DNA of 64,000 bases, taken from Pseudocolwellia sp. AS88 (GTDB lineage Bacteria; Pseudomonadota; Gammaproteobacteria; Enterobacterales; Alteromonadaceae). The translations under genes and the position numbers were made by a program. Where the stretch lies: positions 1 through 64,000 of the forward strand of contig NZ_JAUPEC010000010.1 in the NCBI RefSeq assembly GCF_030551755.1, given 5' to 3'. Position 1 is the first letter of the stretch; each line of letters starts with the position of its first letter. The notes beneath the pieces were generated by a model. That model saw nothing but the letters and a program-made list of their open reading frames with translations. It had not been told where the DNA came from and did not search any database. Positions 1 through 64,000 of this stretch are shown here, piece after piece.

Positions 1-51
1 CTAGCTATTGACGCGAAATTTGCCTTGAAGAAAGAAAAACTATCAAGCTAG
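1..51 (+). CDS. possible 3' end of an upstream gene (partial)
   Basis: The first 16 codons in frame 1 are open and end in TAG at 49-51, giving a lysine-rich tail. If it is real, it is the C-terminus of a plus-strand gene that converges on mutT. It is too short to identify, and a chance open frame is possible. Nothing else is evident up to the mutT stop at 156. Confidence 0.25.
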   Translation, partial: LAIDAKFALKKEKLSS

Positions 52-155
52 AGTATAAGTTAAATTTTATTAGTAATAATTTCAATGAATTAAAAACATC
101 TTAAACCGAGTTCAGGTTAACTAAAATCAAATAACCTTTATTTACAAAGAGTTTC

Positions 156-548
156 TTAACCCAGTTTTGACAAAGCATCTAAAATACCTTTATTCGCTGC
201 AGGTAAGTCTAAAGTTAAAAGTTCATCAAAAGTAAACCATCCTTCTTTTTGACCTTCTAAAGCTTTAGGCTCGCTTTTAAAGCCTTCAACTAGAAATACA
301 ACTAAAGATACTAGTTTGTCACCATAGTCATGATTTATAGTGATTAAAGAGCTGCTACCTACAACATCTAAGTTAACTTCTTCTTTTAACTCACGCTTAA
401 GGGCTTCTTCTGGTAATTCTTTTTTTTCGACTTTACCACCAGGGAATTCCCACTTACCACCTTGATGAACATGATCGGCACGTTGAGTCATAAAATATAA
501 ACCGCCACGCTTTATTACGCCTACCGCAACCTCTACAACTTTCTTCAT
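156..548 (-). CDS. mutT: 8-oxo-dGTP diphosphatase MutT (Nudix hydrolase)
   Basis: Cytosolic Nudix enzyme of 130 residues that removes oxidised dGTP (8-oxo-dGTP to 8-oxo-dGMP) and so prevents A:T to C:G transversions. The Nudix box is visible at residues 38-60, with metal ligands E53, E56 and E57. The usual glycine near the end of the box is replaced by N59. The N-terminal strand and the QRA motif at 22-24 match the MutT subfamily, and the length equals that of E. coli MutT. It follows secA on the same strand, as in many gammaproteobacteria, but a terminator at 589-610 separates the two, so it probably has its own promoter within 549-588. Function is from family similarity; a related Nudix specificity is possible. 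Confidence 0.88.
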   Translation of the reverse strand: MKKVVEVAVGVIKRGGLYFMTQRADHVHQGGKWEFPGGKVEKKELPEEALKRELKEEVNLDVVGSSSLITINHDYGDKLVSLVVFLVEGFKSEPKALEGQKEGWFTFDELLTLDLPAANKGILDALSKLG

Positions 549-588
549 AATTAAACTTCTTTAAATGTGTTAAAAAAATGTGATAAAA

Positions 589-610
589 AAGCCAGTCTAT
601 TGACTGGCTT
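589..610 (-). terminator. rho-independent terminator after secA
   Basis: A GC-containing stem (arms at about 591-597 and 602-608, extended by A-T pairs) with a 4-nt loop is followed on the minus strand by a run of six T. It lies between the secA stop (665) and the mutT start (548), so it should end the secA transcript. Confidence 0.85.
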
Positions 611-664
611 TGATTTTAGAACCTTATGGGTTCATTTGTCTAACAGTAAACTTTAGCCTTAAGC

Positions 665-3349
665 TTAAGTTAATTTACCATGACATTGTTTATACTTTTT
701 ACCTGAACCACAAGGACACGCTTCATTTCTACCAACACGTCTAGTTTCTTCTGGAGCAGCTAAAGCTTGTTCTGAAGTTTCATGGGTAAAGGCTTTAGGT
801 GTTTCTTCAGCTTTACGATGTTGCTCTTCAACGGCTTCAACATCTGACTCAGCTTGAATTTTAACTTTGCTTAAAATACCAATCACATCATATTTTAAGT
901 TATCTAAAAGTTCAGAGAATAACTCAAAAGATTCGCGTTTGTATTCTTGCTTAGGATTCTTCTGTGCGTAACCACGTAAGTGAATACCTTGGCGAAGATG
1001 ATCCATAGCTGCAAGATGTTCTTTCCAATGTGAATCTAAGCTTTGTAACATAACCGCTTTTTCAAATTGGCGAATCACATCACTGCCTACAGCTGCTTCT
1101 TTTTCAGCATAAACAGTGTTTGAAGCTTCTAAGATTTTCTCACGTAATGTTTCTTCGTGTAACTTATTATCTTCTTCTAACCACTTAGCGATAGGTAAAT
1201 CTAATGCGAGTTCACCTTTCAAGCGTTCTTCAAGGCCTTCAATATCCCACATTTCGTCTAAAGACTGTGGTGGGATATGTTGGTCGATTAAACCTGTAAC
1301 AACATCGGCACGAATAGCAGTAATAACATCAGCTATTTCTGGCTCGTCCATTAATTCATTACGTTGTTCGTAAATAACTTTACGTTGGTCGTTAGCAACA
1401 TCATCGAATTCTAATAATTGCTTACGCATATCGAAGTTTCTGCCTTCAACTTTACGTTGCGCATTTTCAATACTTTTAGTTACCCAAGGATGTTCGATAG
1501 CTTCGCCATGTTCCATACCTAGTTTGCGCATCATGTTACCAATACGTTCCGATGCGAAAATACGCATAAGAGCATCTTCCATTGATAAGTAAAAACGTGT
1601 TGAACCTGAGTCACCTTGACGACCTGAACGACCACGTAGTTGATTATCAATACGACGAGATTCGTGACGCTCTGTTGCGATAATATGCAAACCACCAATA
1701 GCTAACACTTTCTCATGTTGCTCTTGCCATTCAGCTTTAACTTTAGCAATTTCAGCTTCTGAAGGATTATTTAACTTAGCAATATTGGCACTTAAGTTAC
1801 CACCTAATACGATATCGGTACCACGACCCGCCATGTTCGTTGCAATAGTTACAGCGCCAATTTTACCTGCGTCAGCAACGATCTCAGCTTCTTGTTCATG
1901 GAATTTAGCGTTAAGTACTTTGTGCTTAATTTTTGCTTTTTTAAGGTAATTAGATAAAAACTCTGACGTTTCGATACTGATAGTACCAACAAGTACAGGT
2001 TGTCCGCGTTCTACACAATCTTTAATATCTTCTAGTATGGCTTCAAACTTCTCTTCTGCCGTTAAGTAGATTAAATCTGAACGGTCATCACGGATCATTG
2101 GTTGATTCGTTGGAATAACAACAGTTTCTAAACCGTAAATATGATTGAATTCGAAAGCTTCTGTATCAGCTGTACCTGTCATACCCGATAACTTTTCATA
2201 TAATCTAAAAAAGTTTTGGAAAGTAATAGAAGCTAATGTTTGGTTTTCATTTTGAATATCTACACCTTCTTTAGCTTCAACAGCTTGATGTAAACCTTCT
2301 GACCAACGACGCCCTTCCATTGTACGACCTGTATGTTCGTCAACAATGATAATTTCGCCATCTTTAACGATATAATCTACATCTTTTTGGAAAAGTTTAT
2401 GTGCACGAAGTGCTGCCATAACATGATGTAATAATGTGATGTTACTTGCAGAGAATAAAGAATCGCCTTCTTGGATAAGGTCTTTCTCTTGCATGATTTC
2501 TTCAATACGGATTTGTCCGCGCTCTGTTAGATAAATTTGTTTAGCTTTTTCATCAACAGTGAAGTCACCTGTACTTGCTTCGTTTTCTTTATCTTCTTCA
2601 GGTTGTTGCTCTAAATTAGGTACAACCGTATTAATTACTTTGTATAAGTCAGCATTGTCTTCAGCCTGACCAGAAATAATTAATGGAGTTCTTGCTTCAT
2701 CAATTAAGATCGAATCAACCTCATCGATAATAGCAAAGTGTAATGGTTTTTGAGCACGGTCTTCAGGTGAGAAAGCCATGTTATCTCTAAGATAATCGAA
2801 ACCAAACTCGTTGTTTGTGCCGTAAGTGATATCAGCTTGGTATGCCGCTTGTTTTTCGTTAGGCATTAACCCTGGGATATTACAGCCAACCGTCATTCCT
2901 AGAAATTCAAATAATGGACGACTCCAATCAGCATCACGACTTGCAAGATAATCATTCACCGTAATTACATGAACACCTTTACCTGTAAGGGCATTTAAGT
3001 AAGCGGGTAATGTTGCAGTTAACGTTTTACCTTCACCGGTTCTCATCTCAGCAATTTTGCCTTGATTCAGAACCATACCACCAATCATTTGCACGTCAAA
3101 ATGGCGCATACCAAACACACGTTTACTGGCTTCACGAACAACAGCAAATGCTTCTGGTAAAAGGCTATCTAAGGTATCTTCTTTGGTAAGACGTTCTTTA
3201 AACTCAGCTGTTTTATTTTTTAATTCTTCGTCGGTTAATGCTTCAATTGCGGGTTCTAATGCATTTATTTTAGCTACTTCTTTTTTCATTTGTTTTAATA
3301 ATCGATCGTTACGACTACCAAACAGCTTTGTTATTAACTTTACAAACAT
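665..3349 (-). CDS. secA: preprotein translocase ATPase SecA
   Basis: SecA is the motor ATPase of the Sec system and pushes unfolded preproteins through SecYEG. The longest open frame begins at a TTG at 3406, but I place the start at the ATG ending at 3349. From there the protein (894 residues) begins [16 protein letters not shown], the conserved SecA N-terminus, and its length matches E. coli SecA (901). Walker A (TGEGKT, about 104-109), the DEVD helicase box, the [10 protein letters not shown]-type motif and the C-terminal zinc-binding CxCxSGx6CH tail are all present. The gene upstream is an M23 peptidase rather than secM, and no SecM-type arrest peptide is seen, so the E. coli arrest mechanism is not evident here. 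A terminator follows. Confidence 0.97.
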
Positions 3350-3446
3350 CTTGTTAAACCATTTCTGGAAGAAACTCTTCCGCCTTAAATTAATATCACT
3401 AACCAAAGTTAGTCATATACACGATAATATGTAGAACTTATTAGTT

Positions 3447-4349
3447 TTACTTAGCTTTTCTGTAAATATACTTGATTGGATTTATTTGCTTGTTATCACG
3501 TAAAATTTCGTAATGAACATGTGGTCCTGTTGAACGACCTGTACTTCCCATTCGAGCAATTATTTGACCTTTAGTTACTACGTCGCCTGCTGACACCAAA
3601 ATCACTTTGTTATGACCATAACGTGTTTTCATACCATCGCCATGATCTAACTCGATCAAATTACCATATCCGCTGCGCTCTCCAGCCCAACTTACTACAC
3701 CTGAGGCTGTAGCAATAATTCCAGTGTCTTCTTTGCCTGCAAAGTCTACACCTTTATGCATAGCAGGTCGCCCATTAAATGGATCTTTTCTTGTTCCAAA
3801 ATAAGACGATAACCAACCTTTAGTAATTGGCCTACCAGATAAATAACTGTTAACTTCGATATGGTGACCCAATAGCAAAGATTCAAGCATATTGAGTTGT
3901 TTTTCTTCATAAATAATTTGATTTTCTAATGACGAGGCATCTTTTGATAGCTCTTTCATGCTTTTAGCTGGCACATCTTCTTGGTCGAGTGAAGGTCCAC
4001 CACTTGCTGGTAATTCTTTAAAATTGAATTCATTTTCAGGGATATTTGATGCTTCAGCGAGTCTTTCACCTAAGGCATTAATTCTTAATATTTGGCTTTG
4101 TAATTCAGCCATTTTCATGGTTAAAGCGGTTAACTGCTGAGGGTTAGTGTTTTCACTATTGAAATGCGGTTGTAATTCGCTTGCCATAGAATATAAAGGT
4201 TTATCAGGAACTGCATTACCAGACAGTAACAAATGAATCATGCCACCAGATATTAAGAAAAAAACCACAAGTAAAGATATCCAATGGGGCTTTTTTAGCT
4301 TCATTAGAAAACTTACATTTTTTCCGCGGTATAGTAGTGTTAAACTCAT
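3447..4349 (-). CDS. M23 family metallopeptidase, inner-membrane anchored, periplasmic
   Basis: Protein of 300 residues with one N-terminal membrane segment (about 22-42), then a coiled-coil-like region (about 80-165) and a C-terminal LytM/peptidase M23 domain. The zinc motifs HxxxD (HKGVDF) and HxH (HVH) are intact, so it is probably an active peptidoglycan endopeptidase rather than an EnvC/NlpD-type activator. It sits between the dcw cluster and secA, where enterobacteria carry secM, and starts divergently from dciA with only 36 bp between the two starts. A later start at Met16 is possible. Substrate and partner are not evident from sequence. Confidence 0.85.
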   Translation of the reverse strand: MSLTLLYRGKNVSFLMKLKKPHWISLLVVFFLISGGMIHLLLSGNAVPDKPLYSMASELQPHFNSENTNPQQLTALTMKMAELQSQILRINALGERLAEASNIPENEFNFKELPASGGPSLDQEDVPAKSMKELSKDASSLENQIIYEEKQLNMLESLLLGHHIEVNSYLSGRPITKGWLSSYFGTRKDPFNGRPAMHKGVDFAGKEDTGIIATASGVVSWAGERSGYGNLIELDHGDGMKTRYGHNKVILVSAGDVVTKGQIIARMGSTGRSTGPHVHYEILRDNKQINPIKYIYRKAK

Positions 4350-4385
4350 TGGTATTGGTGTTATCTCTGTTCTAGGTTTTTTATT

Positions 4386-4859
4386 ATGGCTCGAAAATCA
4401 AAAAGTCCTTCAGACATGTCATTATTGATAAATTCAAACAAAGGCACTCTGGCATACATAACTGAAAAAACCAACTCTTTAAACATTTTAAATGACATTG
4501 TACGACAAACCTGCCCTGATCTGCCACAAGAGGTATGGCATATTGCTAACTTTAATAATAAAAGTGTTGTGATTGAAGTAAATTCTTCCGTTTGGAGTCA
4601 AAGACTTCAATTTGAACGCATGAAGATAAATCAACAATTGATTGAAGCTACTCAAGGTAAATATTCACAAATCGAAATTAAAGTATCTCCTTATCGAAAT
4701 AAAGCACGAGTAATGCCTGCTCAAGCTAATGTATTTTCTGCGCCACCGACTTCTAATATATCAGTAAAAACAGCTGATGAATTAAGGAGTATTGCTCAAA
4801 AGGCTCCTAAAGGCTTAAAAGAAAAATTAGAGAAATTAGCTCAACATGCTAATAAATAA
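4386..4859 (+). CDS. dciA: DciA-like DUF721 protein (DnaB helicase loader candidate)
   Basis: Protein of 157 residues with the DUF721 fold: a predicted N-terminal helix and beta region (about 25-100), then a basic, alanine/proline-rich tail. In bacteria lacking DnaC, DUF721 proteins (DciA) assist loading of the DnaB replicative helicase, and gammaproteobacterial dciA is found in this same place between lpxC and secA. It is transcribed against its neighbours from a short divergent region shared with the M23 peptidase gene. The family assignment is by recognition; the loader role is from family knowledge. The ribosome-binding site before the ATG is weak, and Met11 is an alternative start. Confidence 0.75.
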   Translation: MARKSKSPSDMSLLINSNKGTLAYITEKTNSLNILNDIVRQTCPDLPQEVWHIANFNNKSVVIEVNSSVWSQRLQFERMKINQQLIEATQGKYSQIEIKVSPYRNKARVMPAQANVFSAPPTSNISVKTADELRSIAQKAPKGLKEKLEKLAQHANK

Positions 4860-4973
4860 AAACTTTTCAGTTATTCGTCTATCTTACCTAAGCTCAGTTG
4901 AAGATATATTAAATTATTCAGATTATTGTTAATCTAAACTCGGGCTATCTATTTAATACAAAGTTAGAAACAA

Positions 4974-4997
4974 AAAACCAGCTATAAGCTGGTTTTA
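4974..4997. terminator. bidirectional terminator between dciA and lpxC
   Basis: Hairpin with arms ACCAGCT (4977-4983) and AGCTGGT (4987-4993), flanked by A runs on the left and T runs on the right. It can therefore stop both dciA (plus) and lpxC (minus), whose stops face each other. Confidence 0.8.
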
Positions 4998-5010
4998 TAG
5001 ATAAATACTT

Positions 5011-5928
5011 TTAAAAAGTAGAAGTATTTAACTCTTGATATTCGATCGGTGCTTTTTCATCGTCTTTAAAAGTAACCCATTCCCAAGATTCTTTTTGTTT
5101 AAAAACTTCTCTTAGCAACATGTTATTTAACGCATGACCCGATTTGTATGCATTCAGTTCACCTAAGATACTCGTTCCGCCCATGTATAAATCACCAATG
5201 GCATCGAGTATTTTATGTTTTACAAATTCATCATCATAACGAAGATCGTCTTTGTTCAACATACGAAATTCATCAAGTACTACTGCATTCTCTAAACTAC
5301 CGCCAAGGGCAAGATCGTGAGAACGTAAGAAATCTATATCTTGCATAAAACCAAAGGTTCGTGCTCGACTAATTTCTTTGATAAACGTACAACTTGATAA
5401 TTCCATGCTGATTGTTTGACATGTATTAGCAATAACTGGGTGATCAAAATCTATCGAGAAATTCACTCGAAAACCTTCATAAGGTTTTAATTCTGCCCAT
5501 TTATCGCCTTCTTCAACACGAATTGTTTTAGTAATTCGAATAAAGCGTTTAGCTACTTTTGAAGTTTCAATCCCTACTGACTGGATCAAGTATACGAATG
5601 GAAGCGCACTTCCATCCATAATTGGTACTTCAGCAGAATCGACATCAATAATCAGATTATCGATACCAAGTGAAGCAATGGCAGCAAGAATATGTTCGAC
5701 GGTGGAAATCTTCACATTATCTTCATTAACTAAACACGTACATAAAGTTGTTTCGCCCACAGCTTCAGGCGAGGCTTTAATGTCTACGATAGGGTCTAAA
5801 TCTACACGACGGAATATAATTCCTGTATTAGCAGGTGCAGGACGGAGAGTTAACCGCACCTTTTCGCCTTTGTGTAACCCTACACCGACAGCTGAAACAC
5901 TGTCTTTAAGAGTACGTTGTTTAATCAT
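5011..5928 (-). CDS. lpxC: UDP-3-O-acyl-GlcNAc deacetylase LpxC
   Basis: Zinc enzyme of 305 residues that performs the committed step of lipid A synthesis, removing the N-acetyl group from UDP-3-O-acyl-GlcNAc in the cytosol. The catalytic VEH motif (E78, H79) is visible at the positions used in E. coli, as are the HKILDAIGD zinc motif and the late SGHALN histidine. Full length, with no truncation. It is the last gene of the dcw run, 135 bp after ftsZ, and ends at a bidirectional terminator. A small 8-bp inverted repeat (6006-6027) lies between ftsZ and lpxC. E. coli LpxC is degraded by FtsH; whether that holds here cannot be read from the tail. Confidence 0.97.
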
Positions 5929-6005
5929 AAATAGCCTTTAACCATTTGCTTGTTAATTTTGAATATAAAAATCATAACGTATCGCTAATTTTAGCGGCCG
6001 CGTAG

Positions 6006-6027
6006 TATATCAAACTCACTTGATATA
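6006..6027. repeat. short inverted repeat between ftsZ and lpxC
   Basis: Arms TATATCAA and TTGATATA with a 6-nt loop, just after the ftsZ stop on the minus strand. There is no T run, so it is a poor terminator; it could be an mRNA processing or protein site. Only the symmetry is seen. Confidence 0.3.
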
Positions 6028-6063
6028 ATCAAAATCTGCTGTTTTAGTAGCTAAGTTAGCTAT

Positions 6064-7227
6064 TTAGTCTGCTTGTTTACGTAAGAAAGCAGGAATATCT
6101 AAATAGTTATCTAAGTCAGTAGCAGCAACCTTTTGTACTTGTGCATTGCTTTCTGGCATTGCAACACTCGCTGAGTTTAAATCAATTTGTGGGCTTGGAA
6201 CATAATCGCCACCAACAACTTGCTGTTCAACCTGTGGAGCTGGGTTAACTAGTGTTATATCTGGCTTACGCTCTGCGCCAATACCTGTAGCAACTACAGT
6301 TACACGAAGTTCGTCTGTCATTTCAGGGTCAATAACCGCACCAACAACAACAGTTGCATTTTCAGAAGCAAATGCTTTAACTGCGTTACCTACTGTTTCG
6401 AATTCATCAATGCTGATATCCATACCTGCGGTAATATTAACTAAAATACCACGAGCGCCAGCTAAATCTACATCTTCTAAAAGTGGGCTTGAAATAGCAG
6501 CTTCTGCAGCTTCTTCAGCACGATCTTCACCTGATGCAGTACCAGACCCCATCATTGCTGTTCCCATTTCAGACATTACGGTTCTAACATCGGCGAAATC
6601 AACGTTTATGAGTCCTGGACGCGTAATAAGTTCCGCAATACCTTGAACTGCACCAAGTAAAACATTGTTTGCTGCTTTAAATGCGTCAAGTAAACTTGTA
6701 CCTGGGCCTAATACTTTTAATAGTTTTTCATTTGGAATAGTAATCAATGAATCAACATTTTTAGTTAAAAATTCGATACCTTGATCTGCGTAATTCATAC
6801 GCTTTTTACCTTCAAACGGGAAAGGTTTAGTGACTACAGCAACCGTTAGGATTCCCATTTCTTTAGCAATTTCTGCTACAACAGGAGCCGCACCAGTACC
6901 TGTACCACCGCCCATACCAGCAGCGATAAAGATCATGTCAGCACCTTTTAAGGTTTCTTTGATAGTTTCTCTATCTTCTTCAGCACTTCTACGACCTATT
7001 TCAGGGTTCGCGCCAGCACCTAAGCCTTTAGTAACATCGCCACCTAACTGTAAAGTTACGTTAGCTGATGAATTACGAAGTGCTTGTGAATCTGTATTTG
7101 CTGTTATAAATTCAACACCTTCAATAGTTTGGCATACCATGTGTTCAACAGCATTACCGCCACCACCACCAACACCGATTACTTTTATAACCGCTTCTGA
7201 ATTGTGATCTTCCATTAATTCAAACAT
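6064..7227 (-). CDS. ftsZ: cell division protein FtsZ
   Basis: Tubulin-like GTPase of 387 residues that assembles the Z ring at midcell. The GTP-binding signature GGGTGTG is at 106-112, and the T7-loop region with its catalytic aspartate (NVDFADVR) is present. After a short glutamine/proline linker, the C-terminus carries the conserved peptide DIPAFLRKQ that binds FtsA and ZipA. It lies 133 bp downstream of ftsA, a gap large enough for a private promoter, as ftsZ often has. No anomalies. Confidence 0.98.
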
Positions 7228-7360
7228 TTTTTATTCTCCGATTTATATAATGTTTTGTTCCACCAAAACGATATTTTATTTAGATTTATTAAATACATAA
7301 AGCTAAATCTTGTTTTATTACTACTTTCTTACACTTTTGTTACGTTTTACAAAATTCTTT

Positions 7361-8605
7361 CTAAAACTCACCCTTAAACCAAGCGACAAGACGAGCACCT
7401 AATGTCCCTAAAGATCTCACGCCATCACTTGTTTTAATTTCACTACTTTGTTGTTCATTTGCTTTCATGCCGTAATGTAATAAACCGACAACCGTTGCAT
7501 AAGTTGGGTCATTAACATATTCATGTAAGCCAGATACATCTTGAGGTGTAGCCACTCTTACTGGCATTTGAAACACTTCTTCTGCAAACTCAACAACACC
7601 TTCCATTTTGGAAGTTCCACCCGTTAGTACATAACCAGCGGCAATTTGATCTTCTAAACCAGCTTCTCGAACTTCTTCTTGGATAAGTTCAAATAGCTCT
7701 TGATACCTAGGTTCTACAACTTCTGCCAATGTGTGTCTTGACATAGAGCGTGCCGCTCTGCCGCCTACACTTGGTACTTCAATGTTCTCTTCCATGCTAA
7801 CCATTTGTCTTAATGCGCAAGCGTATTGCACTTTAATATCTTCAGCATGGCTTAGCGGGGTTCTAAATATTTTCGCAATATCGCTAGTCACTTGGTTACC
7901 CGCTACTGGTATCACCGCGGTATGGCGTAGAGCACCACCAGTAAAGATTGCAATATCAATGGTACCTGCACCTAAATCAACTACACATATACCTAATTCT
8001 TTTTCATCTTCGGTAAGTACTGAGTAGCTTGATGCTAATGCAGAGAAAATAAGTTGATCGGCTTTTAAATCGCAACGTTCAACACATTTCACTATGTTTT
8101 TAGCCATATCGTTAGCACAAGTTACAATATGAACTTTTGCTTCCATTCTTACACCTGACATACCAATTGGGCTTTTAATGCCGTCTTGGCAATCAATACT
8201 GTATTCTTGTGGCAATACATGAAGCATTCTTCGTTCTGCTGAAATAGGTACAGAACGTGCTGTATGAATTACATTGTCTACATCTTCTTGGATAACTTCA
8301 TTATCTGTAATTGGTACCATGCCTTGTTCATTCTGACAGCTGATGTGCTTACCTGAAATACCTAAGTAAACAGAGGTAATATTACAATCAGCCATTAATT
8401 CAGCTTCATTAACCGCACGCTGAATAGATTGAATTACAAGGTTTAAATCGTTAACGCCACCTTTATCCATGCCACGAGCTGGTTGGTTACCCACTCCAAT
8501 AATGCTTAACTTTTTGTCAGGTGTTATTTCACCTACAGCCACAGATATTTTTGAAGTACCTATGTCTAGTCCTACTACCAAATTTCGATCAATTATTTTT
8601 GACAT
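7361..8605 (-). CDS. ftsA: cell division protein FtsA
   Basis: Actin-like ATPase of 414 residues that tethers FtsZ to the membrane and recruits later divisome proteins. The N-terminal phosphate-1 motif (GLDIGTSK, about 13-20), the phosphate-2 region (VVDLGAGT) and the adenosine motif (VLTGGTS) are visible. The C-terminus ends in an amphipathic RLVAWFKGEF helix, the membrane-targeting sequence. It follows ftsQ by 6 bp, so the two are translated together. Confidence 0.97.
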   Translation of the reverse strand: MSKIIDRNLVVGLDIGTSKISVAVGEITPDKKLSIIGVGNQPARGMDKGGVNDLNLVIQSIQRAVNEAELMADCNITSVYLGISGKHISCQNEQGMVPITDNEVIQEDVDNVIHTARSVPISAERRMLHVLPQEYSIDCQDGIKSPIGMSGVRMEAKVHIVTCANDMAKNIVKCVERCDLKADQLIFSALASSYSVLTEDEKELGICVVDLGAGTIDIAIFTGGALRHTAVIPVAGNQVTSDIAKIFRTPLSHAEDIKVQYACALRQMVSMEENIEVPSVGGRAARSMSRHTLAEVVEPRYQELFELIQEEVREAGLEDQIAAGYVLTGGTSKMEGVVEFAEEVFQMPVRVATPQDVSGLHEYVNDPTYATVVGLLHYGMKANEQQSSEIKTSDGVRSLGTLGARLVAWFKGEF

Positions 8606-8611
8606 TTAAAG

Positions 8612-9361
8612 TTAAACTCTTTCATTCGTATCAATGGATTTAAACCCAACTGCAAAGCCGGTGTCGTATCTAAGATCTACATAATTAATTTGTACATCTT
8701 CTTTCAATTCTATATGTGGGTAAGCATCCATAAAACGTTGTATGCGCTCTACCCTATTTTCTCTTCCTAAATTCAACATCACGCCATTTTTAAGTGTTAA
8801 CTGCCATGCATATCGCTCAGTTAATACAAGCTCTGAAATGTTGAAGCCACCAAAACTAAGTAACTCATTTAAGTTATTATAGTTTTCGAGTGCAATGTCT
8901 TCAGTGCCTTCAGGTCCAAAAAACTCAGGCAAACCTGTTGTTAAATTAGTTGAACCTGTTTGAAAAACTTCGCCATATACGTTGATATAAGAATCTCCAT
9001 TCCACTGGGCAATTGGAGATTGATCGACAACATATATTTTTAATTCATTCGGCCATTGTTTTCTTACTGATACTGAATAAACCCAAGGTAATGTTTGCAC
9101 CATTTTTTGTACCTTGTTCACATCAACTTTAAAAAAGTTACCAAAGTTAATGTGTTCTATGGCTGCTTCAATATCATTCTTACTGGTGTAAGCCATTTCA
9201 CCACTTATAACTAAAGATGTTACTGGCGCTGATTCATCTTCAGATAGCTTGTCATTTAAAAACATGCCAAATGCGATAATTGAGCCTAAAACTATGGCAA
9301 AAAATACAACACCAGCCCAAAAGCCTAAGTTTATTTTTTGTTTAGTTTCTGTAGTTGCCAT
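8612..9361 (-). CDS. ftsQ: cell division protein FtsQ
   Basis: Bitopic inner-membrane protein of 249 residues with a short cytoplasmic N-terminus, one membrane segment (about 15-35), a POTRA domain (about 42-115) and the FtsQ/DivIB domain. It links early and late divisome proteins and binds FtsB and FtsL in the periplasm. It lies between ddlB (10 bp) and ftsA (6 bp), the standard arrangement. The protein is somewhat divergent, as is usual for FtsQ; the assignment rests on both topology and position. Confidence 0.93.
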   Translation of the reverse strand: MATTETKQKINLGFWAGVVFFAIVLGSIIAFGMFLNDKLSEDESAPVTSLVISGEMAYTSKNDIEAAIEHINFGNFFKVDVNKVQKMVQTLPWVYSVSVRKQWPNELKIYVVDQSPIAQWNGDSYINVYGEVFQTGSTNLTTGLPEFFGPEGTEDIALENYNNLNELLSFGGFNISELVLTERYAWQLTLKNGVMLNLGRENRVERIQRFMDAYPHIELKEDVQINYVDLRYDTGFAVGFKSIDTNERV

Positions 9362-9371
9362 CTATTTAGCC

Positions 9372-10298
9372 CTACAGACTTATTTCTAACACTTTAGAAA
9401 CTAGCTCATCGAAAGCTAAACCGTATTCTTTTGCAGCCTTTGGCACTAACGATGTTTCTGTCATTCCCGGTACTGTATTTACTTCTAATACTTGCCAGCC
9501 ATTAACTTCGCTGCGCATTACATCTACACGTCCCCAACCTTTCGCCCCAGTTGCTTTAAAAGCACTTAAAGCTATTGCTTGCAGTTGTTGCTCATCTTCA
9601 GCAGGTAAACCACATGGGCAATGGTATTGCGTTGTTGTTGATTGATATTTCGCTTGGTAATCATAAAATTCATTTGGCGTTTCCATGTGTATAGCGGGAA
9701 GCGCTTCGTTACCTAAAATAGCTACTGTATATTCTGGACCTGTGATCCAAGCTTCTACCAATACATCTTCGTCGTATTCAAAAGCACTCGTTAATGCGTC
9801 ATGTAATTGTTCAGCATTGGTCGCCATTGCCATCCCTATGCTAGAACCTTCGTTAGCAGGTTTAACCATCACTTTATGACCAAGCTCACTCATCATTTTT
9901 GTAGCATCTGCTGCTTCATAAGTACTTTTAACGGCTATACAAAATGGAGCTGTTGGAATATTTACCGCCTGAAATACTTGCTTGCTTCTAATTTTATCCA
10001 TTGAAAGCGCTGAGCCTAAAACATCCGAGCCGGTGTAAGGAATATTCATATATTCCAAAGCGCCTTGTAGGCAACCGTCTTCGCCGCCACGGCCATGTAA
10101 TGCGATAAATACTCTGTCGATATTCTTACTGGTAAGCTCGCTTAAACAAAAACCTTTAGTATCGATTAGTTCGGCGTTGAAACCAGAAGATACAAGCGCA
10201 TTAAAAATCGCATTACCTGATCGCAAAGACACTTCTCTTTCTGCTGAGTTTCCACCGTATAACACAGCAATTTTTTGTTCTTTTAATACTTTACTCAT
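9372..10298 (-). CDS. ddlB: D-alanine--D-alanine ligase
   Basis: ATP-grasp enzyme of 308 residues that joins two D-alanines for the pentapeptide of lipid II. The N-terminal [14 protein letters not shown] motif, the EGSSIGM loop and the C-terminal metal-binding region (EVNTVPGMT) are intact. It overlaps the murC stop by 4 bp, giving translational coupling. The name ddlB is chosen because it lies within the dcw cluster. Confidence 0.96.
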
Positions 10299-11764
10299 TT
10301 GCTAGATGCTCCTAACAAAACACTTGAAGCTAGACTTTTAGCTACCGCACCAATATTGCCAGCGCCTTGAGTAATAACCATGTCGCCATCTTGCAACTGG
10401 CTTTGCAGTAATTCGTCTAATTTACTTACATCACTTACATATATAGGTTCTACTTGACCACGCTGTCTTATGCTTCTCGCTAAACTTTTACTATCAGCAC
10501 TTGGAATTGGAGGTTCGCCTGCCGCGTAAACGTCGAGTAAATACAAACAATCAACTTCAGATAGCACTTCAACAAAGTCTTCATATAAATCGCGTGTTCT
10601 TGAGTATCTATGTGGCTGAAATACCATGACTAATCGTTTTTCAGGCCAACCATTTCGCATCGCTTTAATGGTAACTTGTACTTCTCTTGGGTGATGTCCG
10701 TAGTCATCAACCAAAACCATCTCGCCTTTATCTGTTTTTAACTCTGCAAGCTGTTCAAAACGTCTACCGATACCCGCAAACTTTTCTAGTGCAGATTGAA
10801 TCGCACTATCTTCAACATTTTCGTCAGTTGCTACAGCAATACTTGCTAGAGCATTTAATACATTATGTTCGCCAGGAAGATTAACGCTTAATTCCATTAA
10901 TTCTTTGCCTTCACGCTTAACACTAAAGTAACTTTTACCGTTAGTTTGCTTAAAGTCAGTGGCTTGAACATCTGCATCTTCTGAAAAACCATAAGTGATC
11001 ACTTGGCGACCAATTCTTGGTAAAAGCTCACGCACAACCGGGTTGTCGATACAAACCACAGCAAGACCATAAAAAGGTAAGTTATGGAGAAACTCAATGT
11101 AGGTATCTTTAAGTTTTTCAAAGTCACCTTGGTAAGTTTCCATATGGTCTTCATCAATATTGGTGATCACAGCAACCATTGGCTGTAAATGTAAGAATGA
11201 CGCATCACTTTCATCAGCTTCGGCAATTAAATAACGGCTATTGCCTAATTGGGCGTTAGTACCTGCACTATTTAATAAGCCACCAATAACAAATGTAGGA
11301 TCAAGTTGAGCTTCACCAAATACACTTGCAATTAAACTAGTCGTTGTGGTTTTTCCATGAGTACCCGCAATCGCAATACCATGTCTAAAACGCATCAGTT
11401 CAGCTAACATTTCAGCACGACGAACAACAGGAATACGCAAAGCTAATGCATGCTCAATTTCAGGATTCGTTGCATCAATAGCGGTTGAAACTACAATAAC
11501 GCTAGCGTCTTTAATATTATCTTTGTGATGACCAATAACAATTTTGGCGCCTAAGTTAGTTAAGCGCTTAACCACTTGGTTTTCACCAATATCAGAACCT
11601 GTTATTTCATAGCCTTCGTTTAGTAATACTTCTGCTATGCCGCCCATACCAGCGCCACCTATACCAACAAAATGAATACGTTTAACGCGTCTCATCTCAG
11701 GTGTTCTCATACCCACAGTATTTGAAGGCTGGTTTGATTGATTTTTTGTCATTTGCTTACTCAT
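10295..11764 (-). CDS. murC: UDP-N-acetylmuramate--L-alanine ligase
   Basis: Cytosolic Mur ligase of 489 residues that adds L-alanine to UDP-MurNAc. The Rossmann GIGGAGMGG motif (about 35-42) and the ATP loop GTHGKTTTT (134-142) are visible, followed by the HPREV region of the C-terminal domain. The chosen start overlaps the murG stop in an ATGA (11761-11764). This gives about 20 residues ahead of the conserved [13 protein letters not shown], close to the family norm. Confidence 0.97.
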
Positions 11765-12927
11765 TTCTTCGCCAATTCTATACAGATCCCAGCTACATTA
11801 GCTGTAGCATCAGCATGTGCCGCATCGTGTGCTGCTTTTGCCATTTTTTGTACTACGGTGTCTGATATAAAAAGCGTATTTAACATTTGTGCTAATGTTG
11901 TTCCATTGAATTCAGCTTGAGGAATTAACTTCGCTGCTCCACGTTCAACTAAATACATAGCATTTTTTGTTTGATGATCATCAACAGCATGTGGCAATGG
12001 AACAAATACCGCTGGTTTAGCTGCCATAGCTAATTCAGAAACGGTTAATGCGCCTGCTCTACAAATTACTACATCAGCCCATTTATAAGCTTCAGCCATA
12101 TCATCAATAAATTCTGTAACTTTCACTTTTTCTTCTGGTAAGCCATATTCTTGGTAGCTTTCTAAAACAGCTTCTTGATTGCCCTTACCTGTTTGATGCC
12201 AAACATCAATACTTTGTAGCTTTATTTGTTTCATTGCTTGCGGCACAGTGGTATTTAATATTTGCGCACCCAAGCTACCACCAACAACTAATACTTTTTT
12301 ACTACTTGCTGGTTGGTGTGGTACTACATTTTCAATAGCGATAATGTCGCTTCTTAACGGATTACCAATCACCTGATGTTCAATGCTTTCATCAAAAGCG
12401 CCTGGAAAAGCGCTTAATACACGCGATGCTATTTTTGATAAAAATCGGTTACTCATTCCTGCTACAGCATTTTGCTCATGCAATACTAAAGGTTTACCCA
12501 TGATCCAAGCAGCAACGCCACCTGGTGCACTTGCATAACCGCCCATACCTAAAACCACATCAGGCTGAACCTTACGAATAACTTGTACTGATTGATATAC
12601 AGATAACATCAGTTTAAAAGGTGTTTTCAGCCATTCTTTCCAGTTTTTATTTCGTAATCCTGCAATGTTAATAAAAGATATATCGTAACCATGTGCTGGA
12701 ACTATGGTCGCTTCCATGCGCTTAGCTGTACCTAACCAATGGACATTCCATCCAACTGATTTCAATTTATCTGCAACCGCTATACCTGGGAAAATATGTC
12801 CGCCAGTGCCGCCAGCCATCACTAATATAGTTGGCGCTTTACTGTTATCTTGTTCAATACTGCTTTGAACTGTGCTGCTTTGATCAGCTTTGGTGTTTTC
12901 GTTATTTAAAATCTTACTGTCACTCAT
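11761..12927 (-). CDS. murG: UDP-GlcNAc:lipid I N-acetylglucosaminyltransferase MurG
   Basis: GT28 enzyme of 388 residues that converts lipid I to lipid II on the cytoplasmic face. The glycine-rich loop [12 protein letters not shown] and the second GGSLGAQ motif are present. The N-terminus has about 30 extra polar residues before the usual start. The ATGA overlap with the ftsW stop (12924-12927) supports this longer form, though Met38 is a theoretical alternative. Otherwise ordinary. Confidence 0.96.
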
Positions 12928-14123
12928 TTCTTTCGACCTCCATTACTGGTTGCTTGAATACTCTGCAACCTAATTTCATGGTCGATTCTTAATAATACAA
13001 CTAGTGCAATGGTCATAATAATCATTGAACTACCGCCATAACTGATCAGCGGCATAGTTAAACCTTTTGTAGGAACGATCCCTGCACTTGCCCCAACGTT
13101 AACGGCAGCTTGGAAACTAAACCAAATACCTATTGCGTAGGCGAAAAATCCTTCAAAATATTTTTCTTTGCTAACTGCCGTTCTACCCAGTAACAAGGCT
13201 TTTATCACCAAAGTCATACTAAGTATTAAAATGGCAGCAATACCAACAAAACCAAATTCTTCTGCTAACACAGCCATAACAAAATCAGTGTGTGCTTCAG
13301 GTAAATATTCAAGCTTTTGAATACTATTACCTAAACCTTCACCAAAGATTTCACCTCGACCATATGCCATTAACGACTGCGTTAACTGATAACCAGATCC
13401 AAAAGGATCTTTCCATGGGTCTAAAAATCCAGTAACACGCGCCCATCGGTAAGGTGAAAGATAAGCCAGAGCTGATATGGAGACTAATCCCATTAACGCA
13501 ATAGAGATGAACTGCCATAATTTAGCACCCGCTAAAAATAACAATCCAAATGTGGTTACAAACATTACTATCACTGTTCCTAAATCTGGTTGGAACAACA
13601 ATAAAGTTGCCAGTACCCCAAAAACAACTAATGGCTTGATAAAGCCTTTAACGTTTTCCATCACCTCGTTTCGGCGACGCACTAAATAAGCTGATAAATA
13701 ACAAAAGAAAAACAGCTTTGCTGGTTCTGCCGCTTGTATAGTAATTGGTCCTAACATTATCCAACGTTGAGAACCGTTTACCGTGCGCCCTATAATTAGC
13801 ACGGCAACGAGTAAGAAAATGCCAAATATAAGTAAATTAGTACTGTGCTTATGCCATATAGCTAAGGGAACTTGCATAACAAAGCCGGCAACAATAAGGC
13901 TTAAGCCTATATATATCGAATGACGAATAATAAAATGGAATGGATTTCCAAACATACGCTCAGCAACAGGCATCGAAGAACTTGCCACCATAACTAAACC
14001 AATAATATACATAGCGAAAGCTAAAATAATATAAGTACGATCAAAGGTTTCAACGTTTGAAGAGTTAACAGTTAGCCATTGTGGTAGCGCTGGAAATTTA
14101 AGGTTATCAGTGAAAGCAGTCAT
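12924..14123 (-). CDS. ftsW: peptidoglycan glycosyltransferase FtsW (SEDS family)
   Basis: Polytopic SEDS protein of 399 residues with about ten membrane segments, which polymerises lipid II at the septum together with FtsI. SEDS signatures are visible: the NGSQRW motif in the first third, the AHTDFVMAVLAEEFG loop, and the GLTMPLISYGGSS motif near the end. The N-terminus overlaps the murD stop by 1 bp and the gene end overlaps murG, so the three genes are tightly coupled. Confidence 0.96.
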   Translation of the reverse strand: MTAFTDNLKFPALPQWLTVNSSNVETFDRTYIILAFAMYIIGLVMVASSSMPVAERMFGNPFHFIIRHSIYIGLSLIVAGFVMQVPLAIWHKHSTNLLIFGIFLLVAVLIIGRTVNGSQRWIMLGPITIQAAEPAKLFFFCYLSAYLVRRRNEVMENVKGFIKPLVVFGVLATLLLFQPDLGTVIVMFVTTFGLLFLAGAKLWQFISIALMGLVSISALAYLSPYRWARVTGFLDPWKDPFGSGYQLTQSLMAYGRGEIFGEGLGNSIQKLEYLPEAHTDFVMAVLAEEFGFVGIAAILILSMTLVIKALLLGRTAVSKEKYFEGFFAYAIGIWFSFQAAVNVGASAGIVPTKGLTMPLISYGGSSMIIMTIALVVLLRIDHEIRLQSIQATSNGGRKK

Positions 14124-15502
14124 TAACTAACCTCCTGCACTGAATGCACTGCTTTAACAAAAGCTTGTCCGCGCGCTACAAAATTCCTAAACATATCAAT
14201 ACTTGCACAAGCGGGAGACATTAAAACCATATCGCCTTGTTTAGCTACACCACTCGCTAAATGAACAGCTTTTTCTATAGATGAAACTTTAATACTGTTA
14301 TCAAATAATTCTGCAATTTTATCGCCGTCTTTCCCTAGTGTATAAAGCAGGTCTACATGTTCAGCTATCATTGCTTTTAATGGAGTAAAGTTAGCACCTT
14401 TACCTTCACCGCCAGCAATTAATATAAGCTTTTGACTGTTACCAACTACAGCAGACAAACCTTTTATCGCGGCTAAAGTAGCGCCAACATTTGTTGCTTT
14501 AGAATCGTTTATCCATTGAATACCATCTTGAGTTTCAATGCGTTCACAACGGTGCTCTAAGCCTTTAAATCCTGATAGCGCTTCCACCATTAATGGTAAC
14601 GACCAGCCTGCGTGTATACCCAAAGCTAATGCAGCTAAATAATTTAAAGCGTTATGCATTCCAGCTAAAGGCAATTTATCTAATGAAATTAACTGTTGCT
14701 CGCCGTACATAAGATATGGAACATCATCAAATACTTCGATACCAAATTCACCTGTTTGTGGTTTATCAGTACCAAAAGAGATTTGTGCTTTTACTTGGTG
14801 ATTACTTACTTGTGTAGCAAGGTCATCTCGATTTACAACCGCAACAGCACTTTGTGGGTAAATAGCTTGTTTAATCGCGGTGTAATTCTCTAAAGTTTTA
14901 TGTCGATCTAAATGATCATCACTTACGTTTAGAATACAGCCCGCCATAGCTTGCATACTTGTTAAGGTTTCAAGCTGAAAACTAGAAAGCTCTAATACAA
15001 GACAATCAATTTCTGGTTCTTTGTTATGAGCATCGTCACTTAAAAGATCCAAAACAGGTACGCCGATATTACCGCCAAGTTGAGTTTTAAAACCTAGCTT
15101 GTTGCCTAAGTAATGCAATAGAGACACAACAGTCGATTTACCATTCGAGCCTGTTACAGCCAAAATAGGTGTTTTACTTAATTGACAATAAAGCTCAACA
15201 TCGCCGATAACTTCACAATCAGAGTTTATATTGCTTTGAATAACTTCTTCATTTAAATCAACACCAGGACTAACAATTAACACTTCAGCATTTTGAATTA
15301 GCTCAGTATTCCATTGTCCGGTGTGTAAAGTCACTTGTGGGAAGTCTTTATTAAAAGTACTTAAATCTGTTGGGTTTTCTCGGCTATCATTCACAGCACA
15401 AGTAATGTCATTATTTTGCAAAAAACGCACGCAAGAAAGTCCTGTTAGGCCAGCGCCCAACACGACTATTTTCTTGTTTCTAAAATGTGCTAATTTTTGC
15501 AT
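14123..15502 (-). CDS. murD: UDP-N-acetylmuramoylalanine--D-glutamate ligase
   Basis: Mur ligase of 459 residues that adds D-glutamate to UDP-MurNAc-L-Ala. The N-terminal dinucleotide-like fold (GAGLTGLS, about 17-24), the ATP loop TGSNGKST (117-124) and the SPACAS motif in the C-terminal domain are present. It is separated from mraY by 39 bp and shares one base with ftsW. Confidence 0.96.
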   Translation of the reverse strand: MQKLAHFRNKKIVVLGAGLTGLSCVRFLQNNDITCAVNDSRENPTDLSTFNKDFPQVTLHTGQWNTELIQNAEVLIVSPGVDLNEEVIQSNINSDCEVIGDVELYCQLSKTPILAVTGSNGKSTVVSLLHYLGNKLGFKTQLGGNIGVPVLDLLSDDAHNKEPEIDCLVLELSSFQLETLTSMQAMAGCILNVSDDHLDRHKTLENYTAIKQAIYPQSAVAVVNRDDLATQVSNHQVKAQISFGTDKPQTGEFGIEVFDDVPYLMYGEQQLISLDKLPLAGMHNALNYLAALALGIHAGWSLPLMVEALSGFKGLEHRCERIETQDGIQWINDSKATNVGATLAAIKGLSAVVGNSQKLILIAGGEGKGANFTPLKAMIAEHVDLLYTLGKDGDKIAELFDNSIKVSSIEKAVHLASGVAKQGDMVLMSPACASIDMFRNFVARGQAFVKAVHSVQEVS

Positions 15503-15541
15503 TTAACGAGTTTTACCTTTTTGTTTTTTATCTCAATATTT

Positions 15542-16624
15542 CTATCGTAGTTTTAATGTCGCTAATCCAATTAATACTAAAACTACTGATATGATCCAAA
15601 ACCTCACAATAACTCTTGGCTCTGGCCAACCTTTTAATTCGTAATGATGGTGAATTGGCGCCATTCTGAAAATTCGTTGTCCACGTAATTTATAAGAGCC
15701 AACCTGTAAGATAACCGACACAGTTTCTACTACAAAAACACCGCCCATAATAAATAATACAAGCTCTTGTCTAACCAATACGGCAATAACGCCTAAGGCA
15801 GCACCTAAAGCTAAAGAACCAACATCACCCATAAATACTTGAGCAGGATAAGTGTTAAACCATAAAAACCCTAAACCTGCGCCAACAATCGCAGTACATA
15901 CCACAGCGAGTTCACTGGTTAATGGAATATGAGAAATATTTAAATATTCAGAAAAGTTTGCATTACCTGTAACATAAGCAAATAACCCCAAAGCGCCAGC
16001 TACCATTATTGTAGGAACAATAGCTAAACCATCTAAACCATCAGTTAAGTTCACTGCATTACTGGTTCCTACAATCACAAAGTAAGTCATTACAATGTAA
16101 AACAGGCCTAATTGCGGTAATACATCTTTAATAAACGGGATCACCAATGATGTTTCTTCTGGAGTTTGTGCAAACTGATACAAGAAAATCGCAGTAGCTA
16201 AACCAACAACGGTTTGCCAGAAATACTTCCAACGAGCGATTAAGCCGTTTGAATCTTTTCTAATCACCTTACGGTAATCATCTACAAAACCAATAATGCC
16301 AAAGCTCACTACAACAAATAACACAACTTGTACGTAGGTATTTGATAAGTCGCCCCATAGCAGCACACTAAAAACAATAGAGGCTAAAATTAATATGCCA
16401 CCCATTGTTGGTGTACCTGACTTAGATAAATGACTTTCTGGGCCATCGTCACGTACTGTTTGTCCTATTTGCATATCTTGTAAATATTTGATCAATTTAG
16501 GACCAAAATATAAAGACACAATCAGTGCGGTTAATGTACTTACGATGGCTCTAAACGTTAAGTATGAAAAAACGTTAAATGCACTAAAATATTGAGTTAA
16601 GTATTCGGCTAACCAAAGTAACAT
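15542..16624 (-). CDS. mraY: phospho-N-acetylmuramoyl-pentapeptide-transferase MraY
   Basis: Inner-membrane enzyme of 360 residues that transfers phospho-MurNAc-pentapeptide to undecaprenyl phosphate, making lipid I. Family motifs are visible: GTPTMGG near residue 70, [15 protein letters not shown] with the catalytic aspartates, and the [15 protein letters not shown] loop. About ten membrane segments. The start overlaps the last base of murF. Confidence 0.97.
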
Positions 16625-18015
16625 TATGCTATTACCTCATTAGATTTTTGATATTGGGTAATAATTTCTTTTACAACGTGTTCCATATGCGCGCTTCTTG
16701 AACCTTTGATTAATATTGATATTTGCTGCTCTTCATTTTTTAATAATGGATGAAGCGCTTCGATAAGCGCTTCTTTAGAACTAAAATGACAGCTTGTTTC
16801 TTTTGATTGATTAAAAGCATCAGCAGTTACCTGACTTAAAACACCAACAGTTAGTAAATGTTCTATTTTACAATCACGAGCATATTCACCCACTTCTTGG
16901 TGATAACTTCTCGCTTGTGCACCTAACTCCCCCATGTCGCCCAAAATTAAAATACGTTTTCCTGGGTAACTTGCAAGTAGATCAGTTGCTGCTTTAATGG
17001 ATTCCACATTGGCGTTATAAGTATCATCAATCAATCTGATATTTTCAGTTAATTGATGGATATTAGAACGACCATTTACTGGCTGCATTTCTGCTAAACC
17101 TAAACGTATATCATCTAAACTAACACCAAATTCAATAGCAATTAGTGCCGCGGCTACAGCGTTACATACGTTATGTTTACCGGGTACCGTTAATTCGATA
17201 AAAGTATTGCCAATATGAGTATTTAAGGTAAAACTTGCACAACCTCTGTCGTCTAACACAACGTTAGCGCTATAACAGTCAGAATCACTCAAGCAAGAAA
17301 AACGACGCACTGTTTTATTTTCTAAACGCCATTGCCATTTATCTGCAAACTTACAATCTTTATTATATAAAGCCACACCGTTTTCAGATAAACCTTCATA
17401 AATCTCACCTTTGGCGCGGGCAACACCACATAAACTACCAAAACCTTCTAAATGCGCAGCCGCGATATTATTAATCAAAGCCACATCAGGTTTTGTTAAG
17501 TTTGTTGTATAAGCAATTTCACCAATATGATTTGCACCTAGCTCAACTACTGCAAAATCATGGCTATGATCTAGCCTTAATAAAGTTAATGGCACGCCAA
17601 TATCGTTATTAAAATTACCTTTTGTTGCTAAAACTTTACCTACACGAGATAAAATTGCTGAGGTCATTTCTTTTACGGTTGTCTTACCACTACTTCCAGT
17701 TATAGCAACAGTTTTAGGAGCTACAGTTTGCTTAACAAAAGCAGCTACTTGTCCTAAAGCTTTATGAGTATCTTTAACAATAATTTGCGCTAAGCTTGAA
17801 TCAACTTGATGATTAACAATAAGCGCTGAACAACCTGATTTTTCAGCCTGCTCTATAAATTTATGACCATCAAAATTAGGTCCCTTAAGGGCTAAAAATA
17901 AATCACCATTATTAATTGCACGAGTATCGGTAGTCATATTATCTATAGATAAATCATTACCGACTAATTGTCCGTCCACTGCGTTAGCAATACTTGAAAG
18001 AGTTAATGAAATCAT
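16624..18015 (-). CDS. murF: UDP-MurNAc-tripeptide--D-alanyl-D-alanine ligase
   Basis: Mur ligase of 463 residues that adds the D-Ala-D-Ala made by DdlB, completing the UDP-MurNAc-pentapeptide. The ATP loop TGSSGKTT is at 106-113, the conserved [13 protein letters not shown] segment follows, and DDTYNAN marks the substrate region. It overlaps murE by 4 bp and mraY by 1 bp. Confidence 0.97.
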
Positions 18016-19568
18016 AGCATTGCCTTCTTAGCATAAATTGATTGAACAAATTCACGCTCGTTGTAGGCAAGTTTTTCATTACCTACCACGATGTAATCTT
18101 CGTGTCCTTTTCCAGCAAACAGAATCATATCTTTTGCTGTCGCCATTTCTATTGTATTTTCTACGGCTTCACTGCGCGTCAAAATAACCTTAGCTTTTTC
18201 AGGAAACTTACAGCCTTGTAATATTTCATTAGCAATATCTGTTGGAGATTCATTTCGAGGGTTATCGTTAGTAATAACCACATGATCTGCATATTGCTCA
18301 GCAACCGCTCCCATTAATGAGCGTTTACCATTATCTCTATCTCCACCACAACCAAACACAACATACAATTCGCCTTCACAATGTAATTGGCAGGCTTTAA
18401 GTGCACTTTCTAGTGCATCAGGAGTGTGAGCATAATCGATAACAGAGGTTGGCACATTGGCTGCTGAAATCACTTCCATTCGACCAATAATAGGTTTTAA
18501 TTCGCTAATAGCTTTTGATATTTTTTCTAAGCTGTAACCTTGACTTAATAACACAGCAATTGATGCTAAAAGGTTACTAACATTGAAGTCACCCATTAAT
18601 ACGCAGCTAATATCTATATGACCTGCAAAGGTTTCTAAGCTAAATTCGACACCTTGCGATGTATGCTTAATGTTATTCGCATATACAAAACATTTATGTT
18701 CTTTTACTGCTTCTGTTAAACCATAAACAAAAACATTTGAATCTGTTGTCCAACTCTTCAACCAACTTTGAGCACAAATATCATCACCATTTAACACCGC
18801 AATTTGCGCTGTATCTTTCGTGAATATTTGTTCTTTAGCTGACGCATACTTTTCCATAGTTTCATGGTAATCAAGATGATCTCTGCTCAAATTTGTAAAC
18901 ACAGCAATATCAAGAATTGATGGTGAAACACGATGTTGATCTAAAGCGTGTGACGATATTTCCATCGCTACATGACTAATGTCGTCATTAACAAAATCAT
19001 TTAATAATTTATTAAGCTCTGTAGGACCTGGCGTTGTATTTACAATCGGCGTTAAGGCATCTAATTTACCTGCACCAACGGTTCCAATAACAGCACACGA
19101 CTTACCACAGCTTTCAAACAACTGAGCTATAATTTGGCTCGTTGTGGTTTTACCGTTTGTTCCGGTAATACCGACAGTTGTTAACTTATTGTGTGCTTGT
19201 AAGTAGTATAAACTTGCTAGTCTTGATAAATTTTTATGTAATTCAAAAAATTGAACCAGCGTGACGGTTCTTTTAGATTTATGATTATTTGAATCAGTAG
19301 TTTCAACTTTTCTTAATTCGATTTTTCCATGAAGATTGACTTCATCACATTGAACCAAAATAAGCTCAGCGCCTGCTTTTATCGCCTGCTCAATATAGTC
19401 TCGACCGTCAGTTAGATGACCTAGAGTTGCAGCAAAAACATCACCGGCTTTGACTTGTCTGCTATCATTTACAAGGTCACGATTTTCTTGTTCTGATAAC
19501 TCGATAGTCAACGGAATATTGAAAGCGTTTAATGCTAAATGTATTGAAAAACGAGAGGTATTAGACAT
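18012..19568 (-). CDS. murE: UDP-MurNAc-L-Ala-D-Glu--meso-diaminopimelate ligase
   Basis: Mur ligase of 518 residues that adds the third residue of the stem peptide. The ATP loop GTNGKTTT is at 136-143. The DNPR motif (NDNPRNESP) that recognises meso-diaminopimelate, rather than lysine, is present, so the peptidoglycan is the Gram-negative mDAP type. There is a modest lysine/asparagine-rich insertion around residues 88-102. It overlaps ftsI by 8 bp and murF by 4 bp. Confidence 0.97.
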   Translation of the reverse strand: MSNTSRFSIHLALNAFNIPLTIELSEQENRDLVNDSRQVKAGDVFAATLGHLTDGRDYIEQAIKAGAELILVQCDEVNLHGKIELRKVETTDSNNHKSKRTVTLVQFFELHKNLSRLASLYYLQAHNKLTTVGITGTNGKTTTSQIIAQLFESCGKSCAVIGTVGAGKLDALTPIVNTTPGPTELNKLLNDFVNDDISHVAMEISSHALDQHRVSPSILDIAVFTNLSRDHLDYHETMEKYASAKEQIFTKDTAQIAVLNGDDICAQSWLKSWTTDSNVFVYGLTEAVKEHKCFVYANNIKHTSQGVEFSLETFAGHIDISCVLMGDFNVSNLLASIAVLLSQGYSLEKISKAISELKPIIGRMEVISAANVPTSVIDYAHTPDALESALKACQLHCEGELYVVFGCGGDRDNGKRSLMGAVAEQYADHVVITNDNPRNESPTDIANEILQGCKFPEKAKVILTRSEAVENTIEMATAKDMILFAGKGHEDYIVVGNEKLAYNEREFVQSIYAKKAML

Positions 19569-21342
19569 TGTCTTTATCCTCTACTTTTTTAACCAATTTA
19601 GTCTTAACATGGCTAACTTTTACAGCGTTAGCACCGTCTAATTTGTCAGGCGCTATGTTTAATAAATGCAATGCGCCTTTCATTACACGCGAGAATACTG
19701 GAGCTGCAACTTCACCACCATGGTACATATCACCACTTGGCTCATTAATCACTACAACAACAGACAATTCAGGTTTTGTTATTGGAGCAATACCTGCAAA
19801 TAAACCAACATAATCATTTCCGTAACTCCCCGCCATAGCTTTAAATGCGGTACCTGTTTTACCACCAACACGATAACCATCAACAATAGCGGCTTCTACA
19901 TGCTGGTTAACAACTTGCTCAAGCATGTTTACCACTTCTTGTGTATTTTCTTCAGAAAAAATACGCTCTGACTTATTAAATTGTTCGTTTTCTGGTGTTG
20001 CTTTTAAAATAGTTAAAGTACGTTTAATGCCACCATTGGCTATCGTAGAGTAAAAACGCGCCATTTGAAGTGGAGTAGCAGCTACGCCCATACCGTAAGA
20101 TAAGGTTGCTAATTCAATTTGAGACCAGCGTTGACGATCGTGCATAATACCTGAGCTCTCGCCCATTAAGCCGGTTCCAGTATCTTCACCAAAACCAGCT
20201 TCAAAGTACTTATCTAAAAAGTATTCTTTTGGTAACGACAAGGCTAATTTAGTTGTCCCCATATTTGATGAGTTAACCAAAATATCGGTAAGGCTTTGCT
20301 CACCATAGTTACGAGGGTCACTTACTCGGCGCCCACCTAATCTCATGTAACCTGGCGATGTATTGATAATGGTATCTTTGTCAACAGAACCAAATTCTAA
20401 AGCACTGATAACAGTCAGTGGTTTCATGGTCGAACCTGGCTCGTAGAAATCAGTAATGGCTCTATTGCGAAAACGATGAATTGCTGTATTTCTTCGATTA
20501 TTTGGATTGTAAGATGGGCTATTGACCATAGCCAAAATTTCACCGGTGTGAACGTTAGTTACCACTACAGAACCAGATGTTGCCTTAAAGGCTTTTACTG
20601 CGCCCTTAAGTTCTTTATAAGCAAGTGCCTGAATACGTTGATCAATACTTAACTGAACATTTTTAGGTGGCGTTGCATCTTCCACTTTTAAAATTTCAAT
20701 TTTACGACCTTTTGCATCTTTTCTGTATTGGCGTGTTCCATCAGTACCGGTAAGTAACTGGTCGTAAACTCGTTCAACACCTTCAATACCTTTATCATCA
20801 ACATTGGTAAAACCAACTAGATGAGCACTGATTTCACCTGCAGGATAGAAACGTTTTGATTCTTTTCTTAAATGAATACCAGGGATTTTTAACTGACGAA
20901 CATAATTCGCCATAGCAGGAGATACTTGACGCTCAATATAAACAAAACGTTTTGTAGGGTGGCGTAATACACGGCTGGTTAATGTATTCACATCTTGATC
21001 TAAAACATCAGCTAAGGCTTGCCAATGTTCTTTCATGTCTAATGCTTTATTCTGCATAACTATTTTAGGATCTGCCCAAATAGTTTCTACTGGAACACTT
21101 ACCGCTAACTCGTCACCATTGCGATCAACGATAGAGCCACGCTGTACGGTTTTAGCTGCGGTGCGAAGTGAACGCATATCGCCTTGCTGTTTCAACATAT
21201 CTGGTTCGATAATTTGAATGTAAGCACTACGAGCCACTAAACCTGAATAAACGAACAAGATCACACCTAGCACAACGTAAAAACGCCATGCTACGGTGGT
21301 AGGCTTGTATTTTTCATTTCGTTTAGTCATTTTTTTGCTCAT
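19561..21342 (-). CDS. ftsI: peptidoglycan DD-transpeptidase FtsI (PBP3)
   Basis: Class B penicillin-binding protein of 593 residues: a cytoplasmic tail, one membrane segment (about 19-40), a pedestal domain and a transpeptidase domain. The active-site triad motifs are visible: STMK with nucleophile S304 and K307, SSN about 50 residues later, and KTGTAFK. It crosslinks septal peptidoglycan with FtsW. It overlaps ftsL by 4 bp and murE by 8 bp. Confidence 0.97.
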   Translation of the reverse strand: MSKKMTKRNEKYKPTTVAWRFYVVLGVILFVYSGLVARSAYIQIIEPDMLKQQGDMRSLRTAAKTVQRGSIVDRNGDELAVSVPVETIWADPKIVMQNKALDMKEHWQALADVLDQDVNTLTSRVLRHPTKRFVYIERQVSPAMANYVRQLKIPGIHLRKESKRFYPAGEISAHLVGFTNVDDKGIEGVERVYDQLLTGTDGTRQYRKDAKGRKIEILKVEDATPPKNVQLSIDQRIQALAYKELKGAVKAFKATSGSVVVTNVHTGEILAMVNSPSYNPNNRRNTAIHRFRNRAITDFYEPGSTMKPLTVISALEFGSVDKDTIINTSPGYMRLGGRRVSDPRNYGEQSLTDILVNSSNMGTTKLALSLPKEYFLDKYFEAGFGEDTGTGLMGESSGIMHDRQRWSQIELATLSYGMGVAATPLQMARFYSTIANGGIKRTLTILKATPENEQFNKSERIFSEENTQEVVNMLEQVVNQHVEAAIVDGYRVGGKTGTAFKAMAGSYGNDYVGLFAGIAPITKPELSVVVVINEPSGDMYHGGEVAAPVFSRVMKGALHLLNIAPDKLDGANAVKVSHVKTKLVKKVEDKDNV

Positions 21343-21653
21343 GGCAAAGTTATAATCACTTCTGATTTAGCGTCTGGACGCTTCATGTTTAATTGTTTAG
21401 CTGCTTTACTCTCAATAGCACTGTGCTCAGCTAAGCTATTTTGTTCTAATAACAAGTTACGGTATTCAATATCTAGCTCGTCTCGTTCTACTAATAAGTT
21501 CTCAAAAGCACTGGTTGTTTGGCGGTGCATATGAGTGAAATAAATCACGTAAAATGCTGAAACCAGTACTGACATAAGTAAAACAAGTACCAAAATATTA
21601 CGCTTTAGGTCTTTCCATATTTCAAATGCCAGAACGATCTTTTTAGATGCCAT
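21339..21653 (-). CDS. ftsL: cell division protein FtsL
   Basis: Small bitopic protein of 104 residues with one membrane segment (about 18-38) and a periplasmic leucine-zipper-like coiled coil (about 45-95). It forms the FtsQLB complex that activates FtsWI. Sequence conservation in this family is low; the call rests on size, topology and its invariant place between rsmH and ftsI. Confidence 0.93.
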   Translation of the reverse strand: MASKKIVLAFEIWKDLKRNILVLVLLMSVLVSAFYVIYFTHMHRQTTSAFENLLVERDELDIEYRNLLLEQNSLAEHSAIESKAAKQLNMKRPDAKSEVIITLP

Positions 21654-21670
21654 AATCTATTGCATCTCGT

Positions 21671-22612
21671 TTATCGTGGAAGTCTCTGGGCGATACGCAA
21701 CACAGAGCTTCTTGCTCTGTTATTCACTTCTAATTCGTCTTTACTTGGCTTTAACCTTCTACCAACTAACGATAATTTTTTACCTTTTTGTAATTCAGCT
21801 TCACTAATAGGCATTCCTCGTGGTACTTGCATACCTTGAGAGTGTTTCTTCATAAACTGTTTCACTAATCTGTCTTCTAAAGAATGAAAACTAATAACCA
21901 CTAAACGCCCTTCTTCTGCCAATACAGATAATGAAGACGCTAATACTTTTTCAATCTGTTCAAGTTCGCTATTAATATAAATACGAATAGCTTGAAAACT
22001 ACGTGTTGCCGGATGTTTTTTAATTTCTCTTTGCGGCGCCACTGTTTTTATTAACTTGGCAAGCTCAGAGGTACGGGTAAAAGGTGTTTCTTCTCGAGCA
22101 TCAACAATCGCGTTAGCAATTTTCCATGCGTGCTTTTCTTCACCAAAAGTTCTTAACACCCAAGTAATATCTTCAACATCAGCTACAGCAATCCATTCTG
22201 CTGCTGTTTGGCCTTTGCTAGTGTCCATTCTCATATCTAATGGACCATCTTTCATAAAACTAAAACCACGGTCTGCGTCATCAAGTTGAGGTGATGAAAC
22301 ACCGAGATCTAATAAAATCCCATCAACTTTTTCTAATAAATTGTGTTTGTTGGCAATAGCTTCTAATTCTGCAAAACCACTGTGTTCAATAACAAAACGT
22401 GGATCATCAGCAAACTTCTCAGCTGCGGCAATAGCCGTTAGGTCACGATCAATAGCAATTAATCGCCCAGATTCTGAAAGTTGTGAAAGGATAAGGCTAG
22501 AATGTCCGCCACGACCAAAAGTACAGTCGATATAAACACCGTCTGGGTTGATAGCTAGTCCGTCTACTGCTTCGTTGAGCAATACTGAAATGTGTGAATT
22601 ATCTATTTGCAT
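21671..22612 (-). CDS. rsmH: 16S rRNA (cytosine-1402-N4) methyltransferase RsmH
   Basis: S-adenosylmethionine-dependent enzyme of 313 residues (formerly MraW) that methylates C1402 in the ribosomal P site. The [13 protein letters not shown] start, the SAM-binding CTFGRGGHS motif, the [12 protein letters not shown] motif, and the [10 protein letters not shown] and ISFHSLEDR segments are all visible. It lies 58 bp after mraZ and 17 bp before ftsL. Confidence 0.97.
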
Positions 22613-22670
22613 TTTTTTATTAAATAACCGTATCGTTAATTGTTATATCTACCGAGTAACTCGATTGATA

Positions 22671-23129
22671 CTATAAAGACAAATCGAGTAATCTTTCTGT
22701 AAGCTGGATATCGCTGGCTTGCATTTCACTAATATCTTGTTGCATTTGTGCTTGCCAAGCTTGTTCGCTCCAAATTTCAAATTTTTTCAACTGGCCAACT
22801 AAAATAATATTTTTTTCTAAACTTGCGTGTTGTCTTAATGGGCCATTGATAAGTAATCTTCCGCTTTTATCAATTTCACAATCAGATGCGTTACCTAATA
22901 GTTTTTGTTGAGCAAGACGTTCTTGAGGATTCATGCTCGACAATTCACACAACTTTAATTCTATTTCTTCCCACTCGTGGATTGGGTAAAGCAACAAACA
23001 AGGATGTTGAATATCAACTGTACACACCATTTTTCCTTGGCAATCAGCAAATAGCTCCTCGCGATACTTCGTAGGTATCGTGATTCTGTTCTTGCTATCT
23101 AATGTGATTGAGCTGGTGCCTCTAAACAT
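22671..23129 (-). CDS. mraZ: transcriptional regulator MraZ
   Basis: Protein of 152 residues with two tandem AbrB-like MraZ domains, each holding the conserved D-x-(K/R)-x-R-(I/L) pattern (residues 11-16 and 90-95). In E. coli it forms a ring that binds 10-bp-spaced TGGG-type repeats and represses the dcw operon. The matching repeats lie 30 bp upstream (23159-23188), so autoregulation is likely. First gene of the dcw cluster. Confidence 0.96.
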   Translation of the reverse strand: MFRGTSSITLDSKNRITIPTKYREELFADCQGKMVCTVDIQHPCLLLYPIHEWEEIELKLCELSSMNPQERLAQQKLLGNASDCEIDKSGRLLINGPLRQHASLEKNIILVGQLKKFEIWSEQAWQAQMQQDISEMQASDIQLTERLLDLSL

Positions 23130-23158
23130 AACCCTGTCTTTTTGTTGGGTGAATCAAA

Positions 23159-23188
23159 TTTGATCCACTTTTTCCCACTTTTATCCAC
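23159..23188 (-). promoter_or_regulatory. MraZ operator, three 10-bp direct repeats
   Basis: On the minus strand, three consecutive 10-mers of the form GTGG(A/G)-N5 occur with exact 10-bp phasing, ending 29 bp before the mraZ start. This is the known MraZ-box architecture. The repeats lie directly downstream of the predicted -10 element, so bound MraZ would block initiation. Confidence 0.85.
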
Positions 23189-23197
23189 ATTGGACAG

Positions 23198-23225
23198 TTT
23201 AGATAGGAAAGCAAGGTTCTGTCAA
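23198..23225 (-). promoter_or_regulatory. probable sigma-70 promoter of the dcw operon
   Basis: A perfect -35 TTGACA (23225 down to 23220) is followed after 16 bp by TCTAAA (23203 down to 23198), a fair -10. The predicted start falls at about 23190, at the edge of the MraZ repeats. This gives a leader of about 60 nt to the mraZ ATG. Confidence 0.6.
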
Positions 23226-23465
23226 GCAAAGAATCATGAAATTGATCCCGCTAGATCTCAATAAAATAAAGGCTTTAAGGGAAGTTTATGAAAATGTGGG
23301 CTTTTGTGGATCTACAGCCCTTATTTTTACTGGATATTAAATTTTTTGTTACTATTTTATACAATTTCTGAGAGGCCGAATTAGAAATGAGGGAAAATTT
23401 CCCATTTTTAGCTTTGATATATTTTATGCAATTTACACTTTTTTTATCGACAAAATTGTATCAGC
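23226..23465. other. gene-free stretch between mraZ promoter and fbpC stop
   Basis: AT-rich, with no open frame of note. Two things are visible. A plus-strand pair of MraZ-like 10-mers (GTGGG-N5-GTGGA, 23296-23310) points away from mraZ. A symmetric GGGAAAATTTCCC lies near 23383-23395, with no adequate T run on the fbpC side, so a terminator for fbpC is unproven. Confidence 0.5.
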
Positions 23466-24560
23466 TTAAAAAGCTAAATATTGATGAGGTTTTATACAAA
23501 TTGACAACTCTTGACCCAGTTCAAATACCTGTTCATGGTAAAAACTTAAACGTTTAACATGTAACTCTTCTGAATTCTCAATGCTACTAACAAGATAGTG
23601 ATAACCTTGCTCAGTGATGCCAATGTGATTTACAACAACATTTGCCTTAGCGTCAACATCGACTTTAACATCTTTAGGTTTTATTAACATAACCTGCTTA
23701 TTGTTATTAAAATCGTTGTTTTCACAAGTTTTAACATTAGGATCTTGCTCATGACTAGTTAGTTGGCTGAGTGAATCTAATTCAATATAACCTAACGCTG
23801 TTTCAATCTGATTTTCTTTTCTTTTAAATGGTAACCAGCTACCCAATTGCAGAAAGTCTGCCACCTGCCAGCTATTAGGATGTTGGCTCACATGCACTGG
23901 CGAACCTATTTGAAGCAATTTACCTTGATACATCACTGCGACTTTATCAGCAAAGGTGAAAACTTCATCTTTATTGTGGGTAACGAAAATTGCCGTCATA
24001 TTTAACGATTTAAGTAACTGACGTATTTCTATCATCAGTTCATTACGTAAGCGTGCGTCAATATTAGAAAAAGGCTCATCAAGTAATAACACTTGTGGTT
24101 GTGGGGCTAAAGCTCGCGCAATAGCTACACGCTGCTGTTGACCACCTGACAGTTGATGAGGATAACGTTGTTCAAAACCTTTTAGTTCTAATAAATCTAA
24201 TAATTCACTTATTCTTGCGTCTTTACTGGCTTTGTCTAGTTTATCAATTCCAAAACCAATATTTTTCTCTACGCTGAGATGAGGGAATAACGCATAGTCT
24301 TGAAAAATCATTCCAACGTTACGTTGCTCTGGCGGTAATAGATTGTCTTTTGTAATAAGAGTTGAATCACCAATAGAAATACTGCCAGCTTCTTGCTCAA
24401 TAAATCCAGCTAAAGTATTTAACAAGGTGGTTTTACCACAACCGCTTGGCCCTACTAAACCTAAAATATCTCCAGCTTCAAGGCCAAAGCTGATATCCGA
24501 CAAAATAGTTTTTTGTTGTAGTTTCACCTGTAGTTGATGAATTTCTATAATGTGGGTCAC
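23466..24560 (-). CDS. fbpC: iron(III) ABC transporter ATP-binding protein
   Basis: ABC ATPase of 364 residues. Walker A GPSGCGKTT (37-45), the Q-loop region (MIFQDYALFPH), signature LSGGQQQRVAIARAL and Walker B LLLLDEPFSNID are all intact. The last 120 residues form a TOBE-like regulatory domain. It overlaps the permease gene by 4 bp. Together with the two-domain permease and the FbpA-type binding protein upstream, it forms a FbpABC/AfuABC-type importer that drives ferric iron from the periplasm to the cytosol. A polyamine or sulfate ATPase would look similar in isolation; the neighbours decide. Confidence 0.86.
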   Translation of the reverse strand: MTHIIEIHQLQVKLQQKTILSDISFGLEAGDILGLVGPSGCGKTTLLNTLAGFIEQEAGSISIGDSTLITKDNLLPPEQRNVGMIFQDYALFPHLSVEKNIGFGIDKLDKASKDARISELLDLLELKGFEQRYPHQLSGGQQQRVAIARALAPQPQVLLLDEPFSNIDARLRNELMIEIRQLLKSLNMTAIFVTHNKDEVFTFADKVAVMYQGKLLQIGSPVHVSQHPNSWQVADFLQLGSWLPFKRKENQIETALGYIELDSLSQLTSHEQDPNVKTCENNDFNNNKQVMLIKPKDVKVDVDAKANVVVNHIGITEQGYHYLVSSIENSEELHVKRLSFYHEQVFELGQELSICIKPHQYLAF

Positions 24561-26185
24561 GCCTTATCCTCGTTTCTATTTAGCCAAATAATGGGAATTA
24601 ATCCAAATGCTACAATCAAAATAGCGCCAATTGCACCTTGCTCAAGACGTTCGTCTGATATGAGCTGATAAATTTGCGTGCTTAGGGTGTCGAAATTAAA
24701 TGGGCGTAATAGTAACACGGCTGGCAATTCTTTCATGGCTTCTACAAAAACTAACAACCAAGCAATAAAGATTGATGATTTAAGTAAAGGAATATGTACT
24801 GTTAATATACCTTTTAATCGCCCTACCCCTAAACTCGGTGGAGCTAGATCAATAGACGCAGATATTTGCTCAACACCACCTGAAATAGTGCCATTAGCTA
24901 TAGCTGAAAATCTAACGACAAAAGCAAATACAATGGCAAATATGGTCCCAGATAAAATAAGCCCAGGTTCTTCAATACCTACATTTGCCGCTAAGTCATT
25001 TATATAATTATCTAACGGGCCAAATGTTGCTAACATTGCCATAGCTAATACAGTGCCAGGAATAGCATAGCCAAAACCTGACACATTAATAGGAAGAGCT
25101 TTTAGCTTATCTTTATGTAAACGTTTATAAAGGACTAAAACAAGCGCGATAATAGTCGCAATAGTCGCAGTGTAAACAGCTAATTCAATACTGTTAAAGC
25201 CTGTTGAAACCAACTCATCTATTTGTTCAAGGCTTGCGTATTCTATTGCCATCAATACCAGCAAACCTAAAGGTAATAAAAAACCTAATATAACTAAGCT
25301 CCAACAAAATACACTAGCAAGTATTTGCTGTGGCAGAGTTAATATAATTTCATGGCTAGAAGTTATCGGGCGATTAGATTGATGCCTTTGGTTCATTCGC
25401 GCTTTTTGTTCAAATAACACCACTAAAAACACCATCAACATCAGTAAGCTGGCTAGAGCATTTGCTGTTGATAAGTCGCCATAACCTAACCAAGTATCGT
25501 AAACCGCAGTCGTTAAGGTATTTACCGCAAAATATTGAACTGTAGCAAAGTCAGCTAACGTTTCCATAAGCACTAAACTAATAGCAATGACAATTGCAGG
25601 TCGAGCTAAAGGCAAACCCACTTTATAAAAACTTTGAAAGGTAGTTAAACCTAATAATCGACTGGCTCGATGCAGATTTTGATCTTGTTGTTCAAAAGCT
25701 GTGCGAGTTAGCATATAAATATAAGGAAACAATACTAAAGAAATAACAACGCCAGCACCGAATAAGGTTCTTATATCGAAAAACCAATAATCGTTAGGTG
25801 AATTCCAATTAAATGTTGTTCTTAAAAAACGCTGTACTGGCCCGGCGTAATCAAACAAGTCAGTATACAAATAAGCAACTAAATAGGCAGGCATAGCCAA
25901 CGGCAACATCAGTAACCATCTAAGAGTATTTTTAGCTTTGATATTAGTTTGAGTGATTAAAGCTGCACAAGTCACCCCAAAAAGGCTCGACAAAATGGCA
26001 ACAATTAAAGCTAAAGATAAGGTATTTAATACATAGGTAGGTAAAACGGTATCCCATAAATGGGAGAACAATTCAGTCGTAGCACTTAAGCCACTTCCTA
26101 ACATAATAAAAATAGGTAGTATTAATACACTTGCGATAACCCAGCTAATAATGCGCCAAGCTTTACTACGGTTACCTGATATCAA
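24557..26185 (-). CDS. fbpB: iron(III) ABC transporter permease, fused two-domain
   Basis: Inner-membrane permease of 542 residues with about twelve membrane segments in two homologous halves, each with a binding-protein-dependent transport (EAA) motif: around residues 170-200 (EQQ...ASRLLG) and 440-470 (SIDLAPPSLGVG). This fused form is typical of FbpB. The ATPase gene follows with a 4-bp overlap. The binding-protein gene lies upstream but is separated by 527 bp containing a MITE-like element. Confidence 0.85.
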   Translation of the reverse strand: MISGNRSKAWRIISWVIASVLILPIFIMLGSGLSATTELFSHLWDTVLPTYVLNTLSLALIVAILSSLFGVTCAALITQTNIKAKNTLRWLLMLPLAMPAYLVAYLYTDLFDYAGPVQRFLRTTFNWNSPNDYWFFDIRTLFGAGVVISLVLFPYIYMLTRTAFEQQDQNLHRASRLLGLTTFQSFYKVGLPLARPAIVIAISLVLMETLADFATVQYFAVNTLTTAVYDTWLGYGDLSTANALASLLMLMVFLVVLFEQKARMNQRHQSNRPITSSHEIILTLPQQILASVFCWSLVILGFLLPLGLLVLMAIEYASLEQIDELVSTGFNSIELAVYTATIATIIALVLVLYKRLHKDKLKALPINVSGFGYAIPGTVLAMAMLATFGPLDNYINDLAANVGIEEPGLILSGTIFAIVFAFVVRFSAIANGTISGGVEQISASIDLAPPSLGVGRLKGILTVHIPLLKSSIFIAWLLVFVEAMKELPAVLLLRPFNFDTLSTQIYQLISDERLEQGAIGAILIVAFGLIPIIWLNRNEDKA

Positions 26186-26282
26186 AATACTACGCTGCCA
26201 TTTTTATTATGAGTTGTTGATTTTACACAGATCAATTCATAAATCGAACTGGCACTAAGCTTGAAGTTTATCAGATTAATGC

Positions 26283-26644
26283 TAGGGTCTGTTGATCTTT
26301 CAGGGTTAAATTTTATTCAATTTAAAACGGATGTAGTCGCGATGTGAGCTTTGTATAATAGTCATTCTCGGCTTTGTCTCCTAAGTAGCCCTACCTTCTG
26401 CATCCATGCAGTCGTATTAAAAAAGCGAACACGGGTTATACGTTCCAACATAACCCAAGTACCTACATCCATGCAGGCAGCAAAGAGTAAATTCGTTTTA
26501 AATGAACCCAGAGGGCAGCACTTGTTTACTATTTATACGGCGTTATCGTAAGTTCGAGTAGCTAGCTACACATCACATACTCTGCCTTGTTTAAATACTA
26601 AACATGTTGCTGTAAAAACAATCTCGAAAGTTCAACAGACCCTA
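26283..26644. mobile_element. MITE-like element, about 360 bp, copy 1
   Basis: The ends are inverted repeats: the left end begins TAGGGTCTGTTGATCTTTC (26283-26301), and the complement of the right end (26626-26644) is identical at 18 of 19 positions. The ends are flanked by TA, so a TA target duplication is possible. No transposase is encoded; a 66-codon frame inside looks non-coding. The interior is rich in short hairpins: CTGCATCCATGCAG at 26398-26411, a near copy at 26463-26476, and GGGTTAT/ATAACCC at 26433-26456. A shorter, decayed relative is at 28714-28900 in the opposite orientation. The mobilising IS family cannot be named from this window. Confidence 0.8.
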
Positions 26645-26712
26645 ATAAAATCATCAACATTAATCTGTATGCATTATATCTTCAAGAAGACTAAGCGCTC
26701 AATAACAAAGTG

Positions 26713-27711
26713 TTATAAGTCAAACTTCACTTTATCTAAAAGCATTAAAGCTGTTTTTCTATGTTGCGCTAACGCTTCTAGAGGAAGCTTGTCGGCTGAG
26801 AATTTTCCCCAAGACGCAACAATATCAGACACTTTCACACCTTCTCTAACCGGATATTCCATATTCGTTTCTGCATAAAGCTCTTGCGCAGGTACTGAAA
26901 CTAAAAACTCCATTAACGCTTTAGCATTTTCAGCATTAGGTGCATGTTTTGCCATTCCCATTCCTGAAACGTTAACATGAGCGCCACGGTTATTTTGATT
27001 AGGGAAGTTAATATTTACACTATCGGCCCAAACTTTTTGTTTCTCATCTTGCAACATATTACCAAAATAATAGCTATTACCTAATGACACATCACATAAC
27101 TCTTGGTTAATCGCTTGTACTTGGCTGCGATCATTACCTTGAGGTTTACGTGCTAAGTTATTTTTAACGCCTTCTAACCAAGTTAAGGTGTCAGCTTCAC
27201 CGTGCTCAGCAATCATAGAAGCAATCAAAGCCACATTATAAATATGCTTACCGCTACGTGTACAAATACGGCCTTTCCATTCAGGTTTAGCTAAATCTTC
27301 ATAATTAAAATCAATATCACCTAAACGCTTAGCTGAATATATGTTTCTTACACGTGTTGTTAAAGCAAACCATTTGTTATCAGCTGCTCGATATTGTGTT
27401 GGAATAGCCTGTTCAATATCTACAGAAGTAACTTCTTGTAATAAATCACTATCATGTAAATCAACCAAACGGCTAATATCATTAGTTAGTAAAATATCCG
27501 CTGGGCTATGTTTACCTTCACGTTTTAAACGTTCAACCATACCATTTTTAGCGAAAACAACATTCACTTGCACGCCTGTTTTGTCGGTAAACTTTTTAAA
27601 TAAAGGCTCAACTAAAAACGGCTGACGATATGAATATACATTAACTTCTTGCTTTGCATTTGCAGCAAAACAAGCCATAAAGACCATGACACTTACTATT
27701 TTCTTTAACAT
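26713..27711 (-). CDS. fbpA: periplasmic iron(III)-binding protein
   Basis: Protein of 332 residues with a signal peptide (1-19, cleavage after ANA) and a type-II periplasmic binding fold of the FbpA/AfuA class. The iron-ligand tyrosine pair is seen in LGNSYYFGNM in the second half. It captures ferric iron for FbpBC. A Fur-box-like site and a perfect TATAAT lie upstream. The rest of the operon is 527 bp downstream, beyond a MITE-like insertion. The ribosome-binding site is moderate. The assignment to iron rather than another oxyanion or metal rests on the YY pair and the Fur site. Confidence 0.88.
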   Translation of the reverse strand: MLKKIVSVMVFMACFAANAKQEVNVYSYRQPFLVEPLFKKFTDKTGVQVNVVFAKNGMVERLKREGKHSPADILLTNDISRLVDLHDSDLLQEVTSVDIEQAIPTQYRAADNKWFALTTRVRNIYSAKRLGDIDFNYEDLAKPEWKGRICTRSGKHIYNVALIASMIAEHGEADTLTWLEGVKNNLARKPQGNDRSQVQAINQELCDVSLGNSYYFGNMLQDEKQKVWADSVNINFPNQNNRGAHVNVSGMGMAKHAPNAENAKALMEFLVSVPAQELYAETNMEYPVREGVKVSDIVASWGKFSADKLPLEALAQHRKTALMLLDKVKFDL

Positions 27712-27765
27712 GAATTACCTACATTATTAATAGTGATTAAACTAAACTCATCGAGATTAAGGTTG

Positions 27766-27771
27766 ATTATA
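27766..27771 (-). promoter_or_regulatory. -10 element of fbpA promoter
   Basis: Perfect TATAAT on the minus strand, about 55 bp before the fbpA start. The -35 region (about 27789-27794) is weak and abuts the Fur-like site, as expected for a Fur-repressed promoter. Confidence 0.55.
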
Positions 27772-27792
27772 CCTGACCAGCTGCAATTTACG

Positions 27793-27805
27793 AATAATTC
27801 TCATT
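27793..27805. promoter_or_regulatory. Fur-box-like operator upstream of fbpA
   Basis: The minus-strand core AATGAGAATTATT matches 11 of 13 bases of the Fur consensus core AATGATAATCATT. It sits about 82 bp upstream of the fbpA start, next to the -10 element. Iron repression of fbpA is the natural reading; this was scored by eye only. Confidence 0.6.
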
Positions 27806-27823
27806 TGTAAATTGTAACCAATC

Positions 27824-28696
27824 TCATACTATCCCTACAAAACCAATTAAAACCAACCAAAAAGCAAAAAACAGCTTCAATCGCATTACCGATAAATAAT
27901 TAACAAGTGTTTTCGCTAAAATGCCACCTACGACAGCACCAGGACCAGCAAATAATAATACTTGCCAATATATTTGAAAATCTATCACTAGATGTTGCCA
28001 TACACCAGCCCAAACAGTGATAGCTGAAACAACAACAGCAACTGAAACAGCTAGAGTAACTTCAAAACGTCTAACAATTAAATATATAGCGACAAGCTCA
28101 CCTACACCAACCGATAACCATGCTGTAATAGCACCGCCAAATAAACTAATACAAACTAAAGCAAGCCAATCAAAAATCAGTAGTTTGCTATTTACTTCAC
28201 CTTCTTTGAGAAAAAGCACATAAGCAAAAATGCTAATCCCTAAAATAAAAGAGAACCAGCTGAAATTGAAATGTAAACTAGCAGGAGCTTCTAAAACAGT
28301 ACCATACACATACCAAAGACCAATAACTGAGCATAAACTACAAAGTAAAATAATTAGATTAAAGTTTTCCCAAGACGGTGAGCTAAGCTTTTCAATTCTA
28401 TAGTATCTATACCAAGTAATAGCGCCAGCAGTCATACCGAAACACTGAATAGCAAAACTTGTCGCAATAGCTTGTGTTTCAGTAAATCCAAGATGATTAA
28501 AAGCAGGGATAAAAATAACACCACCACCTGCTCCAGTTGAATTAGCAAAAATGGCACCAGCCATTCCTAGAAATAAAAACGAGCAATAATCAAGAAGCTC
28601 ATTTATAGATAAAGGAACAATAATTAAAAGTAAAAGCCATAAACTAATAAAAATATACTTAACTTGGATAAGTGATGAGATGAGATTATTAATCAA
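27824..28696 (-). CDS. TauE/SafE family (sulfite exporter type) membrane protein
   Basis: Polytopic membrane protein of 290 residues with about eight hydrophobic segments. The family hallmark is the glycine-rich GAGGGVIFIPAF after the second segment (about 55-66), with a second related region around GGAITAWLSVGVGE in the C-terminal half. Members move small anions such as sulfite, sulfoacetate or other organic acids; the substrate cannot be told here. It lies upstream of fbpA on the same strand, but with the Fur-type promoter between them, so it is probably a separate unit. Met1 is one of several possible starts. Confidence 0.75.
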   Translation of the reverse strand: MINNLISSLIQVKYIFISLWLLLLIIVPLSINELLDYCSFLFLGMAGAIFANSTGAGGGVIFIPAFNHLGFTETQAIATSFAIQCFGMTAGAITWYRYYRIEKLSSPSWENFNLIILLCSLCSVIGLWYVYGTVLEAPASLHFNFSWFSFILGISIFAYVLFLKEGEVNSKLLIFDWLALVCISLFGGAITAWLSVGVGELVAIYLIVRRFEVTLAVSVAVVVSAITVWAGVWQHLVIDFQIYWQVLLFAGPGAVVGGILAKTLVNYLSVMRLKLFFAFWLVLIGFVGIV

Positions 28697-28713
28697 TATA
28701 AAATTCTTAAATG

Positions 28714-28900
28714 AGGGTCTGTGACCTTTTACAATTGTTTTTTACAACAACATGTTTAGTATTTGACCAAGGTAGATTATGTAAGCTGTAGACAGCTAAT
28801 CTAACATACTTACATAAACACGTTATAAACAGTAAACAGCTTCTTCCTTTCGGTTCATTCCAATATAATGAAATTCAATCACGAAAGATTAAAAGTCCTA
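28714..28900 (-). mobile_element. decayed, shortened MITE copy 2
   Basis: Read on the minus strand, the stretch aligns with copy 1 (26283-26644). The right-hand part shares AAATACTAAACATGTTG followed by TGTAAAAA and ends in CACAGACCCT. The left end, TAGGACTTTTAATCTTTC, is a degenerate form of the copy 1 terminus. The middle is shorter and includes a perfect AGCTGT-AG-ACAGCT hairpin. The TAG stop codon of the neighbouring YcxB-like gene (28898-28900) is the first three bases of this element. Confidence 0.65.
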
Positions 28901-29404
28901 GTCAACTTTGTTATTTTTTGAATTAATTTCTTTAGCATATTTGGCAAAAAGCTCAGCAGCCTCATCCGACAAACAACTGTCTGAAATATAGTTATTACCA
29001 AACTCGTGGCTGATAACCCAACCTAAATCAGTTTTTTTAAAGGCTGATATATTTTGCCACAGCACCATGTTTTTTATATAAAAAGAATTAGTTGCTATGC
29101 CTTTATCATCAACGATAAGAGTAACATCACCTTTAGCTGATTTACCTAAAAGCTGACGCATAACCCACCATGGTTGACGATAATAAATACTAACAGCTTC
29201 TAATATACCTAAGGCAAATACAAACCAAGCGGCATAAGGGTTCACATCGCTAAATAGCACGAGGAGTATCCCAAACAAACTTAAAACAATAGCTTTAAAA
29301 TAAGCTTTTATGGATTGATCATTAACAACAGACTGGCTGTAACATTCGTTAAAGTGATCTTTATCTAAAGTAAATGTGTGGGAATATGAAAATGGTGTTG
29401 TCAT
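28898..29404 (-). CDS. YcxB-like membrane protein of unknown role
   Basis: Protein of 168 residues with two adjacent hydrophobic segments (about 37-53 and 58-75), then a soluble beta-rich domain with the VDDKGI...WQNI...K...LGWVI pattern typical of YcxB-like proteins. The function of the family is not established. The reading frame ends exactly in the terminus of a degenerate MITE, so the natural C-terminus may have been altered. It stands alone, with about 190 bp to the upstream gene. Confidence 0.6.
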   Translation of the reverse strand: MTTPFSYSHTFTLDKDHFNECYSQSVVNDQSIKAYFKAIVLSLFGILLVLFSDVNPYAAWFVFALGILEAVSIYYRQPWWVMRQLLGKSAKGDVTLIVDDKGIATNSFYIKNMVLWQNISAFKKTDLGWVISHEFGNNYISDSCLSDEAAELFAKYAKEINSKNNKVD

Positions 29405-29513
29405 GGCTCGTTTAATAATGAGGTTAGATTAATCATTATTTTATCGTTAAGTGCCATCAGATGATAGATGTAATAAAGAATTTAAAAATGGTGAATAGGT
29501 TAGCTAAAGAGAT

Positions 29514-29547
29514 AAATACTTTCGCAAATCCTTTGCGAGTATTTTTA
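29514..29547 (-). terminator. hairpin after the 98-residue protein gene
   Basis: Arms AATACTTTCGCAAA and TTTGCGAGTATT pair with a 2-nt bulge around a TCC loop. On the minus strand it follows the gene at 29595-29891. The T tract is imperfect on that strand and better on the plus strand. Confidence 0.5.
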
Positions 29548-29594
29548 AATAGATTTGAAAATGTACTATTGTAGGAAAATGAAGAGTGTATAGC

Positions 29595-29891
29595 TTATTG
29601 AGCAACTGTAAGTTTTTCTTCAAAAACATGTTGGTCACTAAAGTTATCAAATTTAACTTTTGTAATTCCAAGCTTTTCACACAACGCCATAAAAGTTAAA
29701 TAATCTTCTTCTTTTAAGTCCTTCTGATCTCGAGTCATAACTCCATCAAGATAAGCACTATCACTATTAATACATAAATTAGCTGTTGCACTGTAAGGTT
29801 CTCCGTATGTATCGACTCTAATGGCACGAATACTTTTTATTTCGAAGATCCAGTTATTAAGTTCAATATAACGTGTAATGTCAGGTTGCAT
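29595..29891 (-). CDS. hypothetical protein, 98 residues
   Basis: I do not recognise it. The product is acidic, with no signal peptide or membrane segment. It is predicted to have a beta-rich first half (WIFEIKSIRAIRV) and a helical second half with a KEEDYLTFMALCEKLG segment. It has the codon use of its neighbours and a ribosome-binding region (about AACCCTTG on the minus strand) that is unremarkable. It is isolated between a YcxB-like gene and the EF-hand genes. Confidence 0.5.
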   Translation of the reverse strand: MQPDITRYIELNNWIFEIKSIRAIRVDTYGEPYSATANLCINSDSAYLDGVMTRDQKDLKEEDYLTFMALCEKLGITKVKFDNFSDQHVFEEKLTVAQ

Positions 29892-30006
29892 TTCAAGGGT
29901 TCTCTATGGTTTGTGTTAGTGCTTTGTATACTTTGAAGCTAATAAGCGTATGAATAATTTGCTATTAAAACTAAGCTTAGTAACTCCAAACATAAGAATA
30001 AAAAGA

Positions 30007-30034
30007 GCCGGCTAAAAATAACAATATAGCCGGC
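30007..30034 (-). terminator. terminator downstream of the EF-hand genes
   Basis: Perfect GC-rich arms GCCGGCTA and TAGCCGGC around a 12-nt loop, followed on the minus strand by TCTTTTTATTC. It lies 150 bp after the last EF-hand gene. A second, weaker inverted repeat (GTTATTCAT/ATGAATAAC, 30129-30156) lies between the two. Confidence 0.75.
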
Positions 30035-30180
30035 ATAAATGGATTAATAGTAAATCCAAAGGAATACTTAGATAACATAAAAAACGAGAACTCTTTTTAT
30101 CTATCCAGTAAGGGTCAACTTTTCAAAAGTTATTCATCCGCTAGTGAATGAATAACATCAACAATCAACTCAGCCGAATG

Positions 30181-30516
30181 CTAAAAAGCATTAAACTCGT
30201 CTAAGCTAAGGTTCGAATCTTCATTTAAATCTAGATTCTTAAATACCGTTTTCAAAGCTTCATTATCACTAGTCGATAATTCTGCTTCACTTAAAACACC
30301 ATTTTTATCAATATCAAACTTAGTTAAAAGTTTAGCAAAAGTCTTTTGCTGTACCGTAGAGCCTTCCACTCCAACTATCTCCTGAACATCTGCAAATACA
30401 GTTGTTTCTTGCAAATCAGTTTCAAAAGAATAAATTTCATTAGCATTGACGATAAAAGTGGCGATGGTTGCAAGAGCAACGGCTAATGTAATTTTAACTA
30501 AGCTTATGTTGTTCAT
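30181..30516 (-). CDS. secreted EF-hand protein, paralogue 1
   Basis: Protein of 111 residues with a signal peptide (about 1-25, cleavage near VNA-NE) and two EF-hand loops at the C-terminus: DIDKNGVLSEAE and DLNEDSNLSLDE. The second loop has serine where glycine is usual. This is the calmodulin-like pair seen in bacterial periplasmic calcium sensors or buffers. It is the third of three tandem paralogues on this strand. A good ribosome-binding site (AGGA) precedes the ATG. The 124-bp gap from paralogue 2 may hold its own promoter. Function is not known; calcium binding is inferred from the loops. Confidence 0.75.
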   Translation of the reverse strand: MNNISLVKITLAVALATIATFIVNANEIYSFETDLQETTVFADVQEIVGVEGSTVQQKTFAKLLTKFDIDKNGVLSEAELSTSDNEALKTVFKNLDLNEDSNLSLDEFNAF

Positions 30517-30640
30517 TTTCTTTCCTGTTTTTGAAATTTAAACGTATTTTTAGTCCGTTAAATTATGATTTTGCTGAAATGTTAATTATCAAAGGGATTA
30601 CGATAAATAACACTCAGCAATTTTTTACTAAATTAATTAC

Positions 30641-30994
30641 TTAAAAAGTACTAAATTCACTTGCACTGATCAGTGAATCTTCATTCACATCAAGGTTTTT
30701 AAAAGCCATTTTTAGAGCTTCGTTATCACTTGTAGAGAGTTCGGCTTCGCTTAAAGCACCATTCTGATCTGCATCAAATTCAGATAAAAGTTGTGAAAAA
30801 TCTTTCTGTTGTAATGAGATAGCTGATTCTACTTGTTCAGTTACCGGTAATTCTTTTACTGCATCTATTTGGGTTTCAGTAGTAGTTATTGCTTCATTTA
30901 CTTTAGGAGTAATATCATTCGCATTTACAACAAAAGTCGCGATAGTTGCGAATGCTACACCAAGAGTCATCTTCACTAAGTTTGAGTTATTCAT
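30641..30994 (-). CDS. secreted EF-hand protein, paralogue 2
   Basis: Protein of 117 residues with a signal peptide ending near VNA-ND, an acidic/threonine-rich linker (about 28-63) and two EF-hands: DADQNGALSEAE and DVNEDSLISASE. The first 20 and last 50 residues closely match its neighbours, while the linker differs, as in tandem duplicates under different constraint. An AAGGAAT ribosome-binding site lies 7 bp before the ATG. It follows paralogue 3 by 49 bp and is probably cotranscribed with it from the sigma-54 promoter at 31533-31548. Confidence 0.76.
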   Translation of the reverse strand: MNNSNLVKMTLGVAFATIATFVVNANDITPKVNEAITTTETQIDAVKELPVTEQVESAISLQQKDFSQLLSEFDADQNGALSEAELSTSDNEALKMAFKNLDVNEDSLISASEFSTF

Positions 30995-31043
30995 AATAAT
31001 TCCTTAATTGTTAATGAGTTAAATAAAATGATGAATTCTAATA

Positions 31044-31367
31044 CTATTTAGCTGCATCAAAAGCGCTGAATTCTTCAGCACTAATACTTGCATCTTTATT
31101 TGAATCAAGACTCTTAAACGCTGACTTAAGGGCGATATTATCGCTTGTAGATAACTCTGCCTCACTTAAAAAGCCATTTCTATCGATATCAAACACGGTT
31201 AAAAGTTGGCTAAAATCAAATTGCTTTAAAGAGAAAGAACTCGTTACTTCACCAGTATCCTCAACAGCAGTTATTGTTGGGGTAACTTCATTAGCATTTA
31301 CAGCGAAACTAGTTACTGCAGCGAGTAAAGTGCCTAAAGTCATTTTAGTTAAACTTACGTTTTTCAT
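31044..31367 (-). CDS. secreted EF-hand protein, paralogue 3 (promoter-proximal)
   Basis: Protein of 107 residues: a signal peptide to about VNA-NE, a short linker, and two EF-hands, DIDRNGFLSEAE and DSNKDASISAEE. It is the first gene after a near-consensus sigma-54 promoter, with a leader of about 155 nt that includes a CTTCAC-CT-GTGAAG hairpin (31471-31484). The operon with glrK-qseG-glrR diverges from the same intergenic region. The product should be exported and bind calcium; its partner is unknown. Confidence 0.78.
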   Translation of the reverse strand: MKNVSLTKMTLGTLLAAVTSFAVNANEVTPTITAVEDTGEVTSSFSLKQFDFSQLLTVFDIDRNGFLSEAELSTSDNIALKSAFKSLDSNKDASISAEEFSAFDAAK

Positions 31368-31532
31368 AATGAGCCCTTAATTATCCAAATAGCTAAAAGT
31401 GGTTACAGTGTTATTGCCAAATAAAAATCCATCTTTAAAACTCATAAATCCTTTTTAATCTATAAAGCTACTTCACCTGTGAAGATAAAATCTAACATCC
31501 ATATCAAATAACACTATAACTGCTCATGACTT

Positions 31533-31548
31533 TGCACAAGACGTGCCA
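31533..31548 (-). promoter_or_regulatory. sigma-54 (-24/-12) promoter facing the EF-hand genes
   Basis: On the minus strand the 16-mer TGGCACGTCTTGTGCA matches the consensus TGGCACG-N4-TTGCA at all fixed positions but one, with the exact GG-N10-GC spacing. The predicted transcription start is near 31522, about 155 bp before the first EF-hand ATG. A sigma-54 activator gene (glrR) lies in the adjacent divergent operon. Confidence 0.85.
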
Positions 31549-31599
31549 CATCATAACCAACTGTTTTAAAAGGGTTTTAATTTGTATGCACTGTCAATC

Positions 31600-31617
31600 T
31601 GTCTCCATAAAGAGACA
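31600..31617. promoter_or_regulatory. GlrR-type operator, site 1
   Basis: Perfect palindrome TGTCTC-N6-GAGACA, which contains the TGTC-N10-GACA pattern known for GlrR sites at enterobacterial glmY. Its centre is about 87 bp upstream of the predicted sigma-54 start, the usual distance for an enhancer-binding protein. Confidence 0.7.
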
Positions 31618-31720
31618 CTTAAATAATCCAACATTATTTAAATAGTACAAGCATCAACCAATACACAATTAAAGCAATATAAAACAACAGCTTAATAATT
31701 AAAAAAGAAAGGCTACCTGG

Positions 31721-31738
31721 TGTATCCAAATGGAGACA
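31721..31738. promoter_or_regulatory. GlrR-type operator, site 2
   Basis: TGTATC-N6-GAGACA differs from site 1 in one base of the left arm and some of the centre. It is centred about 208 bp upstream of the predicted EF-hand start and 72 bp ahead of the glrK start codon, so it could serve both directions. Confidence 0.6.
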
Positions 31739-31809
31739 CTATTGCGTTTCGCCTGTATTTACCTTAAAAAGGAGGAATTACTCTACTTATAAAGCAGGCT
31801 GTTAATACG

Positions 31810-33300
31810 GTGAGCAATTCATCTTTATCAAACCTTTACAAAATCTATCAAATAACAGGCTTAGACACTCTTTCCATCAAAAAGCTAACACTATTAGGTT
31901 TTTCACTTGTCGCTTTACCACTTGTTATGGCATTGCTATACAGTGCTGCCCAAATAAATAAATTATCGAATCAAAGTGAAGATGCTATTTTTAATGCTGC
32001 TGAATTTACTGAAACAACCAAACAGCTGAGTGAATTGTTAGTAAAGATGGAAAGGTACGCCAGCCAATCAATAGTGCTTAAAAATAAAGAGCTAACGAAT
32101 AATTACTTTATTGAAGAAGAAAGACTTCTTAACATAACCAATAAAAACTTAATTAATCATACGGATAAAAAACTAAAAGAAATTAGTAACCAGTTTATTA
32201 CTGAAATAAGCATTATTAATCAGTTACTCTCACCTAATAACGAGCAAACCCTGTATTTAACTCAGTTACAAGATCAGTTTAAGTTGTTAGCTAAAACTTA
32301 TAATCGCATCAACCAACGTAGCAACGAATTAATATACAACCAAGCAAAAGAAGTAAGAACATCAGCAAGCTTAGTACGACAAACCATGTTAAATAGTTTG
32401 TTAATTATTCCTATAACTATTTTAATTGCGGTGTTCTTTATCATCATCATTACTAAACCGTTAAAGAAATTGATTGCCGAAATACAACAACTGGAACAAG
32501 GAAATTTTGAACATCAAATAGCCTTAAAAAGTTCACCTGAAATAAACGAAATTGTAGATGCACTTGAGGTAATGCGTACAAGATTACATGCTTTAGAATT
32601 ACAAAAATCTAGTTTTATCAGACATATATCTCATGAATTAAAAACACCTCTTGCCGCGATAAGAGAAGGAACAGAGCTCTTGTATGACAACAGTGTAGGC
32701 TCTTTGAATCCAGATCAACAAGAAATTAGCGATATCATTAGAACCAGCGTTACACGTTTACAACGCTTAATTGAAGACCTTTTGGACTTTAATATCGTTT
32801 TAGACTCAACCAGCTTACAAGATTCTGAAAAACTCTATGTAACCCAGTTAATTGGCAGTGTAATTAACGAAAGAAAATTAGATATAAAACGTAAAGATAT
32901 TGATTTACACACCACTTTCGAAAATATCGCTATATACAGTAATGCTAAACAGCTCGCGGTAATTTTAGATAATCTATTATCAAATGCGATAAAATACTCC
33001 CCCTTTAACAGTCGTATTTCTATATCCACTTCACTTTCGGGTGAACAGCTGAAAATAACCATTACAGATCAAGGTATGGGGCTAAACGAAGAAGTAATTA
33101 ATAAAGTTTTCGATGCTTTTTATCAAGGGCCAGCTCCACAAGGAAACGAGATAAAAGGTAGCGGTTTAGGCTTAACCATAGTTAAAGAATTATTAATGCG
33201 TATTAATGGAAACATTAGCGTTACCAGTAAAATACAAGAACCAAGTGGTACTACATTTACCTTAATATTACCTCGAGCATTTTTAGTAGGAACACCATAA
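31810..33300 (+). CDS. glrK: sensor histidine kinase GlrK (QseE)
   Basis: Inner-membrane kinase of 496 residues: membrane segments at about 26-46 and 196-215, a periplasmic helical sensor region between them, HAMP (about 216-268), a HisKA domain with phospho-accepting H275 in SHELKTPLAA, and HATPase with N (DNLLSNAIKYSP), G1 (DQGMGL) and G2 (GSGLGL) boxes. Gene order with qseG and glrR matches the E. coli glrK-qseG-glrR operon. The frame starts with GTG. The strongest Shine-Dalgarno (AAAAAGGAGG, 31766-31775) lies about 34 nt too far upstream, so the exact start is uncertain. The C-terminus overlaps the next ATG by one base. Confidence 0.9.
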   Translation: MSNSSLSNLYKIYQITGLDTLSIKKLTLLGFSLVALPLVMALLYSAAQINKLSNQSEDAIFNAAEFTETTKQLSELLVKMERYASQSIVLKNKELTNNYFIEEERLLNITNKNLINHTDKKLKEISNQFITEISIINQLLSPNNEQTLYLTQLQDQFKLLAKTYNRINQRSNELIYNQAKEVRTSASLVRQTMLNSLLIIPITILIAVFFIIIITKPLKKLIAEIQQLEQGNFEHQIALKSSPEINEIVDALEVMRTRLHALELQKSSFIRHISHELKTPLAAIREGTELLYDNSVGSLNPDQQEISDIIRTSVTRLQRLIEDLLDFNIVLDSTSLQDSEKLYVTQLIGSVINERKLDIKRKDIDLHTTFENIAIYSNAKQLAVILDNLLSNAIKYSPFNSRISISTSLSGEQLKITITDQGMGLNEEVINKVFDAFYQGPAPQGNEIKGSGLGLTIVKELLMRINGNISVTSKIQEPSGTTFTLILPRAFLVGTP

Positions 33301-33899
33301 TGAATCTCATTTCAAAAACAAAATCAGTTGTAAAAACACTTGCCGCTGTGGGCTTAATGATAAGTCTAAGTGCTTGTGAAATAACACCTATCGAAGAAAC
33401 CACTCACATCCCTACTTACGGCGATTACTATCTTTGGCTCAAAAGCTTAGATAATGAAGAGTTATTACAAGAAATAGAACAACAAAACATAAATCAACAT
33501 TCAAAAAGCCCAGATGCAGACATTTATTTAATGCTATTGCATACCTTACCTAAATCACCAATATATAACCCTTACACGGCAAAATCGTTATTAAATGAAT
33601 TGCAACTTCAATATGTTGAGTCACGTTATAACCCAACAAATTTAGCGTTAATCACCTTATTAAGAGATTTACTCAACGAGCAACTGTTGATTATTCAAAA
33701 ATACGATATTACCACGGCAGAACTTACAAGCGCTAAGAAGTCGCTTACTACTCAAAAAAGCACGGCTTCTCAGCAAGAGAAAGAACTCAAGCTTAAAAAT
33801 GAACAACTTAAAGAATTAGAGCAACAAGTAGATCTTCTCAAAGAGCAAATAAACCAACTACATCGTATTGAAAAAAATATTAGCGAGCATGGGAATTAG
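33300..33899 (+). CDS. qseG: QseG-like outer-membrane lipoprotein
   Basis: Lipoprotein of 199 residues: a signal peptide with the lipobox LSAC (acylated C26) and a long C-terminal coiled coil (about 135-195) rich in Glu, Gln and Lys. In enterobacteria QseG (YfhG) lies between glrK and glrR and activates GlrK kinase from the outer membrane. Sequence similarity is weak by eye, so the name rests mainly on position, size and lipobox. It starts on the last base of the glrK stop and ends 3 bp before glrR. Confidence 0.75.
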   Translation: MNLISKTKSVVKTLAAVGLMISLSACEITPIEETTHIPTYGDYYLWLKSLDNEELLQEIEQQNINQHSKSPDADIYLMLLHTLPKSPIYNPYTAKSLLNELQLQYVESRYNPTNLALITLLRDLLNEQLLIIQKYDITTAELTSAKKSLTTQKSTASQQEKELKLKNEQLKELEQQVDLLKEQINQLHRIEKNISEHGN

Positions 33900-33902
33900 T
33901 TT

Positions 33903-35276
33903 ATGAATGAATCAAACACAACTGCGCCTGTTAATGGAAAAATACTGATTGTAGATGATGATCCTCATTTACTGCGTTTACTCGGTATTCGCCTTTCAGC
34001 AGCTAACTATAAAGTAGAGTCGGCAGAAAACGCAAAAGTGGCTTTAGGTAAATTAAAAACCTTTCACCCTCATTTGGTGATCAGTGATTTACGTATGGAA
34101 GGTATGGATGGCATGGCGCTATTTGAACAAGTGCGCCAGCAACACCCAAGTATGCCTGTTATTATTTTAACGGCACATGGGACCATTCCAGACGCCATAA
34201 GCGCAACTAAACAAGGTGTATTTAGCTTTTTAACTAAACCCTTTGAAAGTAAAGAATTGCTTGATACTGTTTCTCAAGCGATACGACTACAACCTATCGA
34301 TATAGATAATCCAGAACAAGATGAGTTATGGCGTAAAAACATTATTAGCCGTAGCACAATAATGACCTCTTTATTAAATCAAACACGACAAGTAGCAAAA
34401 AGCGACTTTAGTATTTTGATCCACAGCCAAAGTGGGACAGGTAAAGAGTTGTTAGCAAATGCGATTCATCAAGCAAGCCATAGACGCTCTGAAAAATTTA
34501 CCGCAATTAACTGTGCAGCGATACCAGAACAATTATTAGAATCTGAACTATTTGGCCATACAAAAGGTGCATTTACCGGCGCAGAAAGAAATCATGTAGG
34601 TTTGTTTGAAGCGACAAATGGTGGGACTTTGTTTCTAGATGAGATTGGCGATATGCCAATGAACTTCCAAGTTAAACTATTGCGTGCTCTGCAAGAAAGA
34701 GAAGTTCGCCCAGTTGGCAGTACCCAATCAATAAAAGTTGATGTACGTATTATTGCGGCTACTCATAAAAACTTACAGCAAGCGATTATTGACCAAACAT
34801 TTAGAGAAGATTTGTACTACCGACTCAATGTTGTGGAACTTGAATTACCACCTTTATCAGAAAGACGTGAAGATATTCCTCTCCTCATTCAACACTTCTT
34901 AAATAACGTACTTGAGAAGATTGATAACGACATTATTGGTTTTTCACAAGAAGCCATGGAGTTACTTATTAGTGCACCTTGGCCAGGTAATATAAGACAA
35001 TTACAAAACATTGTAGAACAAAGTGTCGCCCTATCTACAGAGCCATTAATTAGTGAAACACTCGTTAAAAATGCATTACGTGATAAAACCACTATTCTGC
35101 CTTCATTTCAGCAAGCTAAAGACAAATTTGAACGAGATTATTTAGCTAAGCTTCTGCAAATCACCGCAGGTAATGTTTCTAAGGCCGCTAAAATAGCGCA
35201 AAGAAATAGAACCGAGTTTTACAAACTACTTAATCGACATCACTTATCAGCAGAAGCATTTAGGTCTGAAGACTAA
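33903..35276 (+). CDS. glrR: sigma-54-dependent response regulator GlrR (QseF)
   Basis: Enhancer-binding protein of 457 residues. The receiver domain (about 12-128) has phospho-acceptor D62. The AAA+ domain has Walker A SQSGTGKE (175-182) and the sigma-54-contacting GAFTGA loop (222-227), plus an intact Walker B in LFLDEIGD. The C-terminal Fis-type helix-turn-helix contains NVSKAAKIAQRNRTEFYKLL. It drives sigma-54 promoters from distant sites once phosphorylated by GlrK. Two candidate sites and a sigma-54 promoter lie upstream of its own operon, facing the EF-hand genes. Confidence 0.93.
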   Translation: MNESNTTAPVNGKILIVDDDPHLLRLLGIRLSAANYKVESAENAKVALGKLKTFHPHLVISDLRMEGMDGMALFEQVRQQHPSMPVIILTAHGTIPDAISATKQGVFSFLTKPFESKELLDTVSQAIRLQPIDIDNPEQDELWRKNIISRSTIMTSLLNQTRQVAKSDFSILIHSQSGTGKELLANAIHQASHRRSEKFTAINCAAIPEQLLESELFGHTKGAFTGAERNHVGLFEATNGGTLFLDEIGDMPMNFQVKLLRALQEREVRPVGSTQSIKVDVRIIAATHKNLQQAIIDQTFREDLYYRLNVVELELPPLSERREDIPLLIQHFLNNVLEKIDNDIIGFSQEAMELLISAPWPGNIRQLQNIVEQSVALSTEPLISETLVKNALRDKTTILPSFQQAKDKFERDYLAKLLQITAGNVSKAAKIAQRNRTEFYKLLNRHHLSAEAFRSED

Positions 35277-35351
35277 ATTCAAACCTTAAAGCTAAGACTC
35301 TAATGCAAAAGTGTGAGACTAGAAGTTAAAAAAGTACATGTTATAAACAAA

Positions 35352-35378
35352 AAAATCACCCATAAATTGGGTGATTTT
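35352..35378. terminator. bidirectional terminator between glrR and the DHH gene
   Basis: Perfect 11-bp arms AAAATCACCCA and TGGGTGATTTT around a 5-nt loop, with A and T runs on the two sides. It serves the two convergent units. Confidence 0.85.
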
Positions 35379-35431
35379 ATTTTTCGATAAAAGAAAGTCT
35401 ACCTTAAAACAACAAAACCAAAGTGATGAGC

Positions 35432-36415
35432 TTAAGCTTTATAATATTCATTTAACGTATCAATAAAGGTAGGCAACATGGTTTCTGGTAACAAGTTAAT
35501 ACCAGCCGCACCGGCTCTACCACCACCTGTAGGAAACTGAATGCACACTTCATCAGCGCCTTGCTTATTGTTTAAAGGAGCTCTAACACTCACTGTATAA
35601 GTGGGTTCTTCATCTGCTTTAACAGCGTTTAAAGTAACAACCGCATGAGCTTTGTCAGGTGATTGATTGGCCAAATCGTTACCAAATACTCCACTAACTC
35701 TTCTTGCCCAAGGTGCATCATCTAACTGAACCACTTTACTAATGCTCGTGTCAGCTAATACTTTTGCCGTTAAGGCTTTTTCCATATCGCTCAAGTAAGC
35801 TTTCTCTAACTGATGAAAGATAGAACCTTCTTCGACAATTAAATCGAGGGGATCGGCATAAGCTAATAAAGCTTTATACAGCTCAGCTGGATGAAAATGT
35901 AAATCATCAACATCACGCCCATAACCATTGTAGTTAATATAAATACCTAACGCTTTAAGTTGCTCTTGGTGAGCTTTAGATAAGCCTACACTTTCAGCTA
36001 AGGTAATAGCCGATTGAGTCATATTATCACCAAAAGCTGCAGCAACAGCCCAATGAGCGTATGCACCTTTTAAATAGTCATTTACGAGTAAACTTGTACA
36101 AGTATTTGCGTCAGTATTAATTAAAGTCGTTAAATGTTCAGAACGCGGTATATCGCCAGCACGATGATGGTCAATATAAAAAACTTCCGTCTTATTTTCT
36201 AAATGAAGGTTTAACGCATCAATGTTTTTCTCAAGGGAGATATCAAGAACTGTGATCGTGTCTGCAGTTTCAACATCTACTTGCTTAAGTAAGCTAATGT
36301 CCCTTTTAACACCGGTTATCAACGTCGATACTTTAGGCTCTGCAAGTCGTAATTGAACCAGTGCAATAATGCCATCAGCATCGCCATTAAATACATCAAA
36401 ATGCATAAAGTTCAC
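35432..36415 (-). CDS. DHH family phosphoesterase
   Basis: Protein of 327 residues with the DHH motifs: DxD (D12, D14 in FNGDADGI), D58 and DHH (82-84, YIDHHRAGD). A C-terminal DHHA1-like domain ends in the glycine-rich GGGRAGAAGI. All metal ligands appear intact. DHH/DHHA1 enzymes include NrnA, which hydrolyses nano-RNA and 3'-phosphoadenosine 5'-phosphate (pAp). It lies 20 bp after cysC as the last gene of the sulfate-activation operon, so a pAp- or PAPS-related role is an attractive inference; other DHH substrates remain possible. Met4 is an alternative start. Confidence 0.75.
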   Translation of the reverse strand: MNFMHFDVFNGDADGIIALVQLRLAEPKVSTLITGVKRDISLLKQVDVETADTITVLDISLEKNIDALNLHLENKTEVFYIDHHRAGDIPRSEHLTTLINTDANTCTSLLVNDYLKGAYAHWAVAAAFGDNMTQSAITLAESVGLSKAHQEQLKALGIYINYNGYGRDVDDLHFHPAELYKALLAYADPLDLIVEEGSIFHQLEKAYLSDMEKALTAKVLADTSISKVVQLDDAPWARRVSGVFGNDLANQSPDKAHAVVTLNAVKADEEPTYTVSVRAPLNNKQGADEVCIQFPTGGGRAGAAGINLLPETMLPTFIDTLNEYYKA

Positions 36416-36435
36416 TTCCTTTTATTAATAAGTTT

Positions 36436-37038
36436 CTACTGAATAAATTGGTTATCAATTAAATGTTGTACTATTTGCTCGGCACACTCTTTAATTGATT
36501 TTTCATCAGTTTTCACGTGAATGGCTGGTGATGTTGGAACATCGTAAGTTGAATCTATACCGGTAAAATCTTTAATTTCGCCAGCACGTGCTTTTTTGTA
36601 CAACCCTTTAGGATCACGTTGCTCACAAACAGAGATAGGCGTATCAATATATACTTCCATAAATTCGCCTTGTTCAAGCATCTCACTCGCCATAGCTCTA
36701 TCCGTAGCAAAAGGAGAAATAAACGCGGTAGAAACAATTAAGCCTGAATCAACAAATAATTTAGCTACTTGGCTGATACGACGAATATTTTCGATTCTGT
36801 CTTCATCACTAAAACCTAAATCTCCGTTTAAGCCATGACGTACATTGTCGCCATCAAGCAAATAACTATGGCATCCACGCTCAAATAACAAAGCATCTAC
36901 CGCATTAGCAACGGTTGATTTACCCGAGCCACTTAAACCTGTGTACCATAATAAACAAGGTTTTTGGTTTTTCTGAGCTGAGCGTTGCTCTTTAGTAATA
37001 TTTTGTTCATGCCATACGGTATTTTCTGTTTTCATCAT
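36436..37038 (-). CDS. cysC: adenylylsulfate kinase
   Basis: Cytosolic kinase of 200 residues that phosphorylates adenosine 5'-phosphosulfate to PAPS. P-loop GLSGSGKS (34-41), the [10 protein letters not shown] motif, FISPF and the [11 protein letters not shown]-like segment ([12 protein letters not shown]) are all present. Length is that of E. coli CysC (201). It sits 52 bp after the SLC13 transporter and 20 bp before the DHH gene. Confidence 0.96.
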
Positions 37039-37090
37039 TTTTCTCTATTATTTCGGTAGACGGACGGTCAATCTATAATTTTTAGCTTTC

Positions 37091-38818
37091 CTAAAAAGGA
37101 AATACCCAAGGTAATAGCGCCAATACAATTACACTATAAGTTACCGATACAGGTAAACCAAATTTCACAAAGTCGGTAAGTTTATAATTACCTGCGTTAT
37201 ACACCATAACATTGGTTTGATAACCATAAGGACTCATAAAGCTACCACTTGCAGCAAATGCCACAGCCATAACAAAAGGCAACGGGCTAGCTTCTAATCC
37301 TACACTCATACTATAAGCGATAGGAAAAACCAGAGCCGCTGCAGCGGTATTAGTGATTATTTCGGTTAACAACAAAGTCACTATAAATATTAAAATAAGT
37401 GCTACGTAATGACTTTGGCCTTGTAAAATACTTTCTAACCCATTTGCTAACAAATTAACCACACCACTACTTTCAAGTGATTTAGCTAGAGTTAAAGCAC
37501 CAAGGACGATCATCCATATTTCTAAAGGAAAGCGACGTTTAATTTCATTTACCGTTAGGCAACCGGTGAAAATAAGTAATGAAATATAAAAAATTAAACA
37601 AGTGACTAACGACGCGGCTGTTAAAGCAGATACAGCAATAGTCACTAAAAATCCGACAACGGTTAGTGAATCACGCCAGCCACGCAGCATATTTTCAGGT
37701 TGATGACCTGACAATATAAAAAAGTTTTTCGATAAATTGGTACGTGAGCTAAAATCTTTACCTACGGCTAAAATAAGAAAGTCGCCCGACTGCAAGCTAA
37801 TTTCGCCTAGCTTACCTGAGAGAGTTGAACCTTCACGTCGAATCGCGACAACAGCAGCATCAAAACGCGCTCTAAAACCTGCGCTTTTAAGGGTTTTACC
37901 TACAACAGCTGAATCAGGCTTTATTAATACTTCCGTTAAATTTTCACGTAATAAGCCATCTTGCTCAGCGAATAAAGTTAAACCATCGAATTGCTGTAAG
38001 GTTAATACTTTAGAAATATCACCACTGAAGATTAGTTTATCTTTAGCTTGCACCACTTCATCAGGGCTTACTGGCGACAGCAATCTACCGTTACGTACTA
38101 ACTCAACTAAGAATAGTGAATCTAAGTTTCTTAGTCCGTTTTCTTCAATACTTTTACCCACCAACTTTGAGTCAGCACTTACAGCCGCCTCAACTAAATA
38201 TTCATTGGTTGAAAGGTCTTGAAGCTCCATATCAGGTAATGTGTTAATGCGTAAGAAAATAACAAGTAAACATACCGATAAAGCACACACACCAATAAGA
38301 GTGAAATCAAAAAATCCTAACCCTGCATGTCCTTGATCAATCAACATACTGTTAACGATCAAATTAGTGGATGTTCCCACCAGAGTTAAAGTGCCACCTA
38401 AAATAGCAGCAAAAGATAGAGGAATTAATAACTTACCGGGATTAATCACTTTATTGTTTTTGATTGTAGAAATAAGCGAGGCAACAACCGCTGTATTACT
38501 CATTAATGCCGACGATAACGCCGTACCAATTAATGTTTTAGCAGAAGAAGTTAAAGCTGAGCCGCTAGTCATAGATGTAGATAAACGACGTAAAACACTG
38601 GTACGCTCAAACGTAAAAGAGCATAAAACCAGTAAAATAAGGGTAACTAATCCTGGATTAACAGCATTAGTTAAAATGTCTTCATAAGAAACAAAGGATA
38701 CACCCAAACATACAAGCATCGCTGCTGCAAAAACCCGTTCAGGTACATGTTGAAATTTAACAAGACCGGCAAAGGTTGCTATAAAAATAGCAACCATAAA
38801 CCATTGAGATATGTCCAT
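37091..38818 (-). CDS. SLC13-type anion symporter with TrkA-C domains, probable sulfate uptake
   Basis: Membrane protein of 575 residues: two blocks of about five to six membrane segments (1-190 and 385-575) flank a soluble middle with two TrkA-C-like repeats (about 205-285 and 290-370). SLC13/DASS features include the SNTA motif in each half (MSNTAVV and ITNTAAAA). Its place between cysN and cysC suggests sodium- or proton-coupled sulfate uptake feeding the pathway. Substrate is inferred from context; dicarboxylate carriers share the fold. Confidence 0.8.
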   Translation of the reverse strand: MDISQWFMVAIFIATFAGLVKFQHVPERVFAAAMLVCLGVSFVSYEDILTNAVNPGLVTLILLVLCSFTFERTSVLRRLSTSMTSGSALTSSAKTLIGTALSSALMSNTAVVASLISTIKNNKVINPGKLLIPLSFAAILGGTLTLVGTSTNLIVNSMLIDQGHAGLGFFDFTLIGVCALSVCLLVIFLRINTLPDMELQDLSTNEYLVEAAVSADSKLVGKSIEENGLRNLDSLFLVELVRNGRLLSPVSPDEVVQAKDKLIFSGDISKVLTLQQFDGLTLFAEQDGLLRENLTEVLIKPDSAVVGKTLKSAGFRARFDAAVVAIRREGSTLSGKLGEISLQSGDFLILAVGKDFSSRTNLSKNFFILSGHQPENMLRGWRDSLTVVGFLVTIAVSALTAASLVTCLIFYISLLIFTGCLTVNEIKRRFPLEIWMIVLGALTLAKSLESSGVVNLLANGLESILQGQSHYVALILIFIVTLLLTEIITNTAAAALVFPIAYSMSVGLEASPLPFVMAVAFAASGSFMSPYGYQTNVMVYNAGNYKLTDFVKFGLPVSVTYSVIVLALLPWVFPF

Positions 38819-38900
38819 TAAGAAGAGCCTTTGATGTATAAATTAAAGTAATTCATAAAATGTAGCTCTTAAAAAGGGCTAAATAGATCTCAATAAAGAG

Positions 38901-40310
38901 CTATTTAGATTTTAAAATATCTCGTGCACCCCAATGAGGGAAATGCTTACGAACAAGTGTATTAAACTCAATTTCAAACTCTGAATAAGTTTTTTCATCT
39001 TTAGCATCAATCGCGTGATTGATCATACCAGCACCCACCGTGATGTTACTTAAACGGTCAATAATGATAAATGCGCCAGATGTTTTGTTATCGTTGTAAG
39101 CATCAAAATGTAGTGCTTCTTCCAACTCAAAGTTTACTGAACCAATTTCGTTTAGCGCCAGTTGATCAACATCAATTTTTTTCATGCTGTTTACATCAAT
39201 ACGATGCTCAACATTAATTGCGTGGCCTGACGTCATTTTACTACCATGCTTAATGTAGTAATCACGACCTGGTTCTAATTCATCTTCATGCATCCATACC
39301 ACTGTGGTATTAATTTCTTTCGACGTAACAGGTAAATTGTCTTTCTTAACAATTAACTCACCACGGCTAATATCAATTTCAGTGTCTAATGTTAGTGTAA
39401 CCGCCATGCCTTTGTCAGCACGATCAATTTCACCTTCAAACGTAACAATCGACTTAATGGTACTTTCTTTACCTGATGGAAGCGTAACAATAGAGTCACC
39501 AACTCGAATATGTCCTGATGCAACCGTACCTGAAAAACCACGGAAATCTAAGTTAGGACGATTTACGTATTGCACTTGAAATCTAAACTGTGTGAAGCTT
39601 TCATCACCATCAACTTTGATAGTATTCAATAGCTTCATCATAGTAGCGCCTGGGTACCAAGGCATGTTGGTACTTTCTTCTACTACGTTATCCCCTTTTA
39701 ATGCTGAAATAGGCACAAAACGTACATCTTCAAACGATAAGTCTTCAGCAAATTCACGGTATTCTTTTTTAATTTCTTGGTAACGGTCTTGGCTAAAATC
39801 AACCAAATCCATTTTGTTCACAGCAATTAATACATGCTTAATACCTAACAATGAACAAATAAATGAATGACGACGTGTTTGCACTTGTACACCATGACGC
39901 GCATCAATCAATATAATCGCTAAATCACATGTTGAAGCACCTGTTGCCATGTTACGTGTGTATTGCTCGTGACCCGGAGTATCTGCAATAATAAACTTAC
40001 GTTTATCTGTGGCAAAGTAACGGTAAGCAACATCAATAGTAATACCTTGTTCACGCTCTGATTGCAGACCGTCAACTAATAAAGCTAAATCAACTTCTTC
40101 GCCGGTAGTACCTGACTTTTTACTGTCTTTTTCAATAGCCGCTAACTGATCTTCAAAGATCATTTTTGAATCGTGTAATAGACGACCAATTAAAGTACTT
40201 TTACCATCATCAACGCTACCACATGTAAAGAAACGCACCATTTCTTTATTTTCATGCTGTTTTAAATAAGCTTCAATATCTGTTTCAAGTAAGCCTGTAT
40301 CTGGACTCAT
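38901..40310 (-). CDS. cysN: sulfate adenylyltransferase subunit 1 (GTPase)
   Basis: EF-Tu-like GTPase of 469 residues. The P-loop GSVDDGKST (31-39), DTPGHEQY and NKMD motifs are intact. GTP hydrolysis by CysN drives CysD to make APS from sulfate and ATP. The protein ends without a fused CysC kinase, which is encoded separately at 36436-37038. It lies 130 bp after cysD. Confidence 0.96.
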
Positions 40311-40440
40311 GATTGTTCCTTTCGAAATTTGTGCGACAGCTAATGCTTATCGCCTAATTTACGTTTAATTTTTACGGTATAGCGGACTTATTTAATGCTT
40401 CCGCTCTACGAATATTGTTTCAAGTTTGTTTAACAAAGGT

Positions 40441-41340
40441 TTAGAAGTAACCTTCCATTTTCTTCTTCTCCATTGAACCAGATGAATCATGGTCAATAAC
40501 ACGCCCTTGGCGCTCAGAAGTTTTTGTTAATAACATTTCTTGAATGATTTCAGGCAAAGTTGCTGCGTCAGACTCAACGGCACCGGTAAGTGGGTAACAA
40601 CCTAATGTACGAAAACGTACATTTTTCATTTGTATCTCTTCACCTTCTTCAATCGGCATACGATCATCATCAACCATAATTAATGTACCATCGCGTTCAA
40701 CAACAGGACGTACGGCTGAAAGATATAAAGGAACAATCTTGATACTTTCTAAGTAGATATATTGCCAAATATCTAATTCAGTCCAGTTAGATAGAGGGAA
40801 AACACGAATACTTTCGCCTTTATTTACTTTACCGTTATAGATATTCCATAACTCTGGACGTTGGCTTTTTGGATCCCAACGGTGATTTTTATCACGGAAA
40901 GAATAAACACGTTCTTTTGCGCGTGATTTTTCTTCATCACGACGAGCGCCACCAAAAGCAGCATCAAAACCATATTTATCTAATGCTTGTTTTAAGCCTT
41001 GAGTTTTCATGAGATCAGTATGTTTAGCACTACCATGAGTAAATGGACCAACACCTGCGTCAATTCCCTCTTGGTTTTTATGTACTAATAATTCAAAGCC
41101 ATATTCTTTAGCCATTTCGTCACGAAAGGCGATCATTTCTTTGAACTTCCATGTAGTGTCTACATGTAATAATGGAAATGGGATTTTACCCGGAGCAAAA
41201 GCTTTACGAGCAAGGTGTAATAATACAGCTGAATCTTTACCTACGGAATAAAGCATAACAGGGTTATCAAACTCTGCCGCAACTTCGCGCATAATGTGGA
41301 TTGATTCAGCTTCAAGTTTCTGTAAGTGAGTTAAATTCAT
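40441..41340 (-). CDS. cysD: sulfate adenylyltransferase subunit 2
   Basis: ATP-pyrophosphatase fold enzyme of 299 residues. The [15 protein letters not shown]-loop is near residues 31-43, the [15 protein letters not shown] motif is at about 156-170, and the C-terminus ends in KKKMEGYF as in other CysD proteins. Partner of CysN. First gene of the five-gene sulfate-activation run on the minus strand. Confidence 0.97.
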
Positions 41341-41654
41341 CGCTGTATACTAACTTTTGTCTAATTTAAGTAGCGATATAATGACACAGCTTGATAAACG
41401 CTTCCATATAAGAAACGACTTGTTTAGATGAAATAAGAATAACAGCAAAGGGAATGATTGATGGCTAAATCGTGTCAGAGGTTTTTGCCTTTATTATGGC
41501 GATAGTTTGAGTGGCACTTAGCTTTTAGTTGAAATACTACAAATAAAAAAACCTACAGCCAAAGGCTATAGGTTTTTATTTAAAAGGCTATAAAAGATAA
41601 AGCATTTAGATGTAATAACGTTACATAACGTCATTTCATTTCAATCAATACCGA
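41341..41654. other. gene-free stretch between galU and cysD
   Basis: Holds the galU terminator (41546-41578) and, nearer cysD, the presumed cys promoter. AT-rich -10-like sequences occur near 41365-41385 on the minus strand, but I cannot fix a -35 or a CysB site. No open frame of note. Confidence 0.4.
41546..41578 (-). terminator. terminator after galU
   Basis: Arms ACCTACAGCC and GGCTATAGGT (one G-U-type mismatch) around AAA, with A and T runs outside. Read on the minus strand it ends the tviC-galU transcript. Confidence 0.8.
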
Positions 41655-42554
41655 TTAACCCACTAATGCTTTAACGTAAGCTTTAAAGTCTTCAGCGATT
41701 TCAGGATGACGTAATCCGTATTCAACGTTAGCTTTCATGTAACCTAACTTAGAACCACAATCGTGTGATTTCCCCGTCATGTGGAATGCTTCAACTGTTT
41801 CAAGTTCCATTAAGCTATCAATAGCATCAGTTAATTGAATCTCATCGCCAGCACCTGGTGCAGTAGTAGCAAGTAATTTCCATATTTTCTCAGAAAGTAC
41901 ATAACGACCAACAACCGCTAAGTTAGATGGTGCATCTTCAACATCAGGTTTTTCAACAACAGCTGTCATAGCTTTTGACTCGCCAGCAACCAAGTCTTCT
42001 CCACCACAATCAACAACACCATAGCTGCTTACTTGTTCCATAGGAACAGGCTCAACCATAATTTGGCTGTGACCTACTTCGTCATAACGAGTTAACATCG
42101 CTGCTAAGTTTTCAGTTTTTAAGTTAGCCGTAGTTTCATCTAAAATAACATCAGGTAAAACAACAACAAAAGGTTCGTTACCAATAATTGGTTGAGCTTT
42201 TAATACCGCATGACCTAAGCCTTTAGCTTCACCTTGGCGTACGTGTAAAATCGTAATACCTTTAGGGCAAATAGCTTGAATTTCTTCTAACAACTGACGT
42301 TTAACACGCTTTTCTAACGTTGTTTCTAACTCAAATGATTTATCAAAATGGTTTTCAATAGCATTTTTTGATGAATGAGTTACTAATACGATTTCTTTAA
42401 TACCGGCAGCTATACACTCGTTAACAATATATTGAATAAGAGGCTTATCTACAATTGGTAGCATCTCTTTTGGTATTGCTTTAGTGGCAGGTAGCATACG
42501 CGTTCCTAGTCCTGCTACTGGTATTACTGCTTTTGTAATTTTATTTGGCATCAA
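41655..42554 (-). CDS. galU: UTP--glucose-1-phosphate uridylyltransferase
   Basis: Nucleotidyltransferase of 299 residues making UDP-glucose. The N-terminal motif [20 protein letters not shown] (14-33), PDV(I)LD and VEKP are visible. The start gives the normal N-terminus. It follows tviC by 88 bp, so it probably shares its transcript and supplies UDP-sugars for surface glycans. Confidence 0.95.
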
Positions 42555-42642
42555 ATTCCCTTATGTATTCCGATTAAAGTTTGTGTAAAAGTTTTAAAAT
42601 TCTTAATAAAAATGTGAATCAAGTTACATCTAAGTCGATATC

Positions 42643-43662
42643 TTATAGATTACTCACGTACCAACTCATTGCTTTTTCAATACCTGACTGTATTCTAAAT
42701 TCAGGATCATAGCCAAGTAAGCTTTTAGCTTTACCTATATCAGCTTGTGAATGTCTTACATCGCCAGCTCTAAATTCTCTATAAACAGGTGACTTATCGT
42801 AAGCAATGTCGTTTGTTCCTAAAGCACTTTTCAAGCTATCGAATAAAATATTTAATGTTGTTCTGTCGCCTACTGCCACATTGTAAACATTGTTTTTAGC
42901 TTCGTCGTTTGACGTTGCCGCTAAGATATTAGCTTGTACTGCGTTTTCAATAAAACAAAAATCTCGGCTAGTTTCGCCATCCCCATTAATAAACACATCT
43001 TCATTATTAAACATAGATGATGTCCACTTAGGAATAACAGCTGCGTAAGCGCCTTCAGGATCTTGTCTTTTACCAAATACATTAAAGTAGCGTAAACCTA
43101 TAGTATTTAATCCATAAGTTTTGAAAAACACATCAGCATATAATTCATTAACGTATTTAGTTACTGCGTAAGGCGATAAAGGCTTACCAATATTTTCTTC
43201 AACTTTAGGTAATGCCGGATGATCACCATAAGTAGAGCTTGAAGCTGCATAAACAAAAGTTTCAACTTTAGCTTCTTTAGCTGCGACTAGCATATTTAAA
43301 AAGCCGGTAACGTTAGCTGAGTTAGTCATAATCGGATCAGCAATCGAGCGAGGTACAGAACCTAATGCAGCTTGATGTAAAATATAGTTAACGCCAGTTA
43401 CAGCTTTATGACAGTCATCAACATTTCGGATATCACCTTCAATAAAGGTAAATTTTTCCCACTGTTCTGCTGATACTTGTGATTGAACTTCATCTAGATT
43501 TTTTTGATGGCCTGTAGCGAAATTATCTAAACCAACCACTTCTTGATTGAGAAGTAATAATGTTTCAAGTAGGTTCGACCCAATAAAACCAGCACATCCT
43601 GTAATTAACCATTTCTTCGAATTATTCTTTAAGTTGCTTTGTACTTCTTGATATCGATTCAT
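42643..43662 (-). CDS. tviC: UDP-N-acetylhexosamine 4-epimerase, TviC/WbpP type
   Basis: Extended short-chain dehydrogenase of 339 residues. NAD motif GCAGFIG (22-28), the [11 protein letters not shown] segment and the [12 protein letters not shown]...YxxxK (YAVTK) active site match the TviC/WbpP subgroup that prefers N-acetylated UDP-sugars. With the TviB-like dehydrogenase upstream it should make UDP-GalNAcA from UDP-GlcNAc. A hairpin terminator separates the two genes, so each may have its own promoter. Confidence 0.9.
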
Positions 43663-43869
43663 TGAGTTTTCCGTCTGCCCCGAACTAAGGTGAAATAATC
43701 ATTTGAGAAATTAGTCATTTGATTATTTATTCATATAAAGAGTATAACATTAAAAAGTACGGGATTTTAAGAGAGAAAGTAACACCTGAATAAATTTCAG
43801 GTTTCTAAGTCTCCTAAGCCGCTAAACTTCAAACTTTACAGTTTAATTTTTGCTTAACTAAAAACAAAA

Positions 43870-43902
43870 AAACCAAATATCTACAGAGTAAATATTTGGT
43901 TT
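43870..43902 (-). terminator. terminator after tviB
   Basis: Arms AAACCAAATAT and ATATTTGGTTT around an 11-nt loop, followed on the minus strand by a run of seven T. It lies between the tviB stop (43953) and the tviC start (43662). Confidence 0.8.
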
Positions 43903-43952
43903 ATTAAACGCTAAATTGAACGTTATTTCTCAATAAAGTCTACAAATGTAAC

Positions 43953-45233
43953 CTATAAACGAATATCAGAAAAATCCATATCTAACATATATTTTAAGTC
44001 GTAAATAACATGTTCAGGTTTCATCAAGGCTTTAATATCACTGTTACTCATTGCTTTAAATTGGTGATGAGCAACTGCAAATATAACAGCATCGTACTTG
44101 CCAGCTTCAGGTTCAGCAATTAAATCAACATCATATTCATGTTTTGCATCCGCAGGATTAACCCAAGGATCATAAACATCAACGTTCATTTCATATTCAC
44201 CAAGCTCAGATAAAATATCCACAACTTTAGTATTTCGAACATCTGGACAGTTTTCTTTAAACGTTAAACCCATCACTAATACGTTAGCACCGTTTACTTG
44301 TAACTTACGCTTGATCATAGTTTTAGTTAATTGAGATACAACATACTCAGCCATACCATCATTAATACGACGACCCGCAAGAATAACTTCAGGGTTATAA
44401 CCAATCGCTTGAGCTTTATGAGTTAAGTAGTATGGATCAACACCAATACAATGTCCGCCAACTAAGCCAGGACGAAATGGTAAGAAGTTCCACTTGGTTC
44501 CAGCAGCTTTTAACACTTCTTCAGTATCAATTTCTAATTTATTAAAAATGACCGCTAACTCGTTAATCAAAGCAATGTTCAAATCACGCTGAGTATTTTC
44601 AATAACTTTAGCGGCTTCAGCTACTTTTATAGAAGAAGCTTTATAAGTGCCAGCCGTAATAATTGAACCGTATAATTGATCAATAAATTCAGCTATTTCT
44701 GCAGTAGATCCTGAAGTTACTTTAAGAATATTAGTTACACGATGTTCTTTATCGCCAGGATTAATTCTTTCTGGGCTGTAGCCAGCGAAAAAATCTTGGT
44801 TGAACACCAAACTTGAATGTTTTTCTATTTCAGGAATACAGACTTCTTCTGTAGCACCTGGATAAACGGTAGATTCATAAACAACAACATCCCCCTTTTC
44901 AATCACTTTAGCTAGCATTGCGCTTGCTTTAACCAAAGGTGTTAAATCAGGTTGTTTATGTTTATCAATAGGAGTTGGAACAGTAACAATATAAACATTA
45001 CAACTTTTTAAGTCGTCAACGTTACATGAGTAACTAATATGTGCTGAATCAGCTAATTCTTCCGAAGATACTTCCAGTGTAAAGTCGTGGCCCGCTTTTA
45101 ATTCTGTTATACGTTTTTCATGTATATCAAAACCAACAGTTTGGTACTTTTTTCCAAATTCTACAGCTAAAGGTAAACCTACATAACCTAAACCAATAAT
45201 TCCAATTTTTACATCGTTTAATGAATGCGACAT
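43953..45233 (-). CDS. tviB: UDP-N-acetyl-D-glucosamine 6-dehydrogenase, TviB/WbpO type
   Basis: Nucleotide-sugar dehydrogenase of 426 residues. Rossmann motif GLGYVG (14-19), the VPTP and ESTVYPG segments, and the active-site cysteine in [12 protein letters not shown] are intact. Much of the sequence follows the Vi-antigen TviB pattern, so the substrate is probably UDP-GlcNAc and the product UDP-GlcNAcA, which TviC converts to UDP-GalNAcA for a surface polysaccharide. It is divergent from the POT transporter gene, with a 283-bp gap in which I see no clear motif. Confidence 0.9.
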
Positions 45234-45516
45234 ATACTATGTTAACCCGCTCGTTATAACTCTAAATAATTGTCGGTATCTTACTATTAAACAATAATCA
45301 AAATAAACCTATATCACTTAATTATACAATTTAGTCAGATCATTAAATAAACATTCACACTTACAAACACGAAAAATTACGCTTAATAACTCTATTTGCC
45401 TGCTAGTTACTATTTTATAACAGATTTTAATGGTACATTTTCTCCAACGTTGAAGTTATAAGCTTCAACCTCAACATTTTTTATACAAGACCATCTAATA
45501 ATAAAAGGTAATGTGA

Positions 45517-47046
45517 ATGGAACAATCATCACAAGAAATTCAAGACACTAAGTTTTTCGGACATCCCGCAGGCTTAACCACCCTCTTCTTCACAGAGATG
45601 TGGGAAAGAATGAGTTACTACGGCATGCGCGCCCTACTTGTTCTTTTTATGACAGCAACACTACAAGAAGGCGGATTAGCATTAACAGTTTTATCAGCTT
45701 CAGCTATCTATGGTTTATATACAGGTAGTGTTTATTTTATGGGGCTACCTGGCGGTTGGATTGCCGATAGATTAATAGGTGGTCAAAAAGCTATTTGGTA
45801 TGGCGGCATTATCATTATGCTTGGTCATATTGTTTTAGCTATTCCAAACGACAACACATTTTTTATCGGTTTAATATTAGTCATTATAGGTACCGGCTTA
45901 CTTAAACCTAATATTGGCGCAATGGTAGGTCAATTATATTCACCAAAAGATAGACGCAGAGATGCAGGTTACGCCATTTATTATATGGGTATCAACTTAG
46001 GTTCTTTCATTGGTTATATTGTTTGTGGCTACTTGGCAACCAACATGGGTTGGCATTGGGCTTTTGGTGCTGCAGCTATAGGTATGGGTATAGGTTTAAT
46101 TCAATATAAACTCACTACGCCTAACTTAAACGAAGTAGGCGATGGTCCTGTTTCTCCTTTATCACCTAAAGGCGCTAAAATATCTTGGATAGCGATTACA
46201 ACTTTCTTAGTTCTTGTCGCTGTAGTTACAACCTTAGTTTTTCAAGGTGTATTAACTATTGAGCCAGTTGTTTTAGCTCAAAATACAGCCATAGTATTCT
46301 CGCTTATTTTTGTTGCTTATTACGCAGCTATATATCTTTTTGGTAATTTAACTAAAAGTGAAATGCTAAGACTAGCCGCACTATTATTAATCTGTATTGC
46401 TTCAGCATGTTTCTGGTCGGGTTTTGAGCAAGCAGGCTCTTCACTTAACTTATTTGCTCGCGATTATACTGACAGAATGGTTGGCGCTTTTGAAATACCT
46501 ACCGCATGGTTCCAATCAACTAATTCTATGTTTATCGTAATTCTTTCACCTTTCTTTGCTGCTTTATGGATGAAGTTAGGTCAAAGATTAGTAACACCAG
46601 CTTACGGTTTAAAATGTGCAATTGGCTTAATTATTATGGCAAGTGGTTTTATTGTTATGTTTTTTGCTTCTCAGTATGCAGCATCAGGTTTAAAGGTAGC
46701 ACCTTATTGGTTAGTAGCTACTTACTTCTTACATACAGTAGGTGAATTAATACTTAGTCCAACAGCATTAAGTGCTGTAAGTAAGTTATCGCCTAAACGT
46801 TTCGCAGGTCAAATGATGGGTGTATTTGTATTAACCTACTCAATAGGTAACATCATTTCTGGTTTATTAGCAGGTAACTTTGATCCAAATAATGTTGAAC
46901 AAATTCCAGCGTTATACATGCAAATCAGTGTATTTAGTATTGGTATTGGTATTGTTGTATTGATACTTGGCTTTAAGACTAGATTTTGGGAATTACTTGC
47001 TGAAAGTGAAGCTCAAGAGAAAAAAGAAGCATCTCAAACAGCTTAA
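45517..47046 (+). CDS. POT family proton-coupled di/tripeptide transporter
   Basis: Membrane protein of 509 residues with about 14 hydrophobic segments. The PTR2 signatures are visible: ERMSYYGMRALLVLFM with the ExxER-like E-R pair near residues 26-45, and the GYAIYYMGINLGSFIG segment near 150. It imports small peptides with protons. An AAGG-type ribosome-binding site lies ahead of the ATG. A strong hairpin follows. It stands alone between tviB (divergent) and the cyclo-ligase gene. Confidence 0.9.
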   Translation: MEQSSQEIQDTKFFGHPAGLTTLFFTEMWERMSYYGMRALLVLFMTATLQEGGLALTVLSASAIYGLYTGSVYFMGLPGGWIADRLIGGQKAIWYGGIIIMLGHIVLAIPNDNTFFIGLILVIIGTGLLKPNIGAMVGQLYSPKDRRRDAGYAIYYMGINLGSFIGYIVCGYLATNMGWHWAFGAAAIGMGIGLIQYKLTTPNLNEVGDGPVSPLSPKGAKISWIAITTFLVLVAVVTTLVFQGVLTIEPVVLAQNTAIVFSLIFVAYYAAIYLFGNLTKSEMLRLAALLLICIASACFWSGFEQAGSSLNLFARDYTDRMVGAFEIPTAWFQSTNSMFIVILSPFFAALWMKLGQRLVTPAYGLKCAIGLIIMASGFIVMFFASQYAASGLKVAPYWLVATYFLHTVGELILSPTALSAVSKLSPKRFAGQMMGVFVLTYSIGNIISGLLAGNFDPNNVEQIPALYMQISVFSIGIGIVVLILGFKTRFWELLAESEAQEKKEASQTA

Positions 47047-47079
47047 GTTAAAATTCACTTTTGCTCAGTGAATAACTTA

Positions 47080-47116
47080 AATACCTCTAACAGTAATAAT
47101 TATTGTTAGAGGTATT
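47080..47116 (+). terminator. hairpin after the POT transporter
   Basis: Long arms AATACCTCTAACA and TGTTAGAGGTATT around an 11-nt AT-rich loop. The following T tract is broken (AACTTTTAT), so termination may be partial and some read-through into the cyclo-ligase gene is possible. Confidence 0.6.
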
Positions 47117-47167
47117 AACTTTTATAGGTTAAATATAAAACACATCCAACAGTGAAATAGGCTTATT

Positions 47168-47764
47168 GTGGATAACAGAAATCAACTCAGAAAAATCACC
47201 AGAGAAAAGCGACTAGCGCTTAGTAACAATGAACAAACTATGGCAGCTGTTCAGCTATCAGAGCGATTAACCACTCACCCTAAAGTAGTTTCAGCACAAC
47301 ATATTGCTATTTACTTAGCCAACGACGGCGAACTGAATACCTTGGCATTTATTGAATGGTGTTGGGCAAACAACAAACAAGTTTACCTACCTGTTATTCA
47401 TCCTTTTAGTCAAGGTCACTTGCTCTTTTTAAACTACACACCTGAAACAGAAATGTGTAAAAACCGTTTCGGGATCTCTGAACCTAAATTGAATGTTAAC
47501 CTTATTCAACATATAGAAAACATTGATATCATCTTTACGCCTCTAGTGGCTTTTGATGAAACTGGCGCCCGATTAGGCATGGGTGGAGGCTTTTATGATA
47601 GAACCCTTCAAAGCTGGTTTGAACAATATAAAACTGATAAACAATCGCGCCCATACCCAATAGGCTTAGCCCATAACTGTCAGCTAGTATCATCTATTCC
47701 TACCGAGTATTGGGACATCCCTATTCCTGAGCTGATAACACCAACACAAAACTATCAATTTTAA
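47168..47764 (+). CDS. 5-formyltetrahydrofolate cyclo-ligase
   Basis: Protein of 198 residues (YgfA family) that converts 5-formyl-THF to 5,10-methenyl-THF using ATP. The N-terminal basic RxxxRxxR region, the FTPLVAFD-type motif and the RLGMGGGFYDRTL loop near residue 140 identify it. The start is GTG; the preceding A/T-rich leader has no strong Shine-Dalgarno. In E. coli ygfA also lies beside serA and rpiA, but with 6S RNA upstream; the 121-bp gap here is too short for that RNA. Confidence 0.9.
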   Translation: MDNRNQLRKITREKRLALSNNEQTMAAVQLSERLTTHPKVVSAQHIAIYLANDGELNTLAFIEWCWANNKQVYLPVIHPFSQGHLLFLNYTPETEMCKNRFGISEPKLNVNLIQHIENIDIIFTPLVAFDETGARLGMGGGFYDRTLQSWFEQYKTDKQSRPYPIGLAHNCQLVSSIPTEYWDIPIPELITPTQNYQF

Positions 47765-47822
47765 TTTAATAAATCCCCATCATAATGTTATAAGCCTATC
47801 GCTTTTATAATAGTGAATAGTG

Positions 47823-47828
47823 TATAAT
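47823..47828 (+). promoter_or_regulatory. -10 element, probable rpiA promoter
   Basis: Perfect TATAAT preceded by TG, about 118 bp before the rpiA ATG. No convincing -35 at 16-18 bp. The leader between it and rpiA shows no obvious structure. Confidence 0.4.
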
Positions 47829-47945
47829 TCGCGCACAAAAATTGTCCCACTAGTTACTCATATATAGCGTTTGAAACTTCGCTGAGCCCATTCAGTGTTG
47901 ATCAAAAATAGTTATATTTGTTCACACTTATATAAAAGGCTTAGC

Positions 47946-48602
47946 ATGACACAAGATGAAATGAAAAAATCCGCCGCTATCAAAGCACTAGATTTCATTA
48001 AAGATGACACTATTGTTGGCGTAGGTACTGGTTCAACAGTTAACCATTTTATCGATTCGCTAGGCACAATTAAAGATCGCATCATTGGCGCTGTTTCAAG
48101 CTCTGAAGAATCCACCAAAAGACTCGAAGCTTTAGGCATTGAAGTATTTGACTTAAATAACGTAGACGGAATTGATGTTTACGTTGATGGTGCCGACGAA
48201 ATAAATGCTCACATGCATATGATCAAAGGTGGTGGCGCAGCATTAACACGAGAAAAAATAGTTGCTGCTGTAGCAAAAACCTTTGTATGTATTGCCGATA
48301 GCTCTAAACAAGTTAAGCTTTTAGGCGCCTTCCCTCTCCCTGTTGAAGTTATCCCGATGGCAAGAAGCTACGTTGCTAGAGAAATAGTAAAGCTAGGCGG
48401 AGATCCTGTTTATCGCACTGGCGTAATTACCGATAACGGTAATGTAATTTTAGATGTACACAATTTAAAAATCTTAGACCCTAAAGCCCTAGAAAATGAC
48501 CTGAATGCCGTTGTAGGCGTTGTTACCAATGGATTGTTTGCTAACAGACCAGCAGACACTTTAATTATTGGTACACCAGAAGGTGCAAAAATCATAAATT
48601 AA
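47946..48602 (+). CDS. rpiA: ribose-5-phosphate isomerase A
   Basis: Enzyme of 218 residues of the pentose phosphate pathway that interconverts ribose-5-P and ribulose-5-P. The open frame extends 17 codons further upstream, but I start at the ATG at 47946: the protein then begins MTQDEMKK like E. coli RpiA (219 residues), and AAAAGG sits 7 bp before it. Motifs GVGTGST, the DGADEI segment (81-86) and [11 protein letters not shown] are intact. Confidence 0.96.
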
Positions 48603-48721
48603 CGCTTTAGAGTTTAAGCACTATATGCTAATTTACACTTAGACTTGGATGGCTAGACATCCAAAACTTTAAATTTTGTTAGCCACTGGCTAAACCCAAT
48701 CATTAAGAGAATTTAAATATC

Positions 48722-49957
48722 ATGAGTACTATTTCACTCGCTAAAGAAAAGATCAAAATTTTATTACTAGAAGGTGTACATGAAAGCGCACTGGAAGAGC
48801 TGAAGTCGCAAGGCTATAGCAATATAGAATATTTAAAGACCTCTTTATCGGAAGAAGATTTAATTAAGAAAATTGCCGATGTACATTTCATTGGTATTCG
48901 CTCACGTACAAACCTTAATGAAAAAGTACTTAGCCATGCTAAGAAGCTTGTAGCTATTGGTTGTTTTTGTATTGGTACTAACCAGGTAGACACTAAAGCA
49001 GCACAAACTTTAGGTATTCCTGTATTTAATGCACCATTCTCAAATACTCGTTCAGTTGCTGAACTTGTATTAGGTGAAACATTATTATTACTTCGTGGTA
49101 TTCCAGAAAAAAGCGCACAAGCACACCGTGGCGAATGGAATAAATCAGCGGCTGGTTCATTTGAAGCACGTGGTAAAAGATTGGGTATTATTGGTTACGG
49201 CCATATTGGTATGCAGTTAGGTGTTTTAGCTGAAACTGTAGGCATGAAAGTTAAGTTTTACGATGTTGAAACTAAGCTGCCACTAGGTAACGCTAGCCAA
49301 GCATCATCTCTTAAATCATTATTACAAGAGTGTGAAGTTATAAGCTTACACGTTCCTGAAAACCCACAAACTAAAAACATGTTTGGTGCAGAAGAAATAG
49401 CCAACATGAAAGATGGCGCAATATTAATTAACGCATCACGCGGTACCGTAGTTGATATAGATGCACTAGCTGACGCATTAGCAAGTAAAAAACTATCTGG
49501 CGCAGCTATCGATGTATTCCCTGTTGAGCCAAAAGGTAATGATGAAGAGTTCATGTCTCCATTACGTGCATTCGACAATGTAATTTTAACGCCTCACATT
49601 GGTGGTAGCACAAAAGAAGCTCAAGAAAACATTGGTTTAGAAGTAGCAAGCAAATTAGCTAAATACTCAGACAATGGCTCTACACTTTCTGCTGTTAACT
49701 TCCCAGAAGTATCATTACCAAGCCATGGCGGTAAAGGTAGAAGCAGACTATTACACATACACCAAAACCAACCAGGTATTTTAAATAAAATCAATTTAGC
49801 CTTCACTAAATTAGATATTAATATTGCCGCTCAGTACTTACAAACTGACGATCAAATTGGTTACGTTGTAATAGATATTGAAACAGAAGACAGTGCTGTA
49901 GCTCTTAAAGAGCTTAAGAAAATTGAAGGCACAGTAAAAGCTAGAATACTTCACTAA
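48722..49957 (+). CDS. serA: D-3-phosphoglycerate dehydrogenase
   Basis: Enzyme of 411 residues that opens serine synthesis by oxidising 3-phosphoglycerate. The substrate-binding N-terminal domain, the NAD fold with GYGHIGMQLG (about 155-164), the catalytic region IGGSTKEAQ and a C-terminal ACT domain (about 335-411) are visible, so the short feedback-inhibited E. coli-like form is indicated. It follows rpiA by 119 bp, and a strong terminator ends it. Confidence 0.96.
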   Translation: MSTISLAKEKIKILLLEGVHESALEELKSQGYSNIEYLKTSLSEEDLIKKIADVHFIGIRSRTNLNEKVLSHAKKLVAIGCFCIGTNQVDTKAAQTLGIPVFNAPFSNTRSVAELVLGETLLLLRGIPEKSAQAHRGEWNKSAAGSFEARGKRLGIIGYGHIGMQLGVLAETVGMKVKFYDVETKLPLGNASQASSLKSLLQECEVISLHVPENPQTKNMFGAEEIANMKDGAILINASRGTVVDIDALADALASKKLSGAAIDVFPVEPKGNDEEFMSPLRAFDNVILTPHIGGSTKEAQENIGLEVASKLAKYSDNGSTLSAVNFPEVSLPSHGGKGRSRLLHIHQNQPGILNKINLAFTKLDINIAAQYLQTDDQIGYVVIDIETEDSAVALKELKKIEGTVKARILH

Positions 49958-50028
49958 ACGACTTATACACAAAGCTGTGCGAGTCATTTAGCCAGCTTTG
50001 TAGTAGCTAACGTAAAGACTAAAACCAA

Positions 50029-50057
50029 AAAAGGTAGACATTATGTCTACCTTTTTT
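50029..50057 (+). terminator. terminator after serA
   Basis: Arms of at least 10 bp (AAGGTAGACA and TGTCTACCTT) around a TTA loop, followed by a run of T. It lies 70 bp after the serA stop. Confidence 0.9.
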
Positions 50058-50066
50058 ATTGTGCTA

Positions 50067-50228
50067 ATACCAATTTGATTAATTAAGTGATCTACTTTTT
50101 CATGAGGAAAAATGGATAATTACAAGGCATAAAATTTAGTAAGTAGTTATTCTACTTATAAATTTTATAACGCCGTCATTATTAATTTTAACCGTTAAAA
50201 ATGAGCAGTTAATTAATCAACTTGGTAT
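50067..50228. repeat. 162-bp palindromic repeat element (MITE/REP-like)
   Basis: The ends ATACCAATTTGATTAATTAA (50067-50086) and TTAATTAATCAACTTGGTAT (50209-50228) are inverted repeats with one mismatch. The centre holds a long imperfect hairpin around TTAGTAAGTAG/CTACTTATAA, bracketed by GGCATAAAATT and AATTTTATAACGCC. There is no open frame. It lies between convergent serA and pgpA. It resembles dispersed intergenic elements I associate with marine alteromonads; whether it is repeated in this genome cannot be seen here. Confidence 0.7.
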
Positions 50229-50334
50229 AATCATTGTTTGAAATAACGCCAACTGCATACTGATTAGAAGAATATATAAAGTTATCTTCTAACTTTAAAC
50301 CCTAATTTTTAAACCCTAACTTTGCAGTATGAGC
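50229..50334. repeat. short direct repeats after pgpA
   Basis: Two copies of TTTAAACCCTAA at 50294-50305 and 50308-50319, offset by 14 bp, lie just after the pgpA stop. No gene or terminator is evident. Confidence 0.4.
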
Positions 50335-50811
50335 TTAAAAAATAAAATGCATACATGCCAGCGCCATTAAGCCCGCCACAACATCATCAATCATAATACC
50401 AAAGCCACCATGTACATACTTATCTAAATATGAAATAGGCCAAGGTTTAAAAATATCAAAAATGCGAAACAAGATAAATCCAACTAAAATACTCTGCCAA
50501 CTAACAGGCACTAAAAACATAGTGATCAAATAACCAGCTATTTCATCCCAAACAATAGCACCATGATCATGCACGCCAACATCTTCAGCCGTTTTACCAC
50601 AAATATAAATACCGGCAATACAAACAACTAACGTGGCGATAGCATAAATTAAAGGCGTAAAAAACGTGAATAGAAGGAATACTGGAATAGCCGCTACAGT
50701 ACCAAAAGTACCCGGAGCCTTAGGACTTAAACCACTACCAAAACCTAAAGCCAAAAAATGAATAGGATTTGAAAGAGTAAATTTAACCGGTGCTTTATTC
50801 GATTTAGTCAT
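50335..50811 (-). CDS. pgpA: phosphatidylglycerophosphatase A
   Basis: Inner-membrane enzyme of 158 residues that dephosphorylates phosphatidylglycerol phosphate. The motif GSGLSPKAPGTFGT (26-39), WDEIAGY near 88-94, FDIFKPWPI and the C-terminal IMIDDVVAG are conserved, with about three membrane segments. It is 1 bp downstream of the thiL stop, so the two are coupled; the pair is found in the nusB-thiL-pgpA order across gammaproteobacteria. Confidence 0.94.
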   Translation of the reverse strand: MTKSNKAPVKFTLSNPIHFLALGFGSGLSPKAPGTFGTVAAIPVFLLFTFFTPLIYAIATLVVCIAGIYICGKTAEDVGVHDHGAIVWDEIAGYLITMFLVPVSWQSILVGFILFRIFDIFKPWPISYLDKYVHGGFGIMIDDVVAGLMALACMHFIF

Positions 50812-50812
50812 T

Positions 50813-51796
50813 TTATTCTACTAACTCAGCAAAATGCTCAAAGCCTTGACCATTCAAAATAACCTTTTCGCCATCTAAAACGGTAGTAATGGTTTCTTGT
50901 CGGTTTAACTGACCAATACAGGTATGAGGAATACCTAAATTAGACAAAGCTGTTTCCATGCCTACCTTATTATCTTCAGATACAGAAAATAGCAATTCGT
51001 AATCATCGCCACCACTAACGGCCAATTCAATCGCCTTCTCTCTGCCTAAAGTTTCTAACATAGCAGCAGAAATAGGAACATTTTCTAAAATAACTTTAGC
51101 GCCAACCTCTGAAGCTTTACAGATATGCGCTAAATCAGCTAATAAACCATCTGAAATATCAATCGCAGAAGTTGCATAGTCTCTTAACGCTTGCCCTGCT
51201 AATACTCTAGGTTTAGGATAATCTAATTGTTGAAGCACTTGGCCTTTAACAGACTCAGCTAAACCCACCTTACCTTGAATATTTTGCAATGCTAATGCTG
51301 CATCACCTAATTCGCCAGTTACATAAAGCCAATCACCAGCTTTAGCACCTGAACGACGAATAAACTTACTTTTAGGCACAATACCTTGTGCTGTAATAGT
51401 AATACTCAATGGCCCTTGCGTTGTATCGCCGCCCACCAACTGAACATTGTAATATTCACACAGCTCAAAAACACCCATCGAAAACTCAGATATCCATTCT
51501 TCATCAACACTAGGTAAAGTTAATGCTAACGATATCCAGGTTGGTTCAGCACCCACAGCCGCGAGATCAGATAAATTCACAGCAACGGCCTTATGGCCAA
51601 TAGCGCGAGGTGATGTATTTTCAGGAAAGTGTACACCCGCAACTAAAGTATCGGTTGTAACGGCAATATGTTGGTTTTCAGCAGGAGCTAATAAAGCACA
51701 ATCATCACCAATACCTAAAACGACATCTTTACGTTTAGCGGCTTGTTGTGAAAAATAACGGCTAATTAAATCAAATTCTTTCATGGAAATATTCAA
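50813..51796 (-). CDS. thiL: thiamine-monophosphate kinase
   Basis: Enzyme of 327 residues that phosphorylates thiamine monophosphate to thiamine diphosphate. The N-terminal GIGDDCALL motif (about 28-36), TTDTLVAGVHF, and the GGDTTQG and ISGGDDYELL-type (VSGGDDYELLFS) metal sites are visible; AIRS-like fold. It is separated from nusB by 189 bp with a hairpin (51888-51914), so it may have its own promoter. Confidence 0.95.
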   Translation of the reverse strand: MNISMKEFDLISRYFSQQAAKRKDVVLGIGDDCALLAPAENQHIAVTTDTLVAGVHFPENTSPRAIGHKAVAVNLSDLAAVGAEPTWISLALTLPSVDEEWISEFSMGVFELCEYYNVQLVGGDTTQGPLSITITAQGIVPKSKFIRRSGAKAGDWLYVTGELGDAALALQNIQGKVGLAESVKGQVLQQLDYPKPRVLAGQALRDYATSAIDISDGLLADLAHICKASEVGAKVILENVPISAAMLETLGREKAIELAVSGGDDYELLFSVSEDNKVGMETALSNLGIPHTCIGQLNRQETITTVLDGEKVILNGQGFEHFAELVE

Positions 51797-51887
51797 ATAT
51801 AATTGTTTAATGCATCATTAAATAAACACATTAAATATGGTAATGCTCAAATACTTTTATAAAAAACTATAGGCAAGAATAGAAAAT

Positions 51888-51914
51888 ATAAAGCTAACAT
51901 AATGTTAGCTTTAT
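51888..51914 (-). terminator. hairpin between nusB and thiL
   Basis: Arms ATAAAGCTAAC and GTTAGCTTTAT around a 5-nt loop. The minus-strand tail (TATTTTCT) is moderately T-rich, so it may end most ribH-nusB transcripts before thiL. Confidence 0.55.
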
Positions 51915-51985
51915 AAAATTAAAATAATACTGTGAAGTTCATACCGCAAAGCTTGTATAAATAAGCAATAACAAACAGATAAAAA

Positions 51986-52414
51986 TTAAGCTTCTTTACG
52001 AATTAACTTAACCGCTTTATCAAGTACACCATTCACAAATTTATGGCTATCGTCAGCAGCAAAAGACTTAGCAAGCTCTATCGCTTCGTTGATCACTACT
52101 TTGTAAGGTACATCTAAGCACTCTTTCAATTCAAAAATAGCCACTCTGATCACGGCTTTCTCAACATGATCGACATCTTCAATCGGACGATCAACATGAG
52201 GAGAAATTATTGCGTCTAATTCGTTAACTGATGATGTTACACCACGAAATAATTGTTGAAAAAATGGGATGTCAAAACGACGTGCAGCATTATCCACTAA
52301 AAAATTAGTTTCAATTTCGTTCACAGCATTTTGACTTAACTGCCAAGAGTAAACAGCTTGAACAGCTAACTCTCTGGCTTTTCTTCTAGGTGATGGCTTC
52401 ACAGGTATATCCAA
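51986..52414 (-). CDS. nusB: transcription antitermination factor NusB
   Basis: All-helical RNA-binding protein of 142 residues that acts with NusE (S10) on boxA of rRNA leaders. The N-terminal RRKARELAVQAVYSWQ and the C-terminal KFVNGVLDKAV motifs are diagnostic. It lies 50 bp after ribH. Confidence 0.96.
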   Translation of the reverse strand: MDIPVKPSPRRKARELAVQAVYSWQLSQNAVNEIETNFLVDNAARRFDIPFFQQLFRGVTSSVNELDAIISPHVDRPIEDVDHVEKAVIRVAIFELKECLDVPYKVVINEAIELAKSFAADDSHKFVNGVLDKAVKLIRKEA

Positions 52415-52464
52415 ATATAAATAAAAATTGACTAACGACTAACATTAAAAATATAAGATAAAAC

Positions 52465-52929
52465 TTATAGTTTTTCTAAAACATTAATCATTTCTAAAGC
52501 ACTTAATGCAGCTTCAGCGCCTTTGTTACCAACTTTAAGGCCAGCTCTATCAATTGCTTGTTCGATAGTATCGGTAGTAATAACACCAAACGCTACAGGT
52601 AATGTATATTCCATAGCAACTTGCGCTAGGCCTTTATTACATTCACCAGCAACAAAATCGAAATGTGGAGTACCACCACGAATTACAGCACCAATAGCAA
52701 TAATGGCATCAAAACCACCTTTTTGTGCAACACGCTTAGCTGCAACAGGTAACTCATATGCACCAGGTACACGAATTACAGTAATATCTTCATCTGCAAC
52801 GTTACCGTGACGTTTAAGCGCATCAACAGCACCTTCTAATAAACTCTCAACAACAAAACTGTTGAAACGAGAAACAACAATGGCAACTTTTTTGCCTTTA
52901 GCATCGAAATTAGCTTCAATTACGTTCAT
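52465..52929 (-). CDS. ribH: 6,7-dimethyl-8-ribityllumazine synthase
   Basis: Enzyme of 154 residues and penultimate step of riboflavin synthesis. The frame is open 14 codons further to a TTG, but the ATG ending at 52929 gives the conserved start MNVIEANF and has a GAGAGG ribosome-binding site. The catalytic region [12 protein letters not shown] with H89 is intact. It begins the ribH-nusB unit. The other rib genes that normally precede it (ribD, ribE, ribBA) are absent; the polysaccharide locus lies there instead. Confidence 0.95.
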
Positions 52930-53383
52930 GTAAAACAACCTCTCGGTAAAAAATTGACGCGATTCTATCAAAAATCAGAAGATTTAGGTACTCGTTTATT
53001 ATTTAAATGTTCAATAAAGGTTAGCCAGATAATTTTGCCAATATACAAAATAAAGTCACTATTTAATTAACAATTTGAAACAACACCGATTTAATAGACA
53101 GCTACACATGCTAACAAGAAACAAAATCAGTACATTAAACAAGCATAAAAATAAAAAATGAGCTAGAAAAACTAAGATAAAAATCCATTTACACTTATTT
53201 ACTTAATCAGAGTTTACAATTTCAAAAGCATTACTTTATAATGGCCCGTCTTTTGTTGTCATATGCTCAACAAATCATCTAGTTGCTACATTATCTTATT
53301 GTTACAACGTAAGGTTGCAGAATAATTGCAAAAATAACGTTCAACATATAGAAAATAAACATACCAAGGAAAGTACCGCTTCT
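52930..53383. other. divergent control region between ribH and wzz
   Basis: AT-rich, with no open frame of note. It carries the plus-strand promoter at 53213-53242 and presumably a minus-strand one for ribH that I cannot fix. No FMN riboswitch core was found. The first 69 bp of the open frame that starts with TTG at 53315 are treated as leader. Confidence 0.5.
53213..53242 (+). promoter_or_regulatory. sigma-70 promoter of the polysaccharide locus
   Basis: TTTACA (53213-53218), an 18-bp spacer and a perfect TATAAT (53237-53242). The predicted start near 53249 gives a leader of about 135 nt before the wzz ATG, with a small TTGTTG/CAACAA hairpin. No ops/JUMPstart element was found. Confidence 0.6.
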
Positions 53384-54316
53384 ATGTCTCAAGAATACAA
53401 CTCCCCTCAAGTAGAAGACGACGAGATTGACCTAGCCGAACTTTGGCGTGCCATATGGGCGGGTAAGTTTATCATTATAGCCATAACCTTTGTATTTGCT
53501 GTTGCCTCAGTATTTTACGCCCTATCAAAACCTGATGTATATAAAGCTTCGGTACTACTTTCTCCTGTTTCATCACAAAGTGGTAGCGGTGGATTAGGTG
53601 CTTTAGCTGGACAGTTTGGTGGTTTAGCAAGTCTAGCAGGTATCAATCTAGGCAGCGGTGGTGGCGATCAAACATCTATTGCATTAGCTACTCTAGAATC
53701 TCGTTCATTTATAGAAAACTTCATCAAAAAGCATGATTTATTAGTGCCATTAATGGCAGCAAAGAAATGGAATAAAATAACTGACACTTTAATATTAAAT
53801 GAAGAGTTATATGACGAAGCATCTCAAAAATGGATAAGAGAAGTTAAACCACCTCAAACACCAGAACCGACCCCTTGGGAAGCTTATACAGAATTTAAAA
53901 AAATATTGACAGTATCTCAAGATAAAGAAAACTCATTGATCACTCTTGAACTTGAGTTTTTCTCTCCAACGTTAAGCAAAGCTTGGTTGGTACTTTTTGT
54001 AAAAGACATTAATGAATTTGTAAGAAACCAAGAAAAAGAAGAAACTCAAGAGTCTATAGCGTATTTGAAAAATGAATTGGAAAACATCCAAGTAGCTAAT
54101 ATGGAAACTGTGTTTTATCAGCTAATTGAAGAACAAACAAAAACCATGATGCTTGCACAAGTAAAAAAAGAATATGTTTTTAAAACAATAGACCCTGCTC
54201 AAGTCCCTGATAAAAAGAGTGGTCCCAAGCGTGCTTTAATTGTTGTATTAGGTGCAATGCTTGGCGGAATATTATCAGTACTTTTTGTTTTAATTAGATA
54301 TTTTAAAAATAATTAA
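53384..54316 (+). CDS. wzz: Wzz-family chain-length determinant / polysaccharide co-polymerase
   Basis: Inner-membrane protein of 310 residues: an N-terminal Wzz domain starting with EIDLAELWRAIWAGKF, a first membrane segment (about 26-46), a glycine-rich stretch (about 64-98), a helical periplasmic part, and a second membrane segment near the end preceded by a proline-containing motif (QVPDKKSGPKRA). It controls glycan chain length with Wzy. No cytoplasmic tyrosine-kinase domain. The open frame begins earlier at a TTG (53315), but I use the ATG at 53384, with AAGGA upstream, because the conserved region begins there. Confidence 0.88.
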   Translation: MSQEYNSPQVEDDEIDLAELWRAIWAGKFIIIAITFVFAVASVFYALSKPDVYKASVLLSPVSSQSGSGGLGALAGQFGGLASLAGINLGSGGGDQTSIALATLESRSFIENFIKKHDLLVPLMAAKKWNKITDTLILNEELYDEASQKWIREVKPPQTPEPTPWEAYTEFKKILTVSQDKENSLITLELEFFSPTLSKAWLVLFVKDINEFVRNQEKEETQESIAYLKNELENIQVANMETVFYQLIEEQTKTMMLAQVKKEYVFKTIDPAQVPDKKSGPKRALIVVLGAMLGGILSVLFVLIRYFKNN

Positions 54317-55030
54317 GTAAACAACAAATTAATTAAATGACTATAAACATAAAGGAAATTCAGTGAGATATTTGTTTTAAATATAGCTCATCTAAGGACC
54401 TCCTTAGTAACAACATAAGTTTTATTTAAATTTGTAATAGTGACCAATGTAACTCTTGTAAAGAATCTGAAGTCTAGAACATATTAGTAGATATTGTAAT
54501 AATCATAAAATCTTTTGGACTACAAGAAAATAGTTCATATTTTAGTGAATTGAAAACTATATAAATCTCATCCAAACTTATTCCAGGTTATGAAAGCATT
54601 CAACGGAGAATAAATTTATTAAAGGTGAATAAGTAACAATGCTGTCATTAAATATATACATTTCATCTCAATTGACCTTATTGAATGAAATCAATAAGAA
54701 CATGGTTAGCAAAAGAATTATTAACAAATTAAGATGAACACAGGCATAGTCATTGTATTTGTAAAAAAGATAAACAAGCCAATTGACTATTTAAACAATT
54801 ATTTAACTTTAATGCTTCAGTCAAGCGCATAGAGTTACTTTCAAACATGCTTTGGACGTAATAGTTGAAATGTATAAAATAGAAATGAGAATTACTATAC
54901 TAAAATTCAGATATAAAAAAAGCATGTATGGTAAAGCTAGTAATAACAAGTGTATTTTTTATAAACATCTCTTATTCCGTATTAAAAATTCTTTAAGGTT
55001 TATTTTTAAAAATAAACCAAGGAAAATTTA
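54317..55030. other. 714-bp stretch without a convincing gene in the polysaccharide locus
   Basis: Very AT-rich. Two 32-codon open frames overlap in an ATGA: 54639-54737, with AAAGGTG upstream, and 54734-54832, which begins MNTGIVIVF. Neither is recognisable; they may be remnants of a lost gene or chance. A perfect 22-bp palindrome ends the stretch (54997-55018). No terminator or ops site seen. Confidence 0.5.
54997..55018. repeat. perfect 22-bp palindrome before wzy
   Basis: GGTTTATTTTT and its exact reverse complement meet with no loop, immediately before the AAGGA ribosome-binding site of the next gene. As RNA it would form an AU-rich hairpin that could affect translation; as DNA it could be a binding site. 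Only the symmetry is seen. Confidence 0.6.
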
Positions 55031-56254
55031 ATGCAAAAAGTCTATGCATCACCTTATTTTGTAAATTTATTGTTAGCGTGCTTTTACTTTTTGTTGCCAA
55101 TATACTTATATAAAACAGGGTTAAGAAAAGTTAATTTAGAAAACGATTATTTAGTCATATGTATAATTTTGTTTTTTTCAGTAATATACTTTGTTGCAAA
55201 TTTATTCTTTTTATTAAAAACAATAAAAAAAGAAAGCCATTTTTCAAAGTTAAGTGAACTAAGATTTTCAGATGGAATTTCGATAAGAAAGTTATTGATA
55301 CTTGTCCTGACAGTATCAACCCTATCTATAATCATATCATTAATATTACTTAAGGTTGTCGGTGTTACTTTACTATCAGTGCTAAATGACCCTTTTTCAC
55401 TTAGGATGGCAGTGAAAACAATGGCTTCAGGTCCTCTCGCATTATTGTGGCAAACTCCAATAACTATAATTGTTATATTAAGCGCTTATTCTGTTTTCTA
55501 TATTTCAGGGAAAACATATCAAAAATTAAGCGTGTATTCTATCTATTTGATATTATTATCGGTTGGATTTTTTATAGCTTATATATCCGGTTCAAGGGGT
55601 AATATTGTCTTTGTTTTGGTTGTTTTTATTTTAGCTAAATTAATGTATGGTTCAAATGTAAAAATAGGAAGACTGATCTTAATTTCATCTGTAGCCCTAA
55701 TTGTTATATTGTACCTAGGTGTACTTAGATCTGGAATGACTGTTAATTTAGATTCATTCATATATATGTTAGCAGTAAGATTTGATGCAATATACCCCAA
55801 TTCATTTAACTTTATAGATAAAGTTATAGAAGAGCAAAGTTATGTTTATGGGTATTATTTAATAGGTTTACCATTGTCAATCATTCCTAGGGGGATTTGG
55901 GAAGATAAGCCGGTAACATTTGCTCAATATACTAATGATTTTATGGAAATTCCCACCACATACGGATTGGACTTTTCTTCTTTTTCAGAGTCCTTCAGCA
56001 ATTTTGGTGTATTCGGAATTTTAACGTATCTGATATTTACAATTGCTATTTACAAATACTTTTTTATCCTTTTTAAACGAGCATTTTATAGTGTCAATAG
56101 TTTTGTTTTGTATTCAATACTGATATTTTATCCTTCTCGTGTAACTTTGATTAATTCAATTTCTGACTACGGTATAATAATATTAATATACAAGGTTATT
56201 TTAGCTATTATATTAGTCAAATTATTTGATCGCTGGTTGAGGAAGAGTTTTTGA
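55031..56254 (+). CDS. Wzy-like oligosaccharide repeat-unit polymerase
   Basis: Protein of 407 residues with about ten to twelve hydrophobic segments and a large loop in the C-terminal half (about 265-310: IEEQSYVYGY...IPRGIWEDKP). The RGIWEDKP-type motif is typical of the O-antigen polymerase (Wzy/OAPol) group. It would join lipid-linked repeat units on the periplasmic face. Sequence is divergent, as always in this family, so topology, motif and neighbours (Wzz, Wzx) carry the call. The AAGGA ribosome-binding site is good; the end overlaps the next start (TTGA). Confidence 0.75.
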   Translation: MQKVYASPYFVNLLLACFYFLLPIYLYKTGLRKVNLENDYLVICIILFFSVIYFVANLFFLLKTIKKESHFSKLSELRFSDGISIRKLLILVLTVSTLSIIISLILLKVVGVTLLSVLNDPFSLRMAVKTMASGPLALLWQTPITIIVILSAYSVFYISGKTYQKLSVYSIYLILLSVGFFIAYISGSRGNIVFVLVVFILAKLMYGSNVKIGRLILISSVALIVILYLGVLRSGMTVNLDSFIYMLAVRFDAIYPNSFNFIDKVIEEQSYVYGYYLIGLPLSIIPRGIWEDKPVTFAQYTNDFMEIPTTYGLDFSSFSESFSNFGVFGILTYLIFTIAIYKYFFILFKRAFYSVNSFVLYSILIFYPSRVTLINSISDYGIIILIYKVILAIILVKLFDRWLRKSF

Positions 56255-57420
56255 AGGTTATTAATGGAAATACGATTAATTTAGCGTTTGTCCAATTGTC
56301 AAATTATATATTTCCAATTGTTAGTATTCCATTAATGATATCAAATGTTGGTATAAAGCAATACGGTGTTTTTATTTCAAGTTATTCATTAGCTTTACTT
56401 GTTAGTGTCTTAGTAGAGTTTGGATGTAATTATCACGGTGTTCGGAGTATAGCTAATGAAGGGATCAGTTCTTATTTGGGAACATTCTACACTAAAATAT
56501 TGATTTCATTAGCTTTAATATCAACTTATCCTATTTTAACCCACTATTTACACTTAAATCTTATCGATATATTGCTTGCAATTTGTATTGGTATGTCCCC
56601 TTCATGGATATATCAAGGTATAAAACATTTAACAGTTTATAGTTTTATGGTAACGCTTCAAAAGATTGTATTGCTAATTCTTATTTATTTTTGTGCAGAT
56701 TCATCAGAAGACTTACTGATTATTTATACATTATCATTTTTCATACTCAATGTTGCTGGACATCTGTATCTGTATTTGTATAAAAAATTAGAATTATCTT
56801 CTTTCAAGTTGGATGATGTATTCGATGTTTTTAAACAGTCATGGAGTATAAGTCTCTCAAGGGTATTAAACTCAATTACAACCGTGGGAGTGCCTTTTAT
56901 CTTATCAAAAATATTCTTACCAGAATTTGTTGCAGTTTATTCTATATGTGAGAAGATTTTTAGAACAGTATGTTCATTGAACAATCCCTTAGTACAGGGT
57001 TTGTTACCTTATTTCGAAAAAGGTTTAGAGCATAAGAGGATAATATCCAAAGTTCTAATAATTTTATTTTTGTTTAACTCCATATCTATTGTCATTATAT
57101 ATAATTTTTCTGCCCTACTTGTTAATTGGTTTTCAATAAGTGAACCAAAAATATTTATTGATCTTTTATTAATACTACTTTGGGGAACTTTTTTTGTGTC
57201 AGTTAGTAATGTATTAGGGATCCTAGGATGCGTGCATAGAGGAGACTATCATATATTGTTAAGAGCATCGTTATTAAGTGCATTGACACTCACTATTATA
57301 GTTTTTGCATTTAAATCAATAATAGGGATTTATTCTGCAGCCTATGCAGTAATTACAGCAGAATTATTAGTGGCTTGTTATTTAACCTATGAAAATAGGA
57401 AACTTTTTTTTATTCGCTAA
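56251..57420 (+). CDS. Wzx-like flippase (polysaccharide biosynthesis MATE/MVF fold)
   Basis: Membrane protein of 389 residues with about twelve hydrophobic segments. The opening NTINLAFVQLSNYIFPIVSIPLMISNVGIKQYGVF is the hallmark pattern of Wzx/RfbX flippases. It should move undecaprenyl-linked repeat units across the inner membrane. The start is TTG, overlapping the upstream stop by 4 bp, with GAGGAAG before it. Codon use is AT-biased (many ATA and AGA codons), as in the rest of this locus. Confidence 0.8.
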   Translation: MKVINGNTINLAFVQLSNYIFPIVSIPLMISNVGIKQYGVFISSYSLALLVSVLVEFGCNYHGVRSIANEGISSYLGTFYTKILISLALISTYPILTHYLHLNLIDILLAICIGMSPSWIYQGIKHLTVYSFMVTLQKIVLLILIYFCADSSEDLLIIYTLSFFILNVAGHLYLYLYKKLELSSFKLDDVFDVFKQSWSISLSRVLNSITTVGVPFILSKIFLPEFVAVYSICEKIFRTVCSLNNPLVQGLLPYFEKGLEHKRIISKVLIILFLFNSISIVIIYNFSALLVNWFSISEPKIFIDLLLILLWGTFFVSVSNVLGILGCVHRGDYHILLRASLLSALTLTIIVFAFKSIIGIYSAAYAVITAELLVACYLTYENRKLFFIR

Positions 57421-57431
57421 AGGTTTAGATT

Positions 57432-58610
57432 TTGAAAAATATTTATATTATTGATTGTATTGAGCGCTTTCGTTTCTTTAAGAGAATTGACCAAGCATCT
57501 AATACGAAATCACTGTACATTACACACAGGCTAGGTCTCTATTTATATATGAGATCAATAGGCATCTGTTCGGTTATAATACGGAAGAACACTAATCTAA
57601 CTACTGATAATTCACGTGCTGAAAATATGCAAGACTATTTAGCGGGTTGGGTTACATCTAAACAAGCAAAAACTTTATATAATTCAGCCAGAATAACGGC
57701 AAGCAAAAATATTAGGAATGAAGATCAAGTATTTGTTTGGAATGGCTCTAGGACACTGGAAAGTGCAGTAGTAGATGCTGCAAAAGAAAATGGAAATAAC
57801 AATATTCTTTATTTTGAAAATGCAAATATAAAAGGGAAAGTTTTTGTCGACCCATTAGGTGTTAATGCGAAGTCTAAGCTATACAATGATGTAAAAAATG
57901 ATAATAATCAGTTTGTATGCGATGACTTAACTAAGTATGAAACATGGAGGATAAAATATATTCAACAAAAGTTGAAAGTGCATATAGTACAACAGTCTAT
58001 AAAAAACAGATCTCTTAGTGAAAGATTTATTCATTACCTTGATAAACTCGGATTTATGTGTGGTATAACACCTATTTCAGAACCTATTATTAACAACAAA
58101 TCTAAAATTAATACTTATTATGAAACTAAAAATATTCCAAGTGGCGTAAAGTTTGTTTTTTTCCCATTACAAGTAGTTTCGGATAGTCAAGTGCTCTTAA
58201 ACTCCAACGTAAATTTACAAGAAGCTTTGATTAAAGCGTATGAAATTTCAGAAAAAAAAGGGCTTGCTTTGGTGATTAAACCACACCCGGCTGAAACTGA
58301 AACTGATTATATAGGGTTTATAAATGATTTTAGTAAACAGAGTAATTGTTACTTGATGAATGATAATACCTTTGAAATGATTAAAAACTCAAATATTGTT
58401 GTGACTGTAAATTCTACGGTTGGTCTGGAAGCGAAACTTATGGGAAAAAATGTAATAACTCTTGGTAGAGCGTTGTATAGCAATTTTACTGATCGAGAAT
58501 TAGCTGGTTATCTTGAAAAATTTCTAATTAATATAGATTATTTTTCTGATCAAAAAATAACTGCTTATGAGTACAATCAGATTATTAACCGTATTAATAA
58601 AGAAGGGTAA
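57432..58610 (+). CDS. capsule polysaccharide synthesis protein, KpsC/KpsS-like
   Basis: Soluble protein of 392 residues whose second half follows the Capsule_synth family: FFPLQVVSDSQVLL (about 238-251), KPHP (about 285-288) and NSTVGLEAKLMGKNVITLG (about 332-350). KpsC and KpsS are retaining beta-Kdo transferases that build the Kdo linker of group 2 capsules. This protein has one such domain. Its Kdo donor could come from the kdsB and kpsF genes at the end of the locus. The start is TTG with AAGG upstream. It could instead place a single beta-Kdo inside the repeat unit. Confidence 0.65.
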   Translation: MKNIYIIDCIERFRFFKRIDQASNTKSLYITHRLGLYLYMRSIGICSVIIRKNTNLTTDNSRAENMQDYLAGWVTSKQAKTLYNSARITASKNIRNEDQVFVWNGSRTLESAVVDAAKENGNNNILYFENANIKGKVFVDPLGVNAKSKLYNDVKNDNNQFVCDDLTKYETWRIKYIQQKLKVHIVQQSIKNRSLSERFIHYLDKLGFMCGITPISEPIINNKSKINTYYETKNIPSGVKFVFFPLQVVSDSQVLLNSNVNLQEALIKAYEISEKKGLALVIKPHPAETETDYIGFINDFSKQSNCYLMNDNTFEMIKNSNIVVTVNSTVGLEAKLMGKNVITLGRALYSNFTDRELAGYLEKFLINIDYFSDQKITAYEYNQIINRINKEG

Positions 58611-58612
58611 AG

Positions 58613-59728
58613 ATGAAAAAAATACTTCTTATTGCATCTGAAAACTTCGCCACCCCTACAAGTGGTTACCAGCTATGTGTGTATAATCGCTATCAGGCGT
58701 TAATCAATAATGGTTTTGATATTGATGTTATTATTTTCAAGGACAACAACACTGACGATAAAGAAAAAGCTAATATTCATGTCCGTAAAAAAGTCAATTT
58801 TCATAATTTAATAAAATGTATATTTAAAGGCCAACCTTTTTTCTCGATGTATTATGAAGGAGAAAAGTTTATTGAAGAAGTCTTATCTAGTACTGATTAT
58901 AATGCTGTTATCTATGAAGGGCTGACATCTACAGCTTTATATGATGAAAGAATTAAAATAAGGTTCGAGAAAACGAAATTTGTTTATTGTGCCCATAACG
59001 TGGAATATTTATTAGTTAATGACATTTATAAAAAAAGAAAAGGGGCATATTTACTGAGGCACTATTTACAATGGTCTGTAAAAAAGTATGAAAAGAAATT
59101 ATTGTCATTAATGGATGAGGTTGTAACTTTATCTAATTCAGACAGTGAAAAATTAAATGAACTTCTCCCAAGAGAGATTTTAACTTCTGGAATACATTTC
59201 TCACCCATTAATTTTGTTAACGCAAAATTAATGGGTGAGCATGGAAAAAAAATCATTCTATTACCAACAAACTTTACCCACCCCCCAAATTTAGAATCAT
59301 TTACCAAAGTCGTTATTCCCTTATCTCTATCCCTCGGACACGAATATGAAATAGTTGTTACAGGTAAGGATGATGGGTATTTTAACAGCCATAAATTCAC
59401 CAACATTAAATATATGGGGCTAGTAGATAAGAGTGAACTAGACAGGTTATATTCTCTGGCTTATTGTTCGCTTAACCCAACCATTTCTGGAGGTGGTGTG
59501 CAAATAAAACTTTATGAACCTTTAATGTATGGCTGCCCTGTTGTTACTATGGATTTTAATCTACAAGATACACTTTTGGGTCAGTATGTTGTTGAGTCAC
59601 ACTCTGATATAAATTCAACATTATCGATTATAGGCTCAGAATCTCGAAAATCTATTTATGATTCTTTTTACAAAAAAAATGAAAGGGAAATCATGAATTG
59701 GGTAGGTATATATAATGAAATTATTTAG
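58613..59728 (+). CDS. GT-B glycosyltransferase (GT4-like)
   Basis: Protein of 371 residues with a GT-B shape: an N-terminal acceptor domain with the CAHNVEY motif (about 124-130), and a C-terminal nucleotide-sugar domain containing [12 protein letters not shown] and [19 protein letters not shown], close to the GT4 EALA/E-x7-E pattern. Linkage and sugar cannot be predicted. A perfect 17-bp inverted repeat lies within the reading frame (59200-59239). It overlaps the following acetyltransferase gene by 14 bp. Confidence 0.75.
59200..59239. repeat. perfect 17-bp inverted repeat inside the glycosyltransferase gene
   Basis: CTCACCCATTAATTTTG and its exact reverse complement are separated by a 6-nt loop (59217-59222). 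The frame is uninterrupted and encodes part of the linker between the two domains. Such a strong hairpin in coding sequence is unusual. It is not followed by a T run, so it does not look like a terminator. Confidence 0.7.
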
Positions 59729-60299
59729 AGTGTATGGGTTTCTTGGTTTACTACGGTTAGTTTTTGATGTGTTAATTTCAAGAATTTATTTTGGAAAGCA
59801 TGTAAAAGTTGTAAGGCGACCTTTCTACATAAGAAATATGGGAGAGCTTATTATTGGGAATGAATTTACATCTGGCGTTGGCTTAAGAATTGATTGTTTA
59901 AAAAAAAATAGTCAATTGATATTAGGTGAACGTGTTCAAGTTAATGATTATGTTCATATAGGGGTTATGGAGAAGATAATCATTGGGAATGATGTTCTAA
60001 TTGCAAGTAAAGTTTTTATAACAGACCATAATCATGGTCAATTTGTGAATGAAGAAACAGAGTTTCATAAACCAGTCATTAAACGTAAGCTTTCTTCGAA
60101 AATAGTAATCATAGGTAACAATGTTTGGTTAGGTGAAGGAGTCAATATTCTTCCGGGTGTTACGATTGGCGATAATACAATTATTGGAGCCGGTTCTATT
60201 GTAACCAAAAACATTTCAGCTGACTCTTTAGCTGTTGGCAACCCAGCACGAGTAATAAAGAAGTTTGATAGAACAAAAAGTAAATGGGTAAACATATGA
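59715..60299 (+). CDS. left-handed beta-helix O-acetyltransferase (WbbJ/NodL type)
   Basis: Protein of 194 residues with hexapeptide repeats from about 45 to 175. The catalytic-type histidine lies in ITDHNHGQF, and the typical ending [26 protein letters not shown] is present. It probably O-acetylates a sugar of the repeat unit with acetyl-CoA. The N-terminal 30 residues are hydrophobic/basic and may touch the membrane. It overlaps the preceding gene by 14 bp and the next start in an ATGA. Confidence 0.82.
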
Positions 60300-61384
60300 A
60301 TAAATTAGCTATTTCTGCAGTCAATTTAGTATCAGGCGGCCCATTAACAGTCTTATTGGAAGTTGCTAAATCATTTAACAACTCACCATTTGATCGTGTA
60401 GATATATATACTAATGATAAATCATTATTTTTTGGTCATAATACCCAAGGTGTAAATCTGATTGAAATAAAGTATCCTAAAAAAAATTGGCTATACCGCT
60501 TTATCTTTGAATATATAGATTGTTATCGAATTGCAAAAAGAAACAAATATACTCATTGGTTGTCTTTACATGATATGTCCCCTATTTTACCTAAAAATAT
60601 TAAGCAATTTGTATATTGTCATAATCCAAGTCCTTTTTATAAGATGTCAATATCTGATATCAGACTTGATTGGAAAATGTATTGTTTTACAAAATTATAT
60701 AAATATTTGTATAGAATAAATATAAATTCAAACTCAGCAATTATAGTTCAACAACATTGGATTGGTGAGCAATTATCAAGATTAACAAATCAAGTTTCAG
60801 TAATTGTTTGTCAACCAAGCCTAAATATTAAACGACACCACTTAACTAAAGAAAATAGAAATAGTGAAAAGACGTTAATTGTATATCCAGCTTTGCCAAG
60901 AAGTTTTAAAAACTTTGAAGTTATCATTGAAGCAACAAAAATAATCAACTGTAATACACAATTAAAAATAAATGTAGAATTTACTATTACGGGAGATGAA
61001 AACCCTTATGCAAAAAAAATATTGAAACAATCTTCTAATTTAGATAACGTCAAGCTTATAGGGAATTTAACACATGAGGCAGTATTACAAAAAATTTCAG
61101 CTTCTGATTTATTCATTTTTCCTAGTAAACTTGAAACTTGGGGGCTTCCAATAACTGAAGCAAAATATTATGAGAAACCTATAATACTTTCAAATTTACC
61201 TTATGCTAAAGAAACTTTGGGTAGCTATGATAATGCCTCTTTTTTCGAACCAGACAATCCGGATGACTTAGCTTCTCAGATCATAAAATGTATTAACAAC
61301 AATTACATTCTGAACAAAATAACTTATCAAGAACCTAATAAGGCTATAAGTTCTTGGTCTGACCTATGGTGTAAAATTTTATAA
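60296..61384 (+). CDS. GT4-family glycosyltransferase
   Basis: Protein of 362 residues. I take the ATG at 60296, which overlaps the previous stop (ATGA) and gives the start [20 protein letters not shown], typical for this group; an ATG four codons earlier is possible. The C-terminal half has [24 protein letters not shown] and the [19 protein letters not shown] motif with the E-x7-E-like pair. It is the last gene of the tight cluster before a 1-kb gap. Confidence 0.8.
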
Positions 61385-62404
61385 AGAGAAATTAAAAAGT
61401 AAAGAATATAAGCTATGTAAATTATACTTTAAACCCAACATTTTATAATGCAAGGTGCCATGGGTAACAGATTGTATTATCATAATATCTTTTTTGTATT
61501 TTAAGAAAGCAATTTGTACAATTTATTTTCATTTATTGATGGTTTCCTGATGGATATTATAAAAACTCAATAGATGTCGATGAAATGTATACTTTCACAA
61601 CAACCTTAGAATAATAAAAATAGCAAACATTAGTTATTAGGTTAATTTACAAACTAATATGAATCGAAAATAATGAAAGCAGTTAAAGAATGATTATTTT
61701 TTAGAAGAGATAAAAAAACACAATAAATAACATAATTTAAGAAGACATTAGTATAAAGTAATTGAGAATCTATTAAGTTCGAATCAATATTATACTCCCC
61801 TCTTTTTTAAATAAGAGGAAATAAAAAATATGTTTTTAATCGATAAGCCTTTTTCAATCGAATATAAAAGCTTAATCAAAATTATTTTTCTCATCGAAAA
61901 GAAATCATGAATAAACTGTGTATTAAACATTTTTTACAAAAGCAAAGCATTCTTTTGCTTTTGAAGGAACTAGATATTTATAAAAAGTTAAAAACAATTC
62001 AAAAAAACAAAAAAGCCATTAGTGAAAAAACGCATATCAAGGTTCATCATAAACTATTAGATGACATCGTGTCAGTCATTGACTTGTGTTAACAACACCT
62101 GTATTTATTTCGAATCAAACTGGCTTTATTCAACAATTCATCCTTATAGTCATAGCTGTAAATATCAAAGAAGGCTAGTGCCCCTTATAAATATTTATTA
62201 TGTTGTTGAGAGGTATAGTTTAATTAAAAAGAAGATATTGGGTGTTTTGATAAAATAAATATATTTCAACTTTGCCATATCAAGCTAATACTAAAGAGCA
62301 ACTTAAGATAGATGAACTTATATATCAAAGATGTATTTATTAAATAAAAAATGATTTAATTATGAGAAAGTGGCCCCCTAAATATCAAAAATCTCTTATT
62401 TGAT
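61385..62404. other. 1-kb stretch without a convincing gene
   Basis: Strongly AT-rich. It contains a 61-codon frame at 61907-62092 (Lys/Leu/Ile-rich, with a 10-bp inverted repeat CAAAAGCAAA/TTTGCTTTTG at 61937-61963) and a 65-codon frame at 62061-62258. Neither is recognisable, and both lack a good ribosome-binding site. A short ATG frame (62362-62403) ends just before the next gene. The pattern suggests decayed genes or an insertion scar. Confidence 0.5.
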
Positions 62405-62920
62405 TTGGATAGTGTTATAATTGATGATTCTATTTATATATCAAAACACGGAGAGTATTTTAAAGTGCTTAATATCAAAAGCGGCATATTTATTATGCCG
62501 TTAAGTAGCTATAGCTTTTTAACCCGAATCATTTCAGGTAAAGCAGTTAATGCTACTTTATCGCGATGCAAGCGATTGAGAATCGATAGAGTTATTAACA
62601 GCTGCAAAGGCAAACATCCAAAAATAAAAGAAATCGGTGCAGAATATTCGATTTACCTAAAGAAAATGGCTTTTTCTGTTAATAATATATTATATCTACA
62701 AATCTTCCAGCATATTGAGCCAAGTTATACTCCTGCTAATATCCATCCATTCTCCCTTAAAAAATCGAGTTGGATAACTAAACCGCCAGATGGTCGTCTT
62801 ATGGTTTGTGAGTTTGTTGACAAACAACTTAGTTTGCAAAAAAAGAAATCATTAGAAGAAATAAATACTCTTCTAATAAATAAGATAATTAAAAACAATA
62901 TTATTGGAGTAGAGCAATAA
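62405..62920 (+). CDS. hypothetical protein upstream of kdsB
   Basis: I do not recognise this 171-residue product. It is basic, with no signal peptide or clear membrane segment. A hydrophobic stretch (about 25-45, IKSGIFIMPLSSYSFLTRII) and a helical C-terminus are visible. The frame begins with TTG, without a good ribosome-binding site, after a stop at 62363-62365, so the true start could be Met31 or the gene may be a 5'-truncated remnant. It ends in TAATG, sharing one base with kdsB, which argues that it is, or was, translated with kdsB. Confidence 0.45.
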   Translation: MDSVIIDDSIYISKHGEYFKVLNIKSGIFIMPLSSYSFLTRIISGKAVNATLSRCKRLRIDRVINSCKGKHPKIKEIGAEYSIYLKKMAFSVNNILYLQIFQHIEPSYTPANIHPFSLKKSSWITKPPDGRLMVCEFVDKQLSLQKKKSLEEINTLLINKIIKNNIIGVEQ

Positions 62921-63672
62921 TGAATTTTTCTAATATAAAAGCCGTCATCCCTGCTCGCTATGGCTCTTCTCGTTTACCAGGTAAACCCTTGTTATTAATT
63001 CGTGAAAAGCCAATGTTTTGGCACGTTGCTCAGCGCTGTATTGACGCAGGTATTGATATAAATAATATAATTATAGCGACAGATGATCAGCGTATTATTG
63101 ATGAAGCGGGCAAGCTAAACCTTCTTTCTTTAATAACATCGGCAGAACATCATAGTGGAACTGACAGAGTTAATGAAGTAGCTAACATTTTAGAATGGTC
63201 TAAAGAAACAATTGTGCTCAATGTTCAAGGTGATGAACCACTGCTCCCCTCTGAGTTAATAAAAACTCTCAGCACTTATATTGTAAACAATCCAGAGTTT
63301 TCAATAACCACCGCTGTGACGCCAATAGTTAAGAGAGAAGACTTTATTAACTCAAACGTCGTAAAAGCTATTTTAGGTTCAGAAGGAAGGGCGTTATATT
63401 TTACAAGATCTCCAGCTCCTTTTAATAGAGATAATAGTGAAGACATTTCACTTGCTTACCGTCATGTCGGTATTTATGCCTACACCGTTGAATCACTAAA
63501 ATTATTTTGCTCTTTCCCTGAAGCACCTTTAGAGTCTTATGAAAAACTTGAACAATTAAGAGCACTAAGCAATGGATTAACTATCGGTGCGTGTGTGTTT
63601 CATCAAGAATTACCGCATGGTGTTGATACAGTGAAAGATTATAAAATCATAAAAGAAATCATGGAGAGGTAA
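62920..63672 (+). CDS. kdsB: 3-deoxy-manno-octulosonate cytidylyltransferase
   Basis: Enzyme of 250 residues that activates Kdo as CMP-Kdo. The N-terminal VIPARYGSSRLPGKPL motif (10-25), the NVQGDEPLLP segment near 100 and HVGIYAYTVESLK are diagnostic. CMP-Kdo is needed for lipid A core and for Kdo-containing capsule; its place here, with an A5P isomerase, suggests a capsule-dedicated copy, with another kdsB likely elsewhere. It overlaps the upstream stop by one base. Confidence 0.95.
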   Translation: MNFSNIKAVIPARYGSSRLPGKPLLLIREKPMFWHVAQRCIDAGIDINNIIIATDDQRIIDEAGKLNLLSLITSAEHHSGTDRVNEVANILEWSKETIVLNVQGDEPLLPSELIKTLSTYIVNNPEFSITTAVTPIVKREDFINSNVVKAILGSEGRALYFTRSPAPFNRDNSEDISLAYRHVGIYAYTVESLKLFCSFPEAPLESYEKLEQLRALSNGLTIGACVFHQELPHGVDTVKDYKIIKEIMER

Positions 63673-63674
63673 TA

Positions 63675-64000
63675 ATGCGTTCAATCGAAATAGCGAAAGA
63701 AGTTATTCAAACAGAAATTATAGGGTTAGATTTTATGTCCTCCCGTATTGGTGTTGAATTTAGTCAAGCAGTTGAAGCTATTATTTCAACCAAAGGTAGA
63801 ACAATTATTTGTGGTATGGGCAAATCTGGTATTATTGGTAAGAAAATAGTTGCTTCTTTAGCAAGCACTGGCACACCAAGTTTTTTCATGCACCCAGGTG
63901 AGGCTTTTCATGGCGATTTGGGAATGGTCAAATCGGAGGATATATTTATTGCAATATCAAATTCTGGAGAAACAGATGAGCTTTTAAAACTTCTGCCATT
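63675..64000 (+). CDS. arabinose-5-phosphate isomerase KpsF/KdsD (5' part)
   Basis: The first 108 codons, cut by the window end. A SIS sugar-isomerase domain is visible: GMGKSGIIGKKIVASLASTGTP, then FMHPGEAFHGDLGM and SNSGETDELLKLL. It makes arabinose-5-phosphate, the precursor of Kdo. It begins 2 bp after kdsB and has a GAGAGG ribosome-binding site. The CBS domains expected downstream lie outside the window. kpsF versus kdsD cannot be decided from sequence; the capsule context favours kpsF. Confidence 0.92.
   Translation, partial: MRSIEIAKEVIQTEIIGLDFMSSRIGVEFSQAVEAIISTKGRTIICGMGKSGIIGKKIVASLASTGTPSFFMHPGEAFHGDLGMVKSEDIFIAISNSGETDELLKLLP

Follow-up and report, generated by a model that had tools for sequence, protein, structure and literature searches.

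The intergenic region that separates glrK from a divergent array of genes encoding small EF-hand proteins is very probably a GlrR-dependent sigma-54 promoter of this array, as judged from the sequence elements it contains and their preservation in related bacteria. The region is located in a window of 64,000 nucleotides from Pseudocolwellia sp. AS88, whose genome encodes sigma-54 and IHF-alpha. On the plus strand, the sensor kinase gene glrK (qseE; 31810-33300, exact start codon unsure), whose product contains HAMP, HisKA and HATPase_c domains, is followed by the gene of a qseG-like lipoprotein (33300-33899) and by glrR (qseF; 33903-35276), which codes for a response regulator and sigma-54 activator. 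GlrK shares 28% identity with its E. coli counterpart over 435 columns and, among the best 80 of 396 loci, its closest named relative is found in Pseudocolwellia agarivorans (84% for GlrK). The assignment of the middle gene as qseG, contained in the first-pass annotation, holds with respect to position and lipobox, on which the name has to rest since the protein does not detectably resemble QseG of E. coli (E 0.93) and belongs to no Pfam family. The minus strand carries efh1 (31044-31367), encoding a protein of 107 residues with two EF-hand loops and a hydrophobic N-terminus that is a probable export signal, and its tandem paralogues efh2 (30641-30994, 117 residues) and efh3 (30181-30516, 111 residues). 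In all three proteins, Pfam EF-hand_1 scores above its cut-off (2.4e-08, 2.4e-07 and 1.1e-06, for efh1 in conjunction with an alignment). A hairpin read directly from the sequence, GCCGGCTA...TAGCCGGC followed by TCTTTTT (30000-30034, minus strand), is a candidate terminator of the array, which is absent from the output of a terminator scan because its 12-nt loop exceeds the limits of the scan. Beyond the EF-hand genes, the minus-strand gene at 29595-29891 encodes a conserved protein of about 100 residues with the motif WIFEVKxVRA, for which neither Pfam nor NCBIfam contains a match.

The control region is defined by three elements that had been noticed in the first-pass annotation and that are borne out by our reading of the sequence. 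A sigma-54 (-24/-12) element, TGGCACGTCTTGTGCA (31533-31548, minus strand), deviates from TGGCACG-N4-TTGCW at one position, with GG and GC being exact, and is the sole match to this consensus in the window with fewer than two mismatches, placing the predicted start of transcription near 31523. Upstream of it, the proximal GlrR-type site TGTCTCCATAAAGAGACA (31600-31617) is a palindrome with perfect TGTCTC/GAGACA arms, and a near copy, the distal site TGTATCCAAATGGAGACA (31721-31738), follows at a distance of 121 bp. The centres of both sites, for which positions of about -87 and -208 had been claimed, are found at about -86 and -207 relative to this start. Taken alone, the single motifs are at chance level within the window, where TGTC-N10-GACA with up to one mismatch is found 10 times against 15.9 expected and the sigma-54 consensus with up to two mismatches 7 times against 7.0 expected. 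Across the 4.3-Mb genome of the organism, the motif TGTMTC-N6-GAKACA is matched exactly at two places, both in this control region, although it was written after the sites had been seen and was drawn from them. The observation is nevertheless real, and its support comes from the conservation of the combined module rather than from the single motifs.

This conservation is illustrated in a sample of named glrK loci comprising the best 80 of 396, from which L036, L105 and L108 were dropped for containing fewer than 600 bases upstream of glrK. A profile search upstream of glrK identified a divergent EF-hand gene in 66 of the 77 remaining loci; since the loci are related and the 25 EF-hand proteins behind the profile come from loci overlapping with the tested genomes, such raw counts are not independent. 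Two TGT-N12-ACA sites at a distance of 110-142 bp are present in 64 of 78 loci (the 77 and the window), compared to 0.015 expected after dinucleotide shuffling of the 420 bp in question, and 74 contain at least one site compared to 3.1 expected, while a control stretch at 1080-1500 bp upstream contains no pair in any of the 78. In 57 of the 64 pair-bearing loci, the sites are 119-123 bp apart. A chance occurrence of the motifs in AT-rich DNA, as might be suspected from their counts in the window, is thus practically negligible in light of the number of conserved pairs and their phased spacing described below, and it is only by this conservation that it is rejected. The pair was not detected in the 14 loci L034, L047, L055, L060, L063, L067, L081, L083, L093, L094, L096, L103, L109 and L110; in four of these (L060, L093, L109 and L110), no TGT-N12-ACA site whatever was found by glrK. 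The first-pass annotation had considered the absence of the sites from relatives that keep the gene pair as evidence against its proposal, and most of these relatives retain them: among 67 EF-hand loci (the 66 and the window), 58 contain the pair, 8 more contain one site and L060 retains the EF-hand gene with none. Conversely, the pair is kept in 6 of the 11 loci among the 77 that lack an EF-hand gene. Jointly, the motifs constitute a module that is conserved in the interval separating glrK from a divergent gene encoding a secreted EF-hand protein.

A pronounced feature of this module concerns the distance between the proximal site and the sigma-54 element. In a scan covering 0-110 bp downstream of the proximal site without positional preference, the best sigma-54 element scored at least 12 in all 64 pair-bearing loci, compared to 2.25% of shuffles. 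Its distance to the proximal site is 51-53 bp in 28 loci, 62-65 bp in 24, 73-75 bp in 11 and 94 bp in one, with no gap falling between these classes, which correspond to whole helical turns. In the locus with the 94-bp gap (L101), the best element has no exact -12 GC, and in L057 it starts with AGG. In a quickly built phylogeny of the 64 GlrK sequences, which contains several long branches, the gap classes change at least 15 times and the phasing is therefore not the consequence of one inherited spacing. The same tendency is found for the site-to-site spacing, which falls into classes of 110-111, 119-123, 131-133 and 141-142 bp with one case at 127 bp, and where few cases are informative, as only 7 of 64 loci lie outside the main class (Rayleigh p 0.06). 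The direction of the promoter also bears on whether the sites might control glrK itself, in an autoregulatory or repressing loop to which the EF-hand side would be incidental. The distal site is close to glrK and, according to PMC8745638, glmY and qseEGF are combined in a single operon of Proteus mirabilis whose promoter contains QseF sites. Yet none of the 64 loci contains a sigma-54 element scoring at least 12 toward glrK, compared to 64 of 64 toward the divergent gene, and it is the divergent promoter that the phasing concerns. Control of glrK is thus rejected for want of a sigma-54 element in this direction and we regard it as very improbable.

Besides the elements discussed so far, the region contains two IHF-like sites, both missed in the first-pass annotation. 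Site 1, TAAGCTGTTGTTT (31682-31694, minus strand), located 26 nt from the distal GlrR-type site, matches YAAN4TTGATW with one mismatch, and site 2, AAACAGTTGGTTA (31554-31566, minus strand), located 5 bp upstream of the -24 element, matches WATCAAN4TTR with two. With up to one mismatch, the former pattern recurs in 32 of 64 loci at a distance of 25-27 nt to the distal site, and an IHF match in either orientation is found between the two sites in 47 of 64, compared to 22.5 expected from shuffles. In 56 of 64 loci, WATCAAN4TTR precedes the -24 element by 5-7 bp, and with at most one mismatch it is present in 52 of 64 compared to 9% of shuffles. IHF-like sites, as a feature of GlrR/QseF-type promoters, are found at fixed positions in the relatives, with the window's own site 2 being weak.

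The identity of the activator is suggested by a comparison with the enterobacterial glmY promoter. As described in PMC6075780, E. coli QseF/GlrR acts on the sigma-54 promoter of glmY from three TGTN12ACA sites with help from IHF. In E. coli K-12, these are TGTCTGTAAATCACGACA, TGTCGCTTTCTGGCGACA and TGTCTCTTTTTAGCGACA, with an exact YAAN4TTGATW located between TGTCGCTTTCTGGCGACA and TGTCTCTTTTTAGCGACA and a one-mismatch WATCAAN4TTR between TGTCTCTTTTTAGCGACA and the sigma-54 element TGGCACAGTTACTGCA. The window contains the features of such a promoter in form of two TGTN12ACA sites, a downstream -24/-12 element and a GlrR orthologue with the same recognition helix. As in the glmY promoters of E. 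coli and Proteus mirabilis, a sigma-54 promoter is found upstream of glrK, the palindromes share the TGTN12ACA core, with arms of the form TGTC(T/G)C...GCGACA in glmY, and IHF-like sites are placed between two GlrR sites and again between the proximal site and the sigma-54 element in equal order and orientations. In contrast to glmY, the promoter described here is directed away from glrK, leads to a gene for a secreted EF-hand protein instead of the sRNA GlmY, and contains two sites 121 bp apart, whereas three sites with spacings of 33 and 63 bp are present in E. coli. The E. coli rpoE promoter, likewise dependent on GlrR/QseF (Klein et al. 2016, as cited in PMC6075780), appears to combine a sigma-54 promoter with related upstream sites, although its target is the gene of a sigma factor. 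GlrR of the window shares 57% identity with its E. coli counterpart and, among NCBIfam models, is matched best by NF011695 (GlrR) with 626 bits, under the cut-off of 763. The recognition helix RNRTEFYKLL is identical in both proteins and is found in 76 of the 80 loci, with RNRTDFYKLL in one and the contigs of the other three stopping before the helix. L109 and L110 encode a GlrR with the same helix, yet contain no site by glrK.

In principle, the sites could be real and be bound by a sigma-54 activator other than GlrR, since many such activators are encoded, with dozens of matches to other families in each searched genome. We consider this unlikely, as the sites resemble those of E. coli GlrR in core, arms and IHF layout, adjoin glrK-glrR and are accompanied by a shared recognition helix. 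The order-wide scan described below also argues against another activator, as it matched four of five family-f1 genomes with a GlrK orthologue, compared to none of the remaining 19 genomes of this family, of which 15 have no close GlrK and four fell outside the GlrK search. Conservation, phasing, IHF-like sites and the GlrR helix thus together support the original proposal that GlrR-type operators and a sigma-54 promoter would drive the divergent genes of secreted EF-hand proteins.

The predicted products of these genes share properties across the sampled loci. In the first EF-hand proteins of relatives, two EF loops are found in 64 of 66 and a hydrophobic N-terminus in 65 of 66. In 22 of 24 genomes, matches of the EF-hand profile below E 1e-20 are confined to the glr locus, with the best match elsewhere at 1.6e-13. 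The number of copies varies, with three in the window and five in tandem in Pseudocolwellia agarivorans (L031, G046:C34:252277-254179). In L054, the first EF-hand frame is short and without loops, possibly a broken copy, and a second frame of the EF family is located beyond. Membership in the XopAW family NF041410 was not found, as scores of 26-29 bits, confined to the EF-hand stretch, compare with a curated cut-off of 120 bits. A model of the EF-hand protein (mean pLDDT 69.2) is poor outside the EF pair, and its structural matches are ordinary EF-hand proteins, with none at E <=0.001. Its sequence relatives in the PDB include EhCaBP, the calmodulins and lanmodulin (6mi5), with the best being of the EhCaBP type, all of which share paired EF-hand loops. 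Lanmodulin, a periplasmic protein, is also small and bacterial; it is characterized by a proline at loop position 2, which is missing in the EF-hand proteins of the window. The loop starts of calmodulin are 36 residues apart, whereas a shorter distance of 28 is found in the first protein of the window. We regard both export and Ca2+ binding in the periplasm as probable for the EF-hand proteins, which may act in the envelope/calcium response proposed in the first-pass annotation.

The coding potential is also relevant for whether the true product of the promoter could be a small RNA in the leader, a counterpart of GlmY to which the EF-hand genes would be passengers. The leader in the window has a length of about 156 nt, Rfam identifies GlmY in this place in 4 of the 12 sources scanned (L111, L152, L153 and L155), and in the Bowmanella loci L093 and L094 no clear open reading frame was found downstream of the promoter. 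However, the window contains no Rfam family at gathering score, the leader estimates in 57 loci span -40 to 182 nt, with three values below zero that result from using the frame's first ATG, and the EF loops are preserved as described. In Bowmanella, a clear common fold is missing from the stretch beyond the promoter, whose alignment is poor. We therefore reject an RNA product, which appears very unlikely in view of the missing Rfam match and the unconserved leader length, in agreement with the statement of the first-pass annotation that the target is not an sRNA.

With the EF-hand array as preferred target in the window, other genes take its place in some relatives. A strict composite of one GlrR-type site followed by a sigma-54 element 46-76 bp on, searched in 32 genomes, gave 20 matches in 19 genomes, compared to none for a backward-pattern control in the same 32. 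Nineteen of the matches are located at glrK, and most of the 13 genomes without a match carry the module at this locus by looser criteria. In the genome of the window itself, no second target was found by the strict composite, which also misses known loci and may have overlooked weaker targets. The remaining match forms part of a second complete module (L159, genome G007, 1370-1607) in which the sites TGTCTCAATATAGAGACA and TGTTGCTTCTTGGTAACA are separated by 131 bp and an IHF-like element precedes TGGCATAGCATGTGCT at a distance of 6 bp. This module, found in one genome, precedes the gene of a secreted LPMO/GbpA-like protein (LPMO_10/GbpA_2), for which 29 of 30 genomes searched contain no match. 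A two-site composite matched 6 of 295 genomes of the order. Four of these are family-f1 genomes bearing glrK, and one (L116, G229) is a metagenome-assembled genome assigned to another family, where the module is found beside a GlrK-like frame and EF-hand genes, possibly as a result of misbinning or transfer. The sixth match, inside an unrelated frame, is probably due to chance. In Agarivorans, similar genomes and Alginatibacterium (L106, L148, L149 and L103), the module faces a WIFEVK protein of about 110 residues, whose model is of moderate quality (mean pLDDT 78.6) with weak GNAT-like matches (best E 0.01). In many loci of Colwelliaceae, the gene of this protein is located at a further distance downstream, beyond the EF-hand gene. 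K/E/A-rich peptides of about 70 residues with a signal-like N-terminus, which are probably exported, occupy the place of the EF-hand gene in Lacimicrobium and an Alteromonas (L095, L104 and L101). Since the module often faces other genes in relatives without an EF-hand gene, its output looks exchangeable. We lean, by a modest degree, toward the view that the GlrR cassette next to glrK, with the order GlrR site, IHF, GlrR site, IHF and sigma-54 element, is old and persistent with its output swapped between lineages, and that the EF-hand proteins would constitute a periplasmic output of the QseG-GlrK sensor, possibly one providing Ca2+-dependent feedback. The outputs would then be GlmY in Enterobacterales, EF-hand proteins in Colwelliaceae (in up to five tandem copies), the WIFEVK protein, the K/E-rich peptides and the LPMO/GbpA-like protein.

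In the mechanism that we propose for the window, phosphorylated GlrR, originating from the neighbouring glrK-qseG-glrR operon, would bind the two palindromes about 121 bp apart. IHF would bend the DNA at two places, between both GlrR sites and immediately in front of the promoter, folding the control region of about 200 bp and thereby allowing the GlrR assembly to contact the sigma-54 polymerase waiting at 31533-31548. The genes efh1, efh2 and efh3 would be transcribed together, perhaps up to the hairpin at 30000-30034, and their products, once exported, would probably act as Ca2+-binding proteins of the periplasm.

Collectively, the promoter described here is of a known kind, with a new target and a variant layout. 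In PMC6075780, PMC8745638 and PMC8895600, GlrK/GlrR (QseE/QseF) is presented by way of its enterobacterial targets glmY and rpoE and as a virulence system responsive to adrenaline, and our search of the open-access literature found no paper joining QseF with EF-hand or Colwellia, or GlrR with Colwellia, nor, among the papers listed, any joining GlrR with EF-hand. It appears that in marine Colwellia-type bacteria, GlrK/GlrR switches on genes of small exported calcium-binding proteins, instead of a small RNA as in E. coli, by means of the same layout. If true, this would assign the system a wider role in the homeostasis of the periplasm or envelope, the output being exchangeable, and it would offer harmless, free-living marine hosts for finding what GlrK and QseG sense. 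The repeated changes of spacing by whole helical turns would in this respect provide a natural experiment on the limits of enhancer geometry in sigma-54 activation.
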